Shown in pieces: positions 1 to 64,000 of a stretch of DNA of 64,000 bases. Source of the stretch: Chrysemys picta bellii (Eukaryota > Chordata > Testudines > Emydidae); assembly GCF_011386835.1 (NCBI RefSeq), contig NC_088797.1, positions 63,079,587 to 63,143,586 of the forward strand. Direction: 5' to 3'. Each line of letters opens with the position of its first letter. Position 1 is the first letter of the stretch. Below the pieces are notes generated by a model. The model was not told where the DNA came from, ran no database searches, and saw only the letters and a program-made list of their open reading frames with translations. The translations under genes and the position numbers were made by a program.

Positions 1-1364
1 CTACAGGCCAGTCAGCCTCACCTCAGTCCCTGGAAAAATCATGGAGCAGGTCCTCAAGGAATCAATTCTGAAGTACTTAGAGGAGAGGAAAGTGATCAGG
101 AACAGTCAGCATGGATTCACCAAGGCCAAGTCATGCCTGACTAAACTAATTGCCTTCTATGAGGAGATAACTGACTTTGTGGATGAGGGGAAAGCAGTGG
201 ATGTGTTATTCCTTGACTTTAGCAAAGCTTTTGATATGGTCTCCCACAGTATTCTTGCCAGCAAGTTAAAGAAGTATGGGCTGGATGAATGGACTATAAG
301 GTGGATAGAAAGCTGGCTAGATCGTCGGGCTCAACGGGTAGTGATCAACGGCTCCATGTCTAGCTGGCAGCCGGTTTCAAGTGGAGTGCCCCAGGGGTCG
401 GTCCTGGGGCTGGTTTTGTTCAATATCTTCATTAATGATCTGGAGGATGGCATGGACTGCACTCTCAGCAAGTTTGCAGATGACACTAAACTGGAAGGAG
501 TGGTAGATACGCTGGAGGGTAGGGATAGGATACAGAGGGACCTACACAATTTGGAGGATTGGGCCAAAAGAAACCTGATGAGGTTCAAGAAGGACATGTG
601 CAGAGTCCTGCACTTAGGATGGAAGAATCCCGTTCACTGTTACAGACTAGGGACCGAATGGCTAGGAAGCAATTCTGCAGAAAAGGACCTAGGGGTTACA
701 GTGGATGAGAAGCTGGATATGAGTCAACAGTGTGCCCTTGTTGCCAAGAAGGCTAACGGCATTTTGGGCTGTATAAGTAGGGGCATTGCCAGCAGATCGA
801 GGGACGTGATCGTTCCCCTCTATTCGACATTGGTGAGGCCTCATCTGGAGTACTGTGTCCAGTTTTGGGCCCCACACTACAAGAAGGATGTGGAAAAATT
901 GGAAAGAGTCCAGCGGAGGGCAACAAAAATGATTAGGGGGCTGGAGCACATGACTTATGAGGAGAGGCTGAGGGAACTGGGATTGTTTAGTCTGAAGAAG
1001 AGAAGAATGAGGGGGGATTTGATAGCTGCTTTCAACTACCTGAAAGGGGGTTCCAAAGAGGATGGATCTAGACTGTTCTCAGTGGTACCTGATGACAGAA
1101 CAAGGAGTAATGGTCTCAAGTTGCAGTTGGGGAGGTTTAGGTTGGATATTAGGAAAAACTTTTTCACTAGGATGGTGGTGAAGCACTGGAATGGGTTACC
1201 TAGGGAGGTGCTAGAATCTCCTTCCTTAGAGGTTTTTAAGGTCAGGCTTGACAAAGCCCTGGCTGGGATGATTTAGTTGGGAATTGGTCCTGCTTTGAGC
1301 AGGGGGTTGGACTAGATGACCTCCTGAGGTCCCTTCCAACCCTGATATTCTATGATTCTATGAT
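1..1364 (+). mobile_element. CR1 LINE, 3' part including the 3' terminus
   Basis: This is the downstream half of a CR1 (chicken repeat 1 type) non-LTR retrotransposon, cut by the window edge on its 5' side. The ORF2 frame runs to 1276. A short 3' UTR follows with the phrase 'gaggtcccttccaaccctg', usual for CR1 tails. The element ends at about 1347-1364 in two copies of an ATTCTATG-type octamer, the terminal repeat expected of CR1 rather than poly(A). It is the best preserved CR1 in the window and so probably one of the youngest. Confidence 0.93.
2..1276 (+). CDS. CR1 ORF2 reverse transcriptase, C-terminal part (partial at 5' end)
   Basis: The frame is open from base 2 to the stop at 1274-1276 with no internal stop or frameshift. 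It encodes the reverse transcriptase of a CR1 LINE, which copies element RNA at nicked chromosomal target DNA. Taking the Met at 41 as residue 1, the palm motif [10 protein letters not shown] lies at 56-65 (catalytic Asp at 59), GVPQGS at 115-120, and the FADD box at 145-148 with Asp 147 and 148. The C-terminal part holds the CR1-typical sequence after the thumb, ending in a [12 protein letters not shown] tail. The real start and the endonuclease domain lie outside the window, so 41 is not a true start codon. All visible catalytic residues are kept. Whether the whole element is intact cannot be seen here. Confidence 0.92.
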
Positions 1365-2885
1365 ATGCACTTCCATGGCTTTTACTGAGATGACACACTC
1401 AACCCACCCATGCAGGGGGACAGCATCCTACCCAGCACTCCCTCCAGCATTGGCCTGAGTTTGCTTTTAGACGAAAGCTGAGACGGTCTCTCTACCGAGC
1501 TGGGAACAGCCCCAGGCGGGTCTGAGGCAGAAATTGCTCTAACTATGGATCCAAACATTGCAACCACAAGGACCAGAAAAATAATGACGTGGGACCCAGT
1601 GTTTATAAAACAAGAAAATTACAAAGTGATGATCAGCGAGTGTCTTGAATTGTGCGCAGACCTTCAAACTGCATATTACAGCTGTTGTGCCAGTAACAGT
1701 GACGAGCATTCAGGCTGCTAAAACTTTCCATCATAACCACGGGTCAGCACACACTCATCTCTTCTCAAACATTCCCAGCTGGGGTGAAATTCCCAAGCTT
1801 GATCACTTCCCATAAATAGCGGTTTTCTCCCTTAACTTTCAGCAAACTCCCACCAGCCACTTTTGAGCCACTAGAGGGAAAATACACATTTCCTAGCGGA
1901 AACTGCACCTAGGCCCAGTTTTTAAAATCGAGACTACAGCAAAAATGTTCACAGTGGAATAGCTAAGTCTTGAGAGGACACAGGCCGCCCAGAGTAGCTG
2001 GGCCACTGCTACATCGGGGGAAAACAATGTATTTTAGCTATGAGGATTTGAAAATAGCATCCTGTAAACGCAGGTGCAGACTGGAGAAGAGCTGGATTGT
2101 GCACGCAGTGCCAAAGGGAGCATCGTCACTCCCTGTTCTGGCGCTGGCTCCAAGCACTGTCAGGAGGTACGGTCCTCCTGCCCAGATCTCTGAGTGCTCA
2201 GTGCTCTTGTAATTACCTTGCTCATAGCATTTCTGCACAGCCTTAAATTAAACAGGGTCTCTGTGTGTGCAAGGGGCACTTTGTTAAATTCCTGCTCAGC
2301 TACAAGGTTCCTCTCCTTGCTAAATATAAACCAGCTAATTCCCCCAAGTGCCAGGCTCACAACCCCCGATCATATTATACGTGTATTATGCACACCGCAC
2401 ACTCAGTCACAACCCTTGCCTGCCACAAGAGCATGTCACCTGCCCGCCTGTGCCCATGCACAACCACCCTCCTTCCTTGGGTACATCCAGTGTTTCAAAA
2501 GGCCTCTCTTCATTTTGTGGGCCATGAACATGGCAAGAATATAAACAGAGGGGACAGAGTGAGCCAGGCCACAGCATCGGGCTCTCTCACCTCCTCCGAT
2601 GGCTTTTATTTGGGTCTAGGAAAATCTTGTCTCCCTCTTCCTTTCCCCACTGAGCTACAATCCTTTTTAGGCTGCTCAGAAGTCTTTTTGACTCATTTCC
2701 CAGTCTAAACAATCCAGGTGCAGGCAGCCAAGTAACCCCATGGCTTGGGAACAGTGCCGGAGGCCAGCAGCTGCAGGAAGCCTGGCCGGCCGAGAGGAGT
2801 CAGGCTGGGCCTGCAGCAGGAGTTCAGGCCTCAGAAGAGCCTAGGGAGGGGGCTCTGAGAGACCCCACCGACCCCTCAGCCTTTC
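1365..2885. other. No recognised feature
   Basis: Mixed-composition DNA between the CR1 tail and an AT-rich repeat. Short open frames occur on both strands, but none has a recognisable domain. I see no gene, RNA or repeat family here. Confidence 0.5.
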
Positions 2886-3130
2886 AGAAGAGAGCTGGGA
2901 GGAAAACAGATTTTCCATCTCACAAAACATTGCGAGATTTTGAATGTCTATTTATCCCAAATCGGGAGGAAAAGCCAAAATTTGGAAATTTGTCAGGAAA
3001 CAAAATTCCATTTTTCCCCATGTGGGGTCAATGGAAGTGCTGCATTTCCATTTTGACCGTTTACATTGTTAAAATAGAAAATAAAGTAAATTTCAAAGTG
3101 AAAAATTGAAACTTTCCATTCCGAAAATGC
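2886..3130. repeat. AT-rich dispersed repeat with GAAAA/TTTTC runs
   Basis: A block of alternating gaaaa, ttttcc, aaattt and caaaa words. It resembles blocks at 9896-10045 and 56330-56640 in texture, and all three show short self-complementary stretches. I take it for an old dispersed element of unknown class. Confidence 0.4.
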
Positions 3131-5112
3131 CAAACTGGGTCATACGGACATTTCTGAAATGCTGCGTGTGGCAGTCGTGTCCCCTGGCCTCTCTCCCTGC
3201 CTCCTGCCTCTTGCTGACCACATTCTTTTCTTAAGCTACACTGCCGGCTTGCTGGGGCAAGGATTGCTTCTTGGGGGTGTTTAAGCTCAATGAGGCGTGA
3301 TCCTGATTGGGCAATCTGGGCACTGCCACAATAACAGTAATGAATCATCGGATCTGACTTTCCATAGTGCTTCCAAGGCAAATACATTAAAACCAAACCG
3401 TCCACCCACAAGCCTGAGCCCTCACCTTGCCATCACCAGAATACATCTCCTGCCCAGCTGGAGAGCGCCTGAGCCTTTCTTAGCATGTTCTGGAGGGTCT
3501 GGAGCCAGCTCCAGAGTCCAGACTGATCTAGATTGATTTGGGCCCCCACCCCATCCTCTCCCGTTATCACTTTCAAGAAGGAGCTGTAGTTTTCAATAGC
3601 TCTGGGATTGATGTCACTGGGAATGGATTTCCCCTGAAGAGTTCAGAGCTGCAGGGATAGAAGCAATGGCCTCGCACAGACTCCGTGGTTTTTACGATGC
3701 CCAGTTCCTTATCTCTGAGGGTAGGTTCACACCAGATCGTGTAATGCGTTGTGAGTGCCTGAACTGCTATGGGGTGTCACTGACTTCCGGGGGTGCCTCC
3801 TGCATGTTGCAAGACTGCAGCTGTAATGTTCAGGGCTGGCTCCAGGCCCCATCCTCTCACATGGGTCTGGATTTGGGCAAGTGCTGTGCTTCAGTAAGGC
3901 CAACAGGGTCAGGATCAGACACTGCATCTGATAACGTTGTACCAGGCAGGCTCTATGGCACAGTTCTATTAACACAACGTGGATTTGTCCCAGTCTTGAT
4001 TGTCACAGCCACCTCTTCCCATGAGCTTCAGGCCAGCTCCATGTGGGCTGAGATCTGTGAGTAGAGTCGCCCTGGGGCAGGTCCACGAGCACGGTGGAGC
4101 CCTGGGGCGCCCTGCTGCAAAGGAGCATCTGCTGCAAATGCTCTTGCATGCACCTTTTTCATTTGCTCTGTGGGACCATTCGGGCCAGTCAGCTGTTAGC
4201 AGAAGTGCATACAAGACAGGCGTGAGCATAGCCAGTGCCTCAGACACACACTGCTTCCAGCATCCTGGCATGGTCTGTAAATCTCCAGGAACATGAAGAT
4301 GCCGAATGCCTATTACCTATGATCACAATGGCAACAGCCACCCTTCCAAAGTAGTTCCATTCTGAGAGTCTCCCATGCCCAGCAGAATTCCCCAGGCTAG
4401 AGTTGAGGAATATCACAGGAAACAGGAGCACCCACAGTCTAATAACCTGGTTTTTCTGCTCCCCCCACTCTCTGGACTGGTCAAGCCCTGATCTGAAAGC
4501 AGCATTTTGCCCTCTGTTCTTCTCATGAACACACCTCTCCCCCATGCAGATCAATAGCCAGAAATAGTTCACATTCAAACTTCCATGGAGAACCCCCACC
4601 CCCACCCCGCCCATCCTCCCAAGGGCTGGTTCCTTCTCTCTTTACAGCCTGCATTGAGGAGATTCCTGAAACGCTTTTTATTACCACAGCACAGACATAA
4701 GTAACGAGATGAAAGAGCTCCCCCTACAAAAGTCATCTGCTTGTTTCACTTTGATTTCTATTGACCAGACTGCCTGTCTCCTGCCACAAACGGACTCACA
4801 TTCCCCATCAGCTGGGGACCTTCTTTAATATCAATGAAAACAGACGCTTTCCTGAGACCTGACAGCACTGACACCCGCCCAGAACTTTACTGCCCTTTGT
4901 TCCCCCGGCCTGCACTCGCTGTGGTTTCTGCAGCTCAGCAAATTCTTTCACATGAAACTGATCCCATTAAATACTTGGAGAAGCATCCTCCTTGTCCCTT
5001 GGTCTGCTTTCTCTACTGTGACTCCTTTGCTGGGCCCGGTCTGCACTCCAGCCTCAGACAGGACTCCCAGTCTGGATGCGTTACACAAACTGCTTCCTTG
5101 GTTTCAATTCCC
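3131..5112. other. No recognised feature
   Basis: Apparently unique DNA. The AT-rich stretch around 4660-4770 and the run near 3560-3660 look like ordinary non-coding sequence. Short open frames here carry no domain I know. Confidence 0.5.
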
Positions 5113-5775
5113 CTCTGTTAGAGCACAGGGACATAAGAGCGGCCATACTGGGTCAGCCCAACAGTCCATCTAGCTCAGCATCCTGTCTTCCAACAGTGGC
5201 CAATGCCAGGTGCTTCCAAGGGAATGAATAGAACAGGGCAATTATCAAATGATCCAGCCCGTCGTCCACTCCCAGCATCTGATAATCAGAGGTCTAGGGA
5301 CATGCAGAGCATGGGGTTGCGTCTCTGACCATGTTGGCTAATAGCCGTTGATGGACTGATCCTCCATTAACTTATCAAATTCTTTTTTATAGTTTTATAT
5401 ATAACCCAGTTATAGTTTTGGCCTTCACAACATCCCCTGGTAACAAGTTTCACAGGTTGATTGTGCATTGTGTGAAGAAGTACTTCCTTGTGTTTCTTTT
5501 AAACCTGCTCCCTATTATTTCATTGGGTGACCCCCTGGTTCCTGTGTTATGCGAAGGGGTAAAAAGCACTTCCCTATTCTCTTTCTCCATACATGATTTC
5601 ATATCCCCCCTTAGTTGTCTCTTTTCCAAGCTGAACAATCCCAGTCTTTTTAATGTCGCCTCATATGGAACCTGTTCTATACCCCTAATCATTTTTGTTG
5701 CTCTTCCCTGCACCTTTTCAATTTCTAATGTATCGTGGGGCGACCAGAACTGCACACAATATTCCAGGGCTCTTC
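5113..5775 (-). mobile_element. CR1 LINE fragment, 3' end (minus)
   Basis: The plus-strand text starting 'acataagagcggccatact' is the reverse complement of the tail of a CR1 subfamily that also ends at 21547. On the minus strand, 5755-5450 encodes the end of the reverse transcriptase, including [28 protein letters not shown] and a KYFFT motif. The 3' UTR lies at about 5450-5113. The element is 5'-truncated at about 5775, as is usual for LINEs. Confidence 0.88.
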
Positions 5776-6065
5776 AATCTATGACAGAAAGGCAGATCAA
5801 GAACCAGTGGCTGGAAGCTGAAGCTAGACACATGCAAATTAGAAATAAGCTCAAGTGTTTACCAGTGAGGGTGATTAACTATTGGAATGAACGCCCTCGG
5901 GAACTGGTAGATTCTCCATCTCTTGATGGCTTCAGATCCAGACTAGAGTCTTTCTGGAAGAGGCTTTAGCCAAACACAAGTTATTGGGATCAATACAGGG
6001 GAACTGGGTGAAATCCTCTGACCTGTATTATACCAGTGATCTAATGATACCGTCTGGCCTTATAG
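5776..6065 (+). mobile_element. Older CR1/L3-like LINE 3' fragment
   Basis: This plus-strand piece encodes a tail with a QWLEAEA-like start, RNKLKCLPVRVINYWNERPR and a SPSLDGFRSRLESF motif ending at 5969. It is followed by about 100 bp of 3' UTR mentioning 'ctgacctgtattatacca'. It belongs to a different, older branch than the neighbouring minus-strand CR1. A related copy lies at 47430-47945. Confidence 0.75.
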
Positions 6066-7033
6066 ATTCAGAGTTAACTCCCTAGCTGTCTGGTTATAGA
6101 CAGGTACCCTTGAGTCTGCCCCTCAATGAACTCTTGTTGGGCCTAAAGTTCTGGAATGACCAGGAAGATGGGGCACCACTCCAGTGTCTCTTTCTTGAAC
6201 CGTCATTCTGCCCTCACACCCTGATATAAATTGGTCTAGTTAAAGTGATGGGAACCCCATCCCCGCCCAGAATGGACATAGTTATAAGGGTGATCTACAC
6301 CGGGATAGCTATTGCCATATGGGAAGAGGAAAAGCTAAGCAATTTAAGGCACCTTTATCCCAGTATTGCATCCACACAAGGGGTTGTACTGGGTGTAACT
6401 ACATCAGCACAATATCACCCCCAGCATTGAATAGTTACCAAGCCTATGCATAGACCAGGCCTATGTCTTTGTCAAATTAACCCTATTGACAGACATTAAA
6501 CGTCCGATGCTCTCGGCTCAGCAAGACACGTGTAACCAGTGAGGTCACCACTGTGCTTCCCAGCATGCTCTGCAAAGCTGAAGGTAGACATTGTTCAGAA
6601 AACTTGGCAACAGTGTTCAAGTTTCTCCTTCCTTCCCTGGGTAAAAAATAAAAGTGCAGATAAAAATCCCCTAAATCATATATTTTGGGGGAATTGTATT
6701 ATTTCTGAGGAGTGGGGTTTGCTTGTTTGGTTTTCAAAGAAGCAGTTCATTCACACAGAGCTATTCCTTAGTGATGGGACCAACTTACATGGCCTGCAGC
6801 AAACAGGTCAGAAACAGAACTTCAAGGACAATTTGAGATAAGCCCAACTGCTGTGTTTGGCTCTGGATCCAAGCTCCCTGGAGCTGCTAGACCTGGTGAT
6901 TCAGTTTGACCTAGTGCACAGATGGGACCATGTTCCAATTTTGAATCTGGATGCAACCCAAATGTAACCAGATTGTGAGGTGTTCTGGGCCTGGAGTTAG
7001 GCCCATCTCTGATGATCACAGATACCGTCAGAA
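6066..7033. other. Fragmented old repeats, no gene
   Basis: Positions 6281-6445 read like a decayed short DNA transposon: 'gtgatctacaccgggatagc' is a typical subterminal phrase, repeated loosely near 6395 as 'actgggtgtaactacatc'. Positions 6840-7015, ending 'gcccatctctg', look like another dispersed repeat. The rest is unremarkable. Confidence 0.35.
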
Positions 7034-8105
7034 TCCTAGAATCACAGCCATCTAGGGCCGGAAGAAACCTCGAGAGGTCATCAAGTCCAGCCCCCTGCTC
7101 TGAGGCAGGATTAAGTAAACCTAGACAATCCCCGCCAGATGTTTGTGCAACCTGTTCTTAAAAACCTCCAGTGATGGCGATTCCACAATCTCCTGTGGAA
7201 ACCTGTTCCAGAGTTTAACTGAAAGAAAATTGTTCCTGGTATCTAACCTAAATCTCCCTTGCTCCAGATTAAGTTCATTACTTCTTGTCCTACCTTCAGT
7301 GCACATGGAGAACAACTGATCACTGTCCTTTATAGCAGCTCTTAACATATTTGCAGTGTTCTCAGGTCCCCCTCTGTCTTCTTTTCTCAAGACTAAAGAT
7401 GCTTAGTTTTTTTAACCTTTCCTCATAGGTCATGTTTTCTAAACCTTTCATCATTTTTGTTGCGCTCCTCTGGACTCTCTCCAATTTGTGCAATCTTTCT
7501 TAAAGTGTGGCACCCAGAATTGGACACAGTACTCCAGCTGAGTCCTCACCAGTGGCAAATACAACTTGTCAACTACATCCCATGTCTTACATATCACATT
7601 CCTGCTCATACACCCCAGAATGATATTAGCCCTTTCTGCAACTGAATCACTGTTTTGACTGATATTCAGTCCATGATGCACTATAACCACCAGATCGTTT
7701 TCAGCAGTGCTACCACCTAGCCAATTATTCCCCATTTTGCAGCTGTGCATTTGATTTTTCTTTCCTGCATGAAATACTTTGCACTTGTCTTTATTGAATT
7801 TCATCTTGTTGATTTCAGATCAATTGTCCAATTTGTCAAGGTCGTTTTGAATGCTAATCCTGTCCTCCAAAGTGCTTGCAACCCCTCCCAGGGGTGTCAT
7901 CTGCAAATTTATACATATACTCTCCACTCCATTATCCAAATTATTAGTGAAAATATTGAATATTAGAGGACCCAGGACTGACCTCTGTGGGACCTCACTC
8001 GATGCACCCTCCCGGTTTAACAGCAAACCACTGCTAACTACTCTGTAAGTATGGTCTTTCAGCCTGTTGCACCCCCACCTTCTAGTAATTCCATTTAGAC
8101 CACAT
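7034..8105 (-). mobile_element. CR1 LINE fragment, RT to 3' UTR (minus)
   Basis: On the minus strand the pieces are, in order, 8026-7820 (GVPQRSVLG-like RT box and an INDLDNG-like stretch), 7804-7451 (the KFNKDKCKV region and an EYCVQFW motif) and 7390-7121 (the C-terminal region with [18 protein letters not shown]). The 3' UTR runs to about 7034 with the 'gaatcctagaatcacag' tail. Several frameshifts and stops separate the pieces, so it is a dead copy about 1.07 kb long. Confidence 0.9.
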
Positions 8106-9423
8106 TTCCGTAATTTGCTTCCTCCTCCAAAGTAAGAGTCTGACTGTCAACCTGGAAACAAACAGGAGCTGCAGCGGCATCTTTCACAACCTGTATCTTT
8201 CATCTTTTTTCACTTTTTGGTTTCCTGGCCAAGCACCCTACTCCAGGAGCTGCTGTATATTCTTATCACAACAGGCCCAAAATTATTTGCAGTTGAATAT
8301 GAATGATCTCCCAGGAAAAGGCTGGCCTCAACACTCAAATCCTCCTTTGTCAGAGACAAGGCAACTTTCTCAGCATAAGACTTAATAATTATTCTCCAGG
8401 AGCCATGCTGTTGGGCCCGGAGCCTGTAGGATAAGTCATTCACTGTAACTGTCTCCTGTTTAAACTCTGTAACTCGTAGCCATTGTGTTCCACAAAATTG
8501 CTATGGCCCATCTGTCATTTTGAATTGCTGACATGGCAGAACCTGTCTGGGTCACAGAGTCACCAGGCACCAGAGGTAATAACTGGTTTTGTATGAAGCT
8601 GCGGCCGTGTATTCTTGAAAGTAATGGAGCTGAAATACATACGGAATGATGACAGCTCAATCGCCCGGTGACAATTGAGCATGATTTGTACAGACCTTAG
8701 TGTGAGAGCAGAGGTGGGTAATTAAGAAGCTGGTAAAGACACGGGAGATGCTTGATGACAGGCATCAGGTGAGCAGAGCCCAGGCTGGGCAGTGCTTCCA
8801 CTTCTCTCTTGGGGAGCGGGGAGCTGGCCAGAGAGGAGAAGAGGGTTTCCAGGGGATTCCAAGGGAAACCAAGGGAGATGAAATCAGGGCAGATGAGAAA
8901 GGTGCTTGCAGATTCTCTGTCTGGTTCCCAGGCAATGGGATGATATCACCAGGTTTGTTCCAATCATTCCTGATGACTTTTGGCCCCGTGCTGGGCTCCT
9001 GTTTCAGACTGCAGGGTCATTTTCAGAACAGCAGTAATTTCCCAGTTTCTCATTATCAGATGATGTCAGGCTGCCCTAATGCTGGCTGGTGCAGTATGGC
9101 CCTTTCTTTCTGTTGGAATTATGCTTTCAGTTAGTTATCATCCTTCTTCAGAAGCAAAGTCAAGAAACATTCTGATCTGCTTATCCCCCTCACGGTCCTC
9201 CGCTTGTGCTAATAGAATGGTGCAAAGAGGAGACAACCCCTGCCTCCAGTAGCTTTCAGTCTGAATTACAGACAAAGGGTCCCTAACTCTGCTCTCTGTC
9301 ACACTGGTGTAAGTTCAGAGCAACCCCCGTTGACTTCAATAGAGCTCCTGTGGCTTTACACTGGGAAAACAGAAAGCAGAATTTGGCCCATAATGTCTAT
9401 AGAGAGACACTGGCTGCCTGAAT
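8106..9423. other. No clear gene; one short old repeat
   Basis: About 9285-9395 contains 'cactggtgtaagttcagagc' and 'gttgacttcaatagagctcc'. This is the same dispersed motif that is tandemly arranged at 58281-58490. The rest shows nothing recognisable. Confidence 0.4.
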
Positions 9424-9895
9424 GCACTGGATGGCTAAATGGAGGCTCTTTTAAAATGCATTTTGTTTGAATGGGCCCAGCTTACCAAGAGATCCAGATC
9501 ACCCTGTATGGCTTTCCTGTCTTCACCATTATTTACCACTTTGCCTGTCTTGGTGTCATCTGCAAACTTCATCAGCAGGGATTTTGTATTTACTGCCAGA
9601 TCATTGATAAAAATGTTGAATAGCATCAGACCTAGCACTGATCCCCACAAGACCCTGCTAAAAACACCCCAATTCCTTCAGGATTTTCCACAGACTACTT
9701 TCTGAGATCTGTCACTTAGGCAGTTCTTAATGTATTTAACATGTGCTCTATTGATATTGTATCATGCTAATTTTTAAATCCAAATTTCATGTAGTACTAA
9801 GCCAAACACCTCACAAAAGTCTAAGTATAGTAAATCTATGCAGTTAACGTTATCAACCAACCTCGTAACCTCATCAAAAACTGAAATTAGATTTG
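9424..9895 (-). mobile_element. CR1 LINE fragment, RT core (minus)
   Basis: Minus-strand translation of 9650-9435 gives [15 protein letters not shown] followed by the MKFADDTK catalytic box and an LDLLVSWAHSNKMHF stretch. This is the RT palm of a CR1. Upstream RT sequence continues in broken form to about 9895. Both ends are lost. Confidence 0.85.
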
Positions 9896-10045
9896 TGTAA
9901 AAAGACCAACAAAGTGAAAAAAAACGAAAACTGAAAATGTTTGTCCAAAAACTGCCAAAACCTGAATATTTCTGGCCCCAGATGAAACATTTTCAGCCAA
10001 AAACTCCCATTAAACCCCCAAATGTTCACCGGGGCCCGAACCCGC
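9896..10045. repeat. AT-rich dispersed repeat
   Basis: Alternating 'gaaaa', 'aaaactg' and 'cattttcag' words, as at 2886-3130 and 56330-56640. No coding potential. Confidence 0.35.
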
Positions 10046-10059
10046 TCTTGGCAGCCCTG

Positions 10060-10240
10060 CTCGTGTGTGACACAGGTCAGAGACCTGCCTAACAAGAATT
10101 CCTAGAGCAGCTCTTTTAGGGAAAACATACACTCTTGATTTAAAAATTGCCAGTGATGGAGACTCCACCACGACCTTTGGTCAATTGTTCCAATGGTTAA
10201 TGACCCTCACTGTTAAAAGATGAGGTTCTTCATTTTGAAA
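10060..10240 (-). mobile_element. CR1 LINE 3' coding fragment (minus)
   Basis: The plus-strand phrase 'ccagtgatggagactccacc' and the 'caattgttccaatggttaat' phrase are the reverse complement of the C-terminal CR1 ORF2 region. It lies on the wrong side of the 9424-9895 RT piece to be the same unrearranged copy, so it is treated as a separate fragment. Confidence 0.75.
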
Positions 10241-10916
10241 GTGGTGCCAGCCCATGTGCTGTGACTGGCCTGCACCGAACAAGAATAATCTTGACATAGC
10301 TGAGCCCCCAGATCCCTAATGACAGAGGTGAGAAAGGGACAGAGAGGGATCTATAGCAGAATCTATAGCAGAATCATGGCAGACTCTGGCACCAGCCAGG
10401 GGACCAAATCCACTATCAGCCTGGAGTGTGTCGTGCCTTAGAAAACTAGCCAAATACACACACGACTGAATAAGGTAGGCCTGGCTGACTCAGTGACTGT
10501 GGAAAGTGTTAGCCACTCGCATGTTATGCTATTGCCAAGTCAAAACTGTCTCCTTACAAAAATTAAAGTAGCTTAAAAGGTGGGGATGCAAAGACAGCAA
10601 TCAAGTGACTGCAAATGAGATGGTGTCATGCCTGTATGGAGATGATGTAATGTCACACTGACTTCAATGGACTTAACCTATGTTTAAAGTTAGGAATGTG
10701 GTTAGGTGCTTTGCTGAATTGAGGGCTAAGTTGTCAAGTAACAAAACCAAAACAAGAAACAGGCGCAGTGGGATTTTTATTTCTGATTTCTTGGTTTTCT
10801 CTCAGTGGGACCTGTGATTCATCAGGAAGATACTGGATCAAAGCAATGTCAAACAAGATGTCAGCTGCATCATTTCCACCCGCACCACAAAAACCCTTAA
10901 GTCACTGACACTGGGA

Positions 10917-11817
10917 TGGAATTCTAAAACTGTACTATAATGTTCAGCCACTAGGTGGTGCTGTGAGTCACACACCTTGCCTTAGAGGTAACAGCCATAC
11001 CTGGCAGTGTATTGAAGTATCTTATAGAGCAGAGGTTCTCAAACTGTGGTCTGTGGACCAGCAGTGGTCCGCGAGCTCCATTCAAGTGGTCCGCGGATAG
11101 TTCCCTCTAAGGTACGTGCCTGGCCGGCCGCACACAAGAGAATGAAGGGCCACCCACCTAATTAGTGGAGCCGTGCAGGCGTGGCTCCACTAATTAGGTG
11201 CCTGGACCCTGGAGAAGACGCACATGTAAGGTGAGGTGGTGGCTTTGGGAAGAATAGGAGGTAGATGGGAGGGGGAAGTGGGGTGAGAAGAGGAGGTGGA
11301 GAGAATTTGGGACATGCAGGGCTGTGATGGCCAGAGAAAGAGGTGACTTTACCCAGCTCCAGGTCTACAGCTGCCGGGGAGAAATGGCCCACCTTCCCAG
11401 TGTCAGCTCTGGCTGCTGTGGTGGGGGAGAGACCCCCTCCTTCCTAGCCCCAGCTCGGGGGCTGCTGCGGCAGGGGAGAGAGGGCACATCCATTGCATTA
11501 GAAAGATCAGACTACTGATATTAAAATCTGAGTGGTGTGCTTTTATTTGTAGAACAAAAACAGTGTATTATTCTTAAGGTTTTTTTAATATAGCCTTTTT
11601 ATCCAAAGTGCTTTACAATAGTTAGCTAACGGTACAAACAACGCCGAGACCCTCATCAATTTTCAAGTGGTCCGCGAAAAGAAAGTTTGAGAACCGCTGT
11701 ATATAGAGAACACATCTCTTGTATCTCTCTCTCTCTGTGGTGGAAACTCTATAGCCAGTCCAAAGCTGGTACAAAAGCCTGACCCTGCAATGTACCATGT
11801 ACAAGGAGTATGTGACA
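10917..11817 (+). repeat. 5' LTR, interrupted by a hAT-like insert
   Basis: The LTR runs from TGGAATTCTAAAACTGTA at 10917 to TGTGACA at 11817. Without the 11030-11699 insert and its target duplication it is about 225 bp, close to the 3' LTR length of 211 bp. Shared blocks include 'catacctggcagtg' and 'gaacacatctcttgtatctc'. Confidence 0.88.
11030..11699. mobile_element. hAT (Charlie-like) non-autonomous element inside the 5' LTR
   Basis: The termini are inverted repeats: left CAGAGGTTCTCAAAC, right GTTTGAGAACCGCTG. They match the CAGNGGTTCTCAAAC ends I associate with hAT-Charlie elements. The flanks are ttatagag (11022-11029) and tatatagag (11700-11708), an 8-bp-type target duplication with a small change. 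The 3' LTR lacks the insert, which confirms the boundaries. The interior has a perfect inverted repeat at about 11157-11200 and no transposase. Confidence 0.88.
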
Positions 11818-12330
11818 TGGTGTCAGAAGAAGGTAGCCTAACTGGTGCCAGAGGAGAGCAGAAACAGAAGGAAAACAGCAACACAAGTTGCAGGAGCGAT
11901 CTCATCAACACCCCACTCTTCAATGCCCCAGGGAACTTCAGCTTTGACAGACCTTCAGAATGGACAGATTTGAAGCACCACTTTGCAAGATTCTGCATTG
12001 CTACCAAACTCCACCAGGAAAAGGAAGACATCCAGGTATCACCTGTGATTTATGCTATGGGGAAGCAGGCAGAATGTATTTTTAAATTCTTTGCCTTTAC
12101 CAATGACCAGTCACAATTATGACTATGAAAGGGTTCTGGCAATGTTTGATTTGTACTTTATATCTCAGAGAAATGTGGTTGGTGAAAACATGGCCTTTCA
12201 TAAAAGAATTCAAGAACTAAGGGAATCTGTTGGATCTTTTATAAGAGCTTTTAATGCCTTAGCTGAAAACTGTGATTTTTGGGGTCTCCAATACAAGAAA
12301 ATATGTGAGACAGACTGGTTATTGGGTTAA
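11817..12330 (+). pseudogene. Gypsy gag pseudogene
   Basis: A Met at 11817 opens a frame that overlaps the primer site and encodes a gag-like protein. It contains LFNAPGNFSFDRPSEWTDLK followed by an HHFARF stretch and a YAMGKQAE motif, typical of Gypsy gag capsid. At about 12115 the frame shifts by one base. The second frame continues with YDYERVLAMFDLYF, ENMAFHKRIQ and GSFIRAFNALAENCDF, and stops at 12330. The product would form the internal particle of the retrotransposon. The frameshift and stop make it a pseudogene. Confidence 0.82.
11818..11833 (+). promoter_or_regulatory. Primer binding site of the Gypsy element
   Basis: TGGTGTCAGAAGAAGG follows directly after the LTR end, at the place and with the TGG start expected for a tRNA primer site. 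The tRNA is not identified. Confidence 0.7.
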
Positions 12331-12491
12331 CTGACAAAAACCTCTTACAGCAACTATAGTTAATGAGATATTTAACACTATAATACATCTATCCAGAAAT
12401 AAAAGCAAACTGAACTAATGAAGTAGCAAAACAAAAGGTAGGAGCAACTTGAAAAATCAGAAATTAGCTTAGAAGCTGTAAAGAAATACAC

Positions 12492-12821
12492 ATGACTGCT
12501 AAAAGTAGTTATCAGGCAAAGAGGCACAAATCCTGGGCTAACTACAAAACCTTTCACACCAAATGCACAAAATGTGGAAAATTTCATAGCCCAAAAGATG
12601 TGTGTCCAGCCAAAGGTGCAAGCTATAATAAGTGCACAAAATATGGCCATTTTGCAGCTGTTTGCCTCACAAAGAGGGTCAGGGAACTGATTACTACAGA
12701 CAGTCAAGAGCCATTGTTTCTGGAATCTATCATGAGTGATGGCTCAGAGCCTTTCTGGAGAGTGAAACTGAACATTCATGACAAGACTATTAACTTTAAC
12801 ATTGACTCAGGAGCAGATTGA
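12492..12821 (+). pseudogene. Gypsy nucleocapsid zinc knuckles and aspartic protease (broken)
   Basis: This frame encodes CTKCGKFHSPKDVC, a zinc knuckle, then a second knuckle NKCTKYGHFAAVC whose first cysteine is missing. A protease start follows, with FNIDSGAD carrying the catalytic Asp-Ser-Gly triad at 12801-12818. A stop follows immediately and the reading resumes in another frame, so the protease is truncated. In intact elements this protease cleaves the gag-pol polyprotein. Confidence 0.82.
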
Positions 12822-13179
12822 TAGTCATATCAGAAGCGACATATAATCACTTTCCACCCCTCCCAGAGCTGAAAGTACCTGACATAGCCCCAAAGATACT
12901 CTGAACTGCATGGGCCAGTTCACTACAGACACAATTTACAAAGATACAAGCTATGCATTCAGAGTATATGTGATCAATCAACCTTCTCAGCTGCAGCGAA
13001 GAAGCTGTGATGGGCCTAGTGAGAAAGGTGGAAAAACTTGATGGAGTATTTGGTGATACTGGAACTTTGATCTAGTACAAATAACTTTAAGAGATGATGC
13101 TGAACCATATAGTGTATAAACACCTCACAGGATTCCCATCCTGTTGCTTCATAAAATGGAAACTGAGTTAAAGGGAACG

Positions 13180-13700
13180 GAATAGATTGGCATACTAGAG
13201 AAAATCTCTGAGCCAACAGCAGGGTGTACCCCTATGGTACTGGTTATAAAGAAAAATGGAAATATACAAATGTCTGGCTCTTAAAAGACTTAATGAAGCA
13301 GATGTGAGAAAAATATATACTCCCAACACTGGATGACCTCCTCCCAAAGTGAAAGGAGCTACAGTATTCTTCAAGCTGGATGCCTTGAATAGATTCTGGC
13401 AAATTCCTTTATTCAAAGAGGGTGCTAAACTGACTACATTCATCACATAATTTGAGAGATTTTGCATTTGATGATTACCCTTTGGGATTACGAGTGCACT
13501 TGAAATTTTCCAACGAAAGATGGCAGAACTTTTAACCAACACAAATGGAGTTGTAGTTTTCTTGGACAATATTTTGATACATGAGTCATCGATGGAAGAA
13601 CACAACAAATGCCTCAATGAGGTTGTAAGCTCAATCAGTCAGTGTGGACTGAGGCTAAACAAGGAAAAATGAGGTTTTTGCCTACAAAAAATTGATGGTT
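13180..13700 (+). pseudogene. Gypsy reverse transcriptase remnant
   Basis: RT pieces are visible in alternating frames. They are an EPTAGCTPMVLVIKKNGN segment near 13205, an LKRLNEADVRKIYTP segment near 13280, and a VVFLDNILIHES segment near 13555. The last corresponds to the catalytic LDDIL box but has Asn in place of the second Asp. Many stops and shifts are present, so this copy cannot make an enzyme. Confidence 0.8.
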
Positions 13701-13817
13701 TGGGACAGACAATAAACAAAGATGGAATCAGTCCTAGCCCTGAAAAAAGTAAAAGCAATTTGATAATAGAATGCATATATATAGAAATAATGCTCTTGAA
13801 AGACATAACATGTCAGA

Positions 13818-14400
13818 GTGTTATTGAGAAACACAAAGTGTACTTTTGCTAGTTGCAGTATTCCGGAACAACTAGTGACAGACAATGGACCACAATTCAC
13901 TGCAGTGGAAGTTAAATCATTCCAAGCGAAATATGATTTAGATCACATAACTAGCAGCCCACATTACCCACAAGTGAATGGAGAGGCAGACAGCCAAGAA
14001 AATCCAACAGCAGGAAGATCCATTCCTCGCTCTTCTGAGCTACAGATCAACACTGATAGCAGCTACTGGGTATAGTCCAGCACAACTCCTGATGGAAAGA
14101 CAACTCAGAACTAATGTCCAAAGTGGCCAGACATGAAGAAAGTAGCCAAATCAGATAAAAAGACAAAAAGAAATTATGACCACTTTTACAATAGATGTCA
14201 CTCAGTTAATCAGCTGGATCTAGAACCTGGTGACTATGTTTGTGTCAAAGTGGACAGAGAAAAAAAGATGGACAATTCCAGCTGTCATAAAGAAAAAGCA
14301 TTCAGCACCCAGATCATATGTGAACAAGACTGACAGTGGAGCGTTCAATAGACACTGTCAGCATCTTCAGTTTGTTCCTCAGATGGACCACTCAGACCAA
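13818..14400 (+). pseudogene. Gypsy integrase remnant (core and C-terminal region)
   Basis: The core is seen as EQLVTDNGPQFTAVEVKSF, with the second catalytic Asp in TDNG, then [18 protein letters not shown]. After stops and frame changes, 14133-14333 gives LEPGDYVCVKVDREKK and 14230-14400 gives SAPRSYVNKTDSG. This is the usual C-terminal integrase region. The upstream zinc-binding HHCC domain and the first catalytic Asp are missing. RNase H is also missing, which points to an internal deletion near 13800. Confidence 0.82.
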
Positions 14401-14625
14401 AATCAACCAATGGCGGACACAGAACAGAAAGAAGACTCAAAGATCCCAAACTGACCACAGCCAGTTGTTGCAACCAATGGGCAGCCAGATGACCAAGTTG
14501 TTACATGTTTGGGTTGTGTTATTAGAAAAACACTACGATTCAGAGACACTTAACAGACTGATCTATACTGAACTTCAAAGACAGTGTGATAGTGTAAATG
14601 TTGTTAATGGTAGGAATGTAAAACT

Positions 14626-14641
14626 AAAAGGGGGGAAGTAA
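14626..14641 (+). promoter_or_regulatory. Polypurine tract of the Gypsy element
   Basis: AAAAGGGGGGAAGTAA lies immediately upstream of the 3' LTR. It is nearly all purine, as expected for the plus-strand DNA primer. Confidence 0.8.
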
Positions 14642-14852
14642 TGGAATGCTAAAACTGTATTATAATAGTCAGCCATCTGGTGGCTTTTGAAGCCAGGTAT
14701 GTGTGTAACACACCTTGTCTGAGCTGGCAACACCCATACCTGGCAGTGCGTTAAAGTATCTTAAAAAGAACACATCTCTTGTATCTCTCCATTTTGGAAG
14801 CGCTGTAGCCAATCCAAATCTGCAGCCTGCTGTGTGCAAGGAGTACATGACC
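14642..14852 (+). repeat. 3' LTR of the Gypsy element
   Basis: It starts TGGAATGCTAAAACTGTA and aligns with the 5' LTR through 'catacctggcagtg' and 'aagaacacatctcttgtatc' to the 'aaggagtacatgac' end. It is uninterrupted, so it shows the pre-insertion sequence of the hAT-like insert in the 5' LTR. The right end is uncertain by a few bases. Confidence 0.85.
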
Positions 14853-16794
14853 GTCACCACCAGGAAAAAAAGAGATAGGAACAGAGACCCTGGAGTCAGA
14901 TTATTGAGCCCTGTCTGATAGGTCACATTGTCCTGAGCCTGGAGAATGGGGAAGCACAGCCTGGCAGGAATGGTAACAAGCTCAGAGCCTTGCTGGGGAG
15001 AGAGGAGGTGGTTTGAATCTCTTTTCTGGAAACTCTTCTCCTGTCGGTGCTGAAGCTAAATGGAGCTGAGAGGTCAATACATTGTGCATTGAAAACTCCT
15101 GCCCCATCCCCTGAGGATTTCCAGTCTGAGAGCACCATGCGGCCTGCCCAGGAGAGGGTTGAGGAGCAGAACCTCCAGGCTGTGTACATTCTAAAGAGTA
15201 TGTAGCTAATGTCCTGCATGCATCCTTTCACACAGCTGTGCACGTGACACTGACAACCAGAGCCAGGCCCTTTAATGTTTGGTTGGCACTCAGCGGCAGG
15301 CTGGCTAGAGGGATGGTGCAGCACCTCTCACTTACCACACAAGCACCAGGCTTATTCTCACTGGTTTACTGGCAGTAAACCTGGGGCCCGCATGGCAGCA
15401 TCTCGTTCACACATGCTCAGATGCTTAGCACAGTCACTCCCATACTAGCATGATGTCATTTCTTGGTATAACAATAGGTGTTGCCCTTCCAGGCATGCTG
15501 CAAAGCCCACCTGTCTGGGTGGCCATTGTCACAGGGCTGAGATGGCTGCGGGGGGATTTCTCTGGTGGGACAGTGGGCTAGGTTGGAAGCTGTGCTGGCC
15601 CATGACAGATGATTGGAAGGTAGGCAGTAGTGGGGAGGGAGGAATTGCCACTGCTGTTTGGCTGAAGTTTTACCTTCTAACTTCCGTGCTCTCATGTTTT
15701 TAAATTTCTGCCCAGGATGCTCAGAGCTTTGCCTGGAGGCCCTTAGGGGGAATTTGTACAAGACCAAAATTTAAATAAATAAATAAATAAATAAAATATC
15801 CATGCCTATGTACTAGCATCCCACCAACTCACTAGCATAGTCACACCCACAAAACAGCCATTCACCTTTTCATGAGCATAGTCACACACCCATAAAAGCA
15901 TCACAACATCGTGTTAGCATAGTAACACCCATGCTAGTAAAAGATACCCTTTTGTCCTTGGCAAGGAGTTTGGGCCAGGACTCACTCCTCATTTCAGCCT
16001 AGTAACTTCAGGTATTGAGGTACTGAGTCCATAGGACCATGTTAAGAGTCTGATCTTCTCACATTTCTGTCTCAGCAGGTCCAGCATTTTGTCCCATTGG
16101 ATGAAGAAGTCACTCAACATATCATGAGAGCAGAATGGGCCATACCCTGACTGCAGGGTCATCGGCAAATCATCTGGCAGGAGAAAAAGGGGACTGTGCT
16201 CCAACATCCAGAGGAGGAAGAATGCGCTAGCCTGCCAGAATCCACAGCATCAGGAAGCTGCATGGCCCTGGGGCCCGCATGTCATGCTCCCCAGGTGAGC
16301 CCACAGCAGCCGCCTGCACACATGGGAATATCTGTCCTAAATAGTTCTGTGATTAGGGGTGTACGAATTCCAGCCCAGAACAATTGGATGCTTGTGCAGT
16401 CCCAGGGAGAGTCACAAAGAGTCGAGATTTCCTGTGAACATTTGTTTTGCAAATAGTTGGTGTAACCTTGCACCGCAGCTCCAGAGAAATGAGCCTTTTC
16501 CATAGAATGCGAGGGTTGGCTTGTGTGCAGTCATTTCACAGAAGCCTTTGACCAGCCAGTAAGTGGTAGTAACAACAGCTGCACGGATTGGCTCGATGGT
16601 CTTGGTGCAGGCCCATCACTAGTAATGACTTTTCATCACTTCTAACCTGGGCTGTGATTGAACCAGTGATCTAATGGGAACCTGCTTGGCCTGGAGTAGT
16701 TTGGGATCCAGCCCAGCTCAAAGAGTAACTGTCTCGCTATGCAAAGCATTCAATTCCAGAGCTTTAGAATGGAGGCTGTAAGAGGTCTGACCCC
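14853..16794. other. Mostly unrecognised DNA with a simple repeat and a minisatellite-like patch
   Basis: About 15768-15797 is an (AAAT)n run, possibly the tail of an unidentified retroelement. At 15805-15945 the words 'actagcat', 'agcatagtcacaccca' and 'gttagcatagtaacaccca' recur, and a related copy lies near 15427-15456. This suggests an old tandem repeat split by an insert that ends in the (AAAT)n run. No gene seen. Confidence 0.4.
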
Positions 16795-17243
16795 GGCTTA
16801 TCTATACAAGTTTGCATCAACTCTATCCGTACTAACCTACCACGCACTAACTGTCCATATGGACTCTTCTGCCACATGCTACATATTCCCTATTGCACTT
16901 TGAAAAGGGAGTACCTTAAAACACGCTGGGGAACTTTTACTGTGCAGCAGCAGAGTCCACATGGACACGAAGGGTGTGTCTACACTTCAAGCTGAGGCTA
17001 TGATTTCCAGCTTGAGGAAACATATTCACACTAGCTCTGATGGAGCAAGCATGCCAAACAGAGAGTGTGGATGGTGTGGTATGAGCGGCGGGAAGGGCTA
17101 GCCACCTTGAATGCACGTTCATCCGAGATACTAAGCAAGTATTTGGGCAACTACTCCCCCGCAACTGCTCAGACCACAGGCTAGTGCAGGGTCGATTTAC
17201 ACCACAGCTTGCTGCAAACTAAGTGCTCACATAGACAAGCCCT
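16795..17243. repeat. Two adjacent MITE-like elements
   Basis: 16795-16970 begins 'cggcttatctatacaag' and has internal inverted words (gtccatatggactc against gagtccacatggac). 16972-17243 begins 'gggtgtgtctacacttcaag' and ends 'cacatagacaagccctc', a weak inverted pair. Its left part resembles the left part of the element at 56946. No coding sequence. Confidence 0.5.
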
Positions 17244-17359
17244 CACAGACACAGAGAGGTACTTTTAAAAAGCGATTGCACATAAAGAGCATTGGCAAAG
17301 GGGTTTGCATAGTCATCTCCCTAGGAGCTATTTGGAACACTTGGTCCTGGGGGGACCTG

Positions 17360-17470
17360 CATAGAATCATAGGGTTGGAAGAGACAGCAAGGGTCATCTA
17401 GTGTATACCCCTGCCAAGATGCAGGATTTCTTGTGTCTAAACCATCCAGGACAGATGGCTGTCATGTAAC
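17360..17470 (-). mobile_element. CR1 LINE 3' UTR fragment (minus)
   Basis: 'atagaatcatagggttggaa' and 'gggtcatctagt' are the reverse complement of a CR1 3' UTR. Only about 110 bp remains. Confidence 0.75.
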
Positions 17471-18137
17471 ATATAGTGCTACAAATCTCAGATATTAGTT
17501 AATTATCCTACTGTACCTCCCCCATTTCTTAGACAAATCCCCAAATCAAAACAACAGCTCAATGCAAGTGGATAGCTGAGTGGTTTTCCTGGGCAAATTG
17601 TGTTAGAGGGTTAGAGAATTGCATTTTGAATTCACGGCACTTTCCCAGGGCATATAATGCACAATGCAATCTAGCAGCACTTTTCTCATGTCTAAGTGGA
17701 CAAGCACAAAGCTGACAACCATGAAGGAAAAATAAAGATGTATATGGGCAGGAAAAAACACATAAAAAGAATCATCAAAGAAAAGGAAATGGGAAACTTA
17801 GACAGCTGTGCAAACGTATTGGAATTCATCTGTTGGGGGGCCAAGGGAGGGTCTTACCTGTTCAGTTCATGTCCACCTGCTCCATGTACTTCCCTATGAA
17901 AGAAACACGCACCCACCCATCCACTCCCTTAAAACAAAATGTGTGTAACTAACAAAAATGACACTGAAGTGTCACAAACAAAAATTATCAATGTAACATT
18001 TATAGGAAATGCCAGCGTTAAGCATGGAAATGCTTGAGGCTATTGTAGCTGGAGATAAATGGCAATGTGGGTACACAAGCATGCCTGCACGCACACTAAC
18101 ACACATGGAGATGCACACACATCTTTTCACACATTAA
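17471..18137. other. No recognised feature
   Basis: AT-rich non-coding DNA. The 67-residue open frame at 17696-17899 is lysine-rich with no domain, and I do not regard it as a gene. Confidence 0.45.
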
Positions 18138-18497
18138 TAGGTTCACAGAGTTTAAGGCCGGAAGGGATACCTAGACCATCTAGTCTGACTTCCTGCATAG
18201 AACAGGCCAGAGAATTTTACCCAGTTACCCTTTTATGGAACCCAATAATTTGTGTTTGACTAAAACATCTTCCAGAAGGGCATCCAGCCTGGATTTGAAG
18301 ACATCCAGAGATGAAGAATCCACCACACCCATTGAGAATTTGTTCCAGTGGTTAATCAGCCTCACTGTTAAAAAAACATTGTGCCTTGTTTCTAATTTGA
18401 ATGCACCTGGCTTTGGCTTCAGCCATTGGCTCTAGTTCTGCCTTTCTTTGCTAGATTAAAGGGTTCTTTAGTACCCAGTATCTTTGTTCTCCCTGTA

Positions 18498-18568
18498 ATG
18501 GTCAGATCCACAAAGGTATTTAGGCTCCTAATGTCCACTGAAATCAATCCACCATTGTGGATCTGTAC
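18498..18568. repeat. Tiny inverted-repeat element
   Basis: 'cagatccacaa' and 'ttgtggatctg' face each other around a short 'ggtatttaggctcc' core. It interrupts the CR1 text and may be a minimal MITE. Confidence 0.5.
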
Positions 18569-18584
18569 CTCATACACCATAATC

Positions 18585-18946
18585 ACAAGAACCAGGGGTC
18601 ACACAAAGAAATTAATAGGGAGCAGGTTTGAAACAAACAAAAGGTAGTACTTCACACAGCACACAGTCAGCCTGGGGATGTTGTAAAGGCCAAAAGTATA
18701 ACTGGGTTCAAAAAAGAATTAGATACGTTCATGGAGGATAGGTCCATCAATGGCTATTAGCCAAGATGGTCAGGGGTGTAATTCCATGCTCTTGCTGTCC
18801 CTAAACCTCCAACTGCCAGAAACTGAGAACAGGTCAATTGAAATTGTCCTGTTCTGTTCACTCCGTCTGAAACATCTGGCACTGACCACTGTCAGAGACA
18901 GGATACTGAGCTAGATAGACCAGTGCTCTGATCCATTTTTATGTTC
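18585..18946 (+). mobile_element. Younger CR1 LINE 3' end nested in the old CR1
   Basis: The sequence from 'agaaccaggggtcacacaaa' to 'tttttatgttcg' is the tail of the same CR1 subfamily as 19179-21547 and 5113-5775, in plus orientation. It is flanked by 'taatca' on both sides, a plausible target duplication inside the older minus-strand CR1. Confidence 0.85.
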
Positions 18947-19178
18947 GTAATCAAGTCACCTCTCAGTTTGCTTTTTGATACGCTAACCAGGTTGAGTTCT
19001 TTCAGTCTCTCGCTGAAAGGTATTTCCTCCAGCCGTCGAATTAGTTTTGTGGCTGTTCTCTGCTCCCTCTTCAATTATTCAACATCCTGTTTCCAGTATT
19101 GGTCTCACCAGTGCCGTGTGCAGAGGGGACATCACCTCCTTACTGTTTCAGAGTCACTGCTTTGCAGGTGACACTAAC

Positions 19179-21547
19179 CATTCTGTGGTTATTGCGTTAA
19201 CATTTAACATTCCTGTAGTGGGAAGAACACCTCAACAGCCCTACACTGTGGCATTTAATTTCAGAAAATGCAAAAATGCAAAAATGAGGAGGTTAGTTAA
19301 ACAGAAATTAAAAGGTACAGTGACTAGAGTGAAATCCCTGCATGGACACTTTTCAAAGACACCCTAATAGAGGCCCAACTTAAATGTATACCCCAAATTA
19401 AAAAACACAGTAAAAGAACTAAAAAAGTGCCACTGTGGATTAACAACCATGTAAAAGAAAAAGTGAGAGATAAAAAGGCATCTTTTAAAAAGTGGAAATC
19501 AAATCCTAGTGAGGTAAATAGAAAGGAGCATAAACACTGCCAAATTAAGTGTAAAAATGTAATAAGAAATGCCAAAAAGGAGTTTGAAGAACAGCTAGCC
19601 AAAAACTCAAAAGGTAACAACAAAATGTTTTTTAAGTACGTCCGAAGCAGGAAGCCTGCTAAATAACCAGTGGGGCCCCTGGACAATCGAGATACAAAAG
19701 GAGCACTTAAAGACGATAAAGTAATTGCGGAGAAACTAAATGAATTCTTTGCTTCAGTCTTCACAGCTGAGGATGTTAGGGAGATTCCCAAACCTGAGCC
19801 GTCCTTTGTAGGTGACAAATCTGAGGAATTGTCACAGACTGAAATGTCACTAGAGGAGGTTTTGGACTTAATTGATAAATTTAACAGTAACAAGTCACTG
19901 GGACCAGAAGACATTCACCCAAGGGTTCTGAAATAACTCAAATGTGAAATTGCGGAACTATTAACTATGGTTTGTAACCTGCCCTTTAAATCAGCTTCTG
20001 TACCCAGTGACTGGAAGTTAGCTAACGTAACGCCAATATTTAAAAAGGGCTGTAGAGGTGATCCCGGCAATTATAGACCGGTAAGTCTAACGTCAGTACC
20101 GGGCAAATTAGTTGAAACAATAGTAAAGAATAAAATTGTCAGACACATAGAAGAACATAACTTGTTGGGCAAAAGTCAACATGGTTTCTGTAAAGGGAAG
20201 TCATGTTTTACCAATCTATTAGAGTTCTTTGAAGGGGTCAACAAACATGTGGACAAGGGGGATGGTGGACATAGTGTACTTAGATTTCCAGAAAGCCTTT
20301 GACAAGGTCCCGCACTAAAGGCTCTTACGTAAATTAAGTTGTCATGGGATAAGAGGGAAGATCCTTTCATGGACTGAGAACTGGTTAAAAGACAGGGAAC
20401 AAAGGGTAGGAATACATGGTAAATTTTCAGAATGGAGAGGGGTAACTAGTGGTGTTCCCCAAAGGTCAGTCCTAGGACCAATCCTATTCAACTTATTCAT
20501 AAATGATCTGGAGAAAGGGGTAAACAATGAGGTGGCAAAGTTTGCCGATGATACTAAACTGCTCAAGATAGTTAAGATCAAAGCAGACTGTGAAGAACTT
20601 CAAAAAGATCTCACAAAACTAAGTGATTGGGCAACAAAATGGCAAATGAAATTTAATGTGGATAAATGTAAAGTAATGCACATTGGAAAAAATAACCCCA
20701 ACTATACATACAATATGACGGGGGCTAATTTAGCTACAGCTAATCAGGAAAGAGATCTTGGAGTCATTGTGGATAGTTCTCTAAAGACATCCATGCAGTG
20801 TGCAACGGCAGTCAAAAAAGCAAACAGGATGTTAGGAATCATTAAAAAGGGATAGAGAATAAGACGGAGAATATCTTATTTCCCTTATATAAATCCCTGG
20901 TACGCCCACATCTCGAATACTGTGTACAGATGTGGTCTCCTCATCTCAAAAAAGATACTGGCATTAGAAAAGGTTCAGAGAAGGGCAACTATGACTAGGG
21001 GTTTGGAACGGGTCCCATATGAGGAGAGTTTAAAGAGGCTAGGACTTTTCAGCTTGGAAAAGAGGAGACTAAGGGGGGATATGATAGAGGTATATAAAAT
21101 CATAAGTGATGTGGAGAAAGTGAATACGGAAAAGTTATTTATTTGTTCCCATAATATAAGAACTAGGGGCCCACCAAATGAAATTAATGGGCAGCAGGTT
21201 TAAAACAAATAAAAGGAAGTTCTTCTTCACACAGTGCACAGACAACCTGTGGAACTCCTTGACAGAGGAGGTTGTGAAGGCTAGGACTATAACAGGGTTT
21301 AAAAGAGAACTAGATACATTCATGGTGGTTAAGTCCATTAATGGCTATTAGCCAGGCTGGGTAAGGAATGGTGTCCCTAGCCTCTGTTTGTCAGAGGGTG
21401 GAGATGGATGGAAGGAGAGAGATCACTTGATCATTACCTGTTAGGTTCACTCCCTCTGGGGCACCTGGCATTGGCCACTGTCGGTAGACAGGATACTGGG
21501 CTGGATGGACCTTTGGTCTGACCCAGTGCGGCCGTTCTTATGTTCCT
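19179..21547 (+). mobile_element. Long CR1 LINE, ORF2 linker to 3' end, nested in the old CR1
   Basis: About 2.37 kb of a CR1 starting in the region after the endonuclease (NIPVVGRTPQQPYTVAFNF at about 19200) and running through the whole RT and 3' UTR. It ends 'gtgcggccgttcttatgttc'. It sits between two parts of the old minus-strand CR1. It is 5'-truncated. A target duplication is not clear from the sequence alone. Confidence 0.9.
19255..21203 (+). pseudogene. CR1 ORF2 (linker and reverse transcriptase), few disabling changes
   Basis: The coding text is nearly continuous. An in-frame stop follows YVRSRKPAK at 19664-19666 and another follows EDIHPRVLK at 19934-19936. The next frame gives DWKLANVTPIFKKG, the [14 protein letters not shown] box and KSQHGFCKGKSC, then shifts at about 20260-20270, inside the first catalytic Asp region. 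RT resumes with GVTSGVPQRSVLGPILFNLF and the [10 protein letters not shown] box near 20535-20565, followed by WQMKFNVDKCKVMHIGK. After KKANRMLGIIKKG a stop occurs at about 20853, and the C-terminal region follows in another frame up to 21203. It is a dead but relatively recent copy. Confidence 0.88.
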
Positions 21548-23185
21548 TGACCCAGGATGGGTGACCTTGCATTTGGCTGTATTAAAACACCTTTTGTTGG
21601 AGTGGCCCCAGCTCCCCAAGTGATCCAGATCGCTGTGTGGGACTGCCCTGTCCACGTGCCAATCTTTGTGTCATCTACCAATTTTTTCCTGTAATGATTT
21701 TATATTTACTTCCAGATCCTCAATGAAAATGCTGAATAGCCACAGGCCTCGTATGGATCCCTGTGGAACCACTCTAGAAACACCCGCATTCAGTAATAAG
21801 TCCCTATTGATGAGTACTTTTTGAGATCTGTCATTCAGCCAGTTCTTAATCCATTTAACATGTGCTCTACTGATGTTAGTATCACGTAACAATCTGATTA
21901 CAAAATTAGTGCTATATAAATCAAACACCTTATAGAAGTCTAAGTACATTACATCTGTGCGGTTAGCTTAATCAACCAAACCTGTAATCTCATCAAAGAA
22001 TGAATCAAATGAGTGTGACAAGACCTATTTTCCATAAAGCCATGCTGACTGGCATTAATTACATTCCTGTCTTTTAATTCTTTGTCAATTCAATCCCATA
22101 TCAGGTTTTTGTTCACTTGTTTTGCCCAGGATTGATGTCAGGCTAACTGGCCTATATCTACCTAGGGCAGCCAGCTTGCCCTTCTTAAATATTGGCACAT
22201 TAGCACTCTCTCAGCCTTTTTGAATTTCCTTGGTATTGCAAGATTTATTAGCAGTCAACAGCAGCAGGCCAGAGATCTCCACCACCAGTTCATTTAGCTC
22301 TCTTGGGTGCCAGTTATCTGAGCCTGCTGATTTAAAAATGTTTAGCCCCAGTAGATGTTGTCTAACATCCTCCTTGGTTAATAATGGATTGGAAAGTACT
22401 TCCTCATGCTCATGTGGTATGAATAGATCATCCTGCTTCTTTCCAAATTCTGACCAGATTTACTGAACACTTCTGCCTTTTTTGCATCATTGTTAACAAT
22501 TTTACCATCTCCATCTAGAAACTGTCCTATACATTGCTAGGATTCCTTTTGCTGCTCCCAGCCATGGCTTTTCCCCTGATATCTTTATCTTATCCATTTT
22601 CTACACTTCATCACTTTTCATTTACACTGGTTGCTATCTACTTCCCCTTTTTGCCATGTGTTCTATATTGTTGGGGGGGGTTTTTTGGTCTAATTGCGGC
22701 CTTCATGTCCCCACTGAACCAGGATGGGCTTTTCCCCAAAGTTGTCCTTCTTTTTTGATTGAGGAACTGTGGCTTTTTGGACTTCTAATAAACTAGTCTT
22801 AAACAATTCCCAATTTTCGCTAAAATTTTTCTGCCAAATTTTCCTCCCCATCAATTTCACTCATAATTTTTTCCAGCCTTGGGAAATTAGCCCTTTTGAA
22901 GAGCCAAATTTATGTAATTACAGGTTAGGACAGTTGCCCAGAATGAGTGTAATCATGCTGTAATCACCGTAACCACCACCATCCAGCCCAATGATTAGTT
23001 CATCTTTATCCAGCACAATGAGGTCCAATATCGGTTATCTCTGAGTGGGCGTAATACCGACTGTGTCAGAAAATTACCTGTAATATCTAGAAACTCTAAT
23101 GATGTTTTACTGCTCTCTGCAGCAGACCTCCGGCACACCTGCCAGAGCAACACAAATATTCTTCCCACCAATCACAGACATTAAT

Positions 23186-23546
23186 GTCCACCCCATACAT
23201 GGACTCACACATACACACATGTGAATGTACACATGCACGCTTACACATACACTGACTTATTTAACCTTTGCAATACTATTCCTAATCCAAAAATTAAAGG
23301 TATTTCTCAGGATGCACATCCACATTGCCATTTCCTGGAGAGGTTTAGCACGGAATGGCCCTTTGATAACACAAACTCTTAGCTGTCGGGCATTTTTGCA
23401 GCCTGGGTTATATTTCTGGTATTGCTGTTTAAAAAAAAATCCCCCTGCAAAGTTCCGATGATAGCTGTGCAGAGCCTGTTCACCCTATACCGCGAACCAG
23501 CTGGCAGCTGTGCAGAGAATACCCAGACACTGAACTTGAGGGGGAG
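23186..23546. other. No recognised feature
   Basis: Non-coding DNA with a short run of CACA-type words near 23205-23250. Nothing else stands out. Confidence 0.45.
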
Positions 23547-23679
23547 GGTATGTGATGGGGGTGTATAAACCCCACACTAGTACTGAAGGAATTAAAGAGC
23601 TCCCCTTCCAGCCCCCCTCTGCAGTAAGAAGGAATGGACCCCCCCTCACAACCACCAGGCCACACTTCCATCACATACC
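23547..23679. repeat. Short inverted-repeat element
   Basis: GGTATGTGATGGGGGTGT at the left faces ACACTTCCATCACATACC at the right (16 of 18 bases pair). The 133-bp interior is C-rich and has no frame. It could be a MITE or the stub of a larger element. Confidence 0.5.
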
Positions 23680-25784
23680 AACCTTCATAGGCAGATTTCC
23701 CTCTCTCACTGCCCCCTGGGAGTGGAGAGCTGCCTGGTCACATGCTGCCCCTTTGCCCAGAGGGACTGTTCTGGGGAGCAGTGTGATTGGCCTCTTTCCA
23801 GGCTGGCAGTGGCTGTCACATGCAGCCAGCCCTGTCCAGCAAGTCCATGGCTGATCTGAGCTCCAGGGGCTGTGTGAGGTTTGGGAATTCCCATGCACAT
23901 GACTGGCCGTGCCCATTGGCTGTGCTCATGTTGCTCGGCACTGAACGAGGCTGCTCCTGGAAGGAGGCTGTGTTCAGGGAGCCCAGTAAATCTGCAAGCC
24001 AGCTCCAGCTCCCACAGGGGCTCACCCACACACGGGCACCACCTACTGGCAGGCGGGAGGGGACACAGAGGCTGTGGTCAGATCAGAGTTTTAGGCTCTT
24101 CCATACCAATGAAACAGCCACCAAACAGCTTCTGCTCTCTTGAACAGGAGACTAAGCTGCTAGCTCAGCATCTGTGAAGTGAGTTGATGTAAACTCTGCC
24201 TGAGCTATGGGGCTGAGATGGCCAGGTCTGGCCGTGGCTTCGTGTCTGGCTGCTCCACCACGCAGCTGAGAAAACGTGGCCCTTCACCAGAGGATGTTGT
24301 GCCTGGACCCACCCCTCTCTTCCTGCGGCTTGCTAGTCTCCACACTCCCAGGTTTGGATTCGGGCTGTGGATTGGTGGGTGAGGAAATGGGATCTGATAG
24401 AAGAGAGATCCCTCACGCAGGCCCCAGCCTGTCACTGGGCTCTCAGGGAAGTGCTGATGTGTCCGGGGCCAGAGACTGAATGTACCAGGCCCGCACTATG
24501 GGACCAGGGTCTCTTGGAGAGAACAACCCTGCAGAATGGTAACATGACGCTCAGTGTGGCCTGAGACACAGCGACCATTGCTTTAAGGACTTGAGTGATG
24601 CCGTTTTAGCCCTCCCTGAATTCTCCGTGAGCAGCCAAAGAAATCCCTTGATTAGGTAACACTGAGCAGAGAGCAGCCAGTGCTGTGTTTGCATCCTGGG
24701 GCTGGGCTAGGAAGCTGGATTTCTTCCCTTGATGGGAAGCTACCTTGTTTTTTGGCAGAACCAGCCACCAGCTGTGAACTAGCTGCAGCCCTATGAGTTG
24801 AATTTGATCTGACATTTTGAGGTTGAGCCTTGGTTTTATTGCTGATTTTAATACCATTGGGTGGCCAGAGCAAATGAGCCTGGCCAACGCATATGGCTGG
24901 GCTGCGCCTACCCGAGCCCTGGAGTCAAAGCATGCAAGCATTTGCTGAAGGTTTTGGTGGGAGACTCCAGAGCCGTAACCCCAGCCGTGTTTGCTCACTT
25001 AGCAAGGGACTGCCTTTGGAACTGCTCCATGGACTTGATTAAATGTGACTGATGCTATTGTCCAGGTTTCCATTTGTGCAGTTTTCTGCACTGATTCATC
25101 TCTGATAACGTTGTGCTTTCATTGTGGGAAGCTGTTTCTAAACAGTCATAACATACCTAGCTGAGAATAGTAATCATACAGGAGACCACTCCTCAGCCAC
25201 GGAGAGCCAGGCCCTCACAAGGCTCAGTCTTCAGCATCTGGGCACAGCAGGGTGCCGCTCTGGGAGCCAGAGTCTGGTAGTCGGTGTGTGTCACCGCACC
25301 AGCAACGGGCTCTTGTGTGCAAACTGGAGAGGAGAGCTCTCCATTCAGGTTGGCGTCCCAAGGCTGTTAGCCCCGAATGGCTCTGTCTGAAGAATGCCAA
25401 ATACAGTTTGGGGGAGAAGAACTTCTAACCGGTGGATCCTTTACAGCCTGAAACTGACATTTATTTATGATCAGGTGTTGAAAGTGCCTGTCTTAGGGTC
25501 TCTAGGTGCTTGTACGGAATATATTAAAACTTATGACCTCAGGGTAACTCTCCAGTGCTTTTATAGATCAATAAATCTCTTACCCCGGAACAGACAGCTC
25601 CAGTGTATCGCCATTTGCAAACTAAACTACCAATCCAAAGACAAAGGGCTAAATCCACCCTCTGCAGCAGCTCCAGGCAGAGCATTCCTGGCAGGGGACG
25701 TTTGCCAGGGAGGAGACTGTAGCAGTAGGAAACAGCCAACAGCTCTGAATCTGTGTCTGGACAAGAAGGATCACCCCAGACATG
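23680..25784. other. No recognised feature
   Basis: GC-richer DNA with overlapping short open frames on both strands, as expected by chance at this composition. No domains, repeats or RNA genes recognised. Confidence 0.45.
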
Positions 25785-25968
25785 TCCCCGGCGTTGTGCT
25801 CCACTCCAGTCACATGCCCCACAGTGTGCACTGCCCCAGCCACACGCTTTGTGTTGTGCACTCTGCCAGCCCCATGTAGTGCACTGCCCCAGCCATGTGC
25901 CCTGTATTGTGCACCATCCCAGCCACATCCCTTACATTTCGCACTGCCTCTGCCATGTGGTTCTTCCA
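25785..25968. repeat. Degenerate minisatellite, period about 30 bp, roughly six units
   Basis: The phrase 'gtgcactgccccagccacat', with variants, recurs about six times, each followed by a variable 'gccctgtgttgt'-like spacer. Overlapping open frames here translate to Cys/His/Pro-rich repeats, which simply reflect the tandem unit. Confidence 0.8.
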
Positions 25969-26404
25969 AGGTGATGAGAAATGGCGAGTGTTCTTGCAGT
26001 GGCCCATTCAGCCGGTATCACACTGTACTTGATCTTCTCGGAGCATGGTAGGTGCAGTGAAATTTCACTGGCACCAGATGCAGCGCGAGGGGTGAAGCAG
26101 TGGAATTCCTGGAACACCTCCACAGGACAACTCTGCGAGCAACATGAGTCCATCCAGAATTTCTGCCTGCAGGACTCCATGCCAACCCAGAGAGACAGCA
26201 GCCTGTGCTGTGCACCACCGACTGGCCCTGGCGACCGTGGGGGTCTCTGCTGCCCCTGCTAATACAGAACCTTCCTGGCGTGGCAGCTCAGGAGGGAGGG
26301 GTGCCAGGCGTTGTGTTTGTGTCTGCCTGGCACAGGCTACCCCCCTGCAGTGTTTATGCACCGTGACCCAAGCAAGTGCCTTTCTATCAACCTGGCATTG
26401 TCCC

Positions 26405-26506
26405 TGCTAGGGGTGAGGTTGGCATAGCTTCATCTCTCCGTGGTATGGATTTTTCACCCCCGTGAGAGATGGAGCTATGCAGATGTAAGTTCCCAGTGTA
26501 GACCAG
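26405..26506. repeat. MITE fragment with subterminal hairpin
   Basis: 'gcatagcttcatctctc' pairs with 'gagagatggagctatgc' (16/17). The block ends 'agtgtagaccagcctc', the terminal phrase also found at 28281-28294. The left terminus is not seen. Confidence 0.6.
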
Positions 26507-26867
26507 CCTCACTGATTCAAATAGCAAACCTCGACTGCCATAAAAATGAGCCATTGATGAAGCTTTGGTGCTTTAATGACAGCTTTGTTCATATAATCCC
26601 CCCATGAATTCCCGGTAGCACAGTCTGGCTTTTTATAGTCAGCCCAAAACAGGACTTAAAAGGTTAGCTCGTAAAAGGAAGCAGACATAAAGGATGGTTT
26701 ATATCAATTTGTAAACTTGCCTAAGTGTTATTCTAGTTAATAAAGTGCTAGATACTGCCAGAATATTTGCAGGGGCCCAGAAATTCCAGGGATCAGTGCT
26801 GCATTATGAACTTCAGTGCTCAGCAATAGCTACTTAGAAGCTGCTTAGGAAAGATGATTTGACTCTG

Positions 26868-27136
26868 GGCTTGTCTTCACTACCCGCCTGGATCGGCGGG
26901 TAGAAATCGATCTCTCAGGGATCGAATTATTGCGTCTCGTCGGGACACGAAAATCGATCCCTGAATTGACGTGCTTACTCCACCAGCCCAGTGACGGGGG
27001 AGCCACGGCAGTCGATTTGCCGCCATCCTCACAGCGGGGTAAGTCAGCTCGGATACGTCGAATTCAGCTACACTATTCGCGTAGCTGAATTTGCGTATCT
27101 TAAATCACCTCCCTCCCTCCCCAGTGTAGACCTAGC
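26868..27136. mobile_element. MITE (non-autonomous DNA transposon), 269 bp
   Basis: The left end GGCTTGTCTTCACT and right end AGTGTAGACCTAGC are imperfect inverted repeats. Both sides are flanked by 'ctctg'. The interior is rich in 'tcgat' words and has no transposase frame. It was probably moved by an enzyme encoded elsewhere. Confidence 0.75.
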
Positions 27137-28018
27137 CTCTGTGATTTAAAACATTCCGACTGCTTTTGCATTCTCAAGCCATTGCACATCCCGGAGCCAC
27201 CACTGACAGCAGAAGTGTACTCTGTTGAGCACCAAAGATCAATGAAAAGATCAAGGTTCCCTGCATCATACCAGTGCTATCAGATTCAAATTGCATGGTT
27301 TTTATTTTCTAAATTAATGTTGTCCTGGGTAAACATCAAATTTCATTCACTTCACCTGGATAATTTATGGGAGATAAAGTGAGAATGAGGCATACTTTCT
27401 CAAACTCTTATCTCCCTTAAACAATGGCTGTAAGTGCTCTAGCTGTTTTAAGCACATAAACGTTTTATTCTCATGCCCACATATGGCTTTTATAACTCAC
27501 AGCAACATACCACCACTTGTGGTTAGCAAAGAGTTTATACTGTGGGATAGTCGCAACCCATCCATCTCCTTTTTAAAGGACCCGTCATCATTTACTCTTT
27601 TTCTCTGCTTTTTTTCAGATTAATAATTGGAAGTACCTGGACTCATCTCAGCCTGGGCTGGGGAAGCTGCATTTCTTCACCAGTCTCTGATACTGACTCA
27701 TTTACGAATCGCACTAGAGGAATCAGAATCACAATGGACGTGATACCCTAGAACAGGTTAATTTGGAGCTTGTAGGGGCTGCCAAAAAGCATCCTCTGGC
27801 AGTACAATCCGCCAACAGGAGTGTGTCCTGAGATTGTAACGGGCCCCAGCTTGAGTGTCATCTCCAACTGGCCAGGGTATTTTTCCTAATGGGCCATTCA
27901 TCTTTGTTTAAAGTCAGTAGTTATTTGTATGACTCACTCCTAGACTCTTAGAGTGATGCTGTAAACATGACATCTTCCTACTGAACAGGTTTCTTCTCTG
28001 AGGCATCTGCTTTCTTAT
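27137..28018. other. No recognised repeat; possible conserved non-coding DNA
   Basis: AT-rich, non-repetitive looking DNA with no long open frame and no known element. Conservation cannot be judged from one sequence. Confidence 0.3.
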
Positions 28019-28023
28019 CTGAG

Positions 28024-28293
28024 GGCTGGTCTACACTTAAAAAGGTACAATGGCACAGCTGTAGCACTTCAGTGTAGACACTACCTATGCCAATGGGAGG
28101 GGTTCTTCTGTCGGCTTAGGTAACCCACCTCCCCATGAGACAGTAGCTAGGCTGCCAGAAGAATTCTTCCATCAACCTAGCACTGCCTACAAGGGGACTT
28201 AGATCGGCTTAACTACACCACTCAGAGGTGTGGCTTTTTCACACCTCTGACACATGTAGTTAAACTGATCTACATTTCTAGTGTAGACCAGGC
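28024..28293. mobile_element. MITE, 270 bp, with subterminal palindrome
   Basis: Left GGCTGGTCTACACTT and right end GTGTAGACCAGGC form an inverted repeat. 'ctgag' lies on both sides. Near the right end, 'cttaactacaccactcagag' and the following 'gtgtg' pair with 'cacacctctgacacatgtag', giving a strong hairpin at about 28207-28263. No coding capacity. Confidence 0.78.
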
Positions 28294-28740
28294 CTGAGAA
28301 AAATCTGTCTGCAGACTGCCAAGGCAACACAGCTGTCAGAGAGGGAGAGGATGCCACAGTAACCTAAGGGCCAGTTGCAAAACCTTTTATGATAGGTGAA
28401 AATACCTAAGCCAGAAAGGGCCCAGCCTGATTTTCAGACCCGGGGCAGTTTGCGGGATGGGAGGTAGAACAAACATCTTGTCTTGTAACATGACCACCTT
28501 TGCTCTGGTCTCAGAGACATACTAACAACAGACCTCACTGGACCATTTCCACAGTCCCTATTCAGAGCAGAATGGCTTGTGGATTGAACTGCTGCAAGTC
28601 CCGAGGGCCCCTTTACTGTGTCCTGTCGGATTCATTTCCTCTCAACCTGAGTTTAGACCCTTCTCTTTGCTCATTCACAGGTGATAGCCATTTAATGAGC
28701 AGAGTGATCTGCAATAGGAGATCTGCCCATCAAACTGAAA

Positions 28741-29110
28741 AGTAAGCTCCAGAAGACAGTAATTAGGCCAGCCCTTTTGCATAGCTCCAAATGCCAGACA
28801 CTGAGGAAGAGACAGGAGCAGAACTTGAATACAGTGGAAAAGAAAATGTTAAGATAGGTTCTTGGAGTTACTGGGAGAGCTCATGTTTGGAATGAATGAA
28901 ATAAGGGAATTGTGAAGATGGCACCAATTATAAAAAAGCGGAGGGAATCCAAGATTAGATGGTTTGGGCACGTAAAAAGAAGATCAGAAGAATATACAGG
29001 AAACAGGATGTTAAACTTAGAAATGGAGGGTAAGAGAAGGGTTGCAAGACCCAAAACTAGATGGATGGCTGTCATACAAAACGGTTTAATTAGCTGTGAA
29101 GTTTCTGTGA
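28741..29110 (+). mobile_element. RTE-like LINE fragment, end of reverse transcriptase
   Basis: Plus-strand translation of 28912-29098 contains ESKIRWFGHVKRRSEEY and KRRVARPKTRWM. This is the pattern of an RWFGHV motif followed by GRPxxRW that marks the C-terminal end of RTE/BovB-type ORF2. Broken upstream frames give TLRKRQEQNLNTVEKKML. The copy is truncated at both ends and interrupted by stops. Other LINE clades with the same tail motif cannot be excluded. Confidence 0.72.
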
Positions 29111-29857
29111 CTGGCTGTGTGGGTTGGGCAAGAGATGACATGGGAGAGTCCCAGGGAGGTAAGCAAGGAGATGCATCTAAGGCTCTTGTTTGTCAACATG
29201 AATGCTAATGAGAGGATGACAGGTCCGGGGCGTTTCACCACCACAGCTGATAAGGAATCAGTGAGCTCCTTTATGAATCTGTCTCCCCTTCATAGGAAAA
29301 TCATTTATTCAGCTGTTCTTGAGGAAAATATTTTAAATTCATCTTCAGATAATTGACATTCCCTAGGATCTAGAAGGGTAAGTATTTCCCGGAAAGGATT
29401 CTAGGATCATGTCAGAATGACCTGTTTTATTATTCTTGTCTTCTTCACAATAATGTGTGGATTAAATATGACTCAAACCTTCTGCCAACTATGCAGAAGT
29501 GCCAGAATAGTGACTTCAAATCTAAAGCAGGGACTAAGATGAATATGCATTAATAATTCTGAAGCTGGTATTTCCATGACATCGCCCAGAAGACAAGGAA
29601 TAAATTACTGTAGTTGGTAATGTAGTTATTTAGGAACACACAGAACAGTAGCATGAAAAGGGCTGTTGCTTGAATGGATCACTGCTCTTGGAGAAGCTCC
29701 ACTGCCAAGAACGTTTCTGAGGGAAGAATCCGCTGCCTGTCTATTGCATTTGTCAGGAGCCTCTTACTGCACTCTACAGACACTGCGAACCAGAGCTAGC
29801 ACCTGAACTCCTCTTCCATTTGCGTGTATGGCTACACAGGGAATGGCCATTATCTGC
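29111..29857. other. No recognised feature
   Basis: AT-rich non-coding DNA, without any known repeat signature that I can see. Confidence 0.4.
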
Positions 29858-31020
29858 TTAGCCACTATTTAGCAGTAGCCTAAGGCCAAGGGTTGTCCGC
29901 CTCTTCGGCAGAACCCATAGGAACAAACATGCAGGCATCTCCACTTGACTTTCAGACAGGTCTGTTGGGGAGGTTCTGGATGTGCTTGAGGAATTTTGGG
30001 GCGTGACCTGTGAGTTGGACCCATGTCCATCTTGCCCAGTAGAGTCCAGTGTCATGCTGTGGCTTCCACTACTTCTGGGGGTGATCCATCCTTTCCTTCA
30101 GGAGAGCTGGGTTCCAGCATCATCTGGGCATGGATCCAAAACTGCTTGAAGACGGCCGTTGGCTTTGGTGACCGTTGGAGCAGGCTCCTAAAGAAGTGAC
30201 TGCTAGTTCCGTGCTCCAGAGAATCTCCCCATTCTGACTCTCTCTGCTGGGGGAAGTTCATGGGGGGCAGCCCCTCTGGCAGTAGCAGGAGTCCTGGGAA
30301 GGTCCCTGGGGTGGGTTTGAGGGGGGGGGGGGATGAGGTTGTACAGGTTCTGTTGGAGTTGTTTGGGGAGGGACTTGATGATATCCTTAAATTCCTGGGT
30401 GAATTGTGGTGTGGGATCGTCTTTGAGTTTTTTGAGATGGGGTCAGAGAATTGGCTGATCTCGTTAATGAGGTCCTCGTGGTTGAGAACTACGATGACAC
30501 CTTCTTTGTCTGCTGGTGTGGTCATTGTCTGGTGGTTGGATTTCAGGGAATATATAGCTGTACTCTCAGCAGTGGAGAGGTTGAGGTGGATGTGATGTTT
30601 GTTAAGGATTTCACAGTCCGTTTTTTCCCCTGAAGCAATCAATGTAACAATCAAGTGTGTGGTTTCGTCCAATGTGAAGTGTCTAGTGAGATGATTCTTT
30701 TCTCTTATGACTGTCAAGGGGGGCGGAGGGAGAGCGTGGTAGTTATGGGGGGTGTCATCATTGTTCTGAAAGAATTCTTTGAGGCAGAGTCAGCGAAAGA
30801 ATTCTTCTAGCTCGCCACATGTTAGTATGGTATTAGTTTCTGTGGTGAGGCAGAAGTTCAGTCCCTTGGCGAGTACAGATAATTCAGCTCTTGTTAGGGG
30901 TAGTCTTGATAAATTGATGATTCTGTAGCGTCCATGTGATGGGTCTTGGTGCCATAGTTTCTCTTGGAGGTGATGTTCTGTGAGTTTGGAGTTGTTGGAG
31001 TTGGTTCCACTTTCAGGTTT
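29858..31020 (-). pseudogene. Penelope-like element, N-terminal reverse-transcriptase region (broken)
   Basis: On the minus strand, about 30905-30805 encodes LTRAELSVLAKGLNFCLT and ELEEFFR, then a stop, then LCLKEFFQNNDD. 30717-30052 is one open frame containing STAIYSLKSNHQTMTTPADK and GVIVVLNHEDLINE. KGLNFC, KPADKGG and IVVLNRxDY-like motifs in this order are typical of Penelope-like RTs upstream of the palm. Another frame gives DPTPQFTQEFKDIIKSLP, so a frameshift lies near 30450. The catalytic palm and the GIY-YIG endonuclease are not visible. The part below about 30240 is not clearly related. Confidence 0.68.
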
Positions 31021-32162
31021 TTTTGTTATATATGTGTCGTTTCTTGCAAGAAAGAGAGCCTACATTCTGTCCCTCAACAGCCCCGAAACCTTTCTGTGTT
31101 CATGGTGTGAAATATGAGGTTCCCAGTCCAAACAGACCAGGAAAGGGCATTCGGCCTTGTGCAAAGCATAAATCATTTCTTCAAGCTGGGCAGTAATTCT
31201 GTGGTACATTGGAGTGTCTGTGTAATTGTTGGGAATATTTTATCTGTGGCAAACCTCTGTCGGCCCACATGATTAACAACAGCCCTTTTCCAGCCACATT
31301 TTCCAAGGGAGAGCTGCATGCAAACCTCAAGCAGCCCTTGTTTGGACGGCATGCTATCCCAGTTAGCATGATGGAAATCAGGTTCTGACATCTTCAGTGA
31401 TGCTAGTCAGTGCCCATGGCTCTGATCAAGGTTGTGGTAGTGCTGAATTCTACCAAACTGCCTGCAGTCCTTGCTCACCAGGGATTTCTCTGTGAAAGCT
31501 GGGTGAAAGCCCTCCAGATGGGCTGTTTTCCCCACTGTGCAACTTGTCCCTCAGATTTGTGTTAAAAAAGGAAGGTCGTTTTGTACAAACATCCTGCAGA
31601 ATTCCCAAAGTAACGGGAGCTTTAAACCTGCCCCGCAAGTGTGTCCAGTAAGAGGTTTCCGTAGATCTAGTAGTGCAGATTGCTGTCTTGAGGACTGACT
31701 CGGGCAGCTCCCCCACTGACAGCATACATCACTGCTTGAGCTGAAGATCCAGGTTCTGTAACGGACTCTCATCCTCTGTGGGTCAGGCACAGAAGTAGCC
31801 ACACAGCACACACTGTCCAGTGGGCTACACATGCCCAGGCGGATGCACTGAGCATGTGTGTGCAGCTAGGTCAGGCTAGAGGCCTGGACTTCAAAGGAAT
31901 TTAGGTGTTGTGATGCCGAGTGTCACACTGATTAACTTTTAGGTTCCTAGAAAAATCACAGGAACAACAATGTGATCCACACAGCCTGAGTTTTATGGGG
32001 AGAGATCAGTGCCTTAGAATGGGATCCATAATAGCCAGCAGGCTAGGCAGGGCGCCACCTAGGCTAGCCAATGAGAGATGCCGATGAGAAGAGTGCATGC
32101 GCTCTGGTAGGCAGCTTCTGAGCATGATTCCTGGATTGCTCAGGGGCTTAGGTGGGAGATTT
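31021..32162. other. No recognised feature
   Basis: No gene, RNA or named repeat recognised. Short frames on the minus strand at 31173-31832 overlap each other and show no domain. Confidence 0.4.
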
Positions 32163-32262
32163 GATGTCTGGACACTGCGTAAGCTTGAAAGCTTGTCCCT
32201 CTCACCAACAGCAGTCGATCCAATAAAAGATATTACCCTACCCACCTAGTCTCTCTGGACAC
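32163..32262 (+). repeat. Possible Penelope-like 3' end fragment
   Basis: 'aagcttgaaagcttgtccct' and 'ccaataaaagatattaccct' match, from memory, a dispersed vertebrate repeat associated with Penelope-like 3' ends. A different but related-looking tail occurs at 50956-51085. Assignment is tentative. Confidence 0.4.
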
Positions 32263-32480
32263 CTAGAGGGAGGCAGCAGGGTGCATGCCCAGGGACAGAA
32301 ACATAGGCACCAAGGGAACTTCTACCCTGAAAATGTAGGTGCTGAGCAAATTTAGGCACCTACAGAGTTCAGGAAGAGTTTTGTGGGTGCAACGGGGCCT
32401 AAAACTGAGACTTAGGTGCCTAAACCCCAGACTTAGGCAACTGAGTTTGGGGTTTAGGCACCCAAGTATCTTTGTGAATC
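32263..32480. repeat. Dispersed repeat built on TTAGGCACC/GGTGCCTAA words
   Basis: 'ttaggcacctacag', 'cttaggtgcctaaacccc' and 'ggggtttaggcacccaag' recur in both orientations. The same vocabulary occurs at 55095-55560. Probably a decayed DNA transposon. Confidence 0.5.
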
Positions 32481-32684
32481 CACCCATTGTTTCTCTGCAC
32501 AAGTTTCTGAGAACTCTCAGATTTCGGTGCGTTAAAAGGGGCTGATTTTTGGCTCATCTGGACCCATAAGGCATGGAGCCGTGGTGGCATAATTCTGGGC
32601 ATAGTGACTGATAAAGCAGATAGCAGTGTGGGGTTCATTGGCAGGGAGGTACATAATTAGAGGCTGGGGAAGACTATGACCGAG

Positions 32685-32950
32685 AGGCATTGATGAGATT
32701 GAGACAATTTACCTTGGCAAAGGAGCAAATAAGAGGGGACGCAATTAAAGGCTACAAGATAACAATTAGTCTAGAGAAGGGAGATCGGGAGTTTCTGTTC
32801 CTGTCTCATAACACAAGGACAAGGGGGCAATCAACAACATTAAAAGATGGAAAATTCAAAACCAAGTACAGGAAATATTTTTTCACATAATGCACAAGAG
32901 ACACGTGGGACTCTCTGCCACAAGATACCATTAAAGCCCAAAGCTACCAC
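32685..32950 (+). mobile_element. CR1/L3-like LINE 3' coding fragment
   Basis: Plus-strand translation of 32690-32890 has KEQIRGDAIKGYKITISLEK, then FLFLSHNTRTRGQ and KYRKYFFT. These are the RGD and YFFT segments near the C terminus of CR1-type ORF2. It is interrupted before and after. Confidence 0.78.
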
Positions 32951-32954
32951 GGTA

Positions 32955-33489
32955 TGACATTTCTGTGGGTTTTTGCACCTTTCCATGAAGCAGCCAGCAC
33001 TGCTCAGCATCAGAGCCTAAACTGGATGGACCCTGGGCTGATGAGATCTGGCAGTGCCTCGATTACAATTAGCTCCTGTGACTGGAGCAATTGGGATTTA
33101 GTGAAACATTCCCCATGGTCGGTGTGTACCAGCTGGGTTTGCAATGGGTGTGGCAGAGCTCTGGGAATGCCACGATGCCCTGACCCTCAGGAATCTGCAT
33201 GCACTCTCTCCTTGCTTCAGAAGAGGTCACACTTCAGGGTCCTTCTGAGGTATGTGGCCTGGTAAACTTGTTCAGTCTCCTGCATTTCCTGAGCTTCAGC
33301 TGGACAGATGACTTTTGGCTTTAACTGACGCTTTGTGGAAAGAAAAAAGCAAATGTAAATTGATGGCTCATTAGTAGCTGAGCAGCTGCTCCCATTCTGT
33401 CTTGTACTCGCTCACAATAAAGTGTCATTCACCTTCATTCTGTTGGCATTCACCATGTCATTGCCAATACTGCCCATTGCCCGGGGGGA
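32955..33489. other. No recognised repeat
   Basis: The AT-balanced stretch 33295-33470 just before the SINE looks non-repetitive and could be conserved non-coding DNA. No gene recognised. Confidence 0.3.
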
Positions 33490-33692
33490 TTTTTTTTTTT
33501 TTTTAAATGGAGATATCCCATCTCCTAGAACTGGAAGGGACCTTGAAAGGTCATCGAGTCCAGCCCCCTGCCTTCACTAGCAGGACCAAGTACTGATTTT
33601 GCCCCAGATCCCTAAGTGGCCCCCTCAAGGATTGAACTCACAACCCTGGGTTTAGCAGGCCAATGCTCAAACCACTGAGCTACCCCTCCCCA
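33490..33692 (-). mobile_element. tRNA-derived SINE, turtle pol III (Cry I) type
   Basis: Read on the minus strand it starts 'ggggaggggtagctcagtgg' at 33692 with an A box (TAGCTCAGTGG) and continues to a B box (GGTTGTGAGTTCAATCC). A tRNA-unrelated body follows, with 'ccccctgccttcactagca' and 'ggtcccttccagttctagga' phrases (strand varies). It ends in an A-rich tail, seen as T's at 33490-33504. I recall this exact structure as the tortoise pol III SINE of cryptodiran turtles. The copy is nearly full length. Its body resembles a CR1 3' tail, consistent with mobilisation by CR1-type enzymes. Confidence 0.88.
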
Positions 33693-34286
33693 CCTTCACA
33701 ATAAATGAAGATTTATTGTGGATTGTGCTTGTCGTGTTGAAGGTGTGTGTTGGGATGAGAGATGCTAAGATTTTACTAGCATCCTTACATCACTAAATAG
33801 TCCATTGTGAGTCAGGATTATATGCCCACTGACTTTGGCCTGCTTTGCACTAGAAACCACAGCACAAAGATCCATTCAAACAGAAAAGCAGGAACCCAAA
33901 GCAAAGCCACGTGGACACCGGAAACTGAAAATAAACGTGGCTCTCAGGATGCCCAGGACTGGGAGTCAGCTTGTCACCCCGCTGCCTCCAGCAAGAGGAA
34001 GAATGAATTGTGCTTAACTGGGTATCAGCTCCCTGACATCACCAGCCTGGTGCCCACCCAAACAATTTCCTCTGCGTTGTGCCAGCCCGCAGGTTAACCC
34101 TTCACAGGTTAACAATAGGTGCACCTCAGTCCCCAAGCCCCCTTGAATCCTTTCCCTGTGATATCTGGCCCATCTCTGGCTACTCACAGAAACACCAGGT
34201 TTGCTGTCCCCATGGGGACAGTGTACACACCAACTTCTTTGATTCAACTGAGGATCAGCTCGTATATAACATCACAGCACTGAGAT
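33693..34286. other. No recognised feature
   Basis: Nothing recognised; open frames are short and without domains. Confidence 0.4.
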
Positions 34287-35625
34287 AGGATCATAGGACT
34301 GGAAGGGGCCTTGAGAAGTCTTCTAGTCCAGTCCCCTGCACGCATGGCAGGGCTAAGTATTATCTAGACCATGACCATCCCTGACAGGTATTTGTCTAAC
34401 CTGCTCTTAAAAACCTCCAGTGATGGAGATTACATAACCTCCCTAGGCAATTTATTCCAATGCTTAACCACCCTGACAGTTACAAAGTTTTTCCTAATGT
34501 CCAACCTAAACCTCCCTCGCTGCAATTTAAGCCCATTGCTTCTTGTCCTATCCTCAGAGTTTTCTAGACATTTCATCAGTTTTGTTGCTCTCCTCTGTAC
34601 TTTCTCCAATTTGTCCACATCTTTCCTGAAATGTGGCACCCAGAACTGTACACAATACTCCAGTTGAGGCCGTATCAGTGCAGAAGAATTACTTCTTGTC
34701 TCTTGCTTACAACACTCCAGCTAATACATCCCAGAATGATGTTCACTTTTTTTGCAACAGTGTTACACGTGACTCATATTTAGCTTGTGATCCACTCTGA
34801 CCCCCAGATCCCCTTCTGCAGTACTCCTTTTTAGGCAGTCATTTCCCATTTTGTATGTGTGCAACTGATTGTTCCTTCCTAAGTGGAGTACTTTGCATTT
34901 GTCCTTATTGAATTTCATCCTATTTATTTCACACCATTTCTCCAGTTTGTCCAGATCATTTTGAATTTTAATCCTATCCTCCAAAGCACTTGCAACCCCT
35001 CCCAGCTTGATATCATCCACAAACTTTAAAAGTGTACTCTCTGTGCCATTATCTAAATCATTGATGAAGATACTGAACAGAACCAGACCCAGAACTAGTA
35101 TCTGTGGGACCCCACTTGATATGCCCTTCCAGCTTGACTGTGAACCACTGATAACTACTCTCTGGTAATGGTTTTCCAATCAGTTATGCATCCACTTTAT
35201 CATGGCTCCATTTAGGTTGTATTTCCCTAGTTTGTTTACAAGAAGATCATGCGGGACAGTATCAGAAGCCTTACTGAAGTCAAGATATACCACATCTACC
35301 ACTTCACCCATCCACAAGGCTTGTTACTCTGTTAAAGAAAGCTTATTACGTTGGTCTGACACAATTTGTTCTTGACAAATCCATGCTGACTGTTACTTAT
35401 CACCTTATTATCTTCTAGGTGTCTGCAAATTGATTGCTTAATTATTTGCTCCATTATCTTTCCAAGTACTGAAGTTAAGTTGACTAGTCTGTAATTCTCT
35501 GGGTTGTCCTTATTCCCCTTTTAATGGATTGGCTCTGTATTTGCCTTTTCCAGTCCTCTAGAATCTCTCCTGTCATCCATGACTTTTTCAAAGATAATCG
35601 CTAATGGCTCAGATGTCTCACATTC
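34287..35625 (-). mobile_element. CR1 LINE fragment, linker/RT to 3' end (minus)
   Basis: The 3' UTR starts at about 34287 ('gataggatcataggactgga'). 34639-34430 encodes the C-terminal part ([20 protein letters not shown], then [20 protein letters not shown]), with a short internal deletion at about 34555. 35179-34763 encodes GISSGVPQILVLGLVLFSIF and LLKFVDDIKLGG, where FVDD replaces FADD. RT sequence continues in broken frames to about 35625. At 1.34 kb it is one of the longer CR1s here, inactivated by several changes. Confidence 0.9.
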
Positions 35626-38258
35626 TTGCTTCTGCAGTGATGTCGTGGACACACAGGAGGATGGGAGAGCGGGGAGGACAGCCAGCTCTGTCCCTGTGCA
35701 CTGGTGACTGCCTCCCAGCTGCTGCACAGATGGTACAGGTAGCTCTGTGATGGGAAGATGCACTTTGATTTCTGGTCTCCATCTTACTTCCCCTGCCGTG
35801 GGTTAGCACCTGGACAACATTTCTGGTTCCTGTTACCAGTCCTTCTCCCCGCTTAGGCAGGGCTGCTTGCTCTGCTTATGTCCAATGTCCCAAAGATACC
35901 CCCACCTGGAAAACAGCACCTCTAAATACATCCCAGAGGGGTGTAGCCAGCCATCCCTGTCCCCACACTTGGCCAATCAAGTATGAGTCCCATATCTCAA
36001 ACACAGACTTTTATTTTCATGTTTCCAAGAGTTGTCAGTTGCTAAAAGCCATTGGGTGTCACCTCACCAGTTCTCTTGGCTCAGATAAATTTGAGCTTAT
36101 TTTTACAAACATTCTTCCTTGACTGTGACTTTGGGTGACAGTGACTTTTTGCCACCTTTTACCTACTTAATTTTAGCAAAGTCCCAAGTCAAACTGTCGG
36201 CCTGGATTGAATAGGATCCGTGTCAGATCCCAGCTCTTTGGGGCTTGTTCATGTCATGAGGGATCTGGGCTCCATGGAATTCGAAGCACTTTGAATATTT
36301 AGAACCCCTGATTTGTGCGTTCCTCCAGCAGCTCTGGCCCTGTACCTGACATTCCCTAGGGCCAATGGGTCGCAAGCGAAGGGGCTTTGTCCTTGCTGGT
36401 CTGGTGAGCATGGAAGGACACATCTTTCACCTTTACAGATCAGATCATCCACAGCTGTGTGCACCTGACTGGGTGACCAGACCACTGTCCTTGCGATGGC
36501 CGAAGCACTCGCGGCAGCCAGCATGATTGTCTCAGCCGTGCAGACAGCAGGCTTGCCTGCAACACCGAGTTCTGTCTGCTTCTTGTCCGACAGGTGGCAG
36601 CACATGACTCAATGAAAGTGTATCTTGCGACTCCCACATGCCATCCTGTCTTGCCACAGACAATCTGTTTGAGGTATCAGCAACCAGCACGTCCATTCCT
36701 GGTGTGTGTCTGAGCACTGCACCGTATTTCTGTAGGCTTTACAGCATTCTTAGGAGCCCTGGGAGTTGATGATGCCATGGGAGTTTTGTGACCCTCTCCA
36801 GAGGCTGATGACTGTCCCTGCCCACCAGATACACACCAGTGGAAGCATTCATGACCCAACCAGTTGCTTTTTGGATCGGTGCCTAGTTTATTTCTGTATA
36901 TGTGATAGACTTGGATGCATGAACCACTGGCTTCCCTTGCTGCGGTGAACCAGCCCCAAGTCCTTGCTTGGATACATCCATCTGAACTGCTCCCTCTGTT
37001 TTTATACCACAGGATACAAATGTGCCAGCACTGGCAATGAAGAGCTTCATCCAGGAGCAGTGAGAGCTTTGCTGGGCAGCCCGGTGACCCTCTGAATTTT
37101 TCCTTATAAGATCTCAAAGAGGAGCCCAAACTGCTGCATGGTGTGGCACAAACTCACCAATAAGTTGCCTTCCCTAGCAGCTTTGCTACCTCAGCACACT
37201 GGCTGTTGGCTTCACCTCAGCTCCTGCTGCTACTTTTGCAGGGTTGGTCTGGAAACTCCCAGCTAAGAGGATGTGATTCAGATACTTCATGCCAGTTGTT
37301 CTTAGGACGCTTTAGCCTGGATTTAGGTTGACCCCTCTTCCCTATATCTCTGGAGCTTGGTACAAAACTTGGTATCATGTTCTTCATCAGCAGCTGCAAA
37401 CCCCACTCTATCATCGCTATGGCTCCCAGCATAGGCTTAGTACATTTCCTTTTGAAAGACTCTTTGGGCAGAATGAATACCAAGGAATAACCAGCGGAGG
37501 TACTAAATGTGGCCACCATTGTCCTTCCATGTCCGGTATCCAGGTCTGGCATTCAGGACACTGACACTAGACTCTAGCCAATTGTTATAGCCCAGATGTA
37601 GGCATCTGATGATGCTTTCATGTGACTGCCTTGTTCATGTCTCACAGACCGAGATGCAGCTGCAGCTCTCCTGTGCATGGCCTCTTCTCTAACACCACAG
37701 AGTTCACCCACTCCACAGGATCATCTTCTTCCTTCGTTAGCCACTTGGTAACCTCAAAATCCCTTTCTCCATTTGGCCTTGCAGTGTAATGAGTGTAATT
37801 ACACACACCCACTATCAAAGAGCCCCTTTCCTCCAGGAGGCTGCAGGTCATAGGTTAGCATGGCAGATGCAGCATGTGCCCACCAGGTCTATGCTGGCAC
37901 AAGGTATGCCATGTTCCCTGTGCTTCCTCATAGGCCCTTCTAGTCTCCTCCTGCATGGCCCATGCAGAGAAGTGCAGCCAGTAACTTGTGCTGCAGAGGG
38001 GTCCCAGTGTCCTCAGGAACAGTACACCTGCCCTCAGGAGATGGGGCCTTCCCAAGCCAGGCCCGGTCATGCTCAGGCTCTGCAAGGCTCGCGAGGTAGT
38101 TACAGTAGATGTATATTGCACAAACCCCAGGGATGTGCTTTGACAAAGACGTAGTCCTAGGCAAAAATCAGATCTGGGCCAGGTTCCAACCTTAAACACA
38201 CCCACAACTTGGATTAAGGGTCTTGGTCCTTTGGACACTGGGGCTGGGACAGTCACTG
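35626..38258. other. Long stretch without a recognised repeat or gene
   Basis: Several minus-strand open frames follow each other here: 36605-36249 (118 residues), 37129-36677 (150), 37552-37217 (111), 37851-37642 (69) and 38256-37855 (133). I do not recognise any domain in them. Frames overlap and switch without splice-like order, so I do not call a gene. It is the longest part of the window free of recognised mobile elements. Confidence 0.35.
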
Positions 38259-38356
38259 TTTATAGTATGTCTGTACAGTGTCCAGCACAGTGGGGTTCAC
38301 CCTGGCTCTTAGGCGCCCCACAAAAAATGGTAAATAACAATAATAATAAATAATAA
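38259..38356 (+). repeat. Old dispersed retroelement tail ending in (TAA)n
   Basis: 'gtctgtacagtgtccagcac' and 'ggctcttaggcgccccac' lead into a (TAA)n tail at about 38335-38356. This resembles a common amniote repeat whose 5' side may be represented at 48588-48655. The tail is the insertion site of the following element. Confidence 0.5.
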
Positions 38357-40900
38357 CACTGGTCTACAATTTTTGAGAAGTCGTCTGCTTCAGAGATAAA
38401 ATGTGCTATTTATTATGTATTTTGATGTGCTGAATTCAAATATGACAATTAAAACAACTGATTGGCTACTGTTTCTAAGATATTTAAGTTTTTACATTTT
38501 ATGTCTATGTATATTGTGTAGATAGTAGAGTTTTAATCATAAATTGTATACCTAGGTCTTTTCATGTGTGTATGGTTGCTTTACATGATAATAGATCACC
38601 TGTCCTGTTTATGTAACACTTTAAAAATCAGCAAAAGGGTTATATAAATAAAATTTATTATGAAACAAAAGGCAAAAAAACTATTCTGTACATAGTTTAG
38701 TCCTATTCAGTGTCTACTCGGCGCTTCTTGGCTTGTCTCTTGTATTCATTAAATGGAGCATCTCTTGTCACTGTCCAGCAATAGTCTGCAAGAATTGATG
38801 GGCTCCATTTGCCCTGATAGCGTTTCTCCATTGTTGCAATGTCCTGGTGAAATCGCTCGCCGTGCTCATCGCTCACTGCTCCGCAGTTCGGTGGAAAAAA
38901 ATCTAGATGAGAGTGCAAAAAATTTATCTTTAGTTACATGTTGCAGCCAAGGCTTTTGTATGCCTTGAAGAGGTTTTCTACCAACAACCTGTAGTTGTCT
39001 GCCTTGTTGTTTCCGAGAAAATTTATTGCCACTAACAGGAAGGCTTCCCATGCCGTCTTTTCCTTGCCACGCAGTGCATGGTGAAATGCATCATCTCGAA
39101 GAAGTTAACGAATCTGAGGACCAACAAAGACACCTTCCTTTATCTTAGCTTCACTTAACCTTGGAAATTTTCCACGGAGGTACTTGAAAGCTGCTTGTGT
39201 TTTGTCAATGGCCTTGACAAAGTTCTTCATCAGACCCAGCTTGATGTGTAAGGGTGGTAACAAAATCTTCCTTGATTCAACAAGTGGTGGATGCTGAACA
39301 CTTTTCCTCCCAGGCTCTAATGACTGTCGGAGTGGCCAATCTTTCTTGATGTAGTGGGAATCTCTTGCACGACTATCCCATTCGCAGAGAAAACGGCAGT
39401 ACTTTGTGTATCCAGTCTGCAGACCAAGCAAGAGAGCAACAACCTTCAAATCGCCACAAAGCTGCCACTGATGTTGGTCATAGTTTATGCACCTCAAAAG
39501 TTGTTTCATGTTGTCATAGGTTTCCTTCATATGGACTGCATGACCAACTGGAATTGATGGCAAAACATTGCCATTATGCAGTAAAACAGCTTTTTTCTCA
39601 TCGTCGATGAATCAATGAACAGTCTCCACTCATCTGGATCGTGAACGATGTTGAGGGCTGCCATCACACCATCGATGTTGTTGCAGGCTATAAGATCACC
39701 TTCCATGAAGAAGAATGGGACAAGATCCTTTTGACGGTCATGGAACATAGAAACCCTAACATCACCTGCCAGGAGATTCCACTGCTGTAGTCTGGAGTCC
39801 AACAGCTCTGCCTTATTCTTGGGTAGTTCCAAATCCCTGACAAGGTCATTCAGTTCACCTTGTGTTATGAGGTGTGGTTCAGAGGAGGAGGTTGGGAGAA
39901 AATGTGGGTCCTGTGACATTGATGGTTCAGGACCAGAAGTTTCATCCTCTTCCTCTTCCTTGTCTGACTCAAGTGAGAATGATTCTGGTGCATCAGGAAC
40001 CGGCAGTCCTTCTCCGTGGGGCACTGGGCATATAGCTGATGGAATGTTTGGATAATGCACAGTCCACTTTTCTTCTTTGACACACCTTTCCCAACTGGAG
40101 GCACCATGCAGAAGTAACAATTGCTGCTATGATCTGTTGGCTCTCTCCAAATCATTGGCACTGCAAAAGGCATAGATTTCCTTTTCCTGTTCAACCACTG
40201 GCGAAGATTTGTTGCACAAGTGTTGCAGCATATGTGTGGGGCCCACCTCTTGTCCTGATCTCCAATTTTGCAGCCAAAATAAAGGTGATAGGCTTTCTTA
40301 ACCATAGTGGTTATACTGCGCTTTTGTGATGCAAAAGTCATTTCACCACAAACATAGCAGAAGTTATCTGCACTGTTCACACAAGTACGCGGCATCTCTG
40401 CTCACTTTGGCTAAACAGAAATGTGTCCCTTTGCAAAATCAAACACTGACAAATAGCACGACACTGTATGATTTCTAGAGCTGATATAGGGCAATTTGTT
40501 CAGCAGAGTGATGTAAGCTTAGTTATGATTGCATCATCCATGACTTCTAGGAATAACATGATGCAATTCATATAATGTATGACGCAATACCAGCTTCAGA
40601 TTGCATCATTCATTGTTTTGCCTAAAGAGCAAGTACTGTCCAAACCCAGTCATAGATTTATTCATAGATCCAGTCAAAGATGTGTTTTAGTCATTTCTGG
40701 TTTAAATTGAGATCCCTTCCCTTTATAACTCACTTATCCTCCGCCATTCCCAAGTCAAGGGTCGTATATACTGACCCAATAGCATATCTTGAAAACTAGA
40801 GCCAATCAACAATTTTAAGCATCATTTTCATTCTCAGTGACCCAGAATTAGTAAAGTTGGACTACATTTATTTCAGAAGCATTTTGGCTGTAGAGCAGTG
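38357..40900 (-). mobile_element. Unclassified DNA transposon-like element with CACTG termini
   Basis: The left end reads CACTGGTCTACA and the right end TGTAGAGCAGTG, a 12-bp inverted repeat with one mismatch. 'taataa' lies directly outside both ends (38351-38356 and 40901-40906), which fits a target duplication. The site is a TAA repeat, so the length of the duplication is ambiguous. Beyond the 12 bp, both ends share the loose words 'gaagtc/gcttc'. The 2,544-bp unit holds one gene on the minus strand, with about 500 bp of non-coding DNA before it and 350 bp after it. CACTG ends occur in EnSpm/CACTA and Transib transposons, but the protein does not look like either family as I know them. Confidence 0.65.
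38703..40395 (-). pseudogene. Cys-rich candidate transposase of unknown family (two frameshifts, two stops)
   Basis: The start is the Met codon ending at 40395. The N-terminal part (40395-39865) has CX2C at residues 13-16, His54 with Cys56/57/60, and CX2C at 93-96: a ZAD-like zinc-binding module, probably for DNA binding. An acidic Ser/Glu-rich linker follows. After a frameshift at about 40080 comes HLITQGELNDLVRDLELPKN and DEWRLFIDSS. A second shift at about 39590 leads to QLCGDLKVVALLLGLQTGYT, FLCEWDSR and LPPLHIKLGLMKNFVKAID. In-frame stops lie at about 39103 and 38940. The end has DEHGERFHQDI and RYQGKWSPSILADYCW. Asp in CGDLK, Asp in CEWDSR and Glu in DEHGERFHQD could form a DDE catalytic triad, which is inference. 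I recall similar 'uncharacterized' proteins from many arthropods. Not a recognisable host gene. Confidence 0.68.
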
Positions 40901-40906
40901 TAATAA

Positions 40907-41862
40907 TAACTTATCCCGGCCCATCTTTTCCAGACCGTACCATTCATGGGCTCTGTCCTGAGAGATGGCTGGGATGGTTCTGTTCCTCCACACCACCATT
41001 CTGCCTTGCTGTAAATCCCTCCTTCTGCGACAGATGCTCACAGCTGCCCAGTGCCCTGGCTTCCCAGTCAGAGCAGGGAGAGGAAATATTGTGTAGTTTA
41101 GTATCTTCATTTCCTCTTGGTGCTCCCCATGGTTTGAGAGAGGGGTTGCTCTGGATTAGGGAACTCTGTGACCTCTCTCCGACACCAGGCAGCTTTCTCC
41201 AAATCCTCATGGGGACAGCAACATAGAGATTTAATTTCCCCAGGCTTCTCCTTGTTTTTGGGTGGATATTTGCACTCTCGAGCGTAATGGGGAGTAAGGA
41301 TGTTTTTTTTTGAAAGAGAGCAGCATCAGTCTGTAAATGTTTTCACCAACTGCATTTTGACATTTGTTAGTGAGTCAGACTCGGCCCATGTTACTGACCA
41401 CAGTGACATTTCAAAGAGGCATTTTTGAACGATTTAATTGAATTATAGTATTAGCATAATAAGGCTTGGAGTAATTCGCTGATACAGCTGTTCCTGGACT
41501 GTAATATGCTTATGTAATGGGAAATTGTAAAAAACATGCAATTCCCCCCCTCTCTCCCCTCCTCCTTTTCAGAGTAAATTGATGTCAGGCTGTTGGTATG
41601 CAGATACAAAGAGAGAGCTTTTTTCCTTTACTGAAAAACTGACAGCATTAGAAAATAGGTCAGTTCAAGCAGACAATAAAATAGATCATAAAAGTTAGGT
41701 AATTATAGCACTGTAATGGTATGGTCTCGGCCAATCAGAGTGGGGTTACTGACCAATGACTATGCCAGGATTTCAGTAATATGCAATTGTCTGTCCTGAT
41801 TGGCTGAGGCTGGGCTGAGTTGCATACATCCCTCAATAAAACTGTCCCTATACAATGGCTGA
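40907..41862. other. No repeat recognised; candidate conserved non-coding DNA
   Basis: About 41330-41850 is AT-rich, complex and free of recognised repeats, with words such as 'gatttaattgaattatagta' that look like homeodomain-type sites. This is only an impression; no frame or RNA is visible. Confidence 0.3.
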
Positions 41863-42203
41863 GAAATGAAGGTTCTCACCTTTGCCCAGCGTTCTTATGT
41901 GGCCTCTGCACTTTCACGCTCTTAAGAGGCACCAACAGGGCAGCTTGGGCTGGTGGGACCGTCTAGCTGCAGTGCCTGGTGGAGTGCTCATGTACCCACG
42001 CCCCTGTCCTCAGGGCTCCAGAAGTCCCGAAGGCCAGGCTATAAAAGGGGGCATGGTGCTGTGGCCGCCTCACGTCTTTCCACCTCCTCCTCAGGACCAA
42101 AGGTGAAATTAGGACTCCGAGGGAGAGGGGAATGTGGGCGGGCAGTGGGAATGTGCAGCGCCCATGTGAAGAGCTCTGCTTACAGGTGAGTAACCTTCAT
42201 TTC
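41863..42203. repeat. Inverted-repeat DNA element with splice-donor motif
   Basis: GAAATGAAGGTTCTCACCT at 41863-41881 pairs with AGGTGAGTAACCTTCATTTC at 42184-42203, with one extra base on the right. The interior is about 300 bp with no frame of note. The right arm contains CAG|GTGAGT (42183-42191), a perfect 5' splice-site consensus. The text resembles a dispersed amniote repeat that I cannot name. Confidence 0.65.
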
Positions 42204-42565
42204 TTCTTTGAGATGCCTCTGCACATTCCACTCTGGGGAGCTTGGCAAGCAGTTCTCCTCGCTCTGCAGGGTGGGACATGAAGACCTAGTTAGACAAGGG
42301 GTTTACTCACCACAGGTGGCGCCTCCTTGTGGCTGCTCTGAGGATCGACTCTGTCCTCTCCTCTCTGGGACTCAGCATGCTCCCTCTTTGTGAGCTGGCC
42401 TTCCAGCCAGGTCACTATGCAAATTTTCCCTTTCTGGGGTATCAAAATCCTACAGGATGTGCCATCCTAGGCCATCTTAGTTCCACTGACCTGAGTGTGC
42501 CACTTCCCCAGTGGCTGGTCTGGGAACCTGGGCCTGCCCACTCCTTCAGGTTCCAACCCAGGGAC
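42204..42565. other. No recognised feature
   Basis: GC-rich DNA between the inverted-repeat element and the hAT transposon. 'gagatgcctctgcacattcc' at 42210-42230 echoes 'tggcctctgcactttc' near 41900 and may be part of the preceding repeat. Confidence 0.35.
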
Positions 42566-45500
42566 CAGGGACGACCCACAACATTTTGGCACCTGAGGCA
42601 GGGAGCTCAAATGACACCCCCATGCCCCTCGCTTGGGCCAAAACTTTGAAAGGTCTCAATTCTGCCTTCTTCCTGTTCTACTCCTCTCATGGTACTGCTC
42701 TGCTACCTACCCCAATAAAGGACTAACAACTTAAAATGCCTTGTTCAAAAATTTTAAGTAACACATAACTTTCAAACACCTGAACAGCAAATGTAACTTT
42801 TCTTGTCTGCATAGTAAACACTGGCATTTTTATCTGTTTGAATAATCAAAGTGGTGCTTTCTGTGTCTTCTTGGTTGCAAAGATTTGAACTGCTTCCTGC
42901 TGAAGGTCCACAGTCTGGGCCAGCTCATGCTCTATTGAGATGGTTGCAAGGCTGACTAGCCTCTCCTGTGTCATTGTGGTTCGTAGATATGTTTTTATTA
43001 ACTTCAGCTTGGAGAAGCTGCATTCTCCACTGGCAACTGTTACAGGAAATGTTAGAAGTATGCGCAGAGCAACAAAAGCATTTGGAAAGAGGGTGGTCAT
43101 CTTATTTGTGCATATATATTCCAGAACAGCCTTTGGAGTTGCTCCTGCTGAACTGTATCTTGATAGAGCTTTCAGTTCATCACCTAAATCACTCGCATCA
43201 ATATTGCGCACGTCATCGTGTGTCAACACTGTCTCTAGTGCCCTGCATTGCTGGTGTAGGCCTTCTTCAGGTATAGTGAGGAGTTTTGGAATATCAGACA
43301 ACATCCCAAATATACTGCTGTGTTCCTTGAGCTGCATGAAACGTTCTTCAACTGACTGTATTGCACAATCTAGCACCTGGTTAAAGAATTCAACTTTGAA
43401 TTGTTGTTTGGGGTCTCTTATGGGATTATCCCATGCCTCGTAATCAAAATGTCTTCTTCTTCGGTGACTCTTGTATTCTTGAATAGGTGGGAAATTAGCT
43501 TCAGTGTGAAGTTCCTCTACCAACTTCTGTGCACTCTTCAGAACGTTTTGAAATCCCTCATCTGACCGGTAAGGCTGAAGGTATGACTGCTTTGTCCAGT
43601 TGTTCCATTGCTCCAGATATATCAAGGTCAACACCTTGGAGTCTCTTGCTTACAACATTTATTTCAAACAGTATGTCATGCCACAACACTAAGCCACACA
43701 GAAATTTGAAGTTATGTATGTTTCTGGTGATTCCATTTCCCTCTGCCATTGTTCTCCCATGAACAGTTCCTGTCATAGCCTTGTCCTCCATAAAGGCAAC
43801 TATGGCATCATCTATCTTCCCAATTTGGTGTTTGATAGACTTTATTGCCTCCACTCGACTTTCCCATCATGTGGCACTCAGTGGTTTCAGTGTCAGAGAA
43901 GATGTTCCCAGATGTTGCTTCAAAATTTGCCATCGATGAGTTGATGCAGAGAAAAATACATAGATGCTTTGAATTACATTAAAAAATTCAGCAGCCTCAC
44001 TAGAAGCTGATGCTGCATCACTGACCACCAAGTTCAATGAATGAGAACTGAATGGGACAAAAAAAGCTTGAGGGTTTAACTCTCGGATCCGTGTCTGCAC
44101 TCCTCTGTTCTTTCCTCTCATGTTGGCACTGTTATCGTAGCGCTGACCTCTCATGTCAGCTATCGCAATTCCCGTATCTTCCAGCTTTTTAAGTGGCACA
44201 TTTGTCATACCAGCTCCTGTAGTATCATCAATGTCAATAAATTCTAGAAAATGCTCTCAGACAGTCACCATTGCAGGGACATTTTCACTAAGTTCTGTTG
44301 TTGTTGTTACAAAACGCACCATTAAAGTCATTTGTTCCGTATGGCTGATGTCAGGTGTGCAGTCCAGAATAACAGAGTTATATCTTGCTGACTTCAGATC
44401 TGCCACAGTCTTCTGTTTGACTTTTGTTGCCAGTAACTGTTTGATCTCATTTTGAATTGTTTTTCCAGGGTAGTGGTGTATGTACATTTCTTGGGTGGTG
44501 ACTCTTCTTAGATGCTCCTGGAGTACAGCATCAAACTCAGCCATCAGCGCCACAATTTTAAGGAAGTTTCCATTGTTTGGCACATACAGCTGATCTGAAG
44601 TGCCGCGCGGTGCTAGGTTTTGGGTAGCAAGCATTCTCACAATGGCAATGAGCCTTTTCAGAACATTTTGCCAGTAAAGAGATTCTGATGCAATCTTCTT
44701 TTGATGCTGATCATCTATGGTGGCCTTTAACGTTAGTCTCATCTCAAGCTCTTTCCACCTATGGAATGCTCTCTGGTGATTTGCTGCCTTCTCATGGCAT
44801 GCCAGATTTCTAGCCAGATTTTTCCAGTCCTTTGTTCCTGTAGAACCCAATGTGGGTGGAACATTAGACTGGAAGAGTTTACAACAGAAAACGGTATGCA
44901 GCATTCTGGGTTTTTGAGTACATAAGCCATCACCTCTCCACTTTGTCACCATTGGGGATTTCATGCCAGTAATGTGTTGGATGGAAACGTCTATTTTCAT
45001 TGTCTTTGGGGAACATGAAGTTTTTCACTTGCTGTGGCCCATGCAGTACAAGGAAGTCCCTCAGGCTACTGCTCAAGTGGGTCCACAGTCCTGGATCATC
45101 TAGACTTAAGGAACTAAACTCAGCAGCAGCTGTTTCTTGCGCCTCCACCACACTCTTCTCTGATCTACACTTTTCTTCAAGAATGTGCATGTTACATCCA
45201 TTGGAGATGGAGATATGGATGCTGCAGTAGCTGCCAGGTCACCTGCACTCTGACTAACTGGAAGATCAGGCATCTTCTCACCACTCAGATCCTCACTGGG
45301 GCCGGAAGGCTCACCGTGAACATTTGTGTTTATGTATCTCAGGAGAGCTCCTTCCTGCTTAGATAGAAAAAGCTTCCTTTTCTTTCTTTCTCTGAATGCT
45401 GCCCCAGAGGGGCGTTTTCTTCTTTCACTCATGACTGCTGTTCTGTGCCAGCTATAGTGGCTCTCAACACTCAATTGAAGGGGACAAATAAGCAGGCTGG

Positions 45501-45946
45501 TAGCAGGGCCTGAGTGAGGGAAGATATCCACGTTTTAAGGGCCTAACTGGCTCCTACTACTTCAGTTGACTGCCTGTTCTCCTCAAGTGGGTTCAGGGAA
45601 GCAGCAGGAAACAGGAAGCTCCCTGAGAAGCTGGTGTTAATCAGTCCAGGCTCCTGGGGGTGCTTGAGAGGTACATAAGAGGCTCCTCCTCTTCTCTCTC
45701 CCTGCAGCTCCTGCTGCTTTCTGTTATTCCCTCTTACCTTTTCTCCTGCCTGCCTACCTATGTCTCTTGTGTCCTCCTTCCTCCAGCACAGCACTCCACC
45801 ATCTCTGTGCATCTAGAGCAGAGAGAATACATATGCACCAGCAGCAGACACAATTTTCTACACTCTGGGTCCTAGTGGCCCCTCACCCCCACAGTCTGGC
45901 ACCTGAGGTGGCCATCTCAGTTCACCTCATGGTAAGGCCAGACCTG
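42566..45946 (-). mobile_element. Nearly full-length hAT DNA transposon with 8-bp target duplication
   Basis: The left end CAGGGACGACCC and, read on the other strand, the right end CAGGTCTGGCC are short imperfect inverted repeats of hAT type. Farther in, GGCACCTGAGG (left) and CCTCAGGTGCC (right, other strand) also match. The 8 bp outside are 'ccagggac' (42558-42565) and 'gcagggac' (45947-45954), matching at 7 of 8 positions, the expected hAT footprint. The 3.38-kb unit carries one transposase gene on the minus strand. No other insertion is seen in it. Confidence 0.88.
42846..45432 (-). pseudogene. hAT transposase of the ZMYM1/TTF-type group (frameshifted)
   Basis: The probable start is the Met at 45432 (MSERRKRPSGAAF). 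A frameshift near 45150 leads to HYWHEIPNGDKVER, then a second near 44970 leads to a TTF-type zinc-finger remnant ending FCCKLFQ, followed by NLARNLACHEKAANHQRAFH. The RNase H-like core follows: YNSVILDCTPDISHTEQMTL contains the first catalytic Asp region, a stop occurs at 44257, and GIAIADMRGQRYDNSANMRG follows with the second. A stop after LKPLSAT (43867), a stop at 43558 and a frameshift near 43620 separate the last part. The C-terminal hAT dimerisation domain is intact at about 43090-42870: FPVTVASGECSFSKLKLIKT and LRTTMTQERL. The enzyme would cut and paste the element; this copy is dead but the domains are complete. Confidence 0.9.
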
Positions 45947-45954
45947 GCAGGGAC

Positions 45955-46330
45955 CCTCAGTCCAGCAATCATGATCTGCTTACACCCAGACCTCCTTGCT
46001 ATTTTCATGTGCTCCTTCCTACTTTTCTCCTCTGGGAGAGCCCTTCCCTCAGGGCCAGGACCCCAGGGCTGCTCCTCTCCCCCTGGTTTCCTCCTCTTCC
46101 TCCCTAAGGCCAGAGAGGGACAGACGGCCCCCACACTGTAGCCCCTTCTGCTGCCAACTTCTTGGCTTTATCATAGTCCCATCTGTTCCTCCTTGGTTGG
46201 GCTCTGTCCCCAATCAGGGGTTGCTTAGCCAGTCTCAGTCCCCTCAGCTGTGGCCTATCAAGTTAATTGGCCCCTTTCTCAGCCTCATTAACCTTTCAAG
46301 GCGGGAGTGGGGTGAACACTCCATCACATA
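45955..46330 (-). repeat. LTR-like dispersed sequence (tentative)
   Basis: The stretch ending 'ggtgaacactccatcacata', with 'caagttaattggcccctttc' inside, resembles an LTR read backwards. It shares wording with 61190-61760 ('ggttaattggagacagctg'). No internal retroviral or Gypsy coding sequence lies beside it, so it would be a solo LTR or fragment. Confidence 0.35.
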
Positions 46331-46794
46331 AGAATTGCAGTATTCCTTACCAAACTGGGCATCTGATCTAGATGCCAGAGCAAAGGAATAATGTTTTGTG
46401 AAGGTAGGAATCCAGCTCCAAATAGCAGCTCTACAGGGCTCTAATATGGGGTACTAGCAGCTGAAAGCCCAGCTGTTGCATGGGTGTAATTCATAAAGAT
46501 GTGTATAAGAACACCCAGGATGGATGCTGTTGTTTCCATGTGTGGTGTTGCAGTGAGCGGTGTTGCTGTTTGTATGTGCACCCCAGTTTGTGCACAGCGC
46601 TACCCCCTGGCTGGTGGCACAGATCCCTCTTTGTTACCCTATGGAGCTGCTACTCCCTCATTCTCTGAGCAGGCTTCACATTCCCACCACCCACAAACCT
46701 TGGGCTCCAGCATCCCACTTGGGTCTGGTAGGGGCCAGTGATGACTGAACCTTGGGATGTTCTGAACAAAAAGGAAATGTCTGCGCTGGATTTG
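46331..46794. other. No recognised feature
   Basis: Short non-coding stretch with overlapping chance frames at 46480-46748. Confidence 0.4.
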
Positions 46795-47252
46795 AAAATC
46801 CATGACAGAGAGTCTCAGAGCCTGGGTTGACAGACTAGAGCTCGCCCTACAGTGCTAAAAACAGCTGTGCAGGGAGCCCAGGGAAGATCAGGGAGTGTGG
46901 TAGGCTTCCGAGTGACATGGAGACAGAGTCCATGGACAATCAGAAGTGGGTGTGAGTGTGGCCAAGGGGCCTCAGCACTTCCCAGGTTCGTTGGGAGGTA
47001 GTGGGGATGAGGTTATCTGTGGAGTTGGCACTTTGTGCCCCCTTGGTTCTGCTCAGGCTAGAGCCCAGGGTCTGAAACCTGGTGAGGGGGGTGGTCCTCA
47101 GAGCCTTGGCTCCAGCCTGAGCAGAATGTCTACACAGTTATTTTTAGCCTCATAGCGCAACCCCAAAAAGCTCATGTCAGTTCACCCGGGCTCTGAGACT
47201 CGCTGCCATAAGTTTGGGTTTTTTTCCTGCAATGTAGACATACCCTATAGGG
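46795..47252. repeat. MITE-like DNA element
   Basis: The right end reads 'cctgcaatgtagacataccc', whose complement starts GGGTATGTCTACATTGCAGG, a terminus of the same style as those at 16972 and 56946. 'gagtctcagagcctgggttg' near the left is repeated inverted as 'cacccgggctctgagactcg' near 47185-47205. The left terminus is degraded. Confidence 0.55.
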
Positions 47253-47429
47253 CTAGAACAACACCTCTGCCTAGACTATCCCAACCCCTGTCCTATTGCT
47301 CTCATGCTGTGGCACCATCAGGGGCATGGAGAGTCATGGAGAGGCCTGTAGTTTTAATTTCTCTATGCCTGAGCTCCTCATGGAGGTAATAACCCTTCCA
47401 CAGCACTTGGAAATTGTGTCCATACAATA

Positions 47430-47945
47430 AAAAGAGTGTTGAAAAACTGGAGAGGGCTCAGAGAAGATCCACAAGAACAATTTGAGATCTGGGAAACCAG
47501 CCTCAGAGTGAGGAGCTTCTGAAGCTCAATTTATGTAGCTTATCAAAGAGTTAAGAACTGACTACCATGCTGTATGAGTCTTCTCCTTCCCCAGGACAAG
47601 ATTTCTGATAGTAGAGGGTTTGTTAACCTAGCAAAGGCAGGACAAGATTCAGTGGCTAGATGCTGAAATTAGAGACAAACTCAGACTAGAAATAAGACAC
47701 ACATTTTTAACAGCAAGGGGAATTAACCATTGGAACAGCTGACCCAGGGACCTGGTGGATTCTCCATTACTTGAAGCCTTTAAATTGAGATTGGACATCT
47801 CTCTTTGCAAAATATATGCTCTAGCTCAGCCATAGATTATGTGCTCATTGCAGGACTCGATGGATGAGGTTCTCTGGACTATGACATGCAGGGTCAGACT
47901 AGATTGTCACAAGGGTCTTTTCTGACCTCAACATCTGTGAATCTG
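47430..47945 (+). mobile_element. Older CR1/L3-like LINE 3' fragment
   Basis: Plus-strand words include 'aactggagagggctcagaga', 'gggaattaaccattggaaca', 'ctggtggattctccattact' and a 3' end 'cttttctgacctcaacatct'. These are the RT C terminus and 3' UTR of the same old LINE branch as 5776-6065. Stops interrupt every frame. Confidence 0.75.
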
Positions 47946-50228
47946 TAATGTCGCTGAGAGCCATATGGGTAAATTCTGATCTCAGCTACACTAGTGTAAA
48001 TCTGGAGTCACTTCACGGAATTCAGGGGAGTTTCTTCAGATTTGCACCTCAGTAGTGGAGTTAAATTCCGTTGCTCTTAGCTGACACGTTGTGCATTTTT
48101 ATTCGTTACAAAAAAACCTGCCTTTTCAGATCATGCCTTTTGATGATTTAAGTTACAATTTGTGGTTTTATATCCAGCCATTAACATGTCACCAGGACCC
48201 ATAAAACATGCTGTTTTTCCATGAGCAGCAATGGAATGTGCTCACCTTCCTCCTGATTTACAGGAGGCCCTGATCATGATGGATTATGTAAAAGCCTCAA
48301 GCCAAGCCAGTGGCTCTGCATTTGCAGTGAGCCAGGATTCTGCCAAACTGTATGAAGTTATATTCTAATCTTCTTCCAACTGGTCCCTCCCCCTGACTGG
48401 GGCTGCCAGCAGATGTGGTTTCAGATGTGGTTTCAGAGAGGCTTTGTGAATGCAAAGCAAAGGGTGCAGTCGCCTGGTGCTAGACTGGAGACGATAGGCG
48501 CTGTGGCGTGGGGGTGCTGGCCGCATTGGATTTTTAAAACCACGTGGCCTGATGGTCTTCATTCAGCCACTACTGATGCTACAGTGTTATTATTTATGTG
48601 TATGACAGTGGCACTCAGAGCTAGGACCAGGACTCGTTGTGCTAGGTACTGCACAACTGAGAGAATTCAGCACTACCGAAGTGTTCGTCCCAGCAGGCCT
48701 ATGGATTTCTGGGTTACATTGTGCCATGTTCCTGGCTGTCTGCTCTATACAGAAAGAGGAAATTATACTCTATTTTTCCATCAATGGCTTGATGAAGAGA
48801 GGGGAAAATGTCACTCTGAGCAATGAGTGTGGGTTAGTCCCCCTGCTCTGTCAGGGCTCTGGGTACGCAAGGAATTTCAGACCAATGAACCACATACTTT
48901 TGGCTTTTGCACATGCATGTTTGCTTTGGATTTTCTCAACACAGTTTGGATCAGACATTCAAAATGGCTTGCTCCCCAGGCTTTACTTGGTTTTACAGGT
49001 TTTGGAGCTTCAAATTGGTCTGACTGGGCAAACATTTGTATTGTCCAATTGGCGTGACGAGACTGGTGTATATCCTGCTCCTGACGCATGCTCATTTGTG
49101 GGGCCTGTTAGGAATTTTAATGCAGTCATGCATCTTGGAGCTTGGAGCTGTAGGTCTCTTAGGCAGACCACCGTGCATAGCTAAGAAACCTCTTTTACTT
49201 CTCCTTGACAGCATCTGCTCAGCACATTATCTTCCTTTGTAAAGCACACGCCCCTGCCCCAGGGGAGCCGAGCTCGGGCAGTTAGCACAAAAGGAACCAT
49301 TAGGTTTCTGTTCACCTGTTGGACATGCCAGAGCTAGGGTGTAAGTGCTTCCTGCAGGCCAAGTTCTTAATGGACATGAGAGGGAATCCTGCTGCTTGAG
49401 ACACAGATGAGTCAGGGTGTGGGCAGTCTGGTCTCCTCCTGCATCGAGACTCCCCTGAGCTCCTCTAGGCAAGTGTGGGGGGAGCAAACAAAGGGGTCAG
49501 TGAGAGTAACCGGGAGGGGGCTGAGACAGGAGGGAGAGAGAGAGTGAGTTGGGACGAGCCAGAGACAGAAAGATCCAACATGAGCTTGGAGGAGAGTGAG
49601 ACTGGGGTGGATGCCCAGTAGCATGGGAGGGAGTAAATAAGACAGCAGTCAGGGTGTAAGGACTGGGAGATGGGAATGAGGGTCCACCAATCGGGGCCAC
49701 GATCAGCTCCTCTGGTCAGTTCTAGCACGAGCGGCTAGGGCTGGTCAAACAGCAGACCCAGCAACATTATTCAACAGTGTTATGGTGCAGCTGAATAGCA
49801 GCCCAGGGGCTGTAGTGCTGTTCACATAGTGGAGAAGCATTTCTCAAATAATGGTTCAGCACAGCCCTGGAGAATTCCCTTTGGAATATGTCAATTGACC
49901 AGTGCCCATCCAGCCTCGCTGTTGCTCTGTTCTGCAGTGCACCTCCTGCAGATGTAGGTCTGGTGTAACGCTGCTAACTAGCTGAGGAGTTGGGGGGCCT
50001 GTGATTTCACAGTACACCCATTGTGGGCATGTCATAGAGTATCCCTTGCCAGCAGCACGTCCTTCTAAGCTCCACACTTCTAGACTCACACCAGGAAGCC
50101 CCATGTTTTATTTGTTCTCCATAGAATCTTTGGGTCTGATTTTTACTTCATTCACACCAGTGTAGAACCGGGCTCACTCCATTGGGGTTGAATATATTTA
50201 TCCAGTATGGAGCAGGGCACAAAGGCTG
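47946..50228. other. Mainly unrecognised DNA with short old repeats
   Basis: 47965-48065 carries the 'cactagtgtaaatctggagt' motif also seen at 9285 and 58281. 48588-48655 ('ggactcgttgtgctaggtac') looks like a fragment of a common amniote retroelement. 49495-49560 is GA-rich. The 181-residue frame at 48639-49184 has no recognisable domain. Confidence 0.4.
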
Positions 50229-50236
50229 GTCTAGCA

Positions 50237-50609
50237 TAGGGGTGGCCAACCTATGGCTCCGGAGCTGCATGCGGATCTTCAGAGGCTAATATGGCTCCAT
50301 GCATAGGTGCTGGCTCCAGGGCTGGAGTTACAGATCCTAACTTTCCAATGTGCTGGGGGTTGCTCACTACTCAACCCCCTGCTCTGCCCCAGGCTCTGCC
50401 CCCACTCCACCCCTTACCCCAAGGCCCCTGCCCCCGAGCCTGCCATGCCCTCACTCCTCCCCCTCCCCCACAGAGCCTCCTGCGCATGCAAAACAGCTGA
50501 TTGCAGCAGGCAGGAGGCGCTGGAGGGCTGCTGACGTATTACTGTGGCTCTTTGGCAATGTACATTGGTAAATTCTGGCTCCTTCTCCGGCTCAGGTTGG
50601 CCACCCCTG
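50237..50609. mobile_element. hAT MITE, 373 bp, with perfect 8-bp target duplication
   Basis: The left end TAGGGGTGGCCAACC and right end GGTTGGCCACCCCTG pair at 14 of 15 positions. GTCTAGCA lies on both sides (50229-50236 and 50610-50617) without mismatch. The interior is C-rich with no transposase. The ends differ from those of the 42566-45946 hAT, so a different hAT enzyme moved it. Confidence 0.92.
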
Positions 50610-50770
50610 GTCTAGCAGCTAGCGCTGGACATAAAGACCTGGATTCAGTTCACGGTTCAGGCACTAGCTTCTTGTGTGACCTTGAACAAGTCACTTTATC
50701 TCCCTTGTTCCCATCTATAAAATAGCGGTAAATACTTCCTGGCCCGCCAGGGTCCTGAGGGCACTAAGTC
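50610..50770 (+). mobile_element. MIR-type SINE fragment
   Basis: 'gcactagcttcttgtgtgac' followed by 'cttgaacaagtcactttatc' and 'cccatctataaaatagcggt' are the core and tail words of MIR, an old tRNA-derived SINE of amniotes. It is truncated at its 5' end near the hAT MITE target site. Confidence 0.75.
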
Positions 50771-50955
50771 TGTAAGAGCCATTGCTGGAGGCAATCTTCT
50801 TCACTTGGTTGCATGGGATCATTGCAGGTATTAGCTGTGTGACAGGACTAGCTGGAGCTTGGTTGGTGGTTCAGGTACACAGTTTAAAGCAGCCACTGCA
50901 GAAGCTGCTTAGTAATTTTCCGCTAAAGTTAATAAGAAATCCCAGAAATAATATA

Positions 50956-51085
50956 GGTTTCAGAGTAGCAGCCGTGTTAGTCTGTATCCGCAAAAAGAAG
51001 AACAGGAGTACTTGTGGCACCTTAGAGACTAACAAATTTATTAGAGCATAAGCTTTCGTGGACTACAGCCCACTTCTTCGGATTC
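50956..51085 (-). repeat. Turtle dispersed retroelement tail, possibly Penelope-like
   Basis: 'gtttcagagtagcagccgtg' to 'tcgtggactacagcccactt' is a phrase I remember as very common in turtle genomes, read here backwards ('gcttatgctctaataaattt' on the minus strand). The tail is well preserved, so the insertion is probably recent. The family assignment is from memory. Confidence 0.5.
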
Positions 51086-53376
51086 TTTTTGAGAAATAAT
51101 ATAAACAACTGCTCTGTCTGCGTGGGCATTTCTACAACACTCCTCACTAATGCGACTGAATCGAATGTACATTCCCTCACTGAATCCTTTCCCCAGTCCT
51201 CAGGGAAGCCCAGAGCAAAACAGTTGAAGGCTCCTTTCCCCTCTATCAGAATGAATCAGTAGCTATTAATGCTGAAGCAACAGGTCTCCATATGCTAACT
51301 GCTTAGTCAGTACAGAACAGGGCGTGGCCTGGGGCCAGGGAACCCTGAGAGGAGCTACCAGAGCAGAGCAGATCAAAAAATGCAATTTTCTTCTATCCAT
51401 CAATATTTAGGGCTTGGTGGGGGAAGGCACAGGTAGGGTGAGTCACAGTTTCCACCCATGCAGAGTGCTAGCACTGGGGTTGGTGCCAGCGCAGCTACAC
51501 CGATAGCTAAAATCCCCAGAGGAGAGATGCCCTCATGTCTGGCCAGCACCAAAGTATGGGGGCACCTCTAGAGCCAGGCCTTGGTAAAGGGAGGGATTAC
51601 ACTATCAGGACAATGTTAACTTAAAATCCACCTGGGATAGTTCACAAGCAACCTGAATTCTGACCCGTCAGCCATTGTTATGAATGAACTCCAGCGTGAG
51701 ATCAGCTTCCCTCATGAGACTTATGCCATCTGGAATAGTGGTAGTGTTGCAAGATTAGCACTAGGTCTAAACCAGAAATCAGGTCCCTTCTGGTTTTAGA
51801 CCCACCCCAGACCTCAAACCCCAGGCTGATCTAGAGATTCAAAGCCAAAGAACTCCCCGCCCAGATCCAGAAGGAGCCCAGTTACTGCCCGTGCCCTGTT
51901 CTGTGTGCAGGATCACCGTTGGACGGGTTCCCTCTCTTTTTCCTAACCACTGACAGACTCTGAGCCTCCTCAGTCCTGAAGTGAAGAGATTGGGCTGTTG
52001 TCTGTGAGGCAAACTGGAACATGAACCCCTCATTGATTCCTTGGGACAAACAGGGAGCAAGCTGTGGAAGTGGCTACAGTGACACTTTCCCAGTTACTCT
52101 GCCGAGTTCTCTGTTGAAGTTGGTTTTCTGTTTTAAATAGGTCATATGGCTATAATCAGAATTATGCAAATTGCATTGTTCACGGCCTACCCAGGGGGTT
52201 AAATGCTGCAATTAATAAATGTATTTTTAATGCTTTCAGCAACAACATGCCTTTCATCAACAATACTCCAAACTATTCCTCTATAAAGTACAGGAACTAA
52301 CTTTCCTTTCACTCAGCTGAGCTATTTGCGCAAGAACTCGGGGTCCTGCATCGCATGGATTTATTATCTGCCAGATAACTCCAGGCATTCCGGTAAACAA
52401 AGTAACCTTGTAGTGAGAATCAGGGCATGTTCCCCTTAGGGGGTTAGAGCATCATTTCAGCTAATTTCTTCCTCATGCACTTCCCCGATTCCTAGAGGAC
52501 TGAAGTTTTTCTTCTCATTAAAATAAACAGACAGAAAAGAAAACACTATGGGCCCAGCCCTGGTTCCATGGAACTCGCTGGGAGTCGCTGATTTCAGCAA
52601 ACCTGGGATCTGGCCGGGGCGGGGGGGGAGGGCTTTTGCCTGCCGCTCTCCTTCCAGAGCAGCATGTGGGGAGCCCATCAGGGCAGCAGGATATTGGGGT
52701 CAAGATGCATTGGGCAGATCCAAGAGGACACTGGGGCCCCCAGGGCTAGAAACGGGGCCATTCAAAGCGGGAGGGTCCATTTTCCCATTTTGTTGCCAAG
52801 TTTCCTATCTGTCTGCACTGGGAACCAAAACACCTGACACTTTCCTCTTGGTTCATTCTCTGCACACACACACACACACACGAATGCCCTCCAACACAAC
52901 CACACACATCCCATCCCATGCCCTCCCACGCCCAGCACACACTCTGTTCCCAGCCTCCTCCCTGTTATCTGAAGGAGCTGCCCATGGTGTGTTTCACTCA
53001 GGGACAGCACCCTCAGCCATGCAGCACATTCGCACGCCCGGGGTTCACTGAGGACCTGGTGGGTTTGTGCCCTGCTGGGAGAGGCATCATCTCAGGGCAG
53101 GGGATGGAAGCTGGCAGAGCTGTGGTGGGGGCGTGAGAGTCTGGTAGGCATGAGGGAGCTGGGCACAGGAGGGTTGAAGCAGCTGGGGTGGAGGGAGTGA
53201 GAAAAAAAAATGTGCCAACTCCTTCCTGTCACCCATCTGGCAAAGCCAAGCCCTTCCTCCTACACTGCCCCCATGTGGACAGGGTTGTGGGGGGAGAGGG
53301 AGAGCACTGGCTTCAGGATTCTGGCAGGGTGGGGAGGCTGCCTGAGAAGCTCTATGGGGGAGTGGGGAGCCAGAGT

Positions 53377-53378
<2 letters not shown>
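51086..53378. other. No gene; one short CA repeat
   Basis: A (CA)n run of about 18 bp lies at 52863-52880. A G-rich run is at 52618-52630. The remainder, including 52080-52500, shows no known repeat, and the open frames are chance-like. Confidence 0.4.

Positions 53379-53421
<43 letters not shown>
53379..53421. repeat. (CA)n microsatellite, about 21 units
   Basis: Uninterrupted ACAC repeat of about 42 bp. Long pure CA runs are usually length-variable between individuals. Confidence 0.97.
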
Positions 53422-53423
<2 letters not shown>

Positions 53424-54051
53424 AACATTCTGGCTTCTAGAGACTCAGGGTCCCTGTTTCACAGCCACAACCCCCATACCTATCATGCCACCAAAGTGCT
53501 CCTTCTATTGTGCCGGCTGGCCTGTGCCCGGCACTCAGCAGGTTTGCTATTCACTTCAGCTAGCAAGGCAGATACCCTGGCCAGTTTCCAAGAAGAATTA
53601 GATGCCTGCAAAAGAGAATAGCATGTACACAGACAACACCTTTGCTCCAAGAGTTTCTGTCATTATGTTAAATGCTGTATTTTCCCTATCTCCTTCAATG
53701 GTCCCCTGTTAGGCCAACCAGCTCTTCTTTATAAATTTCCCCTTAAAAGAATACAGAGCCGAACTCTGAGCAATAACAATGAAAATGGAGCCTTATTTTT
53801 ACAATAACTCCCGAGGAAGAGCAGGGGAGAGAGCTGAATGATTCAGACATATACAGATCAGCTGGTCTGAGCCACATGCATCCTTGGGCATTAATGGGTT
53901 TTGTTAATGAACATACTGTACTTCTGAGAACTATCATGATAATTAAATACTGGACAAGTGCTGAAAGGCTGGAAGGAAGAAAGTGCTAGTCTTCAAAAAA
54001 GGGAAGAATGGAAATACCTGTTCCTAATTCTGTCCCAAGGAAACAAATGTT
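53422..54051. other. No recognised feature
   Basis: AT-richer non-coding sequence. 53690-53935 looks unique and is a possible conserved non-coding stretch. Confidence 0.3.
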
Positions 54052-54190
54052 CAGACTTTAAGGCCAGAAGGGACCATTGTGATCATCTAGTCTGATCTCC
54101 TGCACATTGCAGGCCACAGAACCTCGCCCACCCACTCCTGTAATAGACCCCTAACCTCTGGCTGAAGACTTGAGTTAAAAAGACTTACCT
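54052..54190 (-). mobile_element. CR1 LINE 3' UTR fragment (minus)
   Basis: 'ttaaggccagaagggaccat' and 'gatcatctagtctgatctcc' are the reverse complement of a CR1 tail, similar to 18138-18200. Only the 3' end is present. Confidence 0.8.
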
Positions 54191-55094
54191 AAAGCTAAAT
54201 TACCTAGAAAAGTACCTTTTAAAGAGGTCAAATACTCTCCTTGAGTAGTCTTTCCCTGCTCAGTTCATACCTTTCAGCTGTTTTTAACTTCTTACTGTAG
54301 ACAGTAAACATGATAATTATATAATGAAACAATGGCATAAAATCATTAATGCACAAAAAATGGAAATGCCTCCAGTTCTAAATACTTTAACTCTCTTGTT
54401 ATTTAAAAATGACCATGAAATACTCATGGATCAAGTTAAGGAGATTTTCACAATTCTTTCCTCGAATTAAATAATTCTATTTTGTTTCATGGTTAAATGA
54501 TAACAGACAAATAGGCTCCCAGGTTGAAGTATGGTTTTAGAATGGTTTGTTTCTTAAAGCTGTTGCCATTAGTCCTTTAAACATTTCCATAACAATCAAA
54601 CATCACGTCCATTGTTTTGTCTTTTAAGTCATTTACAATGCATACTTCAGGGACTTATATTGCAAAACACTGACACTAGTAAAAACGAAAGCTAAATTAA
54701 CTCTGACTTTTGCCGTTTTTCCAGTTTGACCTAAATAATGTGGTAACACAAAGTTAGGAAAGCCAAAGGGAACGATGCATGTTCTGGGTTCCCACCGACA
54801 TCTTGACTTCGGTGTTTGATCTTGAATTTAATGAGACAACCACTTTTGGGGCATCATTTTTTCTCATGTCCTAGAAAACCTAATTCTGTACCAAACCAGC
54901 ATAACAACTGACGGGTTTTATGGTGCTTCTCTTCTGCTTTACCTCATGACACACTCATATGGAGAGAACTTACTTCAGCCACGATTTGGAGAGGAAACAA
55001 GTGCTGAGATCCCCTCTTATCCCTCCCCTCATCGAAACCAGATTGTTCCGCCTCAGTCCCAGCTAGCACTTAACACAAGAGCCACATTCACACA
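54191..55094. other. No recognised feature
   Basis: AT-rich DNA without open frames of note or known repeats. Confidence 0.4.
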
Positions 55095-55765
55095 TACAGA
55101 GATTATCAGAAGTGGGGTTTACGGCCCAAAGCCTCACAGGGATTCAGGTACCTATTGATATCTATGGGAGTTAGGCACCCTAACACCTTTAAGGATTGGG
55201 GCCTAAAGCCCCAATTCAGCAAAGCACTTATGCCCAGATCCATAAAAGCCCTTAAGTGCTAACTGCCACAGTAGGGTGCCCAAGTCAAACACTGACCACC
55301 ACTGAGATCCGCAAAACCCCTGCTCAGCTGCTACCTACCTCTGTAGGTGCCTAAAATCCCTCAGTGTCTAAATTTCTGCCATTTGAGTCCTCCGGATGCC
55401 TACGTTTCTACCAATGGGCATGCAGATGCCTCAGTCCTCATGGCCAGCGTTTATCTAAGCCCTGGTGGGATCCTCAGACTACATATTTCCCCATCTATCT
55501 TGCCTGCAGGGCCTGGTAGCACTCTCAGAGTACACCTACCTCCACACAAAAGGGCTGGGAGGTAAGGCTAACCCAGGCAGAGCATTCACCTAGAAGGTGG
55601 GGTGATCCCAGTTCAATTCCTGCCTCTGCCTGCTGTGGAGAAGGAATTTGAGCTTGGGTTCCCCACATCTCAGAAGAGTGCCCTTCCCCCTTGACTATGG
55701 GATATTCTGGTGAGGGTCTGTCTCCTGTTGAAGCTGTTCCACTGTGTATCACTAGTTAACCATGC
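55095..55765. repeat. Dispersed TAGGCACC-type repeat with tRNA-like phrase
   Basis: The left part repeats 'gttaggcaccctaac', 'gtaggtgcctaaaat' and similar words in both orientations, as at 32263-32480. The right part has 'gatcccagttcaattcctgc' (B-box-like) and 'ctgttgaagctgttccactg'. It may be one composite repeat or two adjacent ones. Confidence 0.45.
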
Positions 55766-56329
55766 ATTGGGACAAACAGAGTGAAAATGACCCTGGAGTG
55801 TCATGCGGGTTTAGGTGTATGCTCCAGGGCTTCTCTAAGTTTGCATAAGGCACCTTCCAGGCCATGCCCAATAAAAGGAGTAGTTTGCTTTGGTTTTTTC
55901 ATTTTTAAAACTGTGCCTGTGCCTTCGAGCCACTCCCTCTAGTGGGCCAGCAGCAGCACAGGCAGGGCCAGGAATTTGCCACAGGAAGAGGGAAAAAGGA
56001 GGAGTGAGGTGCAGAGAGAGAATCCCCCTTTTTGGCTAACTGTTGGATAGTCAGAGAAGCCTAAACCTGAGGGTCTTGGAGGAACTCCCTGTTGGGATTA
56101 GTGTGATGGCTGCCCAAGGCGTGAACATGGGCCCTCTAGAGCAAAGAACACACGCTGCTATACCGGGAGCTAAAAAGAGTCCAGCTCAGCAGGTGGGAAT
56201 GTAACAGACTCATCTCTTCTGGGGACTGGCACAAATGCGTGGGAGTGGGGGAACCTGCAACACACAGTCACCAGTGGGTCACAGTAGCTCAGGGCAGCTG
56301 GAGCTGCTCCGAACCTGAGAAATAATTTG
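55766..56329. other. No recognised feature
   Basis: Non-coding DNA; nothing recognised. Confidence 0.4.
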
Positions 56330-56640
56330 TCATGGGACATTAAAAAAAGAAAATTATTTTATCAAGATTTTCCACTCCCCCTCTCCCCCCAGTTTTTAAT
56401 GAGGAAAACTGAGCCTCCCCAAACTGAAGAGGAGTTTTTCAAAAAAAATGATCTAGGAAAAATAAATTTGTTTTTGAAAACAAGAACAGAAAATCTTCAC
56501 CAAAACCTAAGAAGTGTCACCAAAAGAATTCAGGTTCTGTTTCCCTTGCTTTTGTTGAAAATCTGGAAAACTTTCAAAAAAGTTCCACAGAGACATTTGT
56601 TCTCATTGAAATAACATTGTGTTGAAAAAATTTTGAGCAG
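56330..56640. repeat. AT-rich dispersed repeat
   Basis: GAAAA/TTTTC-rich block like those at 2886 and 9896. The 95-residue frame at 56327-56614 is Lys/Phe-rich because of this composition and has no domain. Confidence 0.4.
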
Positions 56641-56945
56641 CGCCAAGCATCTCCTGGGAAGAGGGCAGCAGGGTTATTTACTGGCAATGACTGTTGCTGT
56701 GAAATTGCAATTAGATTGTAAGAAGCTTCCTGAATTTGTGTTTCCGTGTGCCTCCATTCCCCTGCCTGCCCTCCCCTCCAGCGTGCCATGACTCTAACAG
56801 TGGTCTGACCGCCTGCCTTACGAACTTCAGCAACAAAATTCCAGTGGGCCTTCAAAGCAAAGCAGAAATACTCGTATGGAAAGGTACAGCGTAAGGGAAA
56901 CAAAACAAATGCTGATAACAGAGTCCTGATTACACCCTTTGCTAT

Positions 56946-57209
56946 GGATATGGCTGCACTTTGAGGTGGGGGTGTAATCCCCAGCTCAAGGAGACATACC
57001 CGCACTAGCACGCTAAGCGCTGAGTGTGGCCGTAGCTGTGTGTGTGGCTGGCTTCCCTGAGTATATAGAGTCTCTGACAGGGACATACTCAGGGCCCCTC
57101 CTACTGCCACGTGTACATGTCTAGTTTTAGCTACTAGCTCGATCAGTTAGCAAGGGTGTGCCTCCTCAAACTGGAAATTGCATCCCCAGCTCACAGTGTA
57201 GGCGTAGCC
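56946..57209. mobile_element. MITE with long imperfect inverted ends
   Basis: The left 55 bp (from 'ggatatggctgcactttgag') and the complement of the right 55 bp (from 'ggctacgcctacactgtgag') match at most positions, including TGGGG, CCAG and AGGAG words. 'ctat' flanks both sides. No frame. The left arm resembles that of 16972-17243. Confidence 0.72.
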
Positions 57210-58280
57210 TATAGAGCTACTGCAGCATCTGTGACTTAGAAACAGCGCGAGCACCTGGCCTCACACTTTGCCCAAAACCCCTCTTGCGTGCCCATCTGCT
57301 CCAAAGCCTTTGCTTTAAGCAAGCACCACCAGCACTGGATAACCCTGCACGCCTGCAATGCTCCTGCTACAGCTCCAAAAGCACAGACCAAAGGCAAATC
57401 TCTGAGTGTCATTGATCATCTTCATTTCCCTCAGCTGCTGCCACCCAGCAGAGGGCATGCAGCTCCTAGCTATACCTGACCAGGCCCCTGTGGGGAACCT
57501 TGTTACATGGCCACATCAATAGCTTCAAAATTACATTTGTAAAACAAACAAACAAAATCCTGGGGTGGGGGGGAGGCTAAGTGAATTCTCTGGCCCCTCA
57601 GGGGTGCTACTGAAACCTGGCCCAAGAAGGGAGGGAAAGATGACGTCACCCCTCCCCTGTCCTAAAACACCAACGGCCTCAAACTCTCCTGTGTACCAAG
57701 AGTCCTAATTGCCCCCTCCCCTGCTGCCTTTCACACAACAGCTTTGAGGACGCAGCTACGCAATGCCACACTGTCAATAACACAAGGCTTATGGTCAGTC
57801 GTGCAGTGAGGGGAAAAAGCCGTAGGAGGCAGTGCTGCATAATCTGCCAGCCTTGCCACACGTTTTAGGTCTAGTGTGCTGCATATGCCACAGGGCCTTG
57901 ACTATAACCCTTACAATCAGAGACAGCAATCATTAATAACTTCGCTTTATTATGGCCTACTTTCTTCAGAGTGTTCCCGGAGAGTTTGGCATGTGGAAGA
58001 GTTAATAAGGCAGTAAATAAGCTGGTTTGGGGTTGGAAGGACTCAAAGAAACCAAGATGTCAAACCAGGCTCATTTAATATAACTCAAAAACCAGTTGAA
58101 CAATTTCCTTCAAGATTTGCAGAAAAATTCTTTTTTCTTTCAGAGCAAATGGGTCAATTTTCAGGTCAAACCAATTTGGTTAATTATAGCATGGGGAGGG
58201 AAAGGGCCTAAAAATTGGGCTTATTAGAACCTGGTTTATTTTAACTGTGAAAAGACTGTCACGGCTCCCTATTAATTACT
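57210..58280. other. No recognised feature
   Basis: 57900-58080 looks unique and AT-rich. 58080-58190 has the 'aaaccagttgaac'/'ggtcaattttcagg' texture of an AT-rich repeat. No gene. Confidence 0.35.
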
Positions 58281-58490
58281 GGGCCAGGTCTCCAGTTAGT
58301 GTAATGGGCCTTGCCCCATTGGAGGCAATGGGGCCAGAACCCCAGATGGTGTAAATCAGCCAGAGCTCCATCAGAGTCAACGGGCCAAGATCCCCAACTG
58401 CCATAAATCAGCACATGCCATTGGAGTCAATGGGCTGGATCCCCAGCTGGTGTCAATCAGTGTTGTTTCATTACAAGATCTGGCCCACTG
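58281..58490. repeat. Tandem repeat, about four units of 50 bp
   Basis: Each unit has a 'gatccccagctggtgtaaat'-like half and a 'ccattggagtcaatgggcc'-like half. Units start at about 58284, 58333, 58385 and 58436. Single copies of the same motif occur at 9285 and 47965, so the unit belongs to a dispersed family. Confidence 0.75.
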
Positions 58491-59025
58491 CCATTTCATT
58501 GTCACTAGGAAAGTGCACAGTGGAAGCAAGTGCTTTGCATGCTACTCCCTGAGGAATGGCCGGGTAGCTCTCTGGAATGACAGCCATTTCCAGGAAAATT
58601 AAACACTACATTTTCCTAGACAAAACAAGGGCTGGACCCCTGTGGTGGGCTGTACATTTCTCAGCCCTTGTAGAAAGTTTAGAAGTAGGAACCATTCAGT
58701 CTCTACCAAACCCAGATCATACTTAGTTGCTACATAACTAGAGTTGTTCATATTACATGTTATAAAATGCTGGTGAACAGTGCCAACATAACAGGAGATA
58801 GTACACAAGGCATCCTTATTCCTGGACTCCATCCTGTGTAACTAACTGGCTTACCAGTGAAATACTGCAGTTGGAATATGATTTTCACACACAGGGAAGA
58901 GCTTTTCTTCGATGGACAAGGGGATGAGCTAGGGATGGACAAGGGGATGTCTAACAAGCACAAAGCATTTCCTGAGCTGCAAATGCTTTGTGCTACGTTA
59001 GACACTGATTTCATTAGGTGTTGGA
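58491..59025. other. No recognised feature
   Basis: A short direct repeat 'ggatgagctagggatggaca' style occurs at 58916-58946 ('gatggacaagggga' twice). Nothing else. Confidence 0.4.
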
Positions 59026-59120
59026 GAGAAATTGTGGTCTAGTGGTTAAAACACAAGCCTGTATGACCCAGGAGATCTTTGAGAACCACAGATTCTGCTG
59101 CATGACTTGGACAAGTCGTT
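59026..59120 (+). mobile_element. MIR-type SINE 5' fragment
   Basis: 'attgtggtctagtggttaaa' is a tRNA-like A-box region, and 'gacttggacaagtcgtttcc' is the MIR core/tail wording. The copy is short and diverged. Confidence 0.65.
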
Positions 59121-59139
59121 TCCTTTTCTGGTGTGATAA

Positions 59140-59805
59140 AGTCAATAGGGTAGTCCTATTGACAATTCCAGGGAAAGTGGGTGGGGGTAAGCCCACCCAC
59201 GGCTATGGGACCCTCCCCCAGCCTTTGGGGAGGATCCATTTTGTCCAGGAACTCAACTGATTATGGGGGACAACAAAAAAGAAAACAAGGGTGGGTGTGA
59301 AGGTCAAAGGGTCAAAATGAGAGAACCTAAACGGGACACTGAGCAGAGAACCTCAGAAAGCACCCACTGCTCCTTGAAGATGTCAAGGAAGCAAGCAGAC
59401 GCCACCTAGAGGAACTCCACCAAGATGCATGAATAGAGGGAGGACCAGAAATAGGCCCCACAGTCACAAAGAATCCCCTCAGCCAACCTTCTCTCTCTGG
59501 TCTTGTAGGTGGCCCTTTTGGCCATTGCTAGGAGGAGGTTGACAAGGAAGTCCTGCGACTTTGTGGGGCCACGGATAGGGAGTGCGTAGATAAGGAGGTG
59601 AGAGGAAAAGTGCAGCCAAAAAACACAATAGGATATCTAAGAGGAGCCGGAACAGGGGCTGCAACCTAGCGCACTCCAGATACATGTGCGCCAGGGTCTC
59701 TCTCACGCCGCAAAAGGGGCAGGAGTCCAGGACGGGGGCAAACTGCACCAAGAACACAACTGTGCTCATGGCCCCGTGAAGGAGCTGCCAACTGATATCC
59801 CCAGA
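59140..59805 (-). repeat. Tandem LINE 3'-end unit, copy A
   Basis: Minus-strand 59769-59479 encodes FLVQFAPVLDSCPFCGVRET and LAHMYLECARLQPLFRLL, a zf-RVT-type Cys/His module found at the C terminus of Tx1/L1-like LINE ORF2. The rest is the region downstream of it to the 3' end. It is the most diverged of three head-to-tail copies; its 3' end near 59140 is degraded. Confidence 0.8.
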
Positions 59806-60462
59806 GGGTCATGGGTGCAAAAGGGTAGTCATTTTGAGTGCCAGGACGTGGGTGGGCGCTAGCTCACCCCCTACTAAAAGCCCCTCCCCCAGCCTAGGGA
59901 GGAGCTACTGAACCCAGAACCCAACCAAGTTCGGGGAACAACAAAGGCAATAACGGGAACAGGCGTAGGGATCAAAGGGCCAAAACTAGGGAACTAGAAG
60001 GGGACACCGTGCAGAGAACCCTGGACAGCGCCCATTGCTCCTCGAAGGCATCGAGAGAGCCGGCGGACGCTGCCCAGAGGAACTCTGCCCACAGTCGCAG
60101 GGCCTGCCCCTCTCCCCCAGCCAACCTCTTCTCCCTGGTGTTACGAATGGCCACCGTAGCCATGGCCCGGAGGAGGTTGACAAGGTGGTCCCGCGACTTC
60201 GTGGGGCCTTGGACCTTGGATTGGGTGTGCGTAAATAAACAAGTGCGGGGAAAAGTGCAACCAGAACCTCAATAGGAGGTTCTGGAGGAGCCGGAAGAGG
60301 GGCTTCAGCCTGGCACACTGAAGGTACGTGTGCTCCAGAGTCTCCCTCACGCCACAAAAGGGACAGGCTTCAGGGACGAAAGTGAACTGCGCCAAGCACA
60401 TACCCGTGCTCACAGCTCCATGCAGGAGCCACCAGCTGATATCCCCAGCTGGTCGTGGGTGC
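59806..60462 (-). repeat. Tandem LINE 3'-end unit, copy B
   Basis: Same content as copy A: minus-strand 60464-60141 reads DISWWLLHGAVSTGMCLAQF then CPFCGVRETLEHTYLQCARL. The unit begins at its 5' side with the same 'gggtgcaaaagggtagt' junction (plus strand) as its neighbours. Confidence 0.85.
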
Positions 60463-61130
60463 AAAAGGGTAGTCCTTTTGAGTACCAGGACTAGCGCTCG
60501 CCCACTGCTGAAAGCCCCTCCTCCTGCCTAGGGAGGGGCTACTAAACCCAGAACCCAACTGAGTTCGCGGGACAACAAATGCAATAACAGGAACAGGCGT
60601 GGAGGTCAAAGGGCCAAAACTAAGGAACCAGAAGGGGACACCAAGCAGAGAACCCCGGACAGCACCCACTGCTCCTCGAAGACATCGAGAGAGCCAGTGG
60701 ACACTGCCCAGAGGAACTCTGCCCGGATACGTGAATGGATGAAAGAACGAAAAACAGCTCCACAGTCGCAGCCCCCCACCTCCCCGCCAACCTCCTCTCC
60801 CTGGTGTTACGAATGCCACCTTGGACATGGCTAGGAGGAGGTTGACGAGGTGGTCCCGTGACTTTGTGAGGCCTCGGATTGGGTGTGCATAAAGAAATAA
60901 GTGTGGGGAAAAGTGCAGCCAGAACCTCAATAAGAGGTTCTGGAGGAGCCGGAAAAGGGGCTGCAGCCTGGCGCACTGAAGGTACGCGTGTGCCAGGGTC
61001 TCCCTCACGCCACAGAAGGGACAGGCTTCAGGGACAGTGGTAAACCGCGCCAAGTACACGCCCGTGCTCACAGCTCCATGCAGGAGCCACCAGCTGATAT
61101 CCCCGACTGGTGGTGGGTGCAAAAGGGTAG
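60463..61130 (-). repeat. Tandem LINE 3'-end unit, copy C
   Basis: Minus-strand 61122-60370 is one open frame of 250 residues. It starts MHPPPVGDISWWLLHGAVST, has CPFCGVRETLAHAYLQCARL, and runs through the downstream region into the beginning of copy B. It has no RT domain upstream: the element text stops at about 61130, the same place as in copies A and B. The frame is a C-terminal remnant rather than a gene. Confidence 0.85.
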
Positions 61131-61189
61131 TGGAAGGTAGATATGTTAGCTCTAGAATGTTACAGGTCCTTTTTCCTACAAACTGAGAA
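61131..61189. other. Spacer
   Basis: Short stretch between the tandem LINE units and the LTR-like repeat. Confidence 0.3.
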
Positions 61190-61760
61190 GGGGTTACCCA
61201 GGTTAATTGGAGACAGCTGAATCCAATTAAGGGCTGCCTGAGACCTTTTAAAACCCCTCCTCCAGTGAGAGAAAGGGAGGAGAGAGAGAAACACCAGCTG
61301 TTACAAGGCTAGCAGCAGCAGCTAGTAGCTTCTCCAGGAGGAGAGGCTGTATTCCTTCCCATAGGGGAAGCAGACATGCCCGAGTGCTGGCTAGGGGAAG
61401 GACTGACACCCCAGAACAAAGAACAGGATGACACCCCTTCCAGCGAGGAGGCAGGGAAAGGTATCACCCTTTGTTTGGGTCTATGGGACTATTTCCCCTT
61501 TTTGAGTGCGGAAGGAGCATCCCTTAGGCTTACCCTCAGGCCTATCTTGAAGACACAACCAAGGGAGCACCGAAGGGGGAAGGCAAACCCTGCCTGAGTG
61601 GGACTGATTACCCCAGGACCACCATTGCCAGAAGGGAGAAACGCTAAGGCTGGCGAGAGAAAAGAGGTGTCTTGCCAAACGAGGACTGTTTCGCCCTGTG
61701 CAAAATGGAGCCAACAACATCTGCCCACCTTGCCTTGGGGCCAGGGGTCTCGCTGACATG
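61190..61760 (+). repeat. LTR-like or promoter-like dispersed repeat (tentative)
   Basis: 'caggttaattggagacagct' is followed by 'gcctgagaccttttaaaacc', which has a TTTTAAAA TATA-like box, and then a GA-rich leader. The wording resembles turtle LTRs as I remember them and the inverted piece at 45955-46330. No terminal TG/CA pair could be fixed. Confidence 0.35.
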
Positions 61761-62829
61761 AAGCTCTTTGGAATGTGAAATATTACCAGAGAGGGGCCTA
61801 TGTGGCAGAGCTGGATCTAAACTTCTGCCACCTTTGTGGCTCCCGGTCTGGTGTTCAGGTCTGGGCCCACCTCCCTTATTATCTAAGCACCCCAATAGGC
61901 TCCAGAATGGCCAGCTAGCACAGCTTCAGGCATATTGCTCTCCATCACAATGGGGCTTGTCAGCCATGTTATGCTGCCTGGGCTGAGCTAACATGGTGGA
62001 GAAACACACCACAGTAGTCATGGAAAGGAGGTAAGCTGCCCATTTACTTGAGATCAGGTGGGGTCTGGCCCTCAGAGTCTGGGTAGAAAAGGAGAAACAA
62101 TGTGTGTCTGACTGTAGGAAAGGGCTGGAAGCGAGCTCCAGCTAGACCATGACGGGATGGAGGTCTCATAACACATAGACCTGGAAAAGTCCTTTTCCTA
62201 GGGATAATATGTCCATCTGGAGAGAGCAGATGGCTGAAGAAGGGATGCAGAGCCACTCAAATGTTGTTTGTTTACAAGGATACAAATTTCTGATTGCCAT
62301 GGGAACCAGGAACGGTTCTAAAAGGGATTCACCCTATCCCAGGGATAGAACTTTTTCACCTCTAGAGTTTCACTGATTGATTGCAGAGCAGAAGGCAGCA
62401 TCCGAGTCAAGTAAATCTGAAAGGATTTTTCTATGGGACTGGGGGAGAAGTGGTATAAAGCACTTCACCAATATGCAGATATCCCGCAGCTACTAGGCTC
62501 ACCGCTCCTGCTCATCTGGAATTCTAGAAAATGTAAGAACGCAGGCAAGTCTGTCTGACTGGATTCCCCCAGTCTAATTACTGCTCACGGCTCCATTACC
62601 TGTGGGGCCCTAATCCTGCCATTGATCTTGTGACAGAGTTGGACTTAGATCTGTTTCTCTTCCTCTGTAGCATGGGGCATGGGTCACTTGCTGGTCTGAA
62701 CTAGAGTGAATGATGGTAAGGAGATTGAAGTCCAGGGCCTCCATGGTAGCATTGGCTGAAATGCTTCCAGTTCCATGCACAGGGGCAGTTAGACAGGCAG
62801 AACTGCAGGGTCTCCCTGTGTGGATGAGA
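61761..62829. other. No recognised feature
   Basis: Non-coding DNA with chance open frames; nothing recognised. Confidence 0.4.
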
Positions 62830-64000
62830 TCATGGAGTAGGGAGGAGAGATTTAGGTTTATTAGGAACTAGGGAACCTTTTGAGAAAGGAGGAGACTATG
62901 CAGGAAGGATGGATTTCACCTAAACCAAAACAGAACCAGACCGCTAGCAAGTAAAATTTAAAAGATCGTAGAGAAGTTTTTAAACTAAGGCCTGGCAGAA
63001 AGCCGACAGATGCGGAGGAGTGCACAGTTTAGACAGATATGTCCCTTAAAGTAGGATTTACTAAAGAGGATACTCTATATCCTAGATGAGAGGAGAGGAT
63101 CAGAAGTTGATATAATAAAATAGGAACTGAAGAGAAACAATCAAACAAAAAAGTGTCCCATTCAGTTTCATCACATGAAGGCAGACAACTAAATATTGAC
63201 CATTTTTAAGTGCTTGTACACAAATGCAAAAAGTCTAAATACTAAGATGGGTAAACCTGAGTGTCTGGTATTAAAGAGGATATTGATATAACAGACGTCA
63301 CAGAAACTTGATGGAATGATGACAAGCAACGGGACAGGGTAATACCAGGATATAGAATATACAGGAATGACAGAATAGGTCACACTGATGGGGGAGTGGC
63401 ACTATATGGGAAAGAAAGCATAGAATCAAATATAGTAAAAATCCTAAGAGAATTAAACTGTATCATAGAATCTGTATGGACGTAAATTCCATGCTTGAAT
63501 AAAAAGAATATAGCAATAGGAATCCACTACCAACCACCTGGCCAGGATGGTAACAGTGATTGTGAAGTGCTCAGGGAGATTAGAGAGGCTGCCAAAACAC
63601 AAAACCTAATAATAATGGGGGATTTCAACTACGCCCATATTGATTGGGAACATGTCACCTCAGGATGGGATGAAGAGAAAATTTCTAGACACCATTAATG
63701 ACTGTTAGTTGGAGTCCTGGAACCCACGAGGGGAGAGCCAATTCCTGTTTCAGTCCCAAGTGGAGCACAGGCCCTGGTCCAAGAGGTGACTATAGCTGAA
63801 CTGCCTGGCAATAGCGACCATAATGTAATCAAATGTATCATTTTAGGGGGAAAGTTCCAAAGATACCCACCACAGTAGCATTTTACTTCAAAATGGGGAA
63901 CTAAACAAAAATGATAAGGCTAGTTAAATGGAAATTAAATGGAACAGTCACAAGAGTGAAATGCCTGCAAGCTGCATGGAAACTTTTTAAAAATACCATA
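62830..64000 (+). mobile_element. CR1/L3-like LINE, 5' side with endonuclease domain (runs off the window)
   Basis: Plus-strand frames give IKEDIDITDVTETW at about 63280, then RVIPGYRIYRNDR and GGVALYGKES. After a stop at about 63485, the open frame 63495-63698 contains NIAIGIHYQPPGQDGNSDCE and the MGDFNYAHIDW motif near 63616-63650. This is the apurinic-like (APE) endonuclease of CR1-type LINEs, which nicks target DNA; GDFN holds a catalytic Asp and Asn. Stops interrupt it. The linker region continues to the window end ('gttaaatggaaattaaatgg'). Unlike the 5'-truncated copies elsewhere, it keeps the upstream half. Confidence 0.87.

Follow-up and report, generated by a model that had tools for sequence, protein, structure and literature searches.

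RESULTS

A 2,544-bp unit with CACTG ends encloses a broken transposase gene

Between positions 38357 and 40900, the window analyzed here (a 64,000-bp stretch of the painted turtle Chrysemys picta bellii genome) holds a DNA transposon copy, very probably of the Chapaev3 type, with a single minus-strand gene in its middle (Table 1). The terminal 12-mers, CACTGGTCTACA (38357 to 38368) and TGTAGAGCAGTG (40889 to 40900), are complementary at 11 of 12 bases and measure 2,544 bp end to end; TAA adjoins both element ends, on the left as part of a (TAA)n stretch. This agrees with an earlier note made from the letters alone, which had described a 12-bp inverted repeat with one mismatch around a 2.54-kb unit, 'taataa' outside its ends, and a (TAA)n setting. 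By itself, the 12-bp inverted repeat is within chance, and the window contains 15 CAC..GTG pairs that are 1 to 5 kb apart and complementary at no fewer than 11 of 12 bases. The element pair is alone among these 15 in having identical 3-bp flanks. Two further observations show that the element is real: its termini remain alignable as inverted homology over ∼127 bp counted from the left (local alignment score of 52; 0 of 1,000 shuffles as high), and other copies in the genome start and stop at the same bases. Rfam gave no match on the whole window.

The gene runs from a start codon at 40395 to an end near 38703. It is the one gene that the note had placed in the middle of the unit, although broken, and contains all three of the blocks singled out there (CGDLK, CEWDSR, and DEHGERFHQD). 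Two zinc-motif positions that are otherwise invariant, C333 and H490 (numbering of the relative P0002), are Arg and Asn in the window copy. Approximately 130 to 215 bp upstream of the transposase start lies a cluster of ATGATGCAAT, the density of which was equaled in 0 of 300 shuffles. Four copies of this motif are kept in 17 of 21 element copies and three in the remaining 4. The motif, which we take to resemble a C/EBP-ATF composite site, possibly marks candidate binding sites for the transposase or for a host factor.

Table 1. Coordinates of the element and its features in the window
Feature	Position	Strand	Remarks
Whole element, very probably Chapaev3 type	38357..40900		2,544 bp; nonfunctional in the window copy; base 1 to 2544 matched by 19/21 copies
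Left terminal inverted region	38357..38483	+	First 12 bp CACTGGTCTACA; diverged homology to ∼127 bp; local alignment
Right terminal inverted region	40784..40900	-	Inward reading CACTGCTCTACA; inverted-pair listing and local alignment
Target-site duplication TAA, left copy	38354..38356	+	Ambiguous in the window copy, inside (TAA)n stretch
Target-site duplication TAA, right copy	40901..40903	+	Copy comparison
Broken transposase gene	38703..40395	-	Three frames, two in-frame stops; intact copies elsewhere in the genome, 564 aa
N-terminal Cys/His module, 108 aa	40072..40395	-	Predicted ZAD-like fold, ∼residues 8 to 73
First catalytic Asp, FIDSS (D260 in P0002)	39611..39613	-	Invariant, 57/57; strand end
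Second catalytic Asp, CGDLK (D314 in P0002)	39450..39452	-	57/57 in relatives
C(2)C zinc motif region, FLCEWDSR	39369..39392	-	C333 and C336, 57/57 in relatives; C333 is Arg in the window copy
His of LH motif, PLHIKLG (H382)	39246..39248	-	57/57 in relatives
H(4)H motif region, NFLHSHLDF	38898..38924	-	H490 and H495, 56/56 in relatives; H490 is Asn in the window copy
Putative third catalytic residue, Glu of DEHGERFHQD (E512)	38856..38858	-	56/56; helix 508 to 524
Four copies of ATGATGCAAT	40528..40609		At most 1 mismatch; starts 30, 21, and 21 bp apart

Most copies share both boundaries and carry 3-bp duplications

When the element was searched against the assembly that contains the window, with 40 of 3,060 candidates scored, at least 41 matches were returned, all with identities of 94% or higher. 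Copies were compared in a first sample composed of the window copy and 20 others picked from this match list (n = 21). Both boundaries (base 1 and base 2544) are common to 19 of the 21; L016 ends one base early, and L022 ends at 2381. Eleven copies that first matched only to approximately base 1686 or 2160 proved to be longer when fetched, with 10 of them extending to the right end. The copy L018 is longer by ∼190 bases, which lie within the element close to the right end, and lacks an exact duplication at its ends. Exact 3-bp duplications flank 15 of the 21 copies (10 TAA, 4 TTA, and 1 TAT) and are absent from L016, L018, L022, L024, L025, and L027. The 21 copies diverge by 0.9 to 1.9% from their majority sequence and by 1.8 to 3.6% from each other (mean, 2.5%), and the 564-aa frame is intact in 5 of them.

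A second sample comprised the first 20 places listed, all on one contig and with an exact left end required, and is thus not random. The right end was reached in 17 of these copies, and 12 have exact duplications (9 TTA and 3 TAA). Among exact duplications, TWA (TAA or TTA) accounts for 14 of 15 in the first sample and for 12 of 12 in the second. In the former, the duplication is preceded by A (12/15) or G (3/15) and followed by T (11/15) or C (4/15), such that A/T neighbors appear to be a preference rather than a rule in the turtle element. The nonrandom second sample does not support internal-deletion derivatives as the main form: 14 of its 20 copies are 2,513 to 2,675 bp long, three others are shorter with both ends, and three stop before the right end. 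Genome-wide, the left 24-mer occurs 2,873 times, whereas its reversed control occurs 0 times.

Paralogous empty sites were found for one copy, L026. Its flanks, joined with one TAA, matched across the junction in 40 of 40 scored places (of 4,944 candidates), and all four aligned empty sites are without insert, with TAA in three and TCA in one. The L026 site itself lies in a high-copy turtle repeat, with identities of 83 to 96% among the 40 places scored out of those 4,944 (flanks, L029 to L032). Copies without a common boundary, or a lack of empty sites, had been named in the earlier note as outcomes speaking against a transposon; instead, boundaries are shared and empty sites exist for this copy.

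The encoded protein belongs to a large family with invariant Asp, Glu, Cys, and His residues

With the read-through protein (containing X) as the query, 2,288 proteins were recovered at an E value of ≤0.001 among 8,000 scored. Organism names accompany 5 of the 120 listed homologues (lamprey, firefly, frog, painted turtle, and leech), and all 120 are listed without a Pfam domain. The note had pointed to 'uncharacterized' arthropod proteins of this type and taken them to be transposases; related ones, including that of the firefly, indeed fall within this same family. A protein of the lamprey Lethenteron reissneri (P0024) aligns to 84% of the query at 80% identity, a likeness that would be consistent with horizontal transfer, as reported for Chapaev3. 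Among IMG/VR viral contigs, 59 stretches fit a pattern and 0 encode a relative.

An alignment of 57 relatives chosen from the listed homologues revealed D260, D314, C333, C336, and H382 in 57 of 57 and H490, H495, E512, E522, and D536 in 56 of 56. The C(2)C pair follows D314 by 19 and 22 residues, presumably the RAG1 spacing (D708, C727, and C730). HGERFH, another candidate for this H(4)H pair, was discarded because its first His, H510, is kept in 48 of 56 relatives, compared with 56 of 56 for H490 and H495, and because it straddles the presumed catalytic Glu. H490 and H495 are thus probably the H(4)H pair meant in the motif description of PMC4079192.

The catalytic core is predicted to adopt the RAG1/Transib fold

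Structure prediction was made on the relative P0002 and not on the broken window copy. The predicted core fold of this protein is that of the RAG1/Transib transposases, with a loose Foldseek superposition (TM, 0.40 to 0.47; rmsd, 7.4 to 9.3). In the model, D260 is located at a strand end and E512 within helix 508 to 524, positions that, together with their conservation (D260 and D314 in 57/57 relatives and E512 in 56/56), support a DDE set in an RNase H fold. By sequence, in contrast, no similarity to RAG1/Transib (PDB 6xnx and 6pqx) was found: profile searches of PDB returned no match to them and one unrelated weak match (6hiv_DQ; E values, 1.8 and 1.6), and none of the 23 Pfam families listed for the 57 relatives at an E value of ≤1 models the catalytic core. 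The note had anticipated a recombinase fold of the RNase H type and regarded a fold unrelated to recombinases as evidence against its reading; the predicted fold is that of a recombinase. Its statement that the encoded protein does not look like CACTA or Transib transposases did not hold for Transib, since the predicted fold is that of RAG1/Transib.

The N-terminal module resembles ZAD domains by predicted fold

The relatives have a conserved Cys/His module at the N terminus. When this Cys module was folded alone, its best fold matches were ZAD domains of zinc-finger proteins (Foldseek E value, 0.022), bearing out the ZAD-like module perceived in the earlier note. ZAD chains make up the first 6 of 9 entries in one fold search and the first 5 of 38 rows in another, with moderate scores. 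The likeness to ZAD (PF07776), a domain found in zinc-finger proteins of insects and vertebrates, lies in the predicted fold and is weak by sequence: PF07776 matched 1 of 14 members at a best E value of 0.042 and 2 of 57 relatives at a best E value of 0.068. No match to PF07776 was convincing, the window copy's own module had none, and profile searches gave no PDB match for the module. It also differs from the N terminus of Transib.

Chapaev3 carries an N-terminal Chapa zinc domain (PMC4411706), to which the conserved Cys/His module may correspond. 'ZAD' and 'Chapaev' were not found together in the literature searched, and the predicted fold link of a Chapaev3-type N terminus to ZAD may be new. 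More tentatively, and with slightly less than even confidence, we propose that the Chapaev3 N-terminal zinc module is a ZAD sharing ancestry with that of zinc-finger transcription factors, in which case the latter may be transposase derived or the reverse. A plausible role for the module would then be transposase dimerization.

DISCUSSION

Probable assignment to Chapaev3

Published hallmarks and the predicted fold make it very probable that the element in the window belongs to a Chapaev3 family (CMC/CMCT clade) of DNA transposons and has since decayed. The description of Chapaev3 in PMC4079192 lists CAC..GTG termini, C(2)C, LH, and H(4)H motifs, a DDE triad, and TWA duplications that are always between A and T. 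The turtle element has the CAC..GTG termini and shares them, the 3-bp TWA duplication, the motifs, and DDE with the families Merrow, Garfield, and Conan as characterized there (PMC4079192). Transposase length is also alike, at ∼560 aa: Garfield encodes 556 aa in a 2,289-bp element and the turtle family 564 aa in 2,544 to 2,550 bp (PMC4079192). Chapaev3 occurs in both vertebrates and invertebrates, as do the relatives of the turtle element, and we met no turtle among the species named for it (PMC4079192). Merrow and Garfield have two exons, whereas the turtle element has one, like most Chapaev3 (PMC4079192), and it differs further from Merrow, Garfield, and Conan in that most sampled copies are near full length.

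The earlier note had seen here a cut-and-paste element of an undescribed or poorly described superfamily. The first part of this reading stands, including the ends; the second does not, since the ends, the TWA duplication, the motifs, and DDE coincide with the published Chapaev3 set and are accompanied by a RAG1/Transib fold. An undescribed superfamily would fit with the 120 listed homologues being without a Pfam-A family or a functional name, but it is highly unlikely when every Chapaev3 hallmark tested, except strict A/T neighbors, was found. Membership in another CMCT lineage, be it EnSpm/CACTA of animals or a group sister to Chapaev3, with common termini, duplication, C(2)C, and H(3-4)H, is improbable to a lesser degree: PMC12730594 ascribes the same motifs, CA..TG termini, and 2- to 5-bp duplications to the clade as a whole, whereas a preference for TWA and an LH motif have been described for Chapaev3/Chapaev (PMC4079192). 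The CACTA transposase model, Transposase_21 (PF02992), is not among the 23 families listed at an E value of ≤1 for the 57 relatives. Transib elements generate 5-bp target-site duplications; those of the turtle element are 3 bp in both copy samples. Finally, domestication of such a transposase as a host gene is scarcely conceivable, even with an intact frame in 5 of 21 copies, because copies bounded by element ends and target duplications are dispersed in their thousands, and this reading is refuted for the window copy, which is broken.

In the literature consulted on Chapaev together with turtle or Chrysemys, we met no account of this turtle family. The single Chapaev passage of PMC7397244 concerns the anole, and the hAT element transferred into turtles, as presented in PMC11008031, is a different element and not the Chapaev3 one. 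No transposon paper was found for the element end sequences, as judged by titles and abstract openings, nor was 'DEHGERFHQD' found in the literature searched.

Proposed mobilization and significance

In this reading, the family has spread to ∼2,900 or more copies in the turtle genome. Its intact form encodes a single 564-aa transposase, in which a zinc module at the N terminus precedes a DDE core like that of RAG1/Transib. If it works as RAG1 and Transib do, a dimer of this protein would bind both CACTG ends, excise the element, and insert it at a TWA target, with the 3-bp duplication as the result. Dimerization and the chemistry of cleavage are inferred, as are the roles given to individual residues and any present-day activity.

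Chapaev3 is a relative of the antibody-gene-shuffling enzyme, and the group is known for horizontal transfer. The turtle family would join this group and, with ∼2,900 exact left ends and some intact frames, could be used for dating and activity tests. Likewise, many 'uncharacterized' animal proteins that lack Pfam domains would be transposases of the Chapaev3 type. ZAD zinc-finger factors are the most abundant transcription-factor class in many insects and occur also in vertebrates. If the ZAD link is true, it would bear on the origin of the defining domain of this major insect class; if, moreover, the N-terminal module is the Chapa domain, which is said to be common to RAG1, the link would reach the N terminus of RAG1.
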